A DNA stretch of 45,295 nt, taken from assembly GCA_001780955.1 (NCBI GenBank), contig MFJR01000007.1, forward strand, positions 449,482 to 494,776, read 5' to 3'. The stretch is from Candidatus Gottesmanbacteria bacterium RIFCSPLOWO2_01_FULL_39_12b. Lineage in GTDB: Bacteria > Patescibacteriota > Microgenomatia > 2-02-FULL-39-11. The notes beneath the pieces were generated by a model. The model saw only the letters and a list, made by a program, of their open reading frames with translations, made no database searches and had not been told where the DNA came from. Both the position numbers and the translations under genes were made by a program. Shown here one piece after another: positions 1 to 45,295 of this stretch (position 1 is its first letter; every line of letters begins with the position of its first letter).

Positions 1-2
1 AG

Positions 3-191
3 TGGATCAGAAATAACTTTGAAAGACTGGTAGAAAAACATGCCGGGGAATATATTGCCGTATCAAACGGCCATATAGCTTTTGGTAAATCCAGGAAAGA
101 AGTGGAGGAAAAACTAAAAAAAAGTGCAAAAAATATTTTGCCCTCTGTAATGCAAATACCTCATCAGGAATCTCTTACATGCGCGTTATAA
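3..191 (+). CDS. DUF5678-type protein, C-terminal part
   Basis: The reading frame is already open at the left edge and ends in TAA at 189-191, giving 62 visible residues. They begin WIRNNFERLVEKHAGEYIAV and continue with a SNGHIAFGKSRKEVEEKL stretch. This pattern of an aromatic start, a K-x-x-G-x-Y/W-x-A-V strand, then a G-x-S-x-x-E-V helix, is that of the DUF5678 family of small proteins with no assigned reaction. Such genes are often found directly before retropepsin-like aspartic protease genes, and one follows here in an overlapping frame. The pairing supports both calls. The upstream part lies outside the window. Confidence 0.6.
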   Translation, partial: WIRNNFERLVEKHAGEYIAVSNGHIAFGKSRKEVEEKLKKSAKNILPSVMQIPHQESLTCAL

Positions 192-237
192 AGTTCCTTA
201 TACTATCCACAAAGGTCTTGCCATTCCTTATATACCG

Positions 238-573
238 TTGTCTCTAAAAATAAATAAAGTCTGGAGACGTTTTTGGGGATTTGTCGATAGTGGCGCTACT
301 TTCAGTATATTTAAGGACTCAGAGATAGGAGATCTAGATTTTAACTATAAGAGTGGCAGGTTAGTAAACGTCCAAGTAGGTGACGGAGGTTTCATACCCG
401 TTTATCTTCATAAACTTGAAATATCTTTAGATGACTTTACATTTCCGATTACAATCGGGTTTTCCAATAGATTGGGTGTGGAATTTAACCTTCTAGGAAG
501 AAAAAGCTTATTTGAAAAATTTGATGTGACATTCAGCGATTCCAAAGGTGAACTCACGTTTACCAAGACATAA
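238..573 (+). CDS. Retropepsin-like aspartic protease, 5' end probably frameshifted
   Basis: A small single-domain aspartic protease. The catalytic motif is in FVDSGATFSIF (D-S-G-A) and the second conserved element is LLGRKSLFEKFDVTF, the hydrophobic-Gly-Arg turn near the end of the fold. Enzymes of this fold act as dimers. The TTG at 238 is a poor start, because in-frame coding signal (RYKVPYTIHKGLAIPYIP) continues upstream to about 182. The ATG at 179-181 lies in another frame, but removing one CG from the GCGCG at 181-185 would join it to this frame as M-R-Y-K-V-P. A 2-base gain or a sequencing error is therefore likely. It overlaps the DUF5678 gene, its usual partner. Whether it is active is unclear. 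Confidence 0.6.
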   Translation: MSLKINKVWRRFWGFVDSGATFSIFKDSEIGDLDFNYKSGRLVNVQVGDGGFIPVYLHKLEISLDDFTFPITIGFSNRLGVEFNLLGRKSLFEKFDVTFSDSKGELTFTKT

Positions 574-578
574 TCCAC

Positions 579-695
579 AATGTTTTAATCATCGGCCCCG
601 ACGAAGCAAAAAATAAAAAAGTCACCGTCAAAAACATGACCTCGCAGCAACAAACTACTATTCCTCAAAACGAAGTTATCAAACTTCTTCAATAA
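579..695 (+). pseudogene. hisS: 3' fragment of histidyl-tRNA synthetase (hisS)
   Basis: Translating from 579 gives NVLIIGPDEAKNKKVTVKNM followed by TSQQQTTIPQNEVIKLLQ and a TAA at 693-695. This is the last part of the HisRS anticodon-binding domain (pattern LIIG-x-DE, then VTVK-x-L-x-T-x-x-Q, then a closing helix). Nothing else of HisRS is found in the window, and the frame upstream belongs to the aspartic protease. I infer that a hisS gene was broken here, with only its last 38 or so codons left. The catalytic core may lie left of the window if the DUF5678/protease pair inserted into hisS. Confidence 0.6.
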
Positions 696-925
696 GCCTT
701 AAACCCAACGACCTTTTTTTATCTAGGTCCCTCTATTTGCCCCCCACTATGAAATCTTTGGTTAAGAAATAGTCTAAAGCTCTCATGGAATCTCATTTTA
801 TCAATCACATCAATACCGCCTTCTCTTAATCTTGCCACCTCCTCTCTCACATTACTATGACGTATATTATATCAAGTGTATCCAAATTTTTGTTCCGGCG
901 TATGTACTTTCTATCAGAAATTTAG
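696..925. other. Intergenic spacer with a doubtful small ORF
   Basis: This 230-base stretch has no convincing gene. On the minus strand an ORF from GTG at 850 to TAA at 719 would give 43 residues (starting VREEVARLREGGIDV), with a TATAAT-like box upstream. I recognise no family, and it could be a decayed gene or chance. Confidence 0.3.
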
Positions 926-931
926 TATAAT
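926..931 (+). promoter_or_regulatory. -10 box of rpmE, leaderless arrangement
   Basis: A perfect TATAAT ends 8 bases before the ATG of rpmE. With a usual -10 to start-site distance, transcription would begin at or next to the start codon. There is no good -35 hexamer (TGTACT at 903-908, spacer 17) and no Shine-Dalgarno site. Confidence 0.5.
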
Positions 932-939
932 CTTATTTC

Positions 940-1248
940 ATGAAAGCCAGTATTCATCCCCAATATTATCCCGAGGCGCAGGTGGTTTGTGCCTGCGGGA
1001 ACATGTTTACGGTTGGCTCTACCAAGCAGTCTATACATGTAGAAATCTGTCATAAATGCCATCCTTTTTATACAGGAGAGTTGAAATTCGTCGATACCCT
1101 TGGACGGGTAGAAAAATTCCAGAAGAAACAAAAGCAGGCTCAAACTACAGCCGGTGTCTATATTTCCAACAAGAAAAAGAAACAGGCTCAACAAAAAGAG
1201 GAATACAAACCCAAAACTCTACGGGAGATGCTTTTAGGAACCTCTTAA
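940..1248 (+). CDS. rpmE: 50S ribosomal protein L31
   Basis: Large-subunit ribosomal protein L31. The start [20 protein letters not shown] and the paired cysteines (C-A-C-G near residue 18 and C-H-K-C near 39) are the zinc-ribbon form. HPFYTG followed by the [12 protein letters not shown] strand is the most conserved part of the family. The protein has 102 residues, longer than the usual 65-85, because of a Lys/Gln-rich basic tail ([20 protein letters not shown]). It is followed after 19 bases by a release factor 1 gene, a common bacterial neighbour. A TATAAT box 8 bases before the ATG suggests a leaderless mRNA for the pair. Confidence 0.93.
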
Positions 1249-1267
1249 ATTAATTTTCAATTTTAAA

Positions 1268-1969
1268 ATGAATTTAGATACTATTATTTTAGAATTCAGA
1301 CCGGGAACAGGTGGTAACGAGGCTAAAATATGGGCTAATGATCTTCTGCGAATGTATCAGAGATTTGCCGCCTTTCAGAGCTGGAAAGTTGAATACATTA
1401 CTGATAATGCCATCAGGATAAAAGGGGCTGAGGTATTTAATAAGCTTCAGCATGAAGCAGGTACCCACCGGGTGCAAAGAATTCCGGAAACAGAAAGGTC
1501 CGGCCGGATTCACACTTCAACTGCCACCGTGGCAGTTTTGCCTGAAATACCGGAAACAGAAATTTATATAAGACCGGAAGATCTGGAGTGGGAATTCTAC
1601 CGAAGCGGTGGAAAGGGCGGTCAGAACGTCAATAAAGTCTCTTCAGCGGCCCGGGTAAGACACAAACCGACCGGTCTTATAGCAAGCGCGCAAACGGAAA
1701 GAGACCAATCTCAAAATAGACGTGTGGCTTTATCAATTCTAAGATCTAAACTCTGGGAAGCGGAGGAGATAAAAAGAAGTACCCAAATAGGAAGCATTAG
1801 AAGTATTATCGGTCGGGGGATGAGAGCGGAAAAAATAAGGACCTACAATTTTCCTCAAAACCGGGTTACAGATCACAGAATTAACAAAAGCTGGCACAAT
1901 CTTGAGGATATTGTAGAGGGGAAATTGGAGAAAATAATAAGTTACTTAGGTAACTTAGGTAACTTATAA
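1268..1969 (+). CDS. prfA: Peptide chain release factor 1, short form lacking domain 1
   Basis: Releases the finished peptide at UAA/UAG codons. The GGQ motif that triggers peptidyl-tRNA hydrolysis is at residues 117-119 inside SGGKGGQNVNKVSS. The stop-codon reading tripeptide is P-E-T (73-75) in HRVQRIPETERSGRIHTS, matching the RF1 P-x-T pattern rather than RF2 SPF. The protein has 233 residues against about 360 normally: it starts at the strand ILEFRPGTGGNEA, so the whole N-terminal domain is absent, and no remains of it lie in the 19 bases after rpmE. The C-terminus SYLGNLGNL is encoded by 9-bp repeats. UAG is used as a stop in this window, so an RF1 is needed. It is convergent with htrA with a 5-base gap. 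Confidence 0.88.
   Translation: MNLDTIILEFRPGTGGNEAKIWANDLLRMYQRFAAFQSWKVEYITDNAIRIKGAEVFNKLQHEAGTHRVQRIPETERSGRIHTSTATVAVLPEIPETEIYIRPEDLEWEFYRSGGKGGQNVNKVSSAARVRHKPTGLIASAQTERDQSQNRRVALSILRSKLWEAEEIKRSTQIGSIRSIIGRGMRAEKIRTYNFPQNRVTDHRINKSWHNLEDIVEGKLEKIISYLGNLGNL
1939..1967 (+). repeat. Tandem 9-bp repeat forming the prfA C-terminus
   Basis: AAGTTACTT (1939-1947) is followed by two copies of AGGTAACTT (1948-1956, 1957-1965). Translated, they give the final L-G-N-L-G-N-L of release factor 1. The same 9-mer occurs on the other strand three times at 10811-10837. Confidence 0.7.
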
Positions 1970-1974
1970 GACCA

Positions 1975-3132
1975 TCATTCCCCGCTAAACTCCCCAACGG
2001 TCACGGATAACTGTTTGGTTTGATCGTCTCTCCAGACCTCAATATTAACTTTATCCCCAATCTTTTTATCGGAGATAATTTTGGCCAGTCCACCGTCTTT
2101 ATCGGTGACTTTTTTCCCGTCTATCTTGGTAATTATATCTTCGGTTTTAATTCCTCCATTTTCGGCCGGAGAGTTATTAATCACTTCCTGAACATATGCT
2201 CCTTCGGGTACTTCATTAATCAAAGCAAGGTCACGGGTGATCATTTTATACTTCACGCCTAAATAGGGTCTCTGGAATTTCCCGCTTGTATTAAACTGAT
2301 TGAGGGCTTCTTTTATTGTGTTGATGGGAAGAGCAAAACCTATATTTTGACCCTCAGAAGAAACTGCGGTATTAACTCCGATCACCTGGCCGGCTGAATT
2401 TAAAAGCGGCCCGCCTGAATTTCCCGGATTGATAGCGGCGTCTGTCTGAATTACATTATCTAACCTCTCAGCGAAACCTTCAAAAGGACTACCGGCGGTA
2501 ATACCCCGCCCAAGACCGGAAATAACTCCTACTGTAACAGTGTTTCGAAATTCGCCCAGAGCCGTACCGATCGCAATGGCCAGCTGCCCGACTTTTATCT
2601 TTGACGAGTCTCCCAAGGTTACCGGTTTTAGATCATTTGCTTCTATTTTGAGTATCGCCAAATCATTTACCGGGTCCCGATAAATTTTTTGAATATCATA
2701 AGTCTTATCATCGTTTGTAACTACCTTATATTTAGCTTCAGTATCGGAAACGACATGTTTATTGGTCGCAATCAAGCCTTCGGCATCAATGATAAAACCG
2801 GTACCAATATCCTGCTCGACTTTCTGGTCTCTGCTTCCTTGTTTTGGTCTAAATATATCAAAAGGATCATAAGGATTAATCTCAAACATTCTGCCTATAG
2901 ATTTGGTTTTACTGATAGAAACTGTAACCACGGAAGCAGAAACCTTGTCAACGACTTCGGTGATAAGCGACTCTTCATTGACTATTTTAACTTTTTCGGT
3001 AACGTTATTGGCGGTTTGTGACTGTTTCGGAAGATACTTATCCAAAAAGCTTAAATCGAAACGAAGGCCATTTTGTGAACCTAGAAACAGCAATACTACG
3101 AGCAGTATAAAAAGTATAAGGATTCTTCTCAT
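1975..3132 (-). CDS. htrA: HtrA/DegP-family serine protease with PDZ domain
   Basis: Membrane-anchored quality-control protease of family S1C, cutting misfolded proteins outside the membrane. Residues 3-18 form a single membrane segment with a short cytoplasmic tail. The trypsin-like domain spans roughly 55-280, with triad His126 (ATNKHVV), Asp157 (DPVNDLAIL) and Ser239 (NPGNSGGPLL). A single PDZ domain covers about 290-375 (YLGVKY, then DIITKIDGKKV). The length (385) is normal for the one-PDZ type. It is the last gene of the run starting at rpsF, and follows the split processing protease after a spacer holding a palindromic repeat. A stress-protease pair placed behind a ribosomal operon is notable but could be simple gene packing. 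Confidence 0.93.
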   Translation of the reverse strand: MRRILILFILLVVLLFLGSQNGLRFDLSFLDKYLPKQSQTANNVTEKVKIVNEESLITEVVDKVSASVVTVSISKTKSIGRMFEINPYDPFDIFRPKQGSRDQKVEQDIGTGFIIDAEGLIATNKHVVSDTEAKYKVVTNDDKTYDIQKIYRDPVNDLAILKIEANDLKPVTLGDSSKIKVGQLAIAIGTALGEFRNTVTVGVISGLGRGITAGSPFEGFAERLDNVIQTDAAINPGNSGGPLLNSAGQVIGVNTAVSSEGQNIGFALPINTIKEALNQFNTSGKFQRPYLGVKYKMITRDLALINEVPEGAYVQEVINNSPAENGGIKTEDIITKIDGKKVTDKDGGLAKIISDKKIGDKVNIEVWRDDQTKQLSVTVGEFSGE

Positions 3133-3183
3133 AAAATAATTATCTGATTTCTAGAATATAATATAAATTTAACTGAAAATCAA

Positions 3184-3206
3184 TCCGCCAGTTGGCGGAT
3201 GGCGGA
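3184..3206. repeat. REP-like palindrome, copy 1
   Basis: TCCGCCAGTTGGCGGA (3184-3199) is one base different from the 16-bp palindrome found four more times in this window, and is followed by an extra TGGCGGA half. It sits in the 82-base spacer between the processing protease and htrA. Confidence 0.75.
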
Positions 3207-3214
3207 TAAAAATC

Positions 3215-4255
3215 TTATTTTAATAAAGTTTCTATTCCTTTTTCAAGTTGTAAATCTTCCTCAGGTTTAGCCTCATCATTCTCAATCTTTACATCTGGTA
3301 TAACACCTGTACCATTAATCCAAATACCTGAAGGAAGTAGCCATTTAGCGGTAGTAATGTGAATTCCGGCTCCCCCTGGAAGTTCTTGAGGTTCCTGAAT
3401 AGTCCCTTTTCCAAATGAAGTTTCTCCAACTAATTTGGCCCGTCCCCTATCCTGAAGCGATCCAGCCACAATTTCAGAGGCAGAGGCTGATCCTTTATTG
3501 ATTAAAACAACTAAAGGAATTTTGAGCAAATCACCTTTTCTATTAACTTTATATTGCTGTTGCGACTGATTTACCGATTCCTGTATCACGACAATTCCGT
3601 CAGAAAGAAATTCTGAGGCAATATAGACGGAAGCAGATAAATAACCTCCCGGATTATTACGTAAGTCTAAAATCATTCCTTTAATCTCTGAGGGCGATTT
3701 TTGTAACTCTTTACCTATTTCAGCTATCGCTTTTTTCCATTCATCTGTGGTCTGATCACCGAATTTTCCCAATTGAAGATAGACTATTTTACGGCAAGAG
3801 GCACAGGATTCTTTGATAATCTGGCAATTTTCGTTGAGATTTTGACATTTAACATTATTCATGTACCAGTCAACAGAGGCAACTTTAATATCATCGCGAA
3901 CGACTTCCAGATCGGCTGATTTGCTTGAATCTTTATGCATAATGTTCAAAAGAACTTTTGAATTTTTTGGGCCCCTGATTTTTGAAACAGTTTCAGGCAA
4001 AGTCCAGTTAAAAGTTTCTTTACCGTCAACTTTTATAATCCAATCTCCCGGTTTTAAACCCGCCTTGTCTGCCGGAGTCCCTTTCAAAGGAGCGACCACC
4101 ACGATTTTCTTATCTTTTATTCCTAACTGGGCGCCTATCCCTTCAAACTTCCCCCCTAAATCATCTTTGGCTTCTTTGTTCTGATCTGGTGGTAAAAAGA
4201 CGGTATAAGGATCACCTAAAGAGGCAACCATTCCGCTGATGGCTCCAAAAACCAT
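3215..4255 (-). CDS. ctpA: C-terminal processing protease, catalytic part
   Basis: S41A peptidase that clips C-termini of extracytoplasmic proteins. A PDZ domain lies at about residues 35-110 (FEGIGAQLGI, AGLKPGDWIIKVDG), followed by the protease core with DLRNNPGG (198-204), the nucleophile motif GSASASE (255-261) and general-base Lys283 (FGKG). An unusual segment at 137-154 has four cysteines (C137, C144, C151, C154), suggesting disulfides or metal binding. The protein as read from this ATG lacks the membrane anchor and the end of the N-terminal domain, which are encoded just upstream in the same frame but cut off by a TAG at 4259-4261. This ATG follows that stop after one codon, so re-initiation could make this part, but it would then have no export signal. 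Confidence 0.85.
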   Translation of the reverse strand: MVFGAISGMVASLGDPYTVFLPPDQNKEAKDDLGGKFEGIGAQLGIKDKKIVVVAPLKGTPADKAGLKPGDWIIKVDGKETFNWTLPETVSKIRGPKNSKVLLNIMHKDSSKSADLEVVRDDIKVASVDWYMNNVKCQNLNENCQIIKESCASCRKIVYLQLGKFGDQTTDEWKKAIAEIGKELQKSPSEIKGMILDLRNNPGGYLSASVYIASEFLSDGIVVIQESVNQSQQQYKVNRKGDLLKIPLVVLINKGSASASEIVAGSLQDRGRAKLVGETSFGKGTIQEPQELPGGAGIHITTAKWLLPSGIWINGTGVIPDVKIENDEAKPEEDLQLEKGIETLLK

Positions 4256-4258
4256 TTT

Positions 4259-4486
4259 CTAAGGGTCAAGGTTTTTCTTATCTATATAAGTTCTGGAAAG
4301 CCTGTCCCAAACGTCCCAAAATAAAGTAAAATCTACGCTTTTGGGCACCGAAGAAGTTTTCCCAATAAAATTGGTGTTTTTGAAAGACTCAAAATCAAGA
4401 TTTTTAGCTCCTAATTTATACCCTATGCCAAAAGAGAGAATGAGAAAAGAGATGGCGATTATCAGATTTCGGATTGTTTTGAGCAT
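4259..4486 (-). CDS. N-terminal part of the same processing protease, ended by in-frame TAG
   Basis: 75 residues: a membrane anchor (residues 6-23, LIIAISFLILSFGIGYKL), a linker, and the start of the S41 N-terminal helical region (LFWDVWDRLSRTYIDKKNLDP). S41 proteases continue here with a residue such as Gln and then K-M-V-F/Y-G-A-I-x-G-M. In this sequence the codon is TAG, followed immediately by K-M-V-F-G-A-I-S-G-M in the same frame. One C-to-T change (CAG to TAG) would explain it. Read through, the two parts make a complete 423-residue protein. Possibilities are a recent nonsense mutation, a sequencing error, readthrough, or a two-piece protein. Confidence 0.8.
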   Translation of the reverse strand: MLKTIRNLIIAISFLILSFGIGYKLGAKNLDFESFKNTNFIGKTSSVPKSVDFTLFWDVWDRLSRTYIDKKNLDP

Positions 4487-4497
4487 TATTTGTTTAT

Positions 4498-5226
4498 TTA
4501 TTCGATAACGACAATTTGTTTTATTTTAGGCCAGAGTAAGATTGTTTTCCCGGCATATTCGGTCAATTTTGAAAAAACCTCTTCAGAGATCTGGATCCAG
4601 GGGATTGGAATATCATCAAGTTTTTTTTTCAAAATAATTCCTTTTGCTTCTAAGACGTCTAATTTAACAATACCTTCTTCGTATAGTCCCTGACATAAAA
4701 CAATTTTTTTAGAAACCTCGTGGTTAATATCTAAGGCGCTCAAATTTTCACCTGGTAGGTAGACTAACTCTCCCAGGCAGTCTTGCCCACTCCCATCTTT
4801 ACCCTTAAATACCTCTCCGTCAATAGATATCGATAAATTCGCTTTTTCGATAACTGCAACTCTTCCGGAAACAGGCGAATACAATTTGTTGATCTCTTTA
4901 GATTCCCGGTCTATGAGTGTCATCGTACCAGCTTTAAGATCTATTTCTTTTATTTTACCGGTCAAAGGACTTTTAATAATGTAGTTTGAAAACAAGCCCT
5001 TTTTTTGAGCAATAATCTCTCCTTCATTGACTTCGTCCCCGATTATTTTCACCAAATATTTAGGAATTTGATCAGCTTTGATATTCAAAAGTTTGGAAAG
5101 TTGAATCATCTTATTTTGGTCAGAGGTTTTTATTTCCGCCAAAACGGTGTTTATATCGATCTTATCTCCTTCCGAAACTAATATTTTCATTCCGGAAGTT
5201 ATAGGCAGTTGTATCGATGATTTCAT
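4498..5226 (-). CDS. Protein with biotinyl/lipoyl-like sandwich-hybrid domains, function unknown
   Basis: 242 residues, no signal peptide. Residues 1-35 (LPITSGMKILVSEGDKID, VLAEIKTS) have the look of a hammerhead hairpin: a gain of V-x-E-G-D-x-I followed by a turn. Further such strands occur at about 60-75 (GDEVNEGEIIAQKKG), 82-100 (IKSPLTGKIKEIDLKAG) and 115-130 (LYSPVSGRVAVIEKANL). The P-x-x-G-K/R-V repeats resemble biotinyl/lipoyl or RnfC-type barrel-sandwich domains, but no lysine sits in an M-K-M or D-K-A carrier motif. The C-terminal third is unrecognised. It begins directly at the rpsR stop (TAA-ATG), so it is translationally coupled to S18, in the place where L9 usually follows. I do not know its function. 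Confidence 0.6.
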   Translation of the reverse strand: MKSSIQLPITSGMKILVSEGDKIDINTVLAEIKTSDQNKMIQLSKLLNIKADQIPKYLVKIIGDEVNEGEIIAQKKGLFSNYIIKSPLTGKIKEIDLKAGTMTLIDRESKEINKLYSPVSGRVAVIEKANLSISIDGEVFKGKDGSGQDCLGELVYLPGENLSALDINHEVSKKIVLCQGLYEEGIVKLDVLEAKGIILKKKLDDIPIPWIQISEEVFSKLTEYAGKTILLWPKIKQIVVIE

Positions 5227-5472
5227 TTATGAGGGCTTGACAATAAACGGAAGAAGCGCTAAAAATCTCGCTCGTTTTATTGATTTCATTAATTTTTTTT
5301 GATGTTTTCGACAGATACCATTATGCATTCGTGGGGTAATCTTGCCCCTCTCAGATAAAAAGTGTTTTAGAGCTTCTATCTCTTTGTAGTCAGGTTCTAA
5401 TTTTTGTTTACAAAAAAAACACTCCTTTGGCCGTTGAATTCTACGTTTAAAATTTCTAATAATTTTTCGCAT
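5227..5472 (-). CDS. rpsR: 30S ribosomal protein S18
   Basis: Small-subunit protein S18, partner of S6 on the platform of the 30S subunit. The 81 residues contain the conserved YKEIEALKHFLSERGKITPR core and the closing KRARFLALLPF. It is the zinc-binding type: C-F-F-C near the start and C-R-K-H after the core. Two bases separate it from ssb. The usual gene order rpsF-ssb-rpsR is kept, but rplI (L9), the normal fourth member, is absent here, in line with the reported L9 loss in Microgenomates. Confidence 0.94.
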   Translation of the reverse strand: MRKIIRNFKRRIQRPKECFFCKQKLEPDYKEIEALKHFLSERGKITPRMHNGICRKHQKKLMKSIKRARFLALLPFIVKPS

Positions 5473-5474
5473 AA

Positions 5475-6026
5475 TTAAAATGGTATGTCATCCGGAGTAA
5501 TATCTTCGTTTTTAACTTCAGAAGAAGTTACGACTTCCTCATCTTTCTTTTTTTCACTAAGGTCTTCTTTTACCGAAAGTTTCGGCGGTGATTTTTTGGT
5601 TGAGGTAGATTTATCCGTCAAATCGGAATCATCCGCCAGCTGGCGGACCTCAGCCGGTTTCGATTCTGAACTTTCTTCTTTAATTACTCTTTTGGAATCT
5701 AAGATGATCATATCTTCTATCACGATTTCTGTTGAACTTCGCTGCCCTCCATCCTGACCAATCCAGCTATGAGTTGCCAGCCTTCCCTCTACGTATACTT
5801 TCCTTCCTTTTGCCAAAAGCTGGGAACATAATTCACCTAGTTTATTCCAGGCTACAATCCGGTGAAATTCTGTTTCTTCCTTTGTTTCGCCCGTTTGAGT
5901 CGTCCAGCTTCTATTTGTAGCTAAACCAAAGGTACAGACCGCAGTGCCCGCGGGCGTGAACCGTAACTCAGGATCTCGTGTCAGGTTGCCTATTAATGTA
6001 ACTTTATTCAAAGAACGTGCAGACAT
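5475..6026 (-). CDS. ssb: Single-stranded DNA-binding protein
   Basis: Coats single-stranded DNA in replication and repair, and recruits partners through its tail. Residues 1-110 are the OB fold (NKVTLIGNLTRDPELRFTPAG, FHRIVAWNKLGELCSQLLAKG, VYVEGRLATHSW). The acidic tail ends in D-D-I-P-F, the partner-binding tip. The linker around residues 127-131 (V-R-Q-L-A-D) is encoded by a copy of the 16-bp palindromic repeat, so a repeat has been taken into the flexible linker in frame. It is preceded by an AAAGGAG Shine-Dalgarno site, unlike the first gene of the operon. Confidence 0.95.
   Translation of the reverse strand: MSARSLNKVTLIGNLTRDPELRFTPAGTAVCTFGLATNRSWTTQTGETKEETEFHRIVAWNKLGELCSQLLAKGRKVYVEGRLATHSWIGQDGGQRSSTEIVIEDMIILDSKRVIKEESSESKPAEVRQLADDSDLTDKSTSTKKSPPKLSVKEDLSEKKKDEEVVTSSEVKNEDITPDDIPF
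5632..5647. repeat. REP-like palindrome, copy 2, inside ssb
   Basis: Perfect palindrome TCCGCCAGCTGGCGGA. Read on the minus strand in the ssb frame it encodes V-R-Q-L-A-D in the disordered linker. Confidence 0.85.
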
Positions 6027-6037
6027 ATTTTTCTCCT

Positions 6038-6331
6038 TTAATTTGATTTCTTAATTTGTTTAATTTGTAAATATCTTAAAACAAGCTCATTCATTTTTAA
6101 TATATTATTAACGCTCTTGGCCTCCTTTCCATCTGCATGGAAATTTAATAACCAGTAAATCCCTTCTGTCTGCTTTTTTATGGAATAAGATAAGTTTTTT
6201 TTACCAAAAAGAGAAGAGCTTAAAATTTTCCCCTTTCCTATAGATTGACCGATCTTGTCAAAAACTTTTTTAATCTCATTATCGGAAGCGGTAGAATTGA
6301 ATATGATCATCAGTTCATAAGAATTAAGCAT
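6038..6331 (-). CDS. rpsF: 30S ribosomal protein S6
   Basis: Small-subunit protein S6, which pairs with S18. The 97 residues start LNSYELMIIFNSTASDNEI and contain the typical K-K-N-L-S-Y-S-I-K-K-Q-x-E-G-I-Y-W strand and the final L-R-Y-L-Q-I motif. First gene of a minus-strand run (rpsF, ssb, rpsR, lipoyl-like gene, processing protease, htrA). The ATG lies 6 bases after a TATACT -10 box, so the operon mRNA is probably leaderless. Confidence 0.93.
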   Translation of the reverse strand: MLNSYELMIIFNSTASDNEIKKVFDKIGQSIGKGKILSSSLFGKKNLSYSIKKQTEGIYWLLNFHADGKEAKSVNNILKMNELVLRYLQIKQIKKSN

Positions 6332-6337
6332 GTTGCA

Positions 6338-6343
6338 AGTATA
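6338..6343 (-). promoter_or_regulatory. -10 box of the rpsF operon, leaderless arrangement
   Basis: TATACT on the minus strand, 6 bases before the rpsF ATG. No clear -35. The spacing repeats that of several other operon-leading genes in this window. Confidence 0.5.
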
Positions 6344-6375
6344 GCAAAAATGGTCTAAAAATAAAATAGCATCAT

Positions 6376-7377
6376 ATGACCAAGCGTAAAATAGTTATTT
6401 TTACCATAACATTGGCAATTCTGATATTGATTATCTACGTAAAGTATAACTTCCCCAAAAGGGGAATTATAAGCCCCTTGGGAGAAAATTCGTCTGTCAC
6501 AGAGCCAAAACCGCTGGATAAATATTCTTTTGAGAATTTAAGAGAGAGACAGTTTGAAGACAGTCAAATAACCTTCGGTAAAGTGCTGAAAGAGGAAAAT
6601 AGGTTTTTTTCAAGGGTATTTTATTACACAAGCGATGGCAAAAAAGTCAGCGGGTTAGCCAATATTCCTAAAATAACCGGCAAACTTCCGGTAATCGTCA
6701 TGCTTCGGGGTTTTGTCGATCAAGAAATATATACCGTTGGAGAAGGTACCAGACGATCAGGAGAAGTTTTTGCAGAAAACGGCTTTTTGACTTTAGCCCC
6801 TGATTTTTTGGGCTATGGTCAGTCGTCGTCACCCTCTGCCAATCCGATCGAAGAACGTTTTGAAACATACACCACTGCTTTAAATTTGCTTACTTCAATC
6901 AAGACCCTTGATATGGCAGATTTCCCGAGAATCGGTATCTGGGGACATAGTAACGGAGGACATATTGCTCTATCCATATTGGCCATAACCGGACAAGCTT
7001 ATCCTACGGTTCTCTGGGCTCCAGTCTCCAAACCCTTCCCCTACTCAATACTCTATTTTACAGACGAGTTTGAAGATCACGGCAAAAAATTAAGAAAAGT
7101 CGTTTCCGACTTTGAGAAAGACTATGATGTTGAAAAATATACTTTTACTAATTATTTAGACTGGATAAGCGCTCCAATCCAACTTCATCAGGGAAGTGAA
7201 GACGAGGCTGTTCCGCAAAAATGGTCTGACCAGTTTGTAGATGAGATGAGAAAACTAAAAAAAGATATAACCTATTATACATATCCCGGAGACGATCATA
7301 ATTTTGCCAAAGGAAGTTGGAATCTGGTGGTTCTGCGAAACATCTCTTTTTTCAGAAATCACCTAAACCGTCTATAA
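6376..7377 (+). CDS. Membrane-anchored alpha/beta hydrolase (prolyl oligopeptidase-like)
   Basis: A serine hydrolase of the alpha/beta fold, probably a peptidase or esterase facing outward. Residues 5-24 form an N-terminal membrane segment. The catalytic triad is visible as Ser192 (GHSNGGH), Asp276 (GSEDEAVP) and His308 (GDDHNF). LRGFVDQE (110-117) would supply the oxyanion strand. YTSDGKKVSGLANIPK before the core is like the domain entry of S9-family acyl-peptidases and dienelactone hydrolases, but there is no beta-propeller. A TAAAAT box 8 bases before the ATG could drive a leaderless transcript, divergent from rpsF. The substrate cannot be told. Confidence 0.85.
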   Translation: MTKRKIVIFTITLAILILIIYVKYNFPKRGIISPLGENSSVTEPKPLDKYSFENLRERQFEDSQITFGKVLKEENRFFSRVFYYTSDGKKVSGLANIPKITGKLPVIVMLRGFVDQEIYTVGEGTRRSGEVFAENGFLTLAPDFLGYGQSSSPSANPIEERFETYTTALNLLTSIKTLDMADFPRIGIWGHSNGGHIALSILAITGQAYPTVLWAPVSKPFPYSILYFTDEFEDHGKKLRKVVSDFEKDYDVEKYTFTNYLDWISAPIQLHQGSEDEAVPQKWSDQFVDEMRKLKKDITYYTYPGDDHNFAKGSWNLVVLRNISFFRNHLNRL

Positions 7378-7433
7378 ATCAAAGTATATTCATCATTTCT
7401 ATGCATATGCGATAATGTGATGAGTACAGATTT

Positions 7434-8060
7434 TCAATTTAAGTCAAAATGAGATTTAAGAGAATCGTCGTCCTCTATTTTTTGAGCAAGTATATATTTA
7501 ACCGTAAAGGAAACTCCATATAGTTCTCTTAGAAACTCTACCTCATCAAAACAAGGATAAGGTGAGACGTAAACGCTTTTTTGAAATTGATACAACCCTA
7601 ATTGTTTCAGTCTCATTCTAAAAACATCTCTGACCCGGGAGTGTTTATTGGAAATATCAAAAATTACGATTCTCCACTTACCGTCCCATCTTCTTTGTGT
7701 TTTTATCTCCATATCGTTAAGTTGGTACGACAGTGCTTTAGTCATTCCGTTTTCGGTTATTTTTACTCTTACACTACCATCATCCAAATATTCAACCGAA
7801 ATGTACTTTCGTTTCTTCAGCTGGTTTACAACCTGCCTGGTTTGCCACCTTGGATAGGAACGTCCTCCAAAAACTAACAATCCTAATGCGGGAGCAGCAC
7901 TCGGAAATGCAAATATCAAACCTATCGCTCCGGCTGCTGCAAGGATTTTTAATACGTCCTTCACTCTCGGTAGCGAACCTGAATCCTTTCTCTTTTCTAT
8001 CGGCTTTTGAAAAAGTACTGCCGCTTTCTGCCAATCTATATTTGCATATGGATTAGTCAT
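7434..8060 (-). CDS. PaaX/Cas2-like protein with a hydrophobic N-terminal segment
   Basis: 208 residues. Residues 72-120 look like a winged helix (QVVNQLKKRKYISVEYLDDG then VRVKITENGMTKAL). Residues 126-195 have the Cas2-like ferredoxin fold found in the middle of PaaX regulators: WDGKWRIVIFDIS with Asp135 in the position of the Cas2 metal-binding aspartate, VRDVFRMRLKQLGLYQFQKSV, and YVSPYPC. Residues 36-66 form one or two hydrophobic segments, which PaaX and Cas2 proteins lack. No cas1, other cas gene or CRISPR array is in the window, so a CRISPR role is unlikely. I favour a regulator or nuclease-like protein tied to the membrane. Its promoter is TTGATT-17-TAAAGT, 6 bases before the ATG. 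Confidence 0.7.
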   Translation of the reverse strand: MTNPYANIDWQKAAVLFQKPIEKRKDSGSLPRVKDVLKILAAAGAIGLIFAFPSAAPALGLLVFGGRSYPRWQTRQVVNQLKKRKYISVEYLDDGSVRVKITENGMTKALSYQLNDMEIKTQRRWDGKWRIVIFDISNKHSRVRDVFRMRLKQLGLYQFQKSVYVSPYPCFDEVEFLRELYGVSFTVKYILAQKIEDDDSLKSHFDLN

Positions 8061-8066
8061 AAAAAT

Positions 8067-8095
8067 ACTTTACTCTGCTGATTCATCAAAATCAA
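8067..8095 (-). promoter_or_regulatory. Promoter of the PaaX/Cas2-like gene, leaderless arrangement
   Basis: TTGATT (8095-8090), a 17-base spacer and TAAAGT (8072-8067) on the minus strand. The -10 ends 6 bases before the ATG. Confidence 0.5.
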
Positions 8096-8143
8096 GCATA
8101 TGCGGTAAAAGGATGAATCGATCGCTTGATATATAGATATTTA

Positions 8144-8616
8144 TCAATTAGATTTAATTAAAAAATAAACGTTGTGAAATTGTGGTATTACAAACCATTG
8201 ATGATCACGATGGTATTGTGATGCTTCTACTCTATACCCTAGCGATTTGAAAAAAGTTTTCCAGTCCTCGTCTCGACCATATGAATTCCAATAAAATCTT
8301 GGTTGTAAATTACCTATTTTGGATCTGGAGTGTGATGAAGAACCATCAATAGGAGCGAGGTGTTAAATGATTGATCTGGAAACGGTAGACGTTTTCCGTC
8401 ATATATTATCGGATCGATTGCGCTAATCCAGCTCTTGTTGGAAATATCAACCGGAGTGATTTTCTTTCCGTGCTTTGTTATTAGATGAGCTACGTGTCCC
8501 GTTCCGCAACCAATATCGATAATTCTTTTAGCATATTTTATATACGGAAGAACTCTACCAACAACCAACTCTGCTCTTTTTTGCGCGATCGTTTCAATAA
8601 CTTCCGGTATTTTCAT
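8144..8616 (-). pseudogene. Class I SAM-dependent methyltransferase, broken by internal deletion
   Basis: The first frame (8616 to 8314) encodes 100 residues with SAM-binding motif IIDIGCGTGHVAHL, the acidic VDIS strand and the FPDQSFN / LLLMVLHHTPDP region. The frame then stops. One frame over, the sequence continues as a typical C-terminal part (RFYWNSYGRDEDWKTFFKSL, then FHNVYFLIKSN) to TGA at 8144-8146. The helix and strand normally between LHHTPDP and this tail are missing, so both a deletion and a frame change have occurred; the total length is not a multiple of three. No function is expected unless the stub is kept for another use. Confidence 0.75.
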
Positions 8617-8652
8617 TTTGTTGTAATATCGGTTTTATCTTAGAGCGTCTTT

Positions 8653-8778
8653 GAAAACTCGGGACTATCGTCATTGCGATCCCGACTCAGTCGGAACAAG
8701 CAATCCCGTTCGGGCATACTGCTATTCTGCGGGATCGCCACGCTCGTTCCTCGCTCGCGATGACATTTATCATGAGTT
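8653..8778. repeat. Paired inverted hairpin repeat (REPIN-like)
   Basis: Two related hairpin units face each other: 8670-8708 begins GTCATTGCGA and ends GCAATCCCG; 8730-8764 begins CGGGATCGC and ends TCGCGATGAC. The units are inverted copies around a 21-base centre, flanked by GAAAACTC and GAGTTTC. GTCATTGCGA-type units are a widespread class of bacterial dispersed repeat. ORFs across it are not genes. Confidence 0.75.
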
Positions 8779-8855
8779 TCCAGACAGGCTCTTAGTAAAA
8801 TTATATCAGTTTTTAGCTCGAACCGGAATAGATTTTTTCCTGAGGCTTTACGCCT

Positions 8856-10316
8856 TCACCTTCGGCTGATTTTTGTTCCCTCTGGAGTATCTTCTATAGT
8901 AAAACCTGATTTTTCAATTTGCTGCCTGATCTGATCTCCTTCATCCCATTTCTTTCCCTGTCTTAATTTTTCTCTTTTCTCAACTAGTTCTTTTATCTCT
9001 TCAGATACTTTTGACTTTTCACTTTTCACTTTTAACTTATTCAAGTCTAATCCCAAAACTTCATCAAACAAAAGAATCAAATCGTATTTATCCCCGGGAG
9101 GAATATTACTTTTGACCACCTCCCATAAAACTGCCAAAGCGGAAGGTATATTTAAATCGTTATTTATAGAGTCGGTAAATTCTTGCCTGAATTTATTTAC
9201 TTTTTTTAATTTTTCTTCAGAAAGATTAGTTCTTGTTGTTATTTGATCCGCCAGCTGGCGGATTTGCGCTTGAAGATTTTTATACGCTGTTTGGGCTCCT
9301 TTCAAAGATTCCCAGGTAAAGTTCATCGACTTGCGGTAAGAAGAAGTCAAAAACAGATACCGAAGAACCATTGGAGAAAATCCCTTTTTCTCGATATCGT
9401 AGACCCGATAAAAGTTACCAAGGGACTTACTCATCTTTTCTCCTTCAACCAGTAAATGATCCGCATGGAGCCAATACTTGACGAAACTTTTGCCCGTTGC
9501 TGCCTCGCTTTGGGCAATTTCGTTGGTGTGATGGATGGGAATATGATCGACTCCTCCGGTATGGATATCGAAAGTCTCACTCAAGTACTCCATACTCATG
9601 GCAGAACACTCTATGTGCCAGCCGGGAAATCCTCTACCCCATCGACTATTCCACTCCATTTGACGTTGCTTTGCAACGTCATCCTGAGCGGAGTCGAAGG
9701 ATCTTCCCCCGGAATACGAAAATTTCCAGAGGGCAAAATCAGTGGAGTGTTTTTTACCGGAAACGACCTCGACTCTGGCTCCGGCTTTGAGAGATTTCTG
9801 CAATTTATCAAATGGTTGCCCGGTTAACTTGCCGTAATCTGATAATTTAGAAGTGTCAAAATAAACCCCATCGGTAATCTTATAGGTAAAACCCTTTTTT
9901 TCCAAAAGTTCGATGATTCGAATCATCGAACTAATGTGATCTGTGGCGCGACAGATAATTTCAGGCTTTTTTATATTTAATTTAACAAGCATTTCCATAA
10001 AATCATCTGTATAAAACTTGGCGATCTCCCAAACCGATTTTTTTTCTCGTCTTGCCCCCTTTTCCATCTTATCTTCCCCGGAGTCAGAATCTGAAGTCAG
10101 ATGACCAACGTCGGTAATGTTCATGACTCTTTTGACATCAAACCCGTTAAACTCCAAAACCCGCTGTAAAATATCGGCAAAAATAAAAGTCCGGGCATGT
10201 CCGATGTGCGCAAAATCATAGACGGTTGGACCGCAGGAGTAAAAACATACAATAGGAGGATTAAGAGGTTTAAAATCTTCGGTTTTTTTAGTTAAGGTAT
10301 TATATAATCGCAACAT
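8856..10316 (-). CDS. cysS: Cysteinyl-tRNA synthetase carrying two in-frame repeat insertions
   Basis: Charges tRNA-Cys in the cytoplasm. Class I signatures: C-G-P-T-V-Y-D at 28-34 with a zinc cysteine, HIGH at 37-40, and the KMSKS loop at 294-298 ([11 protein letters not shown]). WHIECSAMS (233-241) and [10 protein letters not shown] are also present. The length is 486, near normal, but two stretches are not from the enzyme. Residues about 203-221 ([18 protein letters not shown] region) interrupt the usual ALWK...W-x-S-x-W-G-x-G-x-P-G-W-H run and are encoded by a dispersed hairpin repeat. Residues 352-358 (I-R-Q-L-A-D-Q) are encoded by the 16-bp palindrome in the helical C-terminal part. Both keep the frame. 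The gene starts 2 bases after the preceding hypothetical gene. Confidence 0.93.
9247..9262. repeat. REP-like palindrome, copy 3, inside cysS
   Basis: TCCGCCAGCTGGCGGA, extended to an 18-bp perfect palindrome by the flanking A and T. It encodes R-Q-L-A-D on the minus strand. Confidence 0.85.
9662..9705. repeat. Dispersed hairpin repeat inside cysS (SFDSAQDD element)
   Basis: GACGTTGC (9662-9669) and GCAACGTC (9673-9680) form a perfect 8-bp stem with a TTT loop, followed by CATCCTGAGCGGAGTCGAAG. The latter is a well-known dispersed bacterial repeat whose translation gives S-F-D-S-A-Q-D-D. Here it is read through in frame within the synthetase. Confidence 0.8.
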
Positions 10317-10318
10317 TT

Positions 10319-10810
10319 TCAGCCTATTTTAACATTTTGTTTAGTCTCAAAACCGGAAGAAGGTGTCCTTTTTTGAGGCCCAAGTTTCCCTTGGATCGGT
10401 TTGCTGGTTGGAGTTGCCAAAGGCCGCGGTTGTTGCTTTCGCGCTTCAACAGCCTGAGCTTTCTTCTGTTCCTCTTCCTGAAGTAGTACTTCATATGGCC
10501 TGGCAGCTGTCGGTGTTTGAGGTAACATCATATGCTTAGGCGTTGTTTGCCGCAATACTTTCCGTGTCTCTTCTAACTCTTTCTGATCGGAAGCTCCTAA
10601 CTCTTCCTCTTTCTTCTTTAACTGTTCTTTGGATAAATTGGGCCCGAGATTTTTGAGATACTTACTGAATTCATCTTCACTTTGTAATGATTTGGATCCG
10701 ATTGCCTGTTCAATAAGTTTTCCCGGACTGACCGTACTGGCAACCTGTCTTGCTGAATCTTTGGCCGCTTCAATACTACCCGTGATGATTTTTTTCAGTT
10801 TGCTCGACAT
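10319..10810 (-). CDS. Hypothetical basic, low-complexity protein
   Basis: 163 residues, no membrane segment. An N-terminal amphipathic part (LKKIITGSIEAAKDSARQVA, PGKLIEQAIG) is followed by a charged coiled-coil-like stretch (LSKEQLKKKEEELGASDQKE) and a Gln/Lys/Pro-rich tail. I do not recognise a family with confidence; similar lineage-specific proteins occur in Microgenomates. It lies between the DUF59 gene and cysS with 2 bases to cysS, so it is probably co-transcribed. Its start is preceded by three 9-bp repeats instead of a clear ribosome-binding site. Confidence 0.7.
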   Translation of the reverse strand: MSSKLKKIITGSIEAAKDSARQVASTVSPGKLIEQAIGSKSLQSEDEFSKYLKNLGPNLSKEQLKKKEEELGASDQKELEETRKVLRQTTPKHMMLPQTPTAARPYEVLLQEEEQKKAQAVEARKQQPRPLATPTSKPIQGKLGPQKRTPSSGFETKQNVKIG

Positions 10811-10837
10811 AAGTTACCTAAGTTACTTAAGTTACTT
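10811..10837. repeat. Three tandem 9-bp repeats
   Basis: AAGTTACCT, AAGTTACTT, AAGTTACTT in a row, directly before the start codon of the hypothetical gene on the minus strand. They are the same unit (other strand) as the repeat at the end of prfA. Confidence 0.7.
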
Positions 10838-10848
10838 AAATAATAAAA

Positions 10849-11151
10849 TTAAAAAAATCCTAACTTTATTTTGGCTTCTTTAGACATTTTTTCTACACTC
10901 CATGGCGGATCAAAAGTGAGATCAACGGTCACGTCGACAACTCCCTTTATTTTTTTTAGTTCGTCCCTTATGGGATTGGCAATTAAATCAAATAAAGGAC
11001 AGCCCATGGTGGTCAAAGTCATAACCACGGTCACCTTGCCCTTTTTATCTGATTTAACATCATAAACTAAACCCAAATCCACAATGGAAATACCAAGTTC
11101 CGGATCGGGAACGCTTCGTAACTGATTAAGAAGTATTTTTTTTGATAACAT
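10849..11151 (-). CDS. DUF59 (MIP18/SufT-like) iron-sulfur assembly protein
   Basis: 100 residues matching the DUF59 fold: LRSVPDPELGISIVDLGLVYDV, then MTLTTMGCPLFDLIANPIRD with the conserved T-x-x-G-C-P, and FDPPWSVEKMS at the end. Relatives (PaaD, SufT, the eukaryotic MIP18) help load iron-sulfur clusters into target proteins; Cys in T-M-G-C-P is the key residue. No suf or isc gene is in the window, so the target is unknown. Its stop and the recR start are one base apart or overlapping, so it is in the prs-recR operon. Confidence 0.85.
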   Translation of the reverse strand: MLSKKILLNQLRSVPDPELGISIVDLGLVYDVKSDKKGKVTVVMTLTTMGCPLFDLIANPIRDELKKIKGVVDVTVDLTFDPPWSVEKMSKEAKIKLGFF

Positions 11152-11152
11152 A

Positions 11153-11758
11153 TCAAAACTCCGTCCTCCCCTCCAGGGCTTTGGATAAAGTCACTTCATC
11201 GGCATATTCCAAATCACCTCCAACCGGAAGTCCATGGGCAAGCCTGGTAACTTTACATTTTGTATTTTGCATGTTCAACTCTCTTCTGATATACATGGCT
11301 GTTGCCTCTCCTTCCATACTGGCGTTGGTGGCCAGAATCACCTCTTTAATTTTACCTGATTTTACCCTTAAGAGAAGCTCGGCGATATGAATTTCATCAG
11401 GACCGATGTTGTTAAGGGGATTGATCGCACCATGAAGAACATGATAAACACCATTATACTTACCTGTTTTTTCTAAGGATAAAATATCAATCGGCTGTTC
11501 GACAACACAAATAGATGTTTCATCACGCTCGAGACTTTCACAGATAACACAGGGATTGTTTTCACCGATATTAAGACACTTTGAGCAATAAACAGTTGAG
11601 GTTTTTAGAGTCGTAAGAGCCTCACTAAATTCGTCCAGTTGACCCTGGGGCACATGAAGAAGGTAAAAAGTCAGACGTGAGGCGGTTTTTGGACCGATCC
11701 CCGGCAGTTTCTCGAACGATTCAATTAACTTCTCTATAGAACGGGGTAAGATTTTCAT
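11153..11758 (-). CDS. recR: Recombination protein RecR
   Basis: Loads RecA at gaps together with RecO/RecF. Order of parts: helix-hairpin-helix (FEKLPGIGPKTASRLTFYLL, residues 15-34), a four-cysteine zinc finger (C58, C61, C70, C73), then a Toprim domain (ICVVEQPIDILSLEKTGKYN, GEATAMYIRREL) and the closing ARGLPVGGDLEYADEVTL-like strand. 201 residues is the usual size. No dnaX or ybaB next door, although these are frequent recR neighbours; here they sit 9 kb away. Confidence 0.95.
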   Translation of the reverse strand: MKILPRSIEKLIESFEKLPGIGPKTASRLTFYLLHVPQGQLDEFSEALTTLKTSTVYCSKCLNIGENNPCVICESLERDETSICVVEQPIDILSLEKTGKYNGVYHVLHGAINPLNNIGPDEIHIAELLLRVKSGKIKEVILATNASMEGEATAMYIRRELNMQNTKCKVTRLAHGLPVGGDLEYADEVTLSKALEGRTEF

Positions 11759-11762
11759 CTTC

Positions 11763-12671
11763 TCATTTTATCATCTTATTTATTTGAGAAGCGATAGTGG
11801 AAGCGATCGATAAAATTTTCAGTTTGGGAAACTGCAACTCTTGGGCAACCGGAATAGTATCAGTGACCCAAACTTTATCAACCGGTGAGTCCTGTAAAAT
11901 TTTATCGGCACCCCCGACAAAATCCGCGTGAGTCGCGCAAGCGATCACCTGTTTGGCTCCCTTTTGTTTTAAAAGATGAGCGGCGTTTACAAGCGTTCCA
12001 CCGGTCACAATAACGTCATCAACGATAATGGCGGTTTTGTTTGTGACGTCACCGACAACCCTCATCGAAACAATTTTGTGCGGGTGGTCCAGATCTCTTT
12101 TCTTTTCAATCAGGGCCAGAGGCATATCCAGTCCTTCAGCAAATTTCTGTGATCTTTTGAGAGCTCCCGCATCCGGCGTAACTATGACGACGTCATTTTT
12201 AATTTCTTCAACCAGTGGTCTAAAAATAGATAAGCCTGAAAGGTGAATGACCGGTATCTTGAAAAAACCCAATATATTTTCGTTATGAAGTTCCACCGTA
12301 ATCAATTTGTCGATTCCTACCGATTCGATTAATTTGGCTACAACTGCAGAAGACAAACATTCTCCCTCGCGATGAATCCTGTCCTGTCTGGCATAACCGT
12401 GATAAGGTAAAACCGCGATAATCTTTCTGGCTTCTCCCCTTTTAACAGCGTCGCCCATCAAAAGGAGTTCCATCAGGTGTTCATCAACAGGATCACTTAA
12501 TGATTGAATTAGAAAGACATCCTTTTCTTCTACCTCTTCTTCTACCCTGACCCGGCATTCGGAATCGGCAAAGCGGACAATCTCAACTTTACCCAAACTT
12601 TTTCCAAGATTCTGGGCTATTTCAGCTGCTAATTTCGGATTAGCATTACCGGAAAGAATAAGCGGTACCAT
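11763..12671 (-). CDS. prs: Ribose-phosphate pyrophosphokinase
   Basis: Makes PRPP from ribose-5-phosphate and ATP, the entry to nucleotide synthesis and salvage. FADSECRVRVEEEVEEKDVF is near the start, the ATP loop region is YHGYARQDRIHREGECLSS (the family has RQDR), and the PRPP-binding loop is TAIIVDDVIVTGGTLVNAA. 302 residues, slightly shorter than the E. coli enzyme (315). A TATACT box at 12714-12709 could start the prs-recR-DUF59-hypothetical-cysS run. Confidence 0.95.
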   Translation of the reverse strand: MVPLILSGNANPKLAAEIAQNLGKSLGKVEIVRFADSECRVRVEEEVEEKDVFLIQSLSDPVDEHLMELLLMGDAVKRGEARKIIAVLPYHGYARQDRIHREGECLSSAVVAKLIESVGIDKLITVELHNENILGFFKIPVIHLSGLSIFRPLVEEIKNDVVIVTPDAGALKRSQKFAEGLDMPLALIEKKRDLDHPHKIVSMRVVGDVTNKTAIIVDDVIVTGGTLVNAAHLLKQKGAKQVIACATHADFVGGADKILQDSPVDKVWVTDTIPVAQELQFPKLKILSIASTIASQINKMIK

Positions 12672-12735
12672 CTAAACAGTATTATGAGATGTTTGGTAAA
12701 TTTTTTCAAGTATATCAAACTGAGCCATAATTTAC

Positions 12736-12762
12736 TTGACAATAATAATGAGATGATATAAA
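12736..12762 (+). promoter_or_regulatory. Promoter of the aminotransferase-like gene
   Basis: Perfect TTGACA (12736-12741), 15-base spacer, TATAAA (12757-12762). Leader of about 25-30 bases before the ATG, so this gene is not leaderless. Confidence 0.55.
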
Positions 12763-12795
12763 CTCCCTAAAAGCTATCATACTTTTTCATACAAA

Positions 12796-14592
12796 ATGCT
12801 TACAGAAGTTCCGCAAGCCATCAGTGAAGCAATAAAAATTGCTCCAGTTGATCCTCAGTATTATGGACCAGATGATGATCGCGTAACACGATTCGTTGAC
12901 CAAACTATAGACACCTGGTCTAATGCTGAACCAGAACTAGCAGGCGGTTTAAACCAACTAAAAGATCTTTTAACACCACTAGAACAGGAAGCGTTAACGT
13001 TCTATCTTGCCTCAACTGCGTTTGCGATTGCTGATGCTGCTCCTCCACTTGAAAAACCTCAACAAGAAATAAAGGAAAGAGCAACCGGTGTGACACTGTT
13101 TAAGAATCTTACCTCAGGTGAAATAGAATCTGAAAGAGATGCGTTTAGAACTACCTGGCAGACAGTATATCCAGAAAACCTTTCTTTTGCAGCTACTGCT
13201 ACTTTCACAAGAGAAACGGTTCTTTCTCAACCAGAAATACCTGATTTAGACGCTAAATTAGCACAACTAAAAGCTGATTTTGCAGCAGAAATGCAAACCT
13301 GGAAAGATGCTGGTAAAACTCCAGAAATGCGCGATATGTTAAGCATGAAACTTAAACTTGAAAGTAAATATCCTAACTTAAAAGATTATATGTTTGACTT
13401 AACCATAGGAGATGTCGATCTGGTTTCAAATCCAGTTGAACCGGAATATAGCGATGTGCCTGAACGAATGGGTTTCACAGGTGAAAAACTATGGCGGATA
13501 GATCAAAGAGCCAAAGAGTATCAAAGGCTATTAAGACGAGCTGGAGTAAATATTACTGGTTATCAGCCGATACCACTGGGATGGAATGCCCTTATAACAA
13601 GAGGGCTTGATTATCTTGGGCATTATGGAATGAATGGTTACCAGAATGAAGGATGCTTTATGGACTACGGTGGTTCATATGCTATGGATAGAGCATTTCT
13701 TTTAGCAAAAAGAACTTTATCGGAAGAAGGGGTAACTTCGCCCACTGCTCTATTCCCGACACCAGGATTTATGATGATGAAAGATGTTGCCGAAAATACG
13801 GGCTTAAAGACAATGGAATTAGTTACTAAACCTGAAGACCACTTTCTACCTACTCCAGACAAACTAAAAGAAATACTTTTAGCCCACCCTGAAATAAAAA
13901 TTCTTGTCCTTACTCCCATCAATAATCCCGGATCGCATGTTGCCGAAGCAGAACGAATTAAACAAATATTAGATATGCTTGAGGGAGAACAACAATTTAA
14001 GGATATAATTGTCATAAATGACTTGGCTTATTTAGGAACCGGAGATAAAGATCAAAATACGCAGCTTGGGAAAACTTTAAACCAAAGGAGACGAAGAATC
14101 GATGTACTGGCCTGGACAAAATTATTGGGAAGACCAGGTTTGCGCTGCGCCACCGCCGGTACCCCTGATCCGGAGATTGCCAAATGGGTTAAACCAGTCG
14201 CAAGAAACGTAACATTGGCTATTTCTTATCCAATGCAGGCAGAAACCCTGGCTGTACTGGATTTTGTGAAATTGGAGGATATGGAAAGATTATACCAGCT
14301 TTACAGACACCGACAAGAGAAAATGATCGAAACATTAAAATTACGGCCTGATTTATTTGATATATATCACGCTCTTGTAACAACCTGGGACGCCGCGCTC
14401 TATGCATTTGTACCTTTAGCAAACGGTGTTGATCCTTTGGATATCATGCCCCAGACAGGTCTTTTTGGCACTTCTGCAAGAGCATTTTATGCTAGCGTTT
14501 TCCCTGATATTCCTAATTACATCAGGTTTGCTTTGGGAAAACAACCGATCACAGAACAAACTATCGATAGAATGAGAAAGATGATGTCTTAA
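12796..14592 (+). CDS. PLP-dependent aminotransferase class I/II fold enzyme with long N-terminal extension
   Basis: 598 residues, about 200 more than a normal class I aminotransferase. The PLP fold type I core covers about 255-598: ILVLTPINNPGSHV (the N-P-x-x-P-T-G region), INDLAYLG with the Asp that holds the PLP nitrogen, AWTKLLGRPGLRCA with the likely Schiff-base Lys, and YIRFALG with the substrate-carboxylate Arg. Residues 1-250 match no family I know; they are helical and acidic. Large two-part aminotransferases such as aspartate 4-decarboxylase exist, but I do not see a convincing match. It has its own TTGACA/TATAAA promoter and converges on ahcY with a 4-base gap. A role with the neighbouring sulfur amino acid genes is possible but unproven. 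Confidence 0.7.
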   Translation: MLTEVPQAISEAIKIAPVDPQYYGPDDDRVTRFVDQTIDTWSNAEPELAGGLNQLKDLLTPLEQEALTFYLASTAFAIADAAPPLEKPQQEIKERATGVTLFKNLTSGEIESERDAFRTTWQTVYPENLSFAATATFTRETVLSQPEIPDLDAKLAQLKADFAAEMQTWKDAGKTPEMRDMLSMKLKLESKYPNLKDYMFDLTIGDVDLVSNPVEPEYSDVPERMGFTGEKLWRIDQRAKEYQRLLRRAGVNITGYQPIPLGWNALITRGLDYLGHYGMNGYQNEGCFMDYGGSYAMDRAFLLAKRTLSEEGVTSPTALFPTPGFMMMKDVAENTGLKTMELVTKPEDHFLPTPDKLKEILLAHPEIKILVLTPINNPGSHVAEAERIKQILDMLEGEQQFKDIIVINDLAYLGTGDKDQNTQLGKTLNQRRRRIDVLAWTKLLGRPGLRCATAGTPDPEIAKWVKPVARNVTLAISYPMQAETLAVLDFVKLEDMERLYQLYRHRQEKMIETLKLRPDLFDIYHALVTTWDAALYAFVPLANGVDPLDIMPQTGLFGTSARAFYASVFPDIPNYIRFALGKQPITEQTIDRMRKMMS

Positions 14593-14596
14593 GTTT

Positions 14597-15856
14597 TTAC
14601 CTCGTCCCCTCTTGCCACGAGGAAAGATATTTTTTTTGGACAGAAGTCAACGAATCTATTTTTATCCCCATCGCTTCAAGCTTAAGCAAGGCAATCTTTT
14701 GCTCGTCTTCCTTGGAAAATTCATAAACTCCGGGTTTGAGATCCTTATGGTTTCTGACAATAAAAAGCGAGGCTAAAGCCTGGGTAGAAAAACTCATATC
14801 CATCACCTCACTCGGGTGTCCTTCAGCAGAAGACAGATTAACCAGTCGCCCTTCTGACAATAAATACAATCTTTTCCCATGTGCTAAAGTATATTCAACA
14901 CAATTTGGTCTAATTGTTCTTTTTTTCCTGGATAATTTTTCAAGAGAGATCACGTCTATCTCGATATTAAAATGTCCTGCGTTTGCCAAAATTGCACCAG
15001 TTTTCATCAATTTAAAGTGTTCTTCTGCAATCACATATTTGTTTCCCGTAGCGGTCACAAAAATATCGCCGATTTTGGCCGCTTCAAAGATCGGCATGAC
15101 CATAAATCCGTCCATTCGGGCCTCAAGGGCGGCGATTGGTTCAACCTCTGTGATTACCACATTTGCCCCAAAACCTTTGGCTCTGGCGGAAATACCCCTA
15201 CCGCACCAGCCGTATCCAACCACGACCACAGTTTTGCCGGCAATTAGAATATTGGTAGCCCTCAGTATCCCGTCAAAAGACGATTGGCCGGTACCGTATC
15301 GATTATCAAAAAGGTGCTTGGTCCGGGCACTGTTTACGGCAATCACCGGATACTTTAAAACTCCTTCACCTTCCATGATTTTAAGCCTTTTGACGCCGCT
15401 GGTAGTTTCTTCACAACCGCCTTTTATATTTGGCAACAATTCCTGGCGTTTGGTATGGGCCGTAAAAATCAGATCACAGGCATCATCGATCGTAATATCC
15501 GGTTTCAAATCCAGCGTTATCTCAATATTTTCGTAATATTCGTTATTGTTTAGTCCCCTCCACCCATAGACATAAAAACCTTCAAGTGCCAGGGAAGCGG
15601 CTATATCATCCTGAGTCGATAACGGATTACAGGCAGTAATGGCAATTTGCGCACCTCCAGCAGCTAAAGTTCTTACCAAAACGGCTGTTTCCTTGGTGAT
15701 GTGAAGGCAGGCGGCAATTCTCCAGTTTTTAAATGGTTTTTCGCCAGAAAACTTTTGACGCAACTTCATCAAAACCGGCATGTGAGCTTCTGCCCAATCG
15801 ATTTTGAGCGCACCTTCTTTGGCAAGCGATATATCTTTAATACGGGATTTTTTCAT
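14597..15856 (-). CDS. ahcY: S-adenosylhomocysteine hydrolase
   Basis: Splits SAH, the by-product and inhibitor of methylation, into homocysteine and adenosine using bound NAD. Visible parts: AACLHITKETAVLVRTL (48-64), ACNPLSTQDDIAASL (75-89), FDNRYGTGQSSFDGILRATN (substrate/NAD hinge) and the NAD-binding GYGWCGRG (214-221). EVMDMSFSTQALA and the C-terminal KEDEQKIALLKLEAMGIKID are also typical. At 419 residues it is the shorter, archaeal-like type. Last gene of a minus-strand SAM/transsulfuration cluster; a 118-base spacer with a strong stem-loop separates it from the upstream CBS-CGL gene. The product homocysteine would be the substrate of that fusion enzyme. Confidence 0.94.
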   Translation of the reverse strand: MKKSRIKDISLAKEGALKIDWAEAHMPVLMKLRQKFSGEKPFKNWRIAACLHITKETAVLVRTLAAGGAQIAITACNPLSTQDDIAASLALEGFYVYGWRGLNNNEYYENIEITLDLKPDITIDDACDLIFTAHTKRQELLPNIKGGCEETTSGVKRLKIMEGEGVLKYPVIAVNSARTKHLFDNRYGTGQSSFDGILRATNILIAGKTVVVVGYGWCGRGISARAKGFGANVVITEVEPIAALEARMDGFMVMPIFEAAKIGDIFVTATGNKYVIAEEHFKLMKTGAILANAGHFNIEIDVISLEKLSRKKRTIRPNCVEYTLAHGKRLYLLSEGRLVNLSSAEGHPSEVMDMSFSTQALASLFIVRNHKDLKPGVYEFSKEDEQKIALLKLEAMGIKIDSLTSVQKKYLSSWQEGTR

Positions 15857-15899
15857 GGTTACGTGTTAGCGCTTTTTGTTAATGTTAAGCCAATCTCAC

Positions 15900-15971
15900 G
15901 CGGGTCCTGCCGCTCAGGTATCCCATACTACGATACATCTCCGTATGGGACCCCTCCTTCGCGTCACCCGC
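15900..15971 (-). promoter_or_regulatory. Branched stem-loop in the leader of ahcY
   Basis: Nested inverted repeats: outer GCGGGT (15900-15905) with ACCCGC (15966-15971), inner TCCCATAC (15921-15928) with GTATGGGA (15943-15950), plus AGG/CCT between. It lies between the CBS-CGL stop and the ahcY start. It has no U-run, so it is not a plain terminator. By eye it does not match the SAH riboswitch consensus. It could be a regulatory RNA, a processing site or another dispersed repeat. Confidence 0.45.
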
Positions 15972-15974
15972 TGT

Positions 15975-18122
15975 CTATATATTATTCAAGGCCTGGTCTA
16001 AATCGGCAATTAAATCTTCGCTATCTTCTATCCCGACTGACAAACGGATAAGACCGTCACTGATTCCAGCCTTCAGGCGATCCTCTTTAGGAATGACCTT
16101 ATGCGTCATACTGGCCGGATGATTAACCAGGCTTTCAACCGCCCCTAAACTGACGGACAGGGAAAATAATTTCAAATTATTGACCAATTTCTTTCCCTTT
16201 TCCACCCCGCCCTTGACTTCAAACGAAACAATGCCCCCCATACCATTCATCTGCGTTCTGGCAAGATCGTGTTGCGGATGGGACAAAAGGCCGGGATAAT
16301 GGACCATTTTAACTTTAAGATGATTTGAAAGATACTTGGCAATTGCTTGGGCGTTACGGCAGTGTCTTTCCATCCTAAGGGCCAAAGTTTTAATCCCCCG
16401 CAAGACCAGCCATGCCGATTGCGCATCTATGACTGCGCCTGTGACAAAGAGCGTGCCCCAAAGCTTCATGATAAGGTCCTGATTATTTGAAATTACTATC
16501 CCGCCCATCGCATCGCTGTGTCCACTAAGATATTTTGTGGTTGACTCAATCACGACATCTGCTCCGAGTTTAAGAGGCTGTTGTAGATAGGGAGAGGCAA
16601 AAGTATTATCAACTGCAAAAAGAATCTTTTTCCCGTGGGCTATTTCAGCAAGCTTCTCAATATCGGCAATGGATAAAAGTGGATTGGTTGGGGTTTCGGT
16701 ATAAAGAATTTTCGTATTTGGAGTTATAGATTTTTTCACCATTTCCAGATCGGTAATATCTACAAACCTGGTCTTTACGCCCCATTTTTCCATTAGTTTA
16801 CCGAACAAATGGAAGGTGTCTCCGTAAAGAATATTTGACGCCACCACTTCATCCCCCTGCTCCAATACAGTTTGGGAAAAAGCGGTAATTGCGGCCATGC
16901 CGGACGCAAAAGCCACACTGTCTGTGCCACCTTCCAGATCGGTAATGATTTCTTCCAGTTGCCGCTGGTTAGGATGATTTCCCCTGGCGTAGACGTATTT
17001 ACTGCGGTTCTCTTTTGCCCAGTTGCTTCCTTCAAAAATTCTCCCTGCTTCCTCTACATTTTTAAAAGTATAAAGGGCGGATCTGGCTATTGGAGGAACC
17101 AGTTCGTTTCGCGCCCGATATTCTTTTGTATGGGAATGAATGGCGTTGGTTGAAAAACTTCTTTTTGTTTCCAATTTTGTCGCCAAAGGAACCTCAAAGT
17201 CATCCTCATAAAGATAATCGAGATACCGCTCACCCGAGTCGGGTAAAATGGTCACTATCGTCTGCTTTTCTCCCCCCTTTATTAGCCTTTTGGCAATTTC
17301 TATGGCCGCGTATATGGCAGCACCTGAGGAAGGTCCGGCCAGTATTCCTTCATATTTTGTAAGCTCTCTGGCCATTTTTATAGCAGACTGGCTTTCAAGT
17401 CTTATAAATTCATCAACCATTTCAAGATGCACGTTTTGAGGTATAAAGATATGACCGATACCTTCCACCAGAAAAGGACCAAGCTTCCCGCTGTAAATAG
17501 AACCGATGGGATCGGGAGCGATAAATTTTATTTTTGGGTTTTTTTCTTTGAGATATTTAACCACTCCGGTGGCTGTTCCTCCGGTACCGATTCCAATAAC
17601 AATATAGTCAATTTTTCCGTCCGTATCCTTCCAAATTTCAGGACCGGTGGTGTCATAATGAGCTTTGGGATTAGCCGGATTACTGTACTGATCCGTAAGA
17701 TAGGCTTTCTTTTTTTGGGCAATCTCCCGTGCCTTACTCTTGTAACTTTTAGAGTCATCTATGGAAACCCGGGTTGGGGTATTAACGATTTCCGCTCCGA
17801 AGGCTTCCATGATTCTCTTTTTTCCTTTACTCATCAAGTCCGGCTGGGTGAAAATACACTTGTAACCTTTGACGGCCGAAACCATGGCGAGGCCGATACC
17901 GGTGTTTCCAGAAGTTGCCTCAACAATCGTTCCTCCGTTTTTAAGGTACCCTTTTTTCTCCCCGTACTCAACCACGGATAATGCCATCCTGTCTTTTATC
18001 GATCCTCCGGGATTAAGATATTCCAGTTTGGCAAGAATAGTAACTCGCGGGTTTGGGTTGAGCTTATTTATTTTTACCAGAGGAGTGTTTCCGATCAGGT
18101 CAAGAACATTATCGTAATACAT
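15975..18122 (-). CDS. Fused cystathionine beta-synthase and cystathionine gamma-lyase
   Basis: 715 residues joining two PLP enzymes of different folds in one frame. Residues 1-310 are fold type II: NTPLVKINKL, Schiff-base Lys43 in PGGSIKDRM, EATSGNTGIGLAM (69-81), the PLP-phosphate loop GTGGTATG (179-186), and DPIGSIY, which is typical of cystathionine beta-synthase rather than cysteine synthase. The heme domain and regulatory CBS pair of animal enzymes are absent. Residues 325-715 are the Cys/Met-metabolism fold type I enzyme: YVYARGNHPNQRQLE, FASGMAAI, DNTFASPYLQQPL and Lys530 in ESTTKYLSGHSD. Together they would turn homocysteine plus serine into cysteine. The gene follows the DUF62-like gene by 2 bases. 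Beta-lyase or sulfide-making activity is an alternative for either half. Confidence 0.92.
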   Translation of the reverse strand: MYYDNVLDLIGNTPLVKINKLNPNPRVTILAKLEYLNPGGSIKDRMALSVVEYGEKKGYLKNGGTIVEATSGNTGIGLAMVSAVKGYKCIFTQPDLMSKGKKRIMEAFGAEIVNTPTRVSIDDSKSYKSKAREIAQKKKAYLTDQYSNPANPKAHYDTTGPEIWKDTDGKIDYIVIGIGTGGTATGVVKYLKEKNPKIKFIAPDPIGSIYSGKLGPFLVEGIGHIFIPQNVHLEMVDEFIRLESQSAIKMARELTKYEGILAGPSSGAAIYAAIEIAKRLIKGGEKQTIVTILPDSGERYLDYLYEDDFEVPLATKLETKRSFSTNAIHSHTKEYRARNELVPPIARSALYTFKNVEEAGRIFEGSNWAKENRSKYVYARGNHPNQRQLEEIITDLEGGTDSVAFASGMAAITAFSQTVLEQGDEVVASNILYGDTFHLFGKLMEKWGVKTRFVDITDLEMVKKSITPNTKILYTETPTNPLLSIADIEKLAEIAHGKKILFAVDNTFASPYLQQPLKLGADVVIESTTKYLSGHSDAMGGIVISNNQDLIMKLWGTLFVTGAVIDAQSAWLVLRGIKTLALRMERHCRNAQAIAKYLSNHLKVKMVHYPGLLSHPQHDLARTQMNGMGGIVSFEVKGGVEKGKKLVNNLKLFSLSVSLGAVESLVNHPASMTHKVIPKEDRLKAGISDGLIRLSVGIEDSEDLIADLDQALNNI

Positions 18123-18124
18123 AA

Positions 18125-19006
18125 CTATATCTTCACCGGCTCGATAACGATCGGCTCCATATCGTCAATCGGGCCATCTATTTTAAAATCATCACAAGCT
18201 CTTGCCTGCAACCGGACAAATTCTAAATAATTTCCCAGTCTGCCTCCTGAAGATCCCTGAAACATGCACAGGTCATAGATTTTTCCGTTGACGTTATCTA
18301 TCAGCGTATTCAGGGCAAAATGTGAATATCCGTTGATCGTGACACGGATAATTTTTGACTTGAGTACTGTTTCGCTCAAATGACTTTTTTTTATCGTTGT
18401 TTTCAGATTGCCATATCCGTCTACTGAAGCCAACTTAAACTCTGGAATATCGATAATTTTTGATAATTGAATTTCTTTACCAATTCTCGAAAAGTCACCT
18501 CTTAAAATGGCCATGGTTGCCTCAGGGTAGTAATCACGGGAGCGGAATTGGGTTCCTTCATTGGGACAAATGACTTCCCAAAGTCCCCGAAGACGGTCTT
18601 TAACGAAGGAAAGGTTGTAGCCTGCGTTTACGGCAAAAATCGGAATGTTATTATCGAGAATTCCGCAAACAAAAGACTGCCGTTCTTCGCCGTGCCATTT
18701 GATATCACCTCGCGGGGCGGTATTGGAAAATATGACCAAATCAGAATGTTCGCTGTGTAAACCTTCCTGTGCGATCCAAAAACCGGTTTCGATAGTTGAA
18801 AAAGCATAAACCGGATGAGTGGTAAGAGTTCTCATTTTTTGCTCACGATCGAAGCGGTAAAAGTGATTTCTGACTTCATTGAAAGCATGATCGGTAGAAT
18901 GACCCCCGCCGTAATCGGCTATCACTTCTATATGAAGACTGCGCTGTTTTATCTTCTCTGGCGCTCTAAATGTCCATTTGGAAGGTTTTTTATTTAAGCC
19001 TGCCAT
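18125..19006 (-). CDS. Divergent SAM hydroxide adenosyltransferase (DUF62) relative
   Basis: The order of parts matches the SAM hydrolase/chlorinase/fluorinase family: an opening IEVIADYGGGHSTDHAFNEV strand-helix, VIFSNTAPRGDI where the family has V-V-D-P-G-V-G-T, IFAVNAGYNLSFV where it has the G-P-D-N-G-L-L segment, FRSRDYYPEATMAILRG where it has F-H-G-R-D-x-F-A-P, and ASVDGYGNLKTTI for the D-x-F-G-N-L-x-T-N-I turn. Known members turn SAM into methionine and adenosine. Here the DPGVG loop and the His before G-R-D are changed, so the chemistry may differ. I choose the ATG at 19006 (MAGLNKKPS) because a TATAAT lies 6 bases before it. It sits between a kinase for adenosine and the CBS-CGL gene. 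Confidence 0.6.
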   Translation of the reverse strand: MAGLNKKPSKWTFRAPEKIKQRSLHIEVIADYGGGHSTDHAFNEVRNHFYRFDREQKMRTLTTHPVYAFSTIETGFWIAQEGLHSEHSDLVIFSNTAPRGDIKWHGEERQSFVCGILDNNIPIFAVNAGYNLSFVKDRLRGLWEVICPNEGTQFRSRDYYPEATMAILRGDFSRIGKEIQLSKIIDIPEFKLASVDGYGNLKTTIKKSHLSETVLKSKIIRVTINGYSHFALNTLIDNVNGKIYDLCMFQGSSGGRLGNYLEFVRLQARACDDFKIDGPIDDMEPIVIEPVKI

Positions 19007-19012
19007 ATCTTG

Positions 19013-19018
19013 ATTATA
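19013..19018 (-). promoter_or_regulatory. -10 box for the SAM/transsulfuration genes, leaderless arrangement
   Basis: TATAAT on the minus strand, 6 bases before the ATG at 19006. It marks the DUF62-like gene as the first gene of a transcript going into CBS-CGL and perhaps ahcY. Confidence 0.5.
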
Positions 19019-19047
19019 TAGTCGATTTTTACCCAAAAAGCAAGAGT

Positions 19048-19989
19048 TTAAATTTTGATCTCTTCGCTAAAACTTTCTTTATATCTCCTGCAGAACTCAC
19101 TTGCCGTAAAATGATGGGTAGTGGTACCATATTTTTCTACGGAATAAGAAGCGGCCAGAGAACCCATCTGTCCGCAAGTTAAGAGAGAAAATTTTCGCAT
19201 ATACCCGGCTACAAATCCGGCCCGATAGGCATCGCCGGCTCCGGCAGGATCATCTACGTTTCTAGCTTTTGCCGCCCTTACATTGATGACTTCCGACTTA
19301 AAACAAATTCGCGACCCCTGATCACCTAAGGTCGTAATGATCATTTTCCCGTTTTGAGCCAATGAATTTAAATTTTTTATTCCGGTCTTTTTTTCCATCA
19401 GGCTCACTTCATAATCGTTACCGATTATTATATTTGCCTTTTTAAAAGCACGATTAAGATCGTCTCCGGTCAGCCACGGCAATTGCATTCCCGGATCAAA
19501 AATAAATGGTATGCCTGACCTGTAATATTCATCAGCAAATTTCAGCATCGAAGTAGGTTTTTGGGGCGCGATTATACCGAAATCAATTTTTTCTTTTACA
19601 GAAAGCACTGTCAGATTGTCCGACAGTTTATCAGCCCCGGGATAAAAACCCCAGATATTGTTATCGTTCTTATCAGTAATACCAAAAGCGGTGGAACTCA
19701 AAATATTATTTATCCGGGTGATATATTTAGTCTCTATTTCATTTTTTTCTAAAAATTTCTGATAAGAACCAAAATCCTCCCCTACCAGCCCCAGTATGGC
19801 GGCCTTTATCCCCAAAAGAGAAAGTGTGTAGGCGATATTTCCGGCACAACCCCCGAAACTTTTACGCATATCCGAAACCATAAAAGAAACGTTTAACTGG
19901 TGTATCTTATCCGCTAAAATATGATCGGAAAACGTACCCGGAAAATTAAAAAGATGGTCAAACGCCAGGGAACCGGTAACGAGAATCAT
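19048..19989 (-). CDS. PfkB-family kinase, probably adenosine kinase
   Basis: Ribokinase-fold sugar or nucleoside kinase, 313 residues from the chosen ATG at 19989 (MILVTGSLAFD; an upstream start would add five residues). GSLAFDHLFNFPGTFSDHIL, then DKIHQLNVSF and FGGCAGNIAYTLSLLG match the PfkB-type adenosine kinases of bacteria well. The catalytic anion-hole motif is DDPAGAGDAYRAGF with Asp as base. Adenosine kinase would make AMP from the adenosine freed by SAH hydrolase and, if active, by the DUF62-like enzyme next to it. The position in the cluster supports adenosine over other nucleosides. Confidence 0.82.
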   Translation of the reverse strand: MILVTGSLAFDHLFNFPGTFSDHILADKIHQLNVSFMVSDMRKSFGGCAGNIAYTLSLLGIKAAILGLVGEDFGSYQKFLEKNEIETKYITRINNILSSTAFGITDKNDNNIWGFYPGADKLSDNLTVLSVKEKIDFGIIAPQKPTSMLKFADEYYRSGIPFIFDPGMQLPWLTGDDLNRAFKKANIIIGNDYEVSLMEKKTGIKNLNSLAQNGKMIITTLGDQGSRICFKSEVINVRAAKARNVDDPAGAGDAYRAGFVAGYMRKFSLLTCGQMGSLAASYSVEKYGTTTHHFTASEFCRRYKESFSEEIKI

Positions 19990-20005
19990 GAGAATAAATA
20001 ACAAA

Positions 20006-20100
20006 TTACAAAATCCAAATTACAAATAAATATCAAAATCCAAATATCAAAAATATTTAGTCATTTGAATTTGGGATTTGATTTGACATTTGAGCTTTGA
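20006..20100. repeat. AT-rich long inverted repeat
   Basis: The left half is rich in CAAAT/CCAAAT words (AAATCCAAATTACAAAT, AAATCCAAATATCAAA), and the right half in the complementary ATTTG words (ATTTGAATTTGGGATTTG). A long imperfect hairpin can form. This fills the spacer between the ybaB stop and the adenosine kinase start, and may act as a transcript end or be a dispersed repeat. Confidence 0.5.
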
Positions 20101-20102
20101 GT

Positions 20103-20390
20103 TTACTTTTGTCCCCCGCCAAGCAATCCCTGTAAACCTCCGCTCATTTCGGTAAGTTTGTGAGCGGCAATTTCCTGGGATTTTTTGATCGCTTCGGCAA
20201 TGGCTTCCTTAATTCTCCAATCTTCCTGCCCGTCAATGGTCAGTTCTTTAATTTTTTGATCACCACTCATAACCACTCGTACGCCACTGCGCTCTACCAC
20301 CACTTCCTCAGAAGCCAGAGCTTGCTGCATCTTAATGGCTTGATCACGCATGGACTTAAGATCACCCATCGTTTTAAAAGGGTTAAACAT
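20103..20390 (-). CDS. ybaB: YbaB/EbfC-family nucleoid-associated protein
   Basis: Small DNA-binding dimer, often encoded behind dnaX. 95 residues: NPFKTMGDLKSMRDQAIKMQQALASEE helix, VVERSGVRVVMSGDQKIKELTID strands, and a final helix with a Gly-rich tail (GGLQGLLGGGQK). It is 17 bases after dnaX and has an AAAGGAG ribosome site, so it is translated from the dnaX message. Confidence 0.9.
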   Translation of the reverse strand: MFNPFKTMGDLKSMRDQAIKMQQALASEEVVVERSGVRVVMSGDQKIKELTIDGQEDWRIKEAIAEAIKKSQEIAAHKLTEMSGGLQGLLGGGQK

Positions 20391-20407
20391 TATTTCTCTC
20401 CTTTATA

Positions 20408-21451
20408 TTAATTTTTATAACTGCTCTCGCACCACTCCACAACCAGTACTTCCAGCGGCAGATATACGTAACTTGCGTATTTCATATCGAGATAGGCTTT
20501 GGAAAATAATTTGATGAGAAGCGTAGCCTGATTTATCTTTAAGAGTTGATCGTTATCATCTGTCTTTTCTTCTATGATTCCGTGTTGAGAAAGCAAAATT
20601 TTATGAAGTAAAAGTAAAATTTCAGTCACAAAAATACGGAAATCAGTCCCTCTTTTTAACATTTGAAGAATCAGATTCAACAGTTCTTTCTCCTTCTTCT
20701 CACTTAACATCAACAAAAATTCTTTTACTACTCCTGTCTCGCTGCCTAAAAGGGTCATAATTTTTTCCTCGGTTAAAGCATTTTCCGAAATAGCCTGTTC
20801 CAAAATTTTTGTCGCATCTCGAAAAGAACCTTCTGCTACTTTGGCAATTTTTTCAAGTACCGGCCTACTAACCTTCACTTTTTCTCCCTCTGCCACTCTA
20901 TTTAGAGAATGAAGCACTTCCGAAAGCATTGCCTTATTAAAATTAAACCTGATACAGCGGGAGATAATGGTTCCTGGAAGTTTTTCAGGTTCAGTAGTGG
21001 CCAGTAAAAAAACAGCGTGCCGGGGCGGTTCTTCTAAAGTTTTTAAAAGAGCGTTAAAGGCTTCATTTGTCAACATATGGACTTCATCTATAATATAGAC
21101 TTTAGCTCTCCCTGAAACCGGAGCCAGTTTAATCATCTGCCGCAAATCTCTAATTTCTTCTATTCCGCGATTACTGGCAGCATCAATTTCAAACACGTCT
21201 AAATGTCTTCCCTCTCTAATGGCTATACATGAATCGCATGAATTACAAGGTTCAATACTTTTTCTTTTTTCGCAGTTAAGAACTTTAGCCACAATTCTTG
21301 CGGCCGAGGTTTTACCCGTTCCTTTCGGACCGGCAAAAAGCAGAGCGTGAAAGGAATATGGCGAACCAAGAATCCGGGTTAAACGTGTCCTAATCTCCCC
21401 GTTATCCAGTTCAGATAATAATTGCGGTCTGTATTTACGATAAAGAGCCAT
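20408..21451 (-). CDS. dnaX: DNA polymerase III gamma/tau subunit, short form
   Basis: Clamp-loader ATPase. YRKYRPQ start, Walker A GPKGTGKT (41-48), zinc cysteines C60, C69, C72, C75, Walker B VYIIDEVHML (118-126), ATTEPEKLPGTIISRC with the SRC arginine finger motif. The 347 residues stop after domain III, so there is no tau tail for binding the polymerase and helicase. Short DnaX proteins of this kind are known in reduced genomes. Downstream ybaB and upstream ybeY make a usual gene order. Confidence 0.94.
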   Translation of the reverse strand: MALYRKYRPQLLSELDNGEIRTRLTRILGSPYSFHALLFAGPKGTGKTSAARIVAKVLNCEKRKSIEPCNSCDSCIAIREGRHLDVFEIDAASNRGIEEIRDLRQMIKLAPVSGRAKVYIIDEVHMLTNEAFNALLKTLEEPPRHAVFLLATTEPEKLPGTIISRCIRFNFNKAMLSEVLHSLNRVAEGEKVKVSRPVLEKIAKVAEGSFRDATKILEQAISENALTEEKIMTLLGSETGVVKEFLLMLSEKKEKELLNLILQMLKRGTDFRIFVTEILLLLHKILLSQHGIIEEKTDDNDQLLKINQATLLIKLFSKAYLDMKYASYVYLPLEVLVVEWCESSYKN

Positions 21452-21457
21452 ATATAT

Positions 21458-21853
21458 TTATTGGTGGTGATTTCCAAATAAATGGGTCATAGCGTGTCTT
21501 ACCAATTCATCAATCTTGTCATCAACCAGCTTATTCTCCTCAATGGCTTCTTCTACTGCTTGAGGATAAGAGATGACAATATCTCCTAGACGAAGTACAC
21601 TATCCGGCGAATCCAGAAAAGGTTGTGTCTTATCAGTTTCTTCTGATAAAGGAAATGATAAAACATCAGTCGATTCATCTATATTTCTATATTTATAATT
21701 CAATTGCCTCATCATCCGGTCTCCGATTATACTAACACTGACTTCAATTTTTCCCTTTGCCTTCCGCTCAAGAATGCAATTCTCGATGATTTTTCTGATC
21801 CTGTCACGGTTTACCCGGTAATGCGAATCAGTTTTAATAAGAATATTTAGCAT
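21458..21853 (-). CDS. ybeY: Endoribonuclease YbeY
   Basis: Metal-dependent RNase for rRNA maturation and ribosome quality control. NYKYRNIDESTDVLSFP matches the N-Y-x-Y-R-x-x-x-x-x-T-D-V-L-S-F-P signature, followed by LGDIVIS. The zinc site is at the extreme end: H-A-M-T-H-L-F-G-N-H-H-Q, i.e. three histidines in H-x3-H-x5-H form (family H-G-x-L-H-L-x-G-x-D-H). The protein ends one residue after, so the usual C-terminal extension is missing. The 5' end overlaps rpsU by 20 bases. Confidence 0.9.
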   Translation of the reverse strand: MLNILIKTDSHYRVNRDRIRKIIENCILERKAKGKIEVSVSIIGDRMMRQLNYKYRNIDESTDVLSFPLSEETDKTQPFLDSPDSVLRLGDIVISYPQAVEEAIEENKLVDDKIDELVRHAMTHLFGNHHQ

Positions 21854-22070
21854 TAGTTTGTCGATTTCTATTTCTGTTACTTCTGTTTCTTTTTCTGGCT
21901 TTTATCCTTCTTTCAACCTCTTTTTTAGCTTCCTTCCTGACTTCTGCCGGTTTCTGGTAGAATTCTTTTTTTTTAAATTCTAATAGTAATCCTTCCGCGA
22001 TAACCTTGCGGGTAAATTTTCGTATCACAGAATCAGTGGTATCTCCCGGAGCTGCTTTAACATAAATCAT
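21834..22070 (-). CDS. rpsU: 30S ribosomal protein S21
   Basis: 78 residues: MIYVKAAPGDTTDSVIRKFTRKV, then the LLLEFKKKEFYQKPAEVRKEAKKE helix and a very basic Arg/Asn tail. S21 binds near the mRNA exit of the 30S subunit. It overlaps ybeY by 20 bases and follows the HIT gene by 37 bases. Confidence 0.9.
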   Translation of the reverse strand: MIYVKAAPGDTTDSVIRKFTRKVIAEGLLLEFKKKEFYQKPAEVRKEAKKEVERRIKARKRNRSNRNRNRQTNAKYSY

Positions 22071-22107
22071 AAATGATTAATAACACCCCCCTTCGCCAAA
22101 CTTTTTT

Positions 22108-22452
22108 TTACACCTGCCAGTGCGGCGTCTCATGCCAGCCACCCAGTAAATGCATGTGCAGGTGAAATACAACCTGGCCGGAACCTTTTCCATTATTGAT
22201 GATAACTTTATATCCGGATTTATCAAGACCCAATTTATTGGCAACTTTAACCACAACAAGCGTCATTTCGGCCAGCAAATTTTTATCATTAAACGAAATA
22301 TTTATCAGGGATTCGATATGTTTAATAGGCATTACTAAGAGATGTATAGGGCTTTTAGGCCTGATATCGAAAAAAGCAACCACATTTTTATCCCGATAGA
22401 CAAATTTACCGGGAATTTCCCCGTTTATGATTTTACAAAAAATGCAATCCAT
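22108..22452 (-). CDS. HIT-family nucleotide-binding hydrolase
   Basis: Histidine-triad protein acting on nucleoside phosphoramidates or dinucleotides. 114 residues: CIFCKIINGEIPGKFVYRD, FFDIRPKSPIHLLVMPIKHI, and the triad H97-x-H99-x-H101-x-x in FHLHMHLLGG. Full length for the HINT branch. Two bases after the DHH-like gene, so part of the same operon. The physiological substrate is not clear. Confidence 0.93.
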   Translation of the reverse strand: MDCIFCKIINGEIPGKFVYRDKNVVAFFDIRPKSPIHLLVMPIKHIESLINISFNDKNLLAEMTLVVVKVANKLGLDKSGYKVIINNGKGSGQVVFHLHMHLLGGWHETPHWQV

Positions 22453-22454
22453 GA

Positions 22455-23333
22455 TTAGTTTTTCTTTAATACTTCAATAATCTCCCGAAGGGTCAACTTT
22501 GTCGGTTTACTTTCCGGATTTTTAATCGAGCCGTTTAAGAGCATTTTCCGGCTGGCATGCAAAAACCAAGTCGCTTCGCCATCTTTTTTCTTATATATAT
22601 TGTAACACGAAGTTAAATCCACAGCTGAATCTGGCATCGCTTTTATCCTGACGTAATCTTTTTTGGGGTCTTTCCTTACCGCAAGTATATATCCTTGTCT
22701 TTGAGCTACCCTTACCACTTCGTCGTTAACGGTATCGACTCCTATTCCTTTTCCCCATTTAGTCTTAAACTCTACTCCGTTTTCTTTCAATTCGTTTTCA
22801 GCCCAGACTTTATTCTGAAAAGATTTATAGATACCGTCAAGATTAAGCATGCCCAAATTAAGAATTTTTATATTGTCTTCGGAATATAGCAGTTTCCAGC
22901 CGTCAAGAATGGCCACCAACCCAAAATCATAGAAATCGGCCATGGGATTGGGGAAAGAACTTTCCCGGAAATGATCGATGTCATTGACTACATCCACCAA
23001 ACGTTCCAAGGCCTCATCTGGAAAACTATGATTTTTCTTCGTTCTCTGTTTTATGTTCCGCCGGCTGGCGGATGTTGTCTGTTCTCTGATGTACTCCATA
23101 GTTCTTTTTGCCGCACAGGTGTCCTCATCCGTCTGATGATGATCAAGCATCCCCATCCCGGTGTCAACATGCAGGATTTCCGGATCATGATCAGCCGGTT
23201 CATTATTAAGAGTTTTTCCCGCCGGGACGAATTTTACCTCAGCCTCTTTCCAGTCAGGCAAAAATCGCATCAAGAGCCAAACTGAGGTAATGGCATCAAC
23301 ATCGGGAGCAAGATGAGTAATGATAGTTTTCAT
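22455..23333 (-). CDS. DHH/MYG1-like phosphoesterase family protein
   Basis: 292 residues from the ATG at 23333 (a TTG 15 bases earlier overlaps proS). ITHLAPDVDAITSVWLLMRFL and LHVDTGMGMLDHHQ are the metal-binding D-x-D and D-H-H motifs seen in DHH and MYG1-type hydrolases; VDVVNDIDHFR carries another likely metal-site Asp. Residues about 88-92 (S-A-S-R-R) are encoded by a variant of the 16-bp palindrome. The C-terminal half (WFLHASRKMLLNGS) is not assigned. MYG1 is a 3'-5' RNA exonuclease in eukaryotes; the reaction here is unknown. Confidence 0.65.
   Translation of the reverse strand: MKTIITHLAPDVDAITSVWLLMRFLPDWKEAEVKFVPAGKTLNNEPADHDPEILHVDTGMGMLDHHQTDEDTCAAKRTMEYIREQTTSASRRNIKQRTKKNHSFPDEALERLVDVVNDIDHFRESSFPNPMADFYDFGLVAILDGWKLLYSEDNIKILNLGMLNLDGIYKSFQNKVWAENELKENGVEFKTKWGKGIGVDTVNDEVVRVAQRQGYILAVRKDPKKDYVRIKAMPDSAVDLTSCYNIYKKKDGEATWFLHASRKMLLNGSIKNPESKPTKLTLREIIEVLKKN
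23057..23072. repeat. REP-like palindrome, copy 4, inside the DHH-like gene
   Basis: TCCGCCGGCTGGCGGA, one base different from the consensus palindrome. It is in frame within the coding region. Confidence 0.75.
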
Positions 23334-23344
23334 GTGTTTATCAA

Positions 23345-24784
23345 TCAATACGCCTGGGCAAAAAGCCAGCGATGGATAGCCTGTTTACCGCAATAAATAC
23401 ATTTTCCTTTCTCGTCTTTGGTTTCAAGGGGCAAGACGCGAGTAGAAGCTTTCGTTTCGTCTTTAATCTTCTTCTCACATAGAGCATCTTCACACCACAT
23501 TGCTTTGATAAACCCGCGGGTAGTACTCATAATTTTTTTGAATTCTTCATAAGAATTAACCGTATGCGTATTTTCTTCCGTGAATTTCTTTTGCTTTAAA
23601 AACATCTCTTTTTGTATTTCGTCTAATAATTTTATTATTTTATCCGGCAGATGACGATTCTCATTTTTAATGTTTAATTTTTCATTTTTATCTCTTCGAA
23701 ATACAGTCAATTCTCCGCTTTTAATCTCTTTCTCTCCGACTTCAATACGAACCGGAACTCCCTTTAACTCCCACTCATTAAATTTCCACCCTACTGTCTT
23801 TTCTTCTCTGTCATCTATTTTTACTCGGATACCAACCTCCTCCAACTCCGTTTTTAACTGATCACAAAATCGCGCTATTGCACTATTTTGTGATATGGGG
23901 ATTATGATAACCTGAACCGGAGCAATTCTTGGCGGAAGTACTAAACCCTGATCATCTCCGTGAGCCATAATTAAAGCACCGATCACGCGAGTAGTCTCTG
24001 CCCAACTGGTTTGCCATACATATTGTCGTTCACCTTTTTTATCCAAATATTGTATATTGAACGCCCTGGCAAAATTATCTCCCAGATGATGAGAAGTACC
24101 CATCTGAATCACTTTGCCATCCGGCATCAATGACTCCAATGAATAAGTAATGGCAGCTCCGGGAAACTTTTCGCTCTGGGATTTACGGCCTATAACCACA
24201 GGAATTGCCAATAGCTCTTCGTCAAATACCCGATAAATCTCGAGTATCTTACGGGCAAAATTATCAGCGTCTTCAAAAGTGGCATGAGCGGTATGTCCTT
24301 CCTGCCATAAAAATTCAGTGGTTCGCAAAAAAAGATATGTCCTTTTTTCCCATCTCACAACATTGTTCCAGATGTTTAAAAGCAGCGGCAAATCCCTCCA
24401 GCTCTCAATCCATCGGGAATAGGAATCGTACATGATGGTTTCTGAGGTTGGTCTGACAACCAGCGGTTCGGCTAATTTCTCTCCTCCTGCGATAGTCACT
24501 ACCGCCATTTGGGGTGAAAATCCTTCAACATGCTCCTTTTCCTTTTTCAAAAAACTGTTGGGAATAAAAAGCGGGAAATAGGCATTTTGGACACCGATTT
24601 CTTTGAATTTCTTATCCAGGTAATTTTGAATTATCTCCCAGACAGCGTAACCATTGGGCCTTATGATCATGCAACCTTTGACCGGAGAATAATCGGCCAT
24701 TTCAGACTTCAAAATGACATCCGTATACCAGCGGTCTGAATCAACTGACTTTTTGACTATTTGTTTTTTTTGGAAACCAGTCAT
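23345..24784 (-). CDS. proS: Prolyl-tRNA synthetase, archaeal/eukaryotic type
   Basis: Charges tRNA-Pro. Class II motifs: YSPVKGCMIIRPNGYAVWE, VVRPTSETIMYDSYSRW (motif 2 region), FLRTTEFLWQEGHTAHAT, and GTSHHLGDNFARAF. It lacks the large editing insertion of the common bacterial enzyme and has the C-terminal zinc domain with WCEDALCEKKI and CIYCGKQAI, ending in A-Y as in archaeal enzymes; 479 residues is the usual size of that type. It overlaps the DHH-like gene's possible start and follows csaA by 60 bases. A TATAAT at 24807-24802 may give an extra promoter downstream of the T-box. Confidence 0.95.
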   Translation of the reverse strand: MTGFQKKQIVKKSVDSDRWYTDVILKSEMADYSPVKGCMIIRPNGYAVWEIIQNYLDKKFKEIGVQNAYFPLFIPNSFLKKEKEHVEGFSPQMAVVTIAGGEKLAEPLVVRPTSETIMYDSYSRWIESWRDLPLLLNIWNNVVRWEKRTYLFLRTTEFLWQEGHTAHATFEDADNFARKILEIYRVFDEELLAIPVVIGRKSQSEKFPGAAITYSLESLMPDGKVIQMGTSHHLGDNFARAFNIQYLDKKGERQYVWQTSWAETTRVIGALIMAHGDDQGLVLPPRIAPVQVIIIPISQNSAIARFCDQLKTELEEVGIRVKIDDREEKTVGWKFNEWELKGVPVRIEVGEKEIKSGELTVFRRDKNEKLNIKNENRHLPDKIIKLLDEIQKEMFLKQKKFTEENTHTVNSYEEFKKIMSTTRGFIKAMWCEDALCEKKIKDETKASTRVLPLETKDEKGKCIYCGKQAIHRWLFAQAY

Positions 24785-24844
24785 AGATGCTTTCTACTTA
24801 AATTATATATTAATGAGTCCGCGGCCGCGAAAAAATAATATTAA

Positions 24845-25171
24845 TTAAAATATTCGTTTGCCGAGTTTTGCATCAGGGTCGGGTCGCAAAAGCTCATAAC
24901 CGCCTTCGTCGCGCTCTGCTCCGAGGGTTAAAACTTCGGAAACAAACGGACCGATCTGTTTGGGCGCGAAATTGACGACACAGATCACTTGTCTTCCAAC
25001 TAAATCTTCTTTTTTGTAATTGGTGATCTGGGCACTTGATTGCTTGATACCAAGCGGTCCGAAATCAATATAAAGTTTGAAAGCAGGTTTAAGGGCCTGC
25101 GGAAAATCTTCCACTTTCACAATCTTTCCAACCCGCATATCTATTTTGGCAAAATCATCGTAGGTTATCAT
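24845..25171 (-). CDS. csaA: CsaA-like tRNA-binding domain protein
   Basis: Free-standing OB-fold domain like CsaA and the C-terminal part of MetRS. 108 residues: FAKIDMRVGKIVKVEDFPQA, FKLYIDFGPLGIKQSSAQIT, LVGRQVICVVNFAPKQIGPFVSEVL. The K-Q-S-S-A-Q and V-N-F-x-P strings are CsaA hallmarks. CsaA has been described as chaperone-like and as tRNA-binding. It overlaps proC by 4 bases and precedes proS, so a link with tRNA-Pro handling can be imagined but not shown. Confidence 0.88.
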   Translation of the reverse strand: MITYDDFAKIDMRVGKIVKVEDFPQALKPAFKLYIDFGPLGIKQSSAQITNYKKEDLVGRQVICVVNFAPKQIGPFVSEVLTLGAERDEGGYELLRPDPDAKLGKRIF

Positions 25172-25974
25172 AATTCCCCTATTTTATCATACCCTTTTTT
25201 AACTGATTCGGAAAAGAGCTTAGAAAATCCCCCTTCCTCCATACTCTTTAACACCTCTTCCGTAATTCCGCCTTTTGTGGCAACGGCAGAAGTTAATTTC
25301 TCTGGAGATTCACCCGTTTCCGACAAATGCTTTACAGTTCCGGTAAATGTGTTCAGTACGATCTTTGACACATCGTCTTCGTTTAACCCATACGACTTTG
25401 CGATCTTCTCCAAATTCTTCATAAAATAGGCAACGTATCCGATACCGCAGCCTGAGATCATACTTAACTTATCCAGGGTTTTTTCATCCTTACACTCAAT
25501 AATTAGCCCGAGCGGCTTTAAAAGTGACTTAACCAAAGTTTTATCTTGAACGGTTAAATAATCTCCCACCCAGCCAACTACACCCAACCCGTAAGCAACC
25601 GGAATATTGGGTATTACTTTGACCAGCTTAATCTCCTTTGCCGAAAAATATTTATGAAGTAAGTCAAAAGTTACACCGGCTGCGATTGAAATAATCAACG
25701 CGTCAGATTTTAGGTGAGTTTTAATTCCTCCAGCTACTTTTTCAACAACTTTAGGCCGGACGCCGATAAAAACTATTTCGGCATTTTTAACCGCTTCGAT
25801 ATTATTAGTGGTTGTCTTAAGACCATACTTCTTCCCCAGATCATTAAATCTCTCTAAATGGGGACCGGAAAGAATTATTTTGTCTTTGTCAACGGTTTTT
25901 GCTTTCAACAGGCCGTCAATAATTGCATGACTGATATGACCAACACCGATAAAAGTGATGTTTTTATTTATCAT
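25168..25974 (-). CDS. proC: Pyrroline-5-carboxylate reductase
   Basis: Last step of proline synthesis, NAD(P)H-dependent. ITFIGVGHISHAIIDGLL is the Rossmann start, VFIGVRPKVVEKVAG and IISIAAGVTFDLL follow, VKVIPNIPVAYGLGVVGW corresponds to the R-x-M-P-N motif, and SGCGIGYVAYFMKNLE and TKGGITEEVLKSMEEGG are the C-terminal helical signatures. 268 residues is normal. The leader carries a T-box and an intrinsic terminator, so expression should rise when the sensed tRNA is uncharged. No proA or proB is in the window. Confidence 0.94.
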   Translation of the reverse strand: MINKNITFIGVGHISHAIIDGLLKAKTVDKDKIILSGPHLERFNDLGKKYGLKTTTNNIEAVKNAEIVFIGVRPKVVEKVAGGIKTHLKSDALIISIAAGVTFDLLHKYFSAKEIKLVKVIPNIPVAYGLGVVGWVGDYLTVQDKTLVKSLLKPLGLIIECKDEKTLDKLSMISGCGIGYVAYFMKNLEKIAKSYGLNEDDVSKIVLNTFTGTVKHLSETGESPEKLTSAVATKGGITEEVLKSMEEGGFSKLFSESVKKGYDKIGEL

Positions 25975-26025
25975 ACTTACAGAACTTTTTTTATTTTACC
26001 AAATTCGAGGTCTATTTGTCTTTAC

Positions 26026-26262
26026 AAAAAAAACCTCATCTTTATCCCGAACATTCTTGTTCGTGGACAAGGACGAGATTTCGTCGTGGTACCACCTTGC
26101 TTTTCCGCCAGCTGGCGGACTTAATTTATCGAGCTCCGTTTATAACGACACTCGTGCTTTCTTTTTACGGTTTCGCCTCCGTCATACTTGTCGTATGCAA
26201 CTCATCTGGCGGTAAAGAACGTTTAACGTTCAAACCAGACTAGTAACGCTTTTATTTATCTT
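26026..26262 (-). promoter_or_regulatory. T-box riboswitch with intrinsic terminator, upstream of proC
   Basis: On the minus strand AGGTGGTACCACG (26097-26085) closely matches the T-box core (consensus AGGGTGGNACCGCG), with UGGU to pair with the tRNA acceptor end. Then comes a terminator: GGACAAGGACGAG (26065-26077, plus strand) can pair with CTCATCTTTATCC (26035-26047), capped by an inner CGAACA/TGTTCG hairpin, and followed by eight U (26033-26026). The antiterminator CAAGG...CCUUG (from 26099) uses bases shared with the terminator. Upstream hairpins are GAACG/CGTTC, CATAC/GTATG and CGAG/CTCG; the stem I region seems short. A CCG proline codon at 26212-26210 is a candidate specifier, but I cannot prove it. 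A 16-bp palindromic repeat lies between the last stem and the T-box core. Confidence 0.82.
26104..26119. repeat. REP-like palindrome, copy 5, inside the T-box leader
   Basis: Perfect TCCGCCAGCTGGCGGA, placed four bases upstream of the antiterminator in the transcript. It would fold into its own hairpin. Confidence 0.85.
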
Positions 26263-26267
26263 TTTTT

Positions 26268-26295
26268 ATTATACCAAAGAAATCTTGTCTGTCAA
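26268..26295 (-). promoter_or_regulatory. Strong promoter of the proC T-box operon
   Basis: TTGACA (26295-26290), 16-base spacer, TATAAT (26273-26268), with TGG just before the -10 (extended -10 form). Both hexamers are perfect. Confidence 0.75.
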
Positions 26296-26399
26296 ACTAT
26301 CGTTTAGCCGTAACTGTTCACACTCGCTAACATAATCATATCAAACTATGTTATGGTTCTTTGTCAAAGGATTCTATGTCATCATGCTATACTGATTTT

Positions 26400-26951
26400 G
26401 TGGAAGCAAATAATTCTTCTGCTGGATATAAATATCTTTTGACTTATCAGTATTCCTGTGTAATCTATGATTTTACAGTCGAATTTTGCAACAGATTTCT
26501 TCCTGGAAGAGAACTGTTGAGACAACGAGATCAAATGACTCAAGCAGCAAGAAGCGGGAAACAGAATATTGTTGAAGGGTACGAACTACAAAGTCTGGAA
26601 AGCTACATAAAATTTCTGGGGATAGCGAAAGGCTCTATAAAAGAGCTTCTGGAAGATTATGAGGACTTCCTTAGGCAAAGAAAACTGAATCTTTGGGACA
26701 AAGATGAACTAAAGATGAGGGAATTGCGGGATTTGAGGGTTTTGAGGGAACCTCAACCCCACATCCCACAAATCCCCCACATCCCTTACGACCCAGTAGC
26801 TGCGGCAAATTTTATGGTGATGTTATGCCAGAAAACCACCTACCTTCTGGAAAAACAAATCGAATCGCTTAGAGAGAAGTTCATAAACGAAGGCGGTTTC
26901 CGGGAAAATCTTTTTAAAGAAAGGTTAAAAAGAAAATATACTATAAAATAG
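26400..26951 (+). CDS. Four-helix-bundle suffix-domain protein
   Basis: Belongs to the four helix bundle family related to the 23S rRNA intervening-sequence (S23) proteins; role unknown, possibly nucleic-acid binding. NNSSAGYKYLLTYQYSCVIYDFTVEFCNRF, QRDQMTQAARSGKQNIVEGY and FLGIAKGSIKELLEDYEDFL are the helix signatures (each shown in part). I choose the GTG at 26400, since TATACT ends 6 bases before it and the family pattern begins there; an ATG at 26376 would add eight residues. Between helices 3 and 4 a Pro/Ile-rich insert (RVLREPQPHIPQIPHIPYDP) is encoded by a G-rich/C-rich hairpin. Convergent with the glycosyltransferase gene. Confidence 0.8.
   Translation: MEANNSSAGYKYLLTYQYSCVIYDFTVEFCNRFLPGRELLRQRDQMTQAARSGKQNIVEGYELQSLESYIKFLGIAKGSIKELLEDYEDFLRQRKLNLWDKDELKMRELRDLRVLREPQPHIPQIPHIPYDPVAAANFMVMLCQKTTYLLEKQIESLREKFINEGGFRENLFKERLKRKYTIK
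26719..26790. repeat. G-tract/C-tract hairpin inserted in the four-helix gene
   Basis: The plus strand has four GGG runs (26719, 26728, 26737, 26746) each spaced by exactly six bases, fitting a G-quadruplex. The C-rich stretch after it (ACATCCCACAAATCCCCC) is complementary to part of it (GGGATTTG with CAAATCCC). It keeps the reading frame. Confidence 0.55.
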
Positions 26952-26955
26952 ACGA

Positions 26956-28410
26956 TTATATCTTCACCAGATATATTCCCACATACTCACTATCCAAAGG
27001 TTTTTTGAAACGGATTTTTTCGGTCAGCCTGTTTTCCAGACCGGAAAGCTGGTTGCCCCTTGAAACATAATAAAACTCGACGTCCGGTATTTTTGACTCT
27101 TTAATTTGCTTTATCACGCTGCCTAAATATCTTACCGGAACTACTTTAATATTTTTCTCTTTTCGAAGGTAAACTAACAGCGCATCATCCGGATTACCGC
27201 TGTTCAGACGCAAAAATACAACCAGTGTTTTCTCTTTCGCCGAGGCTTTTAACCAATCCACCGTCTCTTTGACTCCGTATCCTGACGGCCAACCAACCAC
27301 GTATTGGGAAAAATCTCCCCTTATTGGGGGAAAATAGCTCAAATAAGTTGAGTAGTATCTTAAGGGTGAAACGATTAACACCGAGCTCATAAAAACAGAA
27401 ACTGCAAAGATACCAGCAAAACTTGCTTTAAACCATCTATGAGGTAAAGTTTCCAGACCGAAAGCGGTAATCAATAAGTAGGCAGGTAAAATAATGACTA
27501 AATAACGCGAATCAAACCCCTTGAAAAAAATTATTTCTGAAAGTAGTGGCACGGCAAAAAAAATAAGAGGGATGATGATCTTTCTTTTTTGCAAACCCGA
27601 AATTACTCCCCAGATAAATAACAAAAAAACCGCTGGCGTTGTGTGGGCAAACAATAAAAGTGTCGCTGATCTGAGATTGCTCAACCAAAGGCTGAGGGGA
27701 AACCTGATCATTTCCTTAAAACTTACCAGTCTATGCCCCTCTTCAAAGGGCCACCTCCAGTACCCGGGATTAAGAAGCAGCGGCAAAATTAGTGCCAAAA
27801 AGCTGAAAAGAAATATAAAATTTAACCATAACAGTCTTAATACCTTCGCACGTTTATTGATCGCTTGAATAAAGAAAACCAGGAAAACCGCAGGAATGAT
27901 CAGAATTACCGTCGATTTGAACCACCAGCCGGCTCCCGTAACTATTCCCAAAAAAATCGCTTTTCGGGTTTTTGGATTTTCTAAAATTGTCAAGGTAATC
28001 AGCAGGCTTAATGAAAATACCGCCGTCATGATGCTTTCGCCGGTCATCAGACGATCAAAAAAAAGCAGGTAGGGGCAAAATATCATCAATAACGATAACG
28101 GGTAAAGGGAGGATTTGGGAAATAATTTTTGGAAAATAGCGCGGACGGTGATAAAAGTGATCAGGGAGAATGTCACACTCATAACTCTTGCCAGTATTAA
28201 AGGGTCAAAAGGAAAAAGTTGAATTAACCCCAGAAAAAAAGGCAAGGCCGCCTGTTTTCCGTCAATACTTACCGGAGATATGCCCCGTCCAAAATATTCA
28301 ATAAAATCCTGCCCCCAGCGAAGATAAATCCCTTCGTCGTTGAAGATCGGTAAACGGCTTAGAAAACTCAGCCGGGATATCAGAAAAAGTAAAACTAGAC
28401 TAAACATCAA
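26956..28410 (-). CDS. GT-C type glycosyltransferase (family 39-like membrane protein)
   Basis: 484 residues with about ten membrane segments. The first outer loop has PIFNDEGIYLRWGQDFIE, with the acidic D-E pair used by lipid-linked-sugar transferases of the PMT/ArnT type. A soluble C-terminal region (from about 385) follows the last membrane segment. It should move a sugar from a polyprenyl carrier to a protein or cell-surface molecule on the outer face. Its start is 14 bases after the rseP stop, so it belongs with frr and rseP in one transcript. The acceptor is unknown; the many secreted proteins near 40-45 kb are possible targets. Confidence 0.75.
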   Translation of the reverse strand: MMFSLVLLFLISRLSFLSRLPIFNDEGIYLRWGQDFIEYFGRGISPVSIDGKQAALPFFLGLIQLFPFDPLILARVMSVTFSLITFITVRAIFQKLFPKSSLYPLSLLMIFCPYLLFFDRLMTGESIMTAVFSLSLLITLTILENPKTRKAIFLGIVTGAGWWFKSTVILIIPAVFLVFFIQAINKRAKVLRLLWLNFIFLFSFLALILPLLLNPGYWRWPFEEGHRLVSFKEMIRFPLSLWLSNLRSATLLLFAHTTPAVFLLFIWGVISGLQKRKIIIPLIFFAVPLLSEIIFFKGFDSRYLVIILPAYLLITAFGLETLPHRWFKASFAGIFAVSVFMSSVLIVSPLRYYSTYLSYFPPIRGDFSQYVVGWPSGYGVKETVDWLKASAKEKTLVVFLRLNSGNPDDALLVYLRKEKNIKVVPVRYLGSVIKQIKESKIPDVEFYYVSRGNQLSGLENRLTEKIRFKKPLDSEYVGIYLVKI

Positions 28411-28424
28411 TTAGAGTATTGTAT

Positions 28425-29636
28425 CTATTGGGATATTATTCTCATCAGATCATTGACGGTGACTAAGACGATCAGAGTTAGAAGTATGACCATACCGATT
28501 TGATGAATATAGCGTTCCCAAGTCAACTTAACTCTTTTACCCGATATTCCCTCAATCAGAATAAAAAGCAATCGGCCTCCATCAAGAGCGGGAAAAGGTA
28601 AAATATTGACGATGGCCAGATTCAATGAAAGAAGACCCAGCAGTTCCAAAACCGCTTTTTTACCCAGTGTGATCGCCATTCCTGTAAATTGAGCAATCCC
28701 AATCGGTCCGGCAATATCTTTACTCACCGGCTGTAAAGAGATCAACTTCCAGATTGTCACCGCAATTCCTTTACCTAATTCTAAAGACCGCGTAACCGAC
28801 TCGAACAACCCAACAAACGGCGCCCGTAGAGGTGAATAAGTAATCGTCTCAGATTGAGATATAACTACTCCTATCGGACCCTCCTTGAGAGGTTTACTCA
28901 CCTCCGGTTCTTTGATATTTAAAAGTTTTCTGACAGTTTTTTTAATAACGGTAAAATTACTGTTTTCATTTAACGGAGGTAGATATTTCTCCGGAGGATC
29001 TTTGCGGGGAACAAGGGTAATATTTAAGACCTCACAGGAAGGACAAGCCTCATCCAGTTGCTGGTAATGCTCCAAATTAGCTCCCCGTAACACAGTCAAC
29101 GTCACTTCTTCTCCTAAATGATCGTTTGTCTTTTTGATAAATTCTTCCCGATCCAGAAGCTTAATTTTGTTAAATTCTAAGAGCACGTCATATCTTTTCA
29201 ATCCCCCAAGCTCTGCCGGAGAATCCTTCTCGACCATCTCAATATGGACTCTCCTGGTATCAATCGGCACTCCCTGAGTATATAAAAAAGAGATAATAAA
29301 AACGGCTAAGATAAAGTTCATGACTACTCCAGCCACGATAACGATGGTTCTTTGTAAGAGCGGACGGGCGTAAAAAGCACGGTCAATATTTTTTATTTTA
29401 ACCCCCCCATCTTCTTCACTTTCCTCACCGAACAATCTGACAAAACCACCAATGGGTAACCAGTTAATTGAATATATGGTTTCCCCGATTTTTTTGCCCC
29501 ATACCCTGGGAGGCAAACCAAAACCGAATTCTTCCACCCTGATGCCAAATTTTTTAGCGGCGATAAAATGTCCAAATTCATGAATAAGAACCAGTACTGA
29601 AAGGATGAGGAAAAAAACGACGAGTGTTATAAACAT
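28425..29636 (-). CDS. rseP: RseP-family intramembrane zinc metalloprotease
   Basis: Site-2 protease, family M50, which cuts membrane-spanning segments such as anti-sigma factors or signal-peptide remnants. The metal site is HEFGH (residues 19-23 counted from the ATG at 29636), with the partner motif NILPFPALDGGRLLF near the C-terminus. A PDZ domain lies between (VEKDSPAELGGLKRYDVLLE). 403 residues is normal. A TTG start 33 bases further up is possible, but the ATG begins the first membrane helix well and a TATACT lies 9 bases before it. No sigma/anti-sigma pair is in the window. Follows frr. Confidence 0.93.
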   Translation of the reverse strand: MFITLVVFFLILSVLVLIHEFGHFIAAKKFGIRVEEFGFGLPPRVWGKKIGETIYSINWLPIGGFVRLFGEESEEDGGVKIKNIDRAFYARPLLQRTIVIVAGVVMNFILAVFIISFLYTQGVPIDTRRVHIEMVEKDSPAELGGLKRYDVLLEFNKIKLLDREEFIKKTNDHLGEEVTLTVLRGANLEHYQQLDEACPSCEVLNITLVPRKDPPEKYLPPLNENSNFTVIKKTVRKLLNIKEPEVSKPLKEGPIGVVISQSETITYSPLRAPFVGLFESVTRSLELGKGIAVTIWKLISLQPVSKDIAGPIGIAQFTGMAITLGKKAVLELLGLLSLNLAIVNILPFPALDGGRLLFILIEGISGKRVKLTWERYIHQIGMVILLTLIVLVTVNDLMRIISQ

Positions 29637-29686
29637 AACAAATTCAGTATAAATGACCGGAAAATACAATTCAATGAGGGAAAATG

Positions 29687-30250
29687 TCAGATGTTATTGA
29701 GTTCTTGTTCTTTATGCTCGCGAAGTACTTCGATTTCCGTCATCATCTCGTCTGTGATAGTCTGGATTTCTTTCTCTAATCTTTCTTTGTCATCCTCGGA
29801 AATCTCTTTCTTTTCAAATCTGTGTTTAAGATCGTTCATTACTTCATGCCGCACCTGTCTTAGCATCACTCTTCCACCTTCCAGCTTGCTATGGGCCAGT
29901 TTAACAAACTCATCCCTTCTTTCGGCGGTCAAAGCCGGGATGCTGATCCTGATAATATTCCCGTCTGTGCTTGCGGAAAATCCTAAATTGGCGCTGTTGA
30001 TCCCTTTTTCTAAATCCCCGATAACAGAGGGATCAAAGGGAGCGATAATAATCATGCGCGGGCCATCGGTAGTAATGGTGGCCATCTCTCTAATTTTGAG
30101 GTGTTGGGTTCCTTCATAGGCGGTCACAACCACGTTTTCTACCAAAGCCGGACTTGCCCTGCCGGTTCTGATGGTAGCCAGATCATCGCGCACGACCTGC
30201 AAGGTCTTCTGCATCTTCTGTTTGAGTAATCCTAAAATCTCCTGATCCAT
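29687..30250 (-). CDS. frr: Ribosome recycling factor
   Basis: Splits post-termination ribosomes together with EF-G. 187 residues: MQKTLQVVRDDLATIRTGRASPALVE, then REMATITTDGPRMIIIAPFDPSVI and LTAERRDEFVKLAHSKLEGGRVMLRQVRHEVM. Full length. First gene of a run with rseP and the glycosyltransferase; a TTGACA-17-TAGTAT promoter lies just upstream. Confidence 0.96.
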   Translation of the reverse strand: MDQEILGLLKQKMQKTLQVVRDDLATIRTGRASPALVENVVVTAYEGTQHLKIREMATITTDGPRMIIIAPFDPSVIGDLEKGINSANLGFSASTDGNIIRISIPALTAERRDEFVKLAHSKLEGGRVMLRQVRHEVMNDLKHRFEKKEISEDDKERLEKEIQTITDEMMTEIEVLREHKEQELNNI

Positions 30251-30260
30251 ATCTAGCCCT

Positions 30261-30289
30261 ATACTAATTCATGAAAAAAAATATGTCAA
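30261..30289 (-). promoter_or_regulatory. Promoter of frr
   Basis: TTGACA (30289-30284), 17-base spacer, TAGTAT (30266-30261) on the minus strand, 10 bases before the frr ATG. Confidence 0.5.
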
Positions 30290-30337
30290 TGGCTGGTAGG
30301 TTGGGAAAAAAAGTATAAAAAAGTAAACAAGAAAATT

Positions 30338-30877
30338 TTATGGAGCGGGGGTTCCACCTACTGGAGGTGATAGCGTCGAGGTTAATCCAGCCTGTGCTGT
30401 TTCAGTACCTGCCATAATACCAGATAAAACAGCATCTTGTGTTGCATCTATACTCCATGCGGCTTGTGTAGCATTATAATCTGGCTTTGGAGCTAAAGCG
30501 GTCTTAACTTCTTCTAACAAATTACAATCTGGTCTCGATTTCGCAACCTCTGTAACTTGGGCTTCAATTGTCCCGGCCATAGAAGGAGAGGTAGCTTCAA
30601 TTGTTGCTAAACTTACGTGTAATCTACCTCGATCTTCATATGAAACGCAGTTACTACTATTAGGACCGCAGGCGGAAGCTAAAAGAGCAACTAAAAGTAT
30701 TGCTGCTCCAGCAATCATAGCCGCGCTTCTTTTTTCAGCTGTAAAAAATACAGCAGATCGTCTGAATACACCGACTCCCTCTTTATCGGCAAATTCTAAA
30801 TTAGCCGTCTGTCCGATAAAAGGGGATTTATTATTACGCGCACCCGCTCTACGCTCAATTGGTAAAGATAATAACAT
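30338..30877 (-). CDS. Putative lipoprotein or membrane-anchored hypothetical protein
   Basis: 179 residues. Residues 54-70 form one hydrophobic segment (MIAGAAILLVALLASAC) ending in L-A-S-A-C, a lipobox-like sequence, followed by a Thr/Ala/Gln-rich outer part. If translation starts at the first ATG, 53 residues precede the signal, which is unusual for a lipoprotein; an internal ATG at residue 54 would give a short signal peptide but with few positive charges. No family recognised. It is transcribed away from the T4SS-type ATPase gene. Confidence 0.55.
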   Translation of the reverse strand: MLLSLPIERRAGARNNKSPFIGQTANLEFADKEGVGVFRRSAVFFTAEKRSAAMIAGAAILLVALLASACGPNSSNCVSYEDRGRLHVSLATIEATSPSMAGTIEAQVTEVAKSRPDCNLLEEVKTALAPKPDYNATQAAWSIDATQDAVLSGIMAGTETAQAGLTSTLSPPVGGTPAP

Positions 30878-30890
30878 ATTTTTTATGAAT

Positions 30891-30919
30891 AAAAAAAATG
30901 GCCCAGCGAGTGGTCATTT
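30891..30919 (-). terminator. Terminator-like hairpin in the leader of the lipoprotein-like gene
   Basis: On the minus strand AAATGACC (30919-30912) pairs with GGCCATTT (30903-30896) with one mismatch, and is followed by a run of eight U. It lies between a TATACT box (30936-30931) and the start codon at 30877, so it might act as an attenuator. The stem is weak. Confidence 0.35.
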
Positions 30920-30992
30920 ATTTATCTTATAGTATAGCACATTTAGTTTAATTAAGCTACGTCAAGCCTATAGTGTTAAAGAGCGGCATCGA

Positions 30993-31021
30993 ATGACAAA
31001 TTGGGGTGGATCATTTATACT
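30993..31021 (+). promoter_or_regulatory. Promoter of the T4SS-type ATPase, leaderless arrangement
   Basis: ATGACA (30993-30998), 17-base spacer, TATACT (31016-31021), which ends 6 bases before the ATG at 31028. Confidence 0.55.
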
Positions 31022-31027
31022 TTTATT

Positions 31028-33211
31028 ATGGCAAGTGAAGAAAAAGTAATACTTGAAGTCAGGACGCCAAAGACGGCTGAGGAAACGCCCGAGAGTATGG
31101 CGCAGGTATTTGCCGCCCTTTTTTCCGGAGGCCACATCCCCCACTGGAAAAGACTGTGGATCAAGGTAAGAACGCTTTCTTTTGAAATCGCCAACTACAA
31201 CCAGACGGTCCATTTCTATACGGTGGTACCGTCTTCCTTCAAAACATTTATGGAAAGCCAGCTGACCAGCCAGTACCCTAAAATTTTGATTTCCCAAATC
31301 CCTGAATATCTTTCTAATATCACCAAAAAACCTTATCTGGCCATCGGTAATTTACAACTGGCCAATGCGTTTTATTACCCGATTAAATCTTACAAGGAAT
31401 TTAAAGAAATTGATCCGCTTTCTTCTATCCTCGGTGTCTTGTCTAAATTTAGCGTTAACGAAACCGGACTTATCCAGATCGTGATCGAACCGCCCCATTT
31501 CAACTGGCAGGGAATGGTGGAAAGAATGGTTACCCGGGGCATGCCGGACCCCACACCGCGCGCCCCTGATAGGACTAAACAATTTCCCCACGCAAGGATG
31601 ATTGAGGAAAAAATAAATCAAACCGGATTTCGGGCCTACGTGCGGCTTTTAATCGGAGCTAATGATAACAAACAGGCGCTATCTCTGATGTTTAATCTGG
31701 CTGGAGCATTTGGGGCCTTTGCTCAAGGTGAAGGTAACAGGCTGATTCTCAAACGGCCAAGATTTATTTTTAAAAAGATCACTTTGGATAAAATCATCAA
31801 ACGCGAGAAAAATCATTTCCCCCGCCATCAGATTTTAAATACCATGGAACTGGCAACGCTCTGGCATCCTCCGACTCAACTTCTTTCCGGTATCAAAAAT
31901 ATTTCCTGGGGAAGAAGCCTGGTCGGTGAACCGCCTCAAAATCTACCCATCGCCCAGGAATTAACCGACGAAGAAAAATCCCATATCAACTTCTTTGCCA
32001 AGGCAGAATTTAAGAATTCACTGACTACTTTTGGGATCAAAAAAGAAGACCGTAGAAAACATATGTATATCATCGGTAAAACCGGAACCGGAAAAACCAC
32101 CCTGATTGCTAACATGGCCATAAACGATATGAGAAACCGGGAAGGAGTGGCGGTAATCGACCCGCACGGAGATTTGTCTGAAATACTTTTGAATTATGTG
32201 CCATCATACCGAATTAACGACGTTGTCTACCTTGAGCCTTTTAATCTTGATTATCCTTTCTGGCTTAACGTTTTGGAAGTAAAAAATCCGGTACACAAGG
32301 AGCTGGTATCATCCGGAATTGTGGCCATATTTTCCAAACTCTATTCGCACTCCTGGGGGCCGAGACTGGAATATATTTTGCGTAACGTAATCCTGACGCT
32401 CTTGGAATATCCCAACGCAACACTGACTATGGTACCGGATTTACTAGCTGACCAGAATTTCCGGCAGGACGTTTTAACCAAAGTCAAAGACAAAATACTG
32501 CAGAATTTTTGGCATAATGAATACGATAAAATGCATCCCAGACTCAAAAGTGAGGCAATTGCTCCAATACAAAACAAAGTCGGCCAGTTTGTCGCTTCCC
32601 CCACCATCCGCGAAATCATCGGTCATCCTACTTCAACAATTGATCTGGAAGAAATCATGAATAACGGGAAAATTTTAATACTCAACCTTTCCCAGGGAAA
32701 ATTGGGCGAGGATAATGCGGCACTCCTCGGAGCCATGTTTATCACCAAGATGCAGCTTGCAGCCATGAACAGGGTTAATATACCGGAAGAAACGAGACGC
32801 GATTTTTATCTGTATGTTGACGAGTTTCAGAACTTTGCCACCACTTCCTTCATAAAAATACTCTCTGAGGCGAGGAAATACCGGCTTGATCTTATCCTCG
32901 CGAATCAATACGTCGCTCAAGTGGAAGAAGACGTACAAAAAGCGATTTTTGGCAATGCAGGCTCTTTAATTTCATTTGTCATCGGCGCCCAAGACGCTCA
33001 CCACCTTTCCCGCGAGTTTGGCCAGTGGTATAAGGAGGAGGATCTGGTCAATCTGGGAAGCTACCAAATCGTCATTAAACTGGCTATAGACAATCTGACT
33101 TCACTTCCCTTTCACGCATTGACTTTACCCTTGCCCAAGTCAAAGAATCTTAATCGGGAAAAAGTAATCACGGTATCAAGGGAGAGGTATACCAAAAAGG
33201 TCAAAGTTTAA
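31028..33211 (+). CDS. Type IV secretion/conjugation-type ATPase (TraD/VirD4 or VirB4-like)
   Basis: 727 residues from the ATG at 31028, chosen because of the -10 box 6 bases upstream. The first 340 residues have no membrane helices and resemble the N-terminal part of CPR-typical conjugative-ATPase-like proteins. The motor domain has Walker A GKTGTGKT (350-357), AVIDPHGDLSE (375-385), Walker B FYLYVDEFQNF (593-603) and the SEARKYRLDLILANQYV segment, as in VirD4/TraG coupling proteins and HerA-like motors. No other T4SS gene is nearby, so conjugation is not established; DNA uptake or surface-appendage assembly are alternatives. A remnant of a second copy of its tail lies at 35028-35084. Confidence 0.8.
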   Translation: MASEEKVILEVRTPKTAEETPESMAQVFAALFSGGHIPHWKRLWIKVRTLSFEIANYNQTVHFYTVVPSSFKTFMESQLTSQYPKILISQIPEYLSNITKKPYLAIGNLQLANAFYYPIKSYKEFKEIDPLSSILGVLSKFSVNETGLIQIVIEPPHFNWQGMVERMVTRGMPDPTPRAPDRTKQFPHARMIEEKINQTGFRAYVRLLIGANDNKQALSLMFNLAGAFGAFAQGEGNRLILKRPRFIFKKITLDKIIKREKNHFPRHQILNTMELATLWHPPTQLLSGIKNISWGRSLVGEPPQNLPIAQELTDEEKSHINFFAKAEFKNSLTTFGIKKEDRRKHMYIIGKTGTGKTTLIANMAINDMRNREGVAVIDPHGDLSEILLNYVPSYRINDVVYLEPFNLDYPFWLNVLEVKNPVHKELVSSGIVAIFSKLYSHSWGPRLEYILRNVILTLLEYPNATLTMVPDLLADQNFRQDVLTKVKDKILQNFWHNEYDKMHPRLKSEAIAPIQNKVGQFVASPTIREIIGHPTSTIDLEEIMNNGKILILNLSQGKLGEDNAALLGAMFITKMQLAAMNRVNIPEETRRDFYLYVDEFQNFATTSFIKILSEARKYRLDLILANQYVAQVEEDVQKAIFGNAGSLISFVIGAQDAHHLSREFGQWYKEEDLVNLGSYQIVIKLAIDNLTSLPFHALTLPLPKSKNLNREKVITVSRERYTKKVKV

Positions 33212-33272
33212 AGCGAAAAGTTCAAAGTTCAACTTTACAACCTATATTTATTAAATAATATACATTTAAAAC

Positions 33273-34151
33273 ATGCCCAGGAGAAGTTTAGGAAGATTTC
33301 AAAGAAATTCACTATATAAATCAGTTAAAAATAAAGGGTCGCTCTCTTTTGCAGCATTTGTCCTTGTTCTTTTTCTTATCGGGGCACTCATAATCACTAT
33401 TTTATCATCAAAAACTCCTCAAATCATGAGAGGACAGGCTACGGTAATATCACCCAAACCAATTTATCCTTTTGAACCTCCAAATTGTATTCCATGCGAT
33501 AAACAACCAGTTAATACAGATATTTTGAAATGTCTCATTAACTGTAAGTTATCAACTGATACCACTTGTCGAACTTATTTGAAAAATGTAAGAAAAGATG
33601 GAGATTATTACCAAAATACTGTATCAAAAGATGGCAGATTTGTATCGACATCTGATCCTGTTGACCGGTATTGTTCAAAACAACCATACTGGAATCCTCC
33701 TTTACCCACAATTACACCTACTCCAATTCCGTCACCCACTTCTATCCTAATGAGATTAGACGTCCCTCCGGAAGCTGTATATATTAGTAACTATAACGGT
33801 GATGCTCATTTCGATTTCTATCTGGGTAATGTCAAAAAGTATTATGGATTCTTTTCTGCAGAGAGTTCCCCAAAAAGATATAATAATCCCTGCCAAGAAG
33901 GCTATGGACCAAAAGTTTATATCGGTGAGACAATTGAAATTCCTACTGTTGATGGTATTGAATTTTATTTTAAGTCAACAAGAACAAACGCGGGAATTGT
34001 ACTTTCATTTATTTATGGACAAAAGGAGCATCAGATTTTTCAACTACCGATTGATGCAGATACAATTATAATAACTCTAACTAATTCAAATCTAGTTCAG
34101 AAAGCAGGAGCATTTCGTTTTCTTCAGCTAGCTTGTCTTAAAGACTCTTAA
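33273..34151 (+). CDS. Anchored or secreted Cys- and Pro-rich surface protein
   Basis: 292 residues. Basic N-terminus, one hydrophobic segment (about 25-45), then M-R-G-Q-A-T, which could be a signal peptidase site (G-x-A). The outer part has a Cys-rich stretch (CIPCDKQP, LKCLINCK), a Pro/Thr linker (TITPTPIPSPTS) and a beta-rich domain (VYISNYNGDAHFDFYLGN). No family recognised. The G-x-A-T sequence after the signal is shared with the surface proteins at 40-45 kb. It lies between the ATPase gene and the RAYT gene, within the interval bracketed by the duplicated ATPase tail. Confidence 0.65.
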   Translation: MPRRSLGRFQRNSLYKSVKNKGSLSFAAFVLVLFLIGALIITILSSKTPQIMRGQATVISPKPIYPFEPPNCIPCDKQPVNTDILKCLINCKLSTDTTCRTYLKNVRKDGDYYQNTVSKDGRFVSTSDPVDRYCSKQPYWNPPLPTITPTPIPSPTSILMRLDVPPEAVYISNYNGDAHFDFYLGNVKKYYGFFSAESSPKRYNNPCQEGYGPKVYIGETIEIPTVDGIEFYFKSTRTNAGIVLSFIYGQKEHQIFQLPIDADTIIITLTNSNLVQKAGAFRFLQLACLKDS

Positions 34152-34202
34152 GAGTAGTTGAATATAAGAAACAAAAAATCCTTCTAGTTATAAGATATTT
34201 AC

Positions 34203-34228
34203 TATAATACTCCCATGCCGGGCATGGG
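34203..34228 (+). repeat. Promoter box and perfect hairpin before the RAYT gene
   Basis: TATAAT (34203-34208) followed by CCCATGCCGGGCATGGG (34212-34228), a 7-bp perfect stem with a CGG loop. GGCATGGGA recurs on the other side of the gene (34985-34993). Such hairpins are the expected ends of RAYT-linked elements. Confidence 0.55.
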
Positions 34229-34268
34229 ATGAATTAACATATAAGGATTTCTTTGTTAGGCTTTAAAT

Positions 34269-34937
34269 ATGCCGTACCGCCATACGCTTATTGTTCCCAA
34301 CCAGATCTATCACGTCTTTAACCGTTCTATCGCAAGACAACCTTGCTTTCTCAACTCTCGTGACTATGAACGATTTCTCAATGTAATAGATTATTATCGA
34401 TTTCAAAAACCATCACTCCGATTTTCTCATTTTAGCAGACTACCCTTTGAACTGCGTACCGCGTATGAAAACAACCTCAAGCAAAAGGGTGTCAAACAAG
34501 TAGATATATTTGCCTACTGTATCATGCCTAATCATATCCATTTTTTACTCAGAGAATGCACACCCAAAGGAATTGCTACCTTCATGAAAAATATTCAAGA
34601 GAGCTATGCAAAATACTACAACATAAAACGTGAACGTACAGGAAGTCTTTTCCAATCAATGTTCAGAGCAGTCAGAATTGAGACAGACGATCAACTCCTT
34701 CATGTAAGCCGCTATATCCATCTCAATCCCTATACTTCATTCATAGTAAAAACAAAAGAAGAACTGCTCATCTACCCTTGGACATCTCTTTCTGAATACC
34801 TTACTCACTCATCGATAACAACCAGAGAAATCATTCTTCAGCACTTTTCAACCGTAGAAAAATTCAAAATATTTACTCTCGATCAAGCAGATTACCAAAG
34901 AGAACTTGAGGAAATCAAACATCTCATCTTTGAGTAG
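34269..34937 (+). CDS. REP-associated tyrosine transposase (RAYT, Y1/HUH family)
   Basis: Single-strand DNA transposase of the TnpA-REP branch of the IS200/IS605 family. 222 residues with the HUH pair in YCIMPNHIHFLL (His89, His91) and the nucleophile candidate Tyr113 in ESYAKYYN, followed by RERTGSLFQSMFRAV and SRYIHLNPY, which are RAYT hallmarks. The C-terminal part after residue 165 is a DNA-binding helix region. Hairpins flank the gene at 34212-34228 and 34951-34962. RAYTs are thought to mobilise REP-type palindromes; at least five copies of one palindrome are scattered in this window. Confidence 0.88.
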   Translation: MPYRHTLIVPNQIYHVFNRSIARQPCFLNSRDYERFLNVIDYYRFQKPSLRFSHFSRLPFELRTAYENNLKQKGVKQVDIFAYCIMPNHIHFLLRECTPKGIATFMKNIQESYAKYYNIKRERTGSLFQSMFRAVRIETDDQLLHVSRYIHLNPYTSFIVKTKEELLIYPWTSLSEYLTHSSITTREIILQHFSTVEKFKIFTLDQADYQRELEEIKHLIFE

Positions 34938-34950
34938 CATAAGTAGAACC

Positions 34951-34993
34951 TGGGAAACCAGACATGTCTAGCCAACACATACCTGGCATGGGA
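34951..34993. repeat. Hairpin and GGCATGGGA repeat after the RAYT gene
   Basis: CTGG-GAAA-CCAG (34951-34962) forms a stem closed by a GAAA tetraloop, next to the palindrome AGACATGTCT, followed by GGCATGGGA (34985-34993), which matches the left side at 34221-34229. A likely right end of the RAYT element. Confidence 0.45.
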
Positions 34994-35027
34994 AAAGTAC
35001 AGCACTCTTCCCAAATCCATAAATTAA

Positions 35028-35084
35028 AATAAGGAGAAGGTGATAAAAGTGTCGAGGGAGAGGTATACAAAGAAAGTCAGGTAA
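35028..35084 (+). pseudogene. Remnant of a second copy of the T4SS-ATPase C-terminus
   Basis: NKEKVIKVSRERYTKKVR followed by TAA aligns with the last residues of the ATPase at 31028-33211 (NREKVITVSRERYTKKVK), 15 of 18 identical. The codons differ at several silent positions, so the copy is not fresh. There is a stop just upstream, so nothing more of the gene is left. The 3' end overlaps the doc gene on the other strand. Confidence 0.75.
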
Positions 35085-35469
35085 TTCCCCTGCTGTGTTT
35101 TCGCAGCCAGGAGGAAATTTTGACTATCGACGGCTTCGAATTATCCACATAAACCATAAAATCAGCCGCTTCTTTTCTCTCTGCTTTCAGGTGGTAACCA
35201 TTCAAATGAAGAAACCGTTTAGCTGTTAACCATGACGTTCTTTTATTGGCGTCGGTGAAAGGATGATTCAGACATATTGATTGAAGTAAGCTTGCGGCTT
35301 TAAGAAAAACAGTCGGGTATAAGTCTACTCCAGAAAAAGTAGCTTTTGGTCTTTCTACTGCGGAATGAAGTAAAGCGAAATCACGAACAGCTGCCTTAGT
35401 TCCGGCGTATTTAACAATCGCCTGATGAATAAGGCAGACTTCTTCTATATCAACGTACAGCCAGTTCAT
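35077..35469 (-). CDS. doc: Doc-type (Fic fold) toxin
   Basis: Death-on-curing family. 130 residues with the Fic motif H-P-F-T-D-A-N-K-R-T (His69 onward) in a short all-helical protein. Doc of phage P1 phosphorylates EF-Tu and stops translation; other Fic proteins transfer AMP. It overlaps the upstream antitoxin-like gene by 20 bases. Here the partner is an AbrB/MazE-like protein, not a Phd, so the pairing is mixed. The gene sits directly behind the remnant of the ATPase tail. Confidence 0.88.
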   Translation of the reverse strand: MNWLYVDIEEVCLIHQAIVKYAGTKAAVRDFALLHSAVERPKATFSGVDLYPTVFLKAASLLQSICLNHPFTDANKRTSWLTAKRFLHLNGYHLKAERKEAADFMVYVDNSKPSIVKISSWLRKHSRGIT

Positions 35470-35713
35470 CTAGTATTTCAGAATCTTCTTTTATAACGTT
35501 AGAAAGCCATTTTTTAAATTCTGTACTTGAGGATACTTTGGCTTTGGTTTTTGTACGAGTTTTATTAACTTTTTTTATAACAATCGCTTCACCATCCGGA
35601 GCTTTTTCTACAATAACTTTCTGGCCTTTTTTCAGATTTAATTCTTTAGCTAAATATTTGGGTATGGCCACGACTTCACTGTTACCGGCCTGAAATATTG
35701 TTTGCGTTTGCAT
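35450..35713 (-). CDS. AbrB/MazE-like antitoxin
   Basis: 87 residues. The swapped-hairpin DNA-binding part (FQAGNSEVVAIPKYLAKELN, LKKGQKVIVEKAPDG) is typical of AbrB/SpoVT/MazE regulators; a basic linker and a C-terminal helix (FKKWLSNVIKEDSEILDEL) would bind the toxin. Preceded by a TTGACA-15-TATAAC promoter whose -10 touches a perfect palindrome, a likely operator for self-repression. Confidence 0.85.
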   Translation of the reverse strand: MQTQTIFQAGNSEVVAIPKYLAKELNLKKGQKVIVEKAPDGEAIVIKKVNKTRTKTKAKVSSSTEFKKWLSNVIKEDSEILDELAVR

Positions 35714-35752
35714 TGTACTTACAATGTTATAACAAAATTAGGGGAATGTCAA
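35711..35752 (-). promoter_or_regulatory. Toxin-antitoxin promoter with palindromic operator
   Basis: TTGACA (35752-35747), 15-base spacer, TATAAC (35731-35726). CATTGTACTTACAATG (35711-35726) has 7-bp perfect arms, overlaps both the end of the -10 box and the start codon, and is placed to let the antitoxin shut off its own gene. Confidence 0.6.
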
Positions 35753-35756
35753 GCGG

Positions 35757-36209
35757 TCAGCCACCAAGCTGATATCTGGTGAAGCGGGAAACAGTGATGT
35801 TTTCTCCGAGTTTACCGATGGTCTGCTTAATCAAATCTCTGATAATAATCTTCGGGTCGCGGATGTATTCCTGAGATTCAAGTGTTTTGACATCTTTGGG
35901 ATTCATTGAGGCTATCTGCAAACAAAGTTCATGGGAAAGATTCTTGAAGTCATCGGTCTTGGCAACGAAGTCTGTCTCACAAAGAAGTTCCAGCATCACC
36001 CCTACTTTCCCTCCGTGTATATAGGAATCAATTATTCCTGCTTTGGTTTGCCGGTCAGCCTTTTTTTCTGACTTTTCAATTCCCCATTTTTGGAGCAGAT
36101 CTTCTGCTTTTTTCTCGTCTCCCTTAGTTTCTTCCAATGCTTTACGGCAATCCATGACACCGGCACCGGTCTTTTGTCTAAGTTTTTTAAGTTGATCTAT
36201 GGAAATCAT
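35757..36209 (-). CDS. tsf: Elongation factor Ts, short form
   Basis: Nucleotide exchange factor for EF-Tu. 150 residues: the UBA-like N-terminal domain (LKKLRQKTGAGVMDCRKALEE), then YIHGGKVGVMLELLCETDFVAKT, the conserved contact and core segment. The second half of the core of the E. coli protein (283 residues) is missing, as in short EF-Ts of several reduced lineages. It overlaps rpsB by 4 bases. Confidence 0.94.
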   Translation of the reverse strand: MISIDQLKKLRQKTGAGVMDCRKALEETKGDEKKAEDLLQKWGIEKSEKKADRQTKAGIIDSYIHGGKVGVMLELLCETDFVAKTDDFKNLSHELCLQIASMNPKDVKTLESQEYIRDPKIIIRDLIKQTIGKLGENITVSRFTRYQLGG

Positions 36210-37027
36210 TTTTTCTTAGGACGGCCTCGTTTCTTTTCTTCTTTGCTCTTCTCTTCAACTTTCACTTCCTTAACTTTTTCTTCTTTTTGTTCTGCCAAGA
36301 TTGCTTTTTCTTGCCTTTTAGCCAGTTTTCCTTCCTTTTTCTCAACCACCTTTTTTCCCTCCAGAAAGCTTTCGACCAGATGATTTACAATGATCTGGAT
36401 ACTTCCAACAGCGTCGTCGTTGGCAGGGATGGGATAATCTATTTTACTTGAATCCGTATTGGTATCAACAATGGCCACCGTTTTTACATTTCGACGGATG
36501 GCTTCTTTGAAACAACTTTCCTCTTTTTTAATATCAACAATAAATACCGCATCGGGAACGTTTGTCAGATTGACGACCCCGGCATAAACTACTTCAAGTT
36601 TCTTCAGGTGTTTGCCTAACTTCACCTGTTCGTGTTTGGGGAACTTTTTCCAGGTTCCGTCTAGACTTTCCTGACGGAGTTTTTTAATCTTTTCGATATT
36701 CTTTTTCACTTCTTCCCAGTTGGTAAAAAATCCGCCTATCCAGCGGTTGGTCAGATAAAAAATTCCTCCTCTTTTGGCTGCCTCGGAAACTACACCCTTT
36801 GCCTGTCTTTTGGTTCCTACAAAAAGAAGCGATTTATTGTTTAGGGCAAGGTCTTTAATATATTCAGAAGCCTTTTTGAGTCCGTCACGGGTTTTGACAA
36901 GATCTATGATGTGAATGCCTTCACGGGGTTGATAAATAAAACTGGCCGCTTTCGGATGCCAGCGCTCGACCCGATGGCCGAAGTGGCAACCTGCTTCAAG
37001 CAGTTCTTTTAAAGAAATGTCTTTCAT
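36206..37027 (-). CDS. rpsB: 30S ribosomal protein S2
   Basis: 273 residues: LLEAGCHFGHRVERWHPKAASFIY, LFVGTKRQAKGVVSEAAKR, TNRWIGGFFTNWEEVKKNI, DAVFIVDIKKE and NDDAVGSIQIIVNHL are S2 signatures (parts shown). The C-terminus has a long Lys/Glu-rich tail. Transcribed with tsf from a promoter at 37217-37245, behind a hairpin-rich leader of about 180 bases. Confidence 0.96.
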   Translation of the reverse strand: MKDISLKELLEAGCHFGHRVERWHPKAASFIYQPREGIHIIDLVKTRDGLKKASEYIKDLALNNKSLLFVGTKRQAKGVVSEAAKRGGIFYLTNRWIGGFFTNWEEVKKNIEKIKKLRQESLDGTWKKFPKHEQVKLGKHLKKLEVVYAGVVNLTNVPDAVFIVDIKKEESCFKEAIRRNVKTVAIVDTNTDSSKIDYPIPANDDAVGSIQIIVNHLVESFLEGKKVVEKKEGKLAKRQEKAILAEQKEEKVKEVKVEEKSKEEKKRGRPKKK

Positions 37028-37038
37028 AGATTACATCT

Positions 37039-37201
37039 TGTCATTCCGGGCTTGCCGAGGAATCTCGGATGACATAATAAACAAATAGCAGAGACAATTC
37101 TCTGCTTAAGAAAACTATCTCCTTCTTCGTCCGCCGTAGCTTTATGCGAAGGCGGAACCCGCCATCTGAATATATTTTTGATCAGGAGATTTATTCAGAT
37201 G
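37039..37201 (-). promoter_or_regulatory. Hairpin-rich leader of rpsB
   Basis: Four inverted repeats: CATCTGAATA/TATTCAGATG (37163-37172 and 37192-37201), TCCGCC/GGCGGA (37130-37135 and 37151-37156), GCAGAGA/TCTCTGC with CAAT loop (37088-37105), and TGTCAT-x-CCG/CGG-ATGACA (37039-37074). The last has the look of a widespread GTCATTCCG repeat. The first, nearest the promoter, might bind S2 as in other r-protein leaders; the rest may be inserted repeats. Confidence 0.55.
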
Positions 37202-37216
37202 TGTGTGATTAAATGT

Positions 37217-37245
37217 ATCTTAGCAAAGATAACTCGTAGTTGCAA
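37217..37245 (-). promoter_or_regulatory. Promoter of rpsB-tsf
   Basis: TTGCAA (37245-37240), 17-base spacer, TAAGAT (37222-37217), minus strand. Confidence 0.5.
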
Positions 37246-37276
37246 GAATCAAATAAAAGAAAGTTTTTTGAGAAAA

Positions 37277-38296
37277 TTAACGACGACGACGAAAAATACG
37301 AATAGGGTAAGTTACTTTTATTTTTGCTCGATTGAATAATTTCATTCTTTTTCTAAGCCAACCACCCGAATCGGGTGTATTTTCCACCGCAATTGCAGCC
37401 ACAGCAGAAATCTCATCATCGTCTGGCAGACGTAATTCATCTGGTGGATTTCTTAAATTAACTTCTACATCTCCATATTGTGAACGAGCAACCTCATCTC
37501 TACCCGGATCGACTGGAATAAGTCCTCTCCTTGCTTGATTTACGAGTCTTTTTGCTGGTCCTTGTATTCCTTTATCATCGGTAAATTCTGATACTCGTCT
37601 ATTTTCACTTAATACTCTATTTGCAGTAAATACAATTTTCTGTCTTCTTTCTTTTTTTTCTAACTTTTTCTTTTCATTGCGTTCGTTCAAAACGTTTATG
37701 ATCTTACCTCCTACCCTTAAACCACCATCAATGATTTGACGCATCCCAATAAATCCTATACCAATCATTGCTCCATAAGTTATATAGTCAATCGGTAAAA
37801 GTTCTGTTTGAAAAACACCTGCCTTATAGGCCTCTATAAAATTGTCTAATATTGCAGGGGTAACTACAGCCGCAAAAGCGCTTACTCCCTGCCAGAATCC
37901 TCCGGCAATATTTGGACTCTCACGTACATTATCTTGCTCCGACATGGAGTCAACTAGCAATAATCCTAGTATTGCTGCTCCAGCAAGAGCGTCGACAGTA
38001 TGATGAATATTTTTAACCTGTTCACAAACGCTGTTTACATGCCGAAGAGCTTGCATTGATGCTTCATGAATTGCCTCTCTATAAGCTGCTAATTGATCAG
38101 GAGTGAAATTCGGAGAAAAAGCTGGAACCATCCGAGAATAATAATCACTAGCAGCGTCAACTTTTTGACCTATCCCTGGATTATTACAATAAGGATCTAT
38201 TATTTTTTGGGGGTCTTCAAAAGCTCTACCTGCCAAATATCCAGCAGGTGCAACACCGCCAAAAAACCTCTGGGCAACCTCGATAATATTTGCCAT
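37277..38296 (-). CDS. Hypothetical membrane protein
   Basis: 339 residues from the ATG at 38296 (MANIIEVAQRFFGG); an upstream ATG-like start is less likely given the promoter TTGCAT-17-TATATT (38335-38307). Three or so hydrophobic stretches are seen: AGAAILGLLLVDSM, GVSAFAAVVTPAI and ITYGAMIGIGFIGM. A basic region (NERNEKKKLEKKERRQK) and an Arg-rich C-terminus (KVTYPIRIFRRRR) follow. No family recognised. Similar in style (Ala/Gly-rich, short membrane segments) to the 38600-39004 protein. Confidence 0.55.
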   Translation of the reverse strand: MANIIEVAQRFFGGVAPAGYLAGRAFEDPQKIIDPYCNNPGIGQKVDAASDYYSRMVPAFSPNFTPDQLAAYREAIHEASMQALRHVNSVCEQVKNIHHTVDALAGAAILGLLLVDSMSEQDNVRESPNIAGGFWQGVSAFAAVVTPAILDNFIEAYKAGVFQTELLPIDYITYGAMIGIGFIGMRQIIDGGLRVGGKIINVLNERNEKKKLEKKERRQKIVFTANRVLSENRRVSEFTDDKGIQGPAKRLVNQARRGLIPVDPGRDEVARSQYGDVEVNLRNPPDELRLPDDDEISAVAAIAVENTPDSGGWLRKRMKLFNRAKIKVTYPIRIFRRRR

Positions 38297-38306
38297 ACAG
38301 GAGAGA

Positions 38307-38335
38307 AATATACTACTTTTAACTCTAATATGCAA
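38307..38335 (-). promoter_or_regulatory. Promoter of the hypothetical membrane protein gene
   Basis: TTGCAT (38335-38330), 17-base spacer, TATATT (38312-38307), 10 bases before the ATG at 38296. Confidence 0.45.
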
Positions 38336-38367
38336 GTTATAGGCTGTTAGAACTGAGTGAAGAGGTG

Positions 38368-38589
38368 TTATTGAGAGTCTCTTTTATCAAGTTTCTCTAA
38401 GAATTCTTGTATGGCTTTTTCGTAGTTACTGCTGGTTAACTCTTTTTCATTTTTTAAAGATTTTTGCCAAGAAAGGAAAAAAGTGGTTGACAATTCCAAT
38501 ATATCTTTTTCAGAAAAACTCCTTTTTCTTAACTCATTTACAAAATAATTCTGTAAGACTGTATAACTGGGCAAATCAAACTTATCCAT
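38368..38589 (-). CDS. Small hypothetical helical protein
   Basis: 73 residues from the ATG at 38589 (MDKFDLPSYTVLQNYF); two earlier in-frame ATGs (38616, 38598) would overlap the gene before it. All-helical, charged, no membrane segment or cysteine, and with a C-terminal KAIQEFLEKLDKRDSQ helix. I do not recognise it. The close spacing to the upstream membrane gene suggests co-transcription. Confidence 0.45.
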   Translation of the reverse strand: MDKFDLPSYTVLQNYFVNELRKRSFSEKDILELSTTFFLSWQKSLKNEKELTSSNYEKAIQEFLEKLDKRDSQ

Positions 38590-38599
38590 AAATAACATT

Positions 38600-39004
38600 C
38601 TATGGGAAAACCACATTAACTAATCGGGCCAAACCCGGACCTGCTGCTGCACCAACACTTGCTCCAAAAGTGCCATAAATGAAACCATGAGCTATACATT
38701 CCCACGCATTTTCTCTACGTCTAACTCCATCAATTATACCTGCCACAGCGCCACCAGCACCGCCTACCAGAACACCAATACATAAACCCAACCATACCCC
38801 TGATTGATCACCACTATTACTTGCTCTATGTAAAGCATCAACTGCTGCTATTTTTATGTTACTTCCTAATGATGCTGTTATTTGTCTTACACCATCAATA
38901 ATTCCAGGAATGTTTGTTGTAGGAAACATTTCTTGCATTGCACCTAAGGCTCGATTAAAACCCAGATTTTTTGAACCTTCAGCTAATCGTTCGATCATGA
39001 CCAT
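38600..39004 (-). CDS. Small glycine-rich membrane protein
   Basis: 134 residues from the ATG at 39004, chosen because a TATAAT ends 7 bases before it. Two hydrophobic Gly-rich segments (GLCIGVLVGGAGGAVAGII and FIYGTFGASVGAAAG) could form a membrane hairpin. IPGIIDGVRQ and VAGIIDGVRRRE are an internal repeat of I-I-D-G-V-R. No known family; holin-like behaviour cannot be judged. Confidence 0.5.
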   Translation of the reverse strand: MVMIERLAEGSKNLGFNRALGAMQEMFPTTNIPGIIDGVRQITASLGSNIKIAAVDALHRASNSGDQSGVWLGLCIGVLVGGAGGAVAGIIDGVRRRENAWECIAHGFIYGTFGASVGAAAGPGLARLVNVVFP

Positions 39005-39011
39005 ATAAGAA

Positions 39012-39017
39012 ATTATA
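39012..39017 (-). promoter_or_regulatory. -10 box, leaderless arrangement
   Basis: TATAAT on the minus strand, 7 bases before the ATG at 39004. Confidence 0.45.
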
Positions 39018-39090
39018 CAACTATTGTGCAAATTTAGAGCGTTAATACCCGACGGATGATAATTACCGATGCTGTTTTTTACTGGGGGAA

Positions 39091-39513
39091 TTATTTCTTT
39101 TTTTCTTTAATTAATTTTTGGAGAAATTCTTTTGGAGAGACGATTTTAATATTTTCGTATTTTTTGATGGTCAAAAGATCGCGGTCTCCGGTTATCAGAA
39201 ACTCTGCTTGAGACGCCACCGCAACCTCTAAAAATCTATTATCATCTTCATCTCGACAGATTGTTACCTTTTCAGTAGGGTAAATAAACCGCCCGTATTT
39301 TTGAATATGTTTTTTATATTTGAAATATACCTCTATCCTCACAAACTTCTGTCCGTATAACTTAACTTTATCATCCCATTCTTTTAAAGTATCAGGAGAA
39401 AAACATGCAGTGATTTCTTCTTTTTCCAGCCAGTCAATTACTTTAGAGGTTAATCCTCCCCAATACAATCCAGAAATCCAGACGTTGGTATCTATGACTA
39501 CTAAACGACTCAT
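39091..39513 (-). CDS. PIN-domain toxin
   Basis: Putative RNase of the PIN family (PIN toxin component type, related to VapC). 140 residues: VVIDTNVWISGLYWGG with the first metal-site Asp, CRDEDDNRFLEVAVASQAEFLITGDRDLL with the acidic cluster and the late Asp pair. It overlaps its antitoxin gene by 4 bases (ATGA type). Such toxins usually cut tRNA or rRNA; the target here is unknown. Confidence 0.9.
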   Translation of the reverse strand: MSRLVVIDTNVWISGLYWGGLTSKVIDWLEKEEITACFSPDTLKEWDDKVKLYGQKFVRIEVYFKYKKHIQKYGRFIYPTEKVTICRDEDDNRFLEVAVASQAEFLITGDRDLLTIKKYENIKIVSPKEFLQKLIKEKKK

Positions 39514-39818
39514 TGATTTGCAATACTCTGCAAGATTTTTTCTGCTTCTTCATCGGTCATTTTATCCGGATTGTAACCCTTCTTAATAAGGTATTCTCTG
39601 AAACCCTGCTGAAGTTGCTTGTGTAATTCTCTCATTTCCGCAAAATCCAATTTTCTCTGCAAATCCATAAGATACTCAACGTCAATAATAGCAGCTTTTG
39701 CCTTACCCTGACGTGAAATGACGAAGAAGTTATTCCCTTCTGCGTCTGAAACCAGATTGTCAAGCTTGGCGCGGGCTTCCGTAATGGGAATGATGTTTTT
39801 GGGATTAATCTGCAACAT
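39510..39818 (-). CDS. Phd/YefM-family antitoxin
   Basis: 102 residues from the ATG at 39818 (MLQINPKNIIPITEARAKLD). The I-P-I-T-E-A-R-x-x-L, then FFVISRQGKAKAAIIDVEYLMDL pattern is the DNA-binding part of Phd/YefM. The C-terminal part (GFREYLIKKGYNPDKMTDEE) would mask the PIN toxin. Its promoter is nearly perfect and the ATG is 6 bases after the -10, so the antitoxin mRNA should be leaderless. Confidence 0.88.
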   Translation of the reverse strand: MLQINPKNIIPITEARAKLDNLVSDAEGNNFFVISRQGKAKAAIIDVEYLMDLQRKLDFAEMRELHKQLQQGFREYLIKKGYNPDKMTDEEAEKILQSIANQ

Positions 39819-39824
39819 AAACGT

Positions 39825-39852
39825 AGTATAACACATATATGAATTATGTCAA
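39825..39852 (-). promoter_or_regulatory. Promoter of the PIN/Phd pair, leaderless arrangement
   Basis: TTGACA (39852-39847), 16-base spacer, TATACT (39830-39825), then 6 bases and the ATG. The clearest leaderless promoter in the window. Confidence 0.65.
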
Positions 39853-40295
39853 GTATTATGTACAGAATTAATTACAACCTTTAGAATAAGACGGAGATAA
39901 ATTCTTTGACAAACCACTGTTGAAATATCAGCGATTTAGTTTACATAATCGCACTTTCAAAAAGAAACGACCTTCTGGTACAAGCATTGACAAAATAACG
40001 AAAATGCGGTATTTTGGCAACAATTTACAGCTGACTCTTTAAATCATCTCTGAAAGAAAAACCTTCCAGCGTCACCGGATCCACTTGATGGTTGCAACCC
40101 TGACTCATATGTTTTTTTATTTTAGCCTCGTATTAGCTAAATCGCAAAGTGCAGGCGGGTCAGGATTTTTGATGATTGATTTTTGAAGAGACTACAGGAA
40201 AAATTCCCAAAGGGAAGTTTTAACTACTGCCTACCACGAAGCGCGTGTTAATAAATGCTTTAGGTACTATAACGAAGTCGTTTTGGATCAGGATA
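39853..40295. other. 443-base spacer without a clear gene
   Basis: No tRNA or known RNA is visible. A plus-strand promoter-like TTGACA (39987-39992), 17 bases, TATTTT (40010-40015) points towards tmk's 3' end, where no plus-strand gene exists. On the minus strand an ORF from 40108 to 40025 reads MSQGCNHQVDPVTLEGFSFR then DDLKSQL; its composition looks coding, with in-frame sense codons upstream, so it may be the end of a lost gene. Confidence 0.35.
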
Positions 40296-40916
40296 TCAGA
40301 ATTTTTCTTTTATAATACTCCAAATTTTTTGCGATACTTCTTCGATTGATTTTGAGCTGTCGATGACGATGATTCTCTCTTTATATTTCTCTGGTAATAT
40401 TTTATAACCGTTATAAACTCTTTCATAAAAATCCTGCTGTTGCAGATCCAGCCTATCTATTTTGACAGTTTCGTTCCTTCTGGCAAAACCAATCTTCGGA
40501 GTTACATCCAGAAAAAAAGTTACGCTGGGGATAACTTTATCAATGGCTAAATTATTTAATTTCCAAATCGTTTCTTCCCCCAAATCCCGGCCGTAACCCT
40601 GGTAGGCCAGCGAGGAATCTATGAAGCGATCGGCAATCACTATTTTGCCGTTTTTAAGAGCCGGCTTGATAATTTCCCGAACCAGTTGGGCCCGGGAGGC
40701 AGCCATAAGATAGCTTTCGGAAACGGCTGTCAAATCCACGTTTTGCCGGCCGTTTGTAATATCACGAATTAGCTCCCCAATCCTGGTTCCTCCCGGTTCC
40801 CGAACTACAACAATTTCCTTTTTTTCTTCCCGAAGGCGACTTGCCAATAGTCCCACCTGGGTGGACTTGCCGCTTCCTTCCAATCCTTCAAAAGAAATAA
40901 AAAGAGGGTTCTTCAT
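40296..40916 (-). CDS. tmk: Thymidylate kinase
   Basis: Makes dTDP from dTMP. 206 residues: P-loop FEGLEGSGKSTQ (9-20), VVREPGGTRIGELIRD with the D/E-P-G-G motif, IADRFIDSSLAYQGYGRDL with the D-R-x-x-x-S-x-x-A-Y-Q signature, and a lid region with GFARRNE. Full length. The gene stands alone between the empty spacer and the surface-protein cluster. Confidence 0.95.
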   Translation of the reverse strand: MKNPLFISFEGLEGSGKSTQVGLLASRLREEKKEIVVVREPGGTRIGELIRDITNGRQNVDLTAVSESYLMAASRAQLVREIIKPALKNGKIVIADRFIDSSLAYQGYGRDLGEETIWKLNNLAIDKVIPSVTFFLDVTPKIGFARRNETVKIDRLDLQQQDFYERVYNGYKILPEKYKERIIVIDSSKSIEEVSQKIWSIIKEKF

Positions 40917-40964
40917 AAAAATATCAATAATATATTTTACAGGAAAAATTAAGAAAATGGAAAA

Positions 40965-42386
40965 TTAGTTGTTGGATCCAGGAATTTCCACAATAAAATC
41001 TGCGCTACCGGAATCCTTGGGACTGAAAACACAAGTATTTTCCAGTTTAGTCCCTCCGAAACAGGCTGTTACCACCGTTCCGATGGGTCTTTGATCTTTT
41101 ATAATTTGCACCGAGACACCATATCTGTAACCGGGATTCAATCCGGTGAAACTAAATGGTCGATTATAAGTTGCTTCATGTTTGCCCAATGAAAGACTTT
41201 GATCCCCAACCCAGGAATTAGAGTTATTAACACTCTTATCGTGATATAAGTAAACATAAACGTCATAGAGTAGAGCTTGATTAGGGGATTTGACCGTAAT
41301 AGTTCCACTAATCGCTCTTCCAACTTGGCTGTCTATCACTGGAGCTGGGGTTGACTGTTGACACTGGCTATAATTTTTATAATATGTTGTTGGTATGACG
41401 CTACCCCACCTCCCATCCCAGGAACCATAACAGATATAACAAGTGTCATTTATTATTTGCGGACCACGCAGTTTACCGTAACACGGATCGGAAGGGACGG
41501 AAGTCGGTGACACATCCGGATTTATCCTATTAAAGGGAGGATTAGGACTGCTACCACAATCTGTAAGCGTACCATTACAGGAGTTAGGCCGGCAATCTTT
41601 CTCCAAGACCAACGCCACATGAGGCTTATCACCTTTGCTGCTGCAAGTGATTTGCTTCACAAACCCTGAGTTATCACTCCCTGTCATATAAAAACAGAAT
41701 TGCTTATCTATTTCACAAGTACCACTTATCAGATTATTATTAGTTCCCTGCCCCGCCCAAGAACAAAAACTTTTATAATTTGCGCAACTTTCTCTACATC
41801 CCGCCCAAGTTTGACCTTTATCATCGGTTATATCATTAAAAAGTTTTTCGTCTGGCGCTGTTTCGCTTGAGACACAAACATCTTGCCCGCAGCCTATCAT
41901 TTTACTTACATTTCCATTTTCCCTAAGCTGAGTAATAGTATTTCCATCACAATAAACTTTCACTACCGGTGAAGATGGAACATTTGTAGGAACTGTCTTA
42001 GGACAAAGTTGGCCGCAATAATTGACTTTAAGACCAAGACCATCACGAAAACACTGATCAGCGCCCCCCCTCCATATACAACCTGCTCCCAACTGTCCAC
42101 AACCATTTCTTGATACTGCTACATTACCGTTGCATTGAGCAACCCTCCGATCATCCCAGGGAGTGCAGAAGCCGTTACAAGAACTCTCATTGATTACCTC
42201 ATAACCCGCTTGCACTTGCATATTATTTAACCGCAATGTATCCGTTGCAGCCTCTCCTCTCCAGATCATTGGTTTAGAGAGATTTATAATTGTTAAACCT
42301 ATAACGATAATAAGGAACATGAGAATAATTATATTGGGGGTTAAAAACCAATTATGTTTAGGTTTGTGGGTGTATGATTTTTTCAT
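40965..42386 (-). CDS. Cysteine-rich surface protein
   Basis: 473 residues. Basic start, one membrane segment (about 19-36), then M-I-W-R-G-E-A-A-T, a possible signal peptidase site. The outer part has more than 30 cysteines in groups (CNGFCTPWDD, CGQLGAGC, CRESCANYKSFC, CYICYG), suggesting many disulfides, with Pro/Ser linkers, and a C-terminal beta domain from about residue 355 (GTITVKSPNQALLYDVYVYL, FSFTGLNPGYRYGVSVQI) that resembles a fibronectin-III or carboxypeptidase-regulatory fold. No family named with confidence. A TTGACA at 42452-42447 may belong to its promoter. Divergent paralogue-like design to the proteins on both sides. Confidence 0.65.
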   Translation of the reverse strand: MKKSYTHKPKHNWFLTPNIIILMFLIIVIGLTIINLSKPMIWRGEAATDTLRLNNMQVQAGYEVINESSCNGFCTPWDDRRVAQCNGNVAVSRNGCGQLGAGCIWRGGADQCFRDGLGLKVNYCGQLCPKTVPTNVPSSPVVKVYCDGNTITQLRENGNVSKMIGCGQDVCVSSETAPDEKLFNDITDDKGQTWAGCRESCANYKSFCSWAGQGTNNNLISGTCEIDKQFCFYMTGSDNSGFVKQITCSSKGDKPHVALVLEKDCRPNSCNGTLTDCGSSPNPPFNRINPDVSPTSVPSDPCYGKLRGPQIINDTCYICYGSWDGRWGSVIPTTYYKNYSQCQQSTPAPVIDSQVGRAISGTITVKSPNQALLYDVYVYLYHDKSVNNSNSWVGDQSLSLGKHEATYNRPFSFTGLNPGYRYGVSVQIIKDQRPIGTVVTACFGGTKLENTCVFSPKDSGSADFIVEIPGSNN

Positions 42387-42464
42387 TTAATCGTAAGAGA
42401 AAAAATTACTGAGTACATTTTTAGAGTAACAGGAACCAAAACCTGATGTCAAGGCTCAGAGCTA

Positions 42465-42483
42465 TTCCACTCCCGGAGTGGAA
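42465..42483. repeat. Perfect hairpin between two surface-protein genes
   Basis: TTCCACTC (42465-42472), CCG loop, GAGTGGAA (42476-42483). It lies 8 bases downstream of the metalloprotease stop. There is no U-run, so it is not a standard terminator; it may be an mRNA-end hairpin or a repeat like that at 34212. Confidence 0.5.
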
Positions 42484-42491
42484 GAAGATAA

Positions 42492-44321
42492 TTATTTTTT
42501 AACAGAAAATATTGATGTAGGAGACGGAGGAGATGGAAGTGAAATACATGATTTACTAAACAGTGCTAAATCTGTATCTCCATTAAAGTAAGCTATGTTA
42601 ACTTGTGTTATATCTAACCAAAAAAAGCAATTTTTATTTTGCGCTTCTATTAAAAACAAATAAATGGAGTGTTTTGAAAAAAGATTTCCCTCGATTTCTA
42701 TTTGGCCAGAAGAGTTTACATTAATATCTTGAATACTTTCACTATAAATATTTTGCTCTCCATAAATAGGAGAATTACTTCCCATTTTATCTGTACTGTA
42801 ATACATTTTTACTTTAGAAACAGAATTAAGTTTATACTCATTATTAGTGTCTAACACATCGATCAGTATTTTTTTGGGAATTCTACCCCATGGATACATA
42901 TCGTCAGAGAGTGGAATTTTAGCATTTTGAGTAATTTTCATAGCCCACTGTCTGCTAGAAGAATTTTTATCTTCTAAATTAAAATCCATATCATAATACA
43001 TGTCACCATGCCAGGGATATCCAATTCCAGGTAAAACAGAATTTTGATCGTCAGGAACCCACGGCGTGTGTTCTTGACCAAATAAATGACCAATTTCATG
43101 GGTTACTGTTTTCTGCGGTATCCACTCGGATCTTGGATTTTTCCAAGAATCCAAGTTACCATTATTAAACCTTGAAGGAGCTACGTATCTGATAGATGTT
43201 ATCCAAAAAGCTGCTTCGCCTCCTGAACTATCTACATCCTTAACATATAATGCAGAGATATATATGGTATCTTTATTATGATTACATTCCATTTTTGATA
43301 ATGTCTGTCCTCCAGTTGCACGACCACATCCCTGTTCAATCGTCTGGTCCCAAGGTTCATCAAATCCTGAAAAGGTAAACGTTTTTAGAGTCCCCTCAAA
43401 TTTCTGCCTCATTATATTTAGATCTCTTATTGCCAAATCTTCAACTAACTTACACCTATTCGTTAGAGGATTTATTACGGTATCAGAAGTACTCTCATCG
43501 CAATGGTTTGCTATAACTTGCCAAGAAATGCCGATAGTTACCGGAATCGTCTGACTGACACCAGAAGAAACAGATTCCGGCTGTATTTTTATTGAATTTA
43601 AGGAGATATCTGAACTTGTAGATAAAGCTCGCGGGGTACTGTTTGAATCAAAATGCTCTTCAAGCATCTTTCCTGCATTTATACTCATATCCAATTCTCT
43701 CAACTCCACTTGATCAACGAGGAAGGTAGAATATGATGTACCTGAAGTGATGCTTACTTCCAGTTTGTCACTAACTGAACTCCCTGAAGAAAGCATATTT
43801 ACTTTCTGCCATTGGGTATTTGTTAATGTTCTCTTGTGCGAACCAATTCCCACAGATACCGAACCCTGTAGCACCTTAACATAAGCAGAGTAAACAAAAG
43901 GTACGCCTCGAGGAGGGATGACAGTTTGAGAAATACCTTCACCTGCGTCTGCGCTACTAATTTTCTGACTTTGTGTACCAGAGATTTTATCCTGCGAGTC
44001 ATATGAAAATGAGATTTGGCTAGTTGGAGTCCTTTTTATCCGGGTCCAACCTGAACTTATAGTTTGAGAAAAAACTAGAGATTTAATAGTGCTTGAAATA
44101 TTTGTACTTTCAAAATCTCCATCTTTTAAAAGATTTAAATATTTAGTTGAGGCAGCGTATGGAATAATAGTTTGTTTGTTTTTTAGGTTAAAGATGATTC
44201 CAAACAAAGATGTAAATAAAATAATAATAAAGATAGAAGATATGAATGTAAACTTAAATTTAGATTTTACTTCATTCCTGTAACCATTTATTCTTTTTCT
44301 TTTGGCAATTCTTTTTGGCAT
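42492..44321 (-). CDS. Secreted metzincin-like metalloprotease with carbohydrate-binding-like N-terminal domain
   Basis: 609 residues from the ATG at 44321 (MPKRIAKRKR). A basic N-terminus and a membrane segment at about 23-44 are followed by a beta-rich domain (60-210: LLKDGDFESTN, GTQSQKISS, VDQVELRELD), like CBM4/9-type jelly rolls. The peptidase part holds HEIGHLFGQEH (408-418), the H-E-x-x-H-x-x-G-x-x-H zinc site of metzincins; a downstream Met-turn cannot be placed surely, but D-M-Y-Y-D-M-D-F follows. It probably acts outside the cell on glycoproteins or polysaccharide-bound targets. An AATAAT box 6 bases upstream supports this start. Divergent from the partial gene at 44408. Confidence 0.75.
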   Translation of the reverse strand: MPKRIAKRKRINGYRNEVKSKFKFTFISSIFIIILFTSLFGIIFNLKNKQTIIPYAASTKYLNLLKDGDFESTNISSTIKSLVFSQTISSGWTRIKRTPTSQISFSYDSQDKISGTQSQKISSADAGEGISQTVIPPRGVPFVYSAYVKVLQGSVSVGIGSHKRTLTNTQWQKVNMLSSGSSVSDKLEVSITSGTSYSTFLVDQVELRELDMSINAGKMLEEHFDSNSTPRALSTSSDISLNSIKIQPESVSSGVSQTIPVTIGISWQVIANHCDESTSDTVINPLTNRCKLVEDLAIRDLNIMRQKFEGTLKTFTFSGFDEPWDQTIEQGCGRATGGQTLSKMECNHNKDTIYISALYVKDVDSSGGEAAFWITSIRYVAPSRFNNGNLDSWKNPRSEWIPQKTVTHEIGHLFGQEHTPWVPDDQNSVLPGIGYPWHGDMYYDMDFNLEDKNSSSRQWAMKITQNAKIPLSDDMYPWGRIPKKILIDVLDTNNEYKLNSVSKVKMYYSTDKMGSNSPIYGEQNIYSESIQDINVNSSGQIEIEGNLFSKHSIYLFLIEAQNKNCFFWLDITQVNIAYFNGDTDLALFSKSCISLPSPPSPTSIFSVKK

Positions 44322-44365
44322 TAATATATTATTAGTAGATTTGGGAGGGAAAGGCAAGCATATTC

Positions 44366-44394
44366 TTGACTGATAACTTTTTAAGTTCTATATT
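44366..44394 (+). promoter_or_regulatory. Promoter of the partial surface-protein gene
   Basis: TTGACT (44366-44371), 17-base spacer, TATATT (44389-44394). A second TATATT (44395-44400) ends 7 bases before the ATG. Confidence 0.5.
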
Positions 44395-44407
44395 TATATT
44401 AGATCTA

Positions 44408-45295
44408 ATGCTTAAAAAAGCTGCCTCCCCTTATACTTACGGAAATAAATATCTGATCATTATTTTGATTGTTTTAATTATCCTTACGCTTGGAGCAATT
44501 CGAGATAAATTTAATCTGATCGGACGGGCAACTGAAGAAATACAATGCACCAGTTATCAAATAGAGAATAATAAATCTATCTGCCACGGTGTAAAATGGC
44601 CTAATGGTGATATTACATATAACTCCATCCATTGCGGTATAACAGGTTATCCTGAAAAATGTCCTTACGGTTGTAATAATATAACCGGTTTATGTAAAAG
44701 ACCTGTTATTTCTCCAACTCTAACGTCTACCGTCAACAACTCAACACCAACTTTGACGAATAAATATAATCTTGTTAAAGTTCCCCACGTCGCCCAAACA
44801 CCTTTAACTTATATAGAAAAAAGTTACGGGGGTGATACTTCTTACGGAATAATAGTAGGCTCACCAGAAACTGGACTATTCTCTTTGACCTTTTATTCGT
44901 GGTCTAACGAGGGTTTAAACGCGTTTAATACGATTAACAACAAACCGCCACCGATACAAAATTATAATCGCTTAGGATTTACCACTATTGAGTTATTGGA
45001 TGATGGCAAATTGTATACGGATCCAGAAAATAATGAACCATTTTTTAGACGGGTAAAAATAACTGCAACAATCAATGGAATAGAATATATTTTTTACGCT
45101 AATGTAGGAAACGATATTTATATTACGCATCCAAGATACGGTTCCTATTATGAGAGAATCCCATTAGTCTATCAAGATGATTCCTATACTCAACTGGCGG
45201 GTTATCTGCCCGATGGAAGAAAAATCATGATACAGGAAGATAAATTATTAACAGCCATCAATACCGATCCTGCTAAAAAATATACGATTTATCAT
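44408..45295 (+). CDS. Anchored surface protein, C-terminus cut off by the window edge
   Basis: Open from ATG at 44408 to the last base (296 codons, no stop). Residues 17-34 are a membrane segment (KYLIIILIVLIILTLGAI), then N-L-I-G-R-A-T-E-E, a signal-peptidase-like site. Next comes a short Cys-rich part (C-T-S, I-C-H, H-C-G-I, C-P-Y-G-C) and a Ser/Thr/Pro linker (ISPTLTSTVNNSTPT). The rest is beta-rich without a recognised domain (TPLTYIEKSYGGDTSYGIIV). It has the same layout as the proteins at 33273 and 40965, so the locus looks like a family of exported surface proteins. Confidence 0.7.
   Translation, partial: MLKKAASPYTYGNKYLIIILIVLIILTLGAIRDKFNLIGRATEEIQCTSYQIENNKSICHGVKWPNGDITYNSIHCGITGYPEKCPYGCNNITGLCKRPVISPTLTSTVNNSTPTLTNKYNLVKVPHVAQTPLTYIEKSYGGDTSYGIIVGSPETGLFSLTFYSWSNEGLNAFNTINNKPPPIQNYNRLGFTTIELLDDGKLYTDPENNEPFFRRVKITATINGIEYIFYANVGNDIYITHPRYGSYYERIPLVYQDDSYTQLAGYLPDGRKIMIQEDKLLTAINTDPAKKYTIYH

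Follow-up and report, generated by a model that had tools for sequence, protein, structure and literature searches.

Why does an essential enzyme carry two different repeats inside its coding sequence? The question is raised by the cysteinyl-tRNA synthetase (CysRS) gene in a 45,295-nucleotide stretch of DNA (the window) from Candidatus Gottesmanbacteria bacterium RIFCSPLOWO2_01_FULL_39_12b. The host genome (G000) is a metagenome assembly of 1.27 Mb with 38% GC that is 84% complete. An earlier note on this DNA had described two in-frame insertions in the gene, the peptide SFDSAQDD and an RQLAD palindrome.

Repeats read through in an intact CysRS

The cysS gene (8856..10316, minus strand) is an intact open frame for a cysteine--tRNA ligase of 486 amino acids. 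In an NCBIfam profile search, TIGR00435 (cysS) spans residues 2-485 with 473.3 bits against a cut-off of 340, and Pfam PF01406 matches as well. The catalytic signatures HIGH (37-40) and KMSKS (294-298) are kept. The zinc ligands of CysRS, C28, C237, H262 and E266, are present and, like K294, M295, K297 and S298, invariant across a 19-sequence alignment. An AF2 model with these 19 sequences (mean pLDDT 87.9, pTM 0.82) supersedes a poor first model with 4 sequences (pLDDT 48). It displays the normal CysRS fold, the top PDB matches being 8qhp, 1u0b, 3sp1 and 1li5. Judged by its sequence, this is a real gene for a bacterial cysteine--tRNA ligase with all catalytic motifs. Its nearest named relatives are from Gottesmanbacteria MAGs. 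Since cysS of the window is the sole CysRS match in the 84%-complete genome, the tolerance of the repeats is not explained by a spare copy. In five family relatives (G002, G004, G003, G008 and G007), a second CysRS-like protein of about 400 amino acids was seen (L038-L042, respectively). It has 36-40% identity to residues 2-408, is without the C-terminal part and could be a CysRS paralogue or an MshC-type ligase.

The SFDSAQDD peptide had been described as taken in between ALWK and the W-G-x-G-x-P-G-W-H motif, close to the active site. That it was taken in is borne out, and the closeness to the active site holds along the sequence. Insert 1 comprises residues 203-216 (14 amino acids; 9669..9710, minus strand) and is absent from most relatives. 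Its loop is 12 amino acids (36 nt) longer than in most of the 13 aligned family relatives: from ALWK to RQMEW there are about 7 residues in most of them (e.g. LTPKGVK) versus 19 in the host CysRS. The sequences of solved CysRS have a gap here. Residues 203-215 have a pLDDT below 50 in the 19-sequence model, i.e. the loop is predicted to be disordered, and along the sequence the peptide lies about 22 residues before the zinc ligand C237. It is encoded by a REP-like element, GATCCTTCGACTCCGCTCAGGATGAC (9678..9703, minus strand), read as (R)SFDSAQDD. This element is not due to chance (0 expected in shuffles of the window), and the host genome contains four copies at 3 mismatches or fewer, versus none of the reversed control. 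Another of the host's copies is likewise in frame, as FDSAQDK.

Five further genomes of the class also have copies, either exact or with 1 mismatch; in two of these, from different genera, the element is in frame in UvrA-like proteins. In these proteins (L155 of G055 and L156 of G125), whose UvrA-like identity was read from the sequence without a profile, it occupies the same place, and the opposite strand is translated, into VILSEVEGS and VILSGVEGS. At the DNA level, a short hairpin, GACGTTGC-TTT-GCAACGTC (9662..9680), joins the CysRS element to the conserved RQMEW codons. The 49-nt segment folds as single-stranded DNA at -10.3 kcal/mol (z -2.9), mostly through this hairpin; the insert 1 core itself is a weak hairpin with a 5-bp stem (-1.4 kcal/mol, z 0.14).

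The history of insert 1 can be followed into another genus of the family (G005), where the same element sits at the same CysRS codon with 24 extra nucleotides in its middle. The CysRS tree alone did not resolve the placement of the two genomes. A concatenation of CysRS with 13 other genes (5484 columns, with uneven gene coverage) supports G000 and G005 against the rest (98.6/94), so that insert 1 may have been inherited once. However, the element is identical at 31 of 32 positions and the whole cysS gene at 68% of nucleotides, which argues against a simple old inheritance. Two further relatives (G010 and G014) have long CysRS insertions of unrelated sequence within a few residues of the insert 1 site; this loop is thus a tolerant spot in the family.

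Other repeat-like sequence was observed in and near cysS genes. Directly after EDKME, the CysRS of two other genera (L029 of G004, L036 of G014) both contain an insert LASRRSGK, which is encoded by a GC-rich repeat-like stretch and differs from the insert of the host. Just downstream of cysS in the window, 8660-8770 is a mosaic of imperfect inverted repeats with GTCATTGCGATCCCGAC...GTCGGGA-type arms and the end CGCGATGACA, a further REP-like family.

The second repeat is the perfect palindrome ATCCGCCAGCTGGCGGAT (9246..9263), read as I-RQLAD at residues 352-357; it too is not due to chance (0 expected in window shuffles). Its assignment to the C-terminal helices holds, as both structure models, with 4 and with 19 sequences, place RQLAD at the end of helix 335-358. 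Its description as an insertion is only half right. Among the relatives that have the motifs, the distance from NFT to LSEEK is 33 amino acids in L021 and 35 in L025 and L026, compared to 33 in the host. A lengthening insertion is rejected on these lengths, and with a net length change of about zero the palindrome took over existing CysRS positions. The claim of two different dispersed repeats read in frame within an intact CysRS is therefore confirmed, but alignment to relatives reveals a true insertion for SFDSAQDD only. Similarly, the idea that both would fall on surface loops agrees with the model for insert 1, in its predicted disordered loop, and not for RQLAD, which is in a helix and forms no inserted loop.

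A third repeat of the same gene, (ACTTTTC)5.1 (9007..9043, minus strand; TRF), had been overlooked. It is read as part of an 11-residue stretch, and residues 431-435 have a pLDDT below 50 in the 19-sequence model. At this site, the sequence of relatives is either plain or made up of different short repeats; G012 and G005 have such repetitive stretches.

The palindrome across genes and genomes

The framing around one gene proved too narrow, as the palindrome of CysRS is also found in about 30 further genes of the host. As the 16-bp loopless palindrome TCCGCCAGCTGGCGGA, it is the top repeat of the genome, with 32 exact copies, about 50 when variants are included and none of the reversed sequence. 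The most over-represented 12-mer of the genome is CGCCAGCTGGCG, with 37 sites (74 over both strands) versus 0.08 expected. In total, some 33 genes carry the palindrome and all three reading frames are used, yielding SASWR, RQLAD or PPAGG. With genes called simply as longest ORFs, 33 of 43 sites lie in ORFs of at least 150 amino acids, compared to 85% expected from coverage (P 0.13). Neither a depletion in genes nor a frame preference was detected for these 43 sites. The 16-mer has a stop codon in no frame, and the CysRS cassettes have none in the frames used.

The palindrome hosts above the NCBIfam cut-off include GatB, SerRS, NadA, NadB, SecF, FolC, SSB and a 6-phosphogluconate dehydrogenase. 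Mevalonate kinase, PolX and ribosomal protein L1 match slightly below the cut-off, and RNase H- and glutamate dehydrogenase-type proteins match below it. Going by sequence and relatives, GltX, UvrD and a DegT-type aminotransferase are also hosts. Within the window, the palindrome is read as RQLAD in the tail of the single-stranded DNA-binding protein (5631..5648, in the gene at 5475-6026, minus strand). An intergenic copy with one change lies at 3183..3200, and a variant at 23056..23073 is read as SASRR in a 297-amino-acid protein (22455-23348, minus strand) that has no NCBIfam match. A further copy (26103..26120) falls in a short ORF (25955-26215) that may well not be a real gene. Other over-represented palindromic words of the genome belong to the AGGTCTGACCCT, TAAGTTACTTAA and CCGATTAAATCGG families, and a TAAGTTACT repeat was seen in the window at 1938-1967 and 10809-10838.

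Of 138 genomes sampled from the class (one genome per species), 54 contain the identical 16-mer. Copy numbers are patchy among related genomes and range from 0 to 47. Other families of the phylum contain it as well, with up to 22 copies, and the reversed control is absent from every genome. With the same repeats in dozens of core genes and across the phylum, the CysRS case reflects a general habit and no single-gene quirk. The exact palindrome was also seen in 49 stretches of viral contigs (IMG/VR, L290-L338), which could be vehicles, or the match could be due to chance in GC-rich phages.

Empty and filled sites and the origin of the elements

Sites with and without the palindrome were compared between relatives. 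NadA and GltX are exactly 4 amino acids longer than their counterparts without it; the DegT-type aminotransferase is also 4 longer, and PolX is 4 longer against one relative (L213). Between two species of one genus (G071 and G116), three comparisons each gave a difference of exactly 12 nt. At four sites with cleanly aligned flanks, AATT, ATGT, GACA and TAAG stand opposite the 16-mer. The net change is thus +12 nt in NadA, GltX, the DegT-type gene and the three same-genus comparisons, versus zero in CysRS and GatB; the latter can be read as +12 beside -12. Other palindrome sites differ by +21, +24 or more and have neighboring tandem repeats. In SerRS, PPAGG is found at the same site in G000 and G013. 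At an identical position of the DegT-type gene, the host has the palindrome and G012 a CysRS-type cassette, TCCTTCGACTTCGCTCAGGA, indicating that the two repeat kinds of CysRS can occupy one site. Both the palindrome and this cassette start with TCC and end with GGA.

Complementary arms of at least 5 bp flank 35 of 83 sites versus 13.9 by shuffling (reached in 0 of 400 shuffles), and other repeats have the palindrome nested in their hairpin loops. At 15 of 43 sites, compared to about 3%, the two flanks share a direct repeat of 3 nt or more. An adjacent target-site duplication was considered, but the direct repeats of GltX (CAA-AATT-CAA) and Nnr already exist in the empty site and are thus no proof of target duplication. 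At the protein level, the sites fall in variable loops where relatives have inserts of unrelated sequence.

From these observations, it is likely that small dispersed repeat cassettes landed in frame at tolerated places of CysRS and other genes. The first cassette, the REP-like element with core TCCTTCGACTCCGCTCAGGA, would have entered the disordered loop that is now 12 amino acids longer than usual. The second, the 16-bp palindrome, would have come to lie at a variable helix end. It would typically replace about 4 nt by 16, and with a net gain of 12 nt and no stop the gene would survive, encoding a slightly longer, decorated protein. The elements are most likely small mobile or copyable palindromes that are favored at hairpin loops or repetitive targets. 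A net change by a multiple of three, with no stop added, would let them persist in genes, the multiple of three being either a rule of the mechanism or the outcome of later selection.

The repeat status, the in-frame reading beside intact motifs, the recurrence in core genes and genomes and the recurrent 12-nt difference are observed. Presumably the elements were disseminated as mobile DNA or by copying; their absence from most relatives suggests this direction of change. Copying may proceed via hairpin or single-stranded DNA, and the elements seem to be nearly neutral to the host protein. Against this explanation stand the lack of net gain at the CysRS palindrome and GatB, the sites that differ by +21, +24 or more, the weak hairpin of the insert 1 core, the near-identity of the element between G000 and G005 in a much more divergent gene and the lack of a linked transposase. 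A bolder version can be put forward only tentatively: an enzyme or replication process of Patescibacteria might write palindromes in a frame-preserving manner, with a fixed 16-bp palindrome taking the place of about 4 nt, in many cases those of a hairpin loop, at +12 nt each time. Coding DNA could then be invaded at low cost, and core proteins would go on being remodeled across the phylum.

A REPtron-like system, in which RAYT-like Y1 transposases of the same genome would mobilize the elements, appears unlikely. Hairpin-forming palindromes are typical RAYT substrates (PMC3733652), and the host genome has six PF01797 genes, with matches in 33 of 40 relatives. One lies in the window (34269..34937, plus strand) and resembles a RAYT-like Y1/HuH transposase (NF047646 REP_Tyr_transpos, 50.9 bits, below the cut-off of 80). 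However, none of the six is flanked by elements, the nearest copies being 4-28 kb away, and over 40 genomes the number of Y1 genes does not correlate with that of palindrome copies (Spearman 0.19, P 0.25). Furthermore, G009 has 13 palindrome copies and no detected Y1 match, and the GTAG tag was not found at the palindrome. Around the gene in the window, another duplication was observed. A 736-amino-acid gene (31001-33211) has a Walker-type ATPase sequence, and its last 70 nt (33134-33203) recur 1.9 kb further on, at 35010-35079, with 71% identity. A 292-amino-acid gene and the RAYT-like gene lie in between, as if inserted with duplication of the tail, to judge from the arrangement.

A selected or mutationally favored, HIP1-like DNA motif that was formed in place by codon substitutions is an improbable source of the palindrome. 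Such a motif would agree with the unchanged length at the CysRS site and GatB, with the lack of detectable depletion in genes or frame preference and with the identical 16-mer across a phylum. It does not fit the many other sites that differ by exactly 12 nt, same-genus pairs among them, nor the nesting in hairpin loops of other repeats or the patchy copy numbers among related genomes.

A positively selected function of the inserted peptides, such as tuning CysRS activity or tRNA binding, is very improbable. It would be suggested by G005, where a related element sits at the identical codon and is more conserved than the rest of the gene, and by PPAGG at the same SerRS site in G000 and G013. 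In contrast, all three palindrome frames are equally used in unrelated proteins, insert 1 is predicted to be disordered and is dispensed with by most relatives, and the sites are variable loops with unrelated inserts. Finally, stitching of repeats into the gene by the assembler or a binning error is extremely improbable: the genome is an 84%-complete metagenome assembly and repeats can break assemblies, but these elements are short enough for any read to span, the frames are open in dozens of genes, and the same kind of insertions occurs in other genomes, among them G005 with its related element in CysRS and G013 with PPAGG in SerRS.

Comparison with known palindromic elements

Most known cases of palindromes in coding sequence come from Rickettsia or are REPs within genes of a limited number of bacteria. 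Here, a letter-identical 16-bp palindrome occurs across a phylum and in genes for aminoacyl-tRNA synthetases, NAD biosynthesis and protein translocation, which shows that essential enzymes of streamlined genomes can tolerate peptides derived from repeats. In annotation and modeling of such proteins, peptides such as VILSxVEGS should be treated as repeat-derived. Since a single genus offers sites both with and without the palindrome, the origin of the elements is directly testable. A search of the open-access literature returned work on RPE, REP and MITE, and nothing on these elements in Patescibacteria.

HIP1 (GCGATCGC) of cyanobacteria is a perfect loopless palindrome that is over-represented, mostly in genes and clade-wide. 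The 16-bp palindrome is likewise loopless, strongly over-represented, mostly in genes and shared across its clade. It differs in its length (16 versus 8 bp), its number (dozens of copies versus thousands) and the gain of 12 nt at many sites. The GTAG REPs and REPINs with RAYT are also small palindromes in many copies, with RAYT-like genes in the genome. Unlike in those systems, the GTAG tag is absent here and the RAYT-like genes are neither flanked by elements nor correlated with copy number.

The CGTC-tagged REPs (dRS3, RPE-4/RPE-6 superfamily) are without a dedicated transposase and were reported in tRNA synthetase and uvrA genes; the REPs of that survey are mainly intergenic (Di Nocera 2013, PMC3733652). 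Like these, insert 1 has CGTC-AT at one end and the complementary AT at the stem base (CGTCATCC...GGATC). In contrast, the CysRS copy lacks the 8-9-bp stem and the 4-5-nt loop, and other genomic copies mostly have TGTC or AGTC.

The Rickettsia palindromic elements, as summarized in PMC10969869 from Ogata 2000 and 2002, are dispersed palindromic repeats in frame in unrelated, often essential genes, with a unit of about 100-150 bp and a conserved peptide. The palindrome described here is also dispersed and in frame in unrelated protein genes, giving decorated proteins. However, unit lengths here are 16 bp and about 26-40 bp, the three reading frames of the 16-bp unit give three different peptides, and the hosts are Patescibacteria. 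As the RPE unit size and peptide, the stem of the CGTC REPs and the flanking of RAYT genes are all lacking, the elements are filed as neither RPE nor REP. They work like RPE and intragenic REPs, with no tested mobilizer linked to them.
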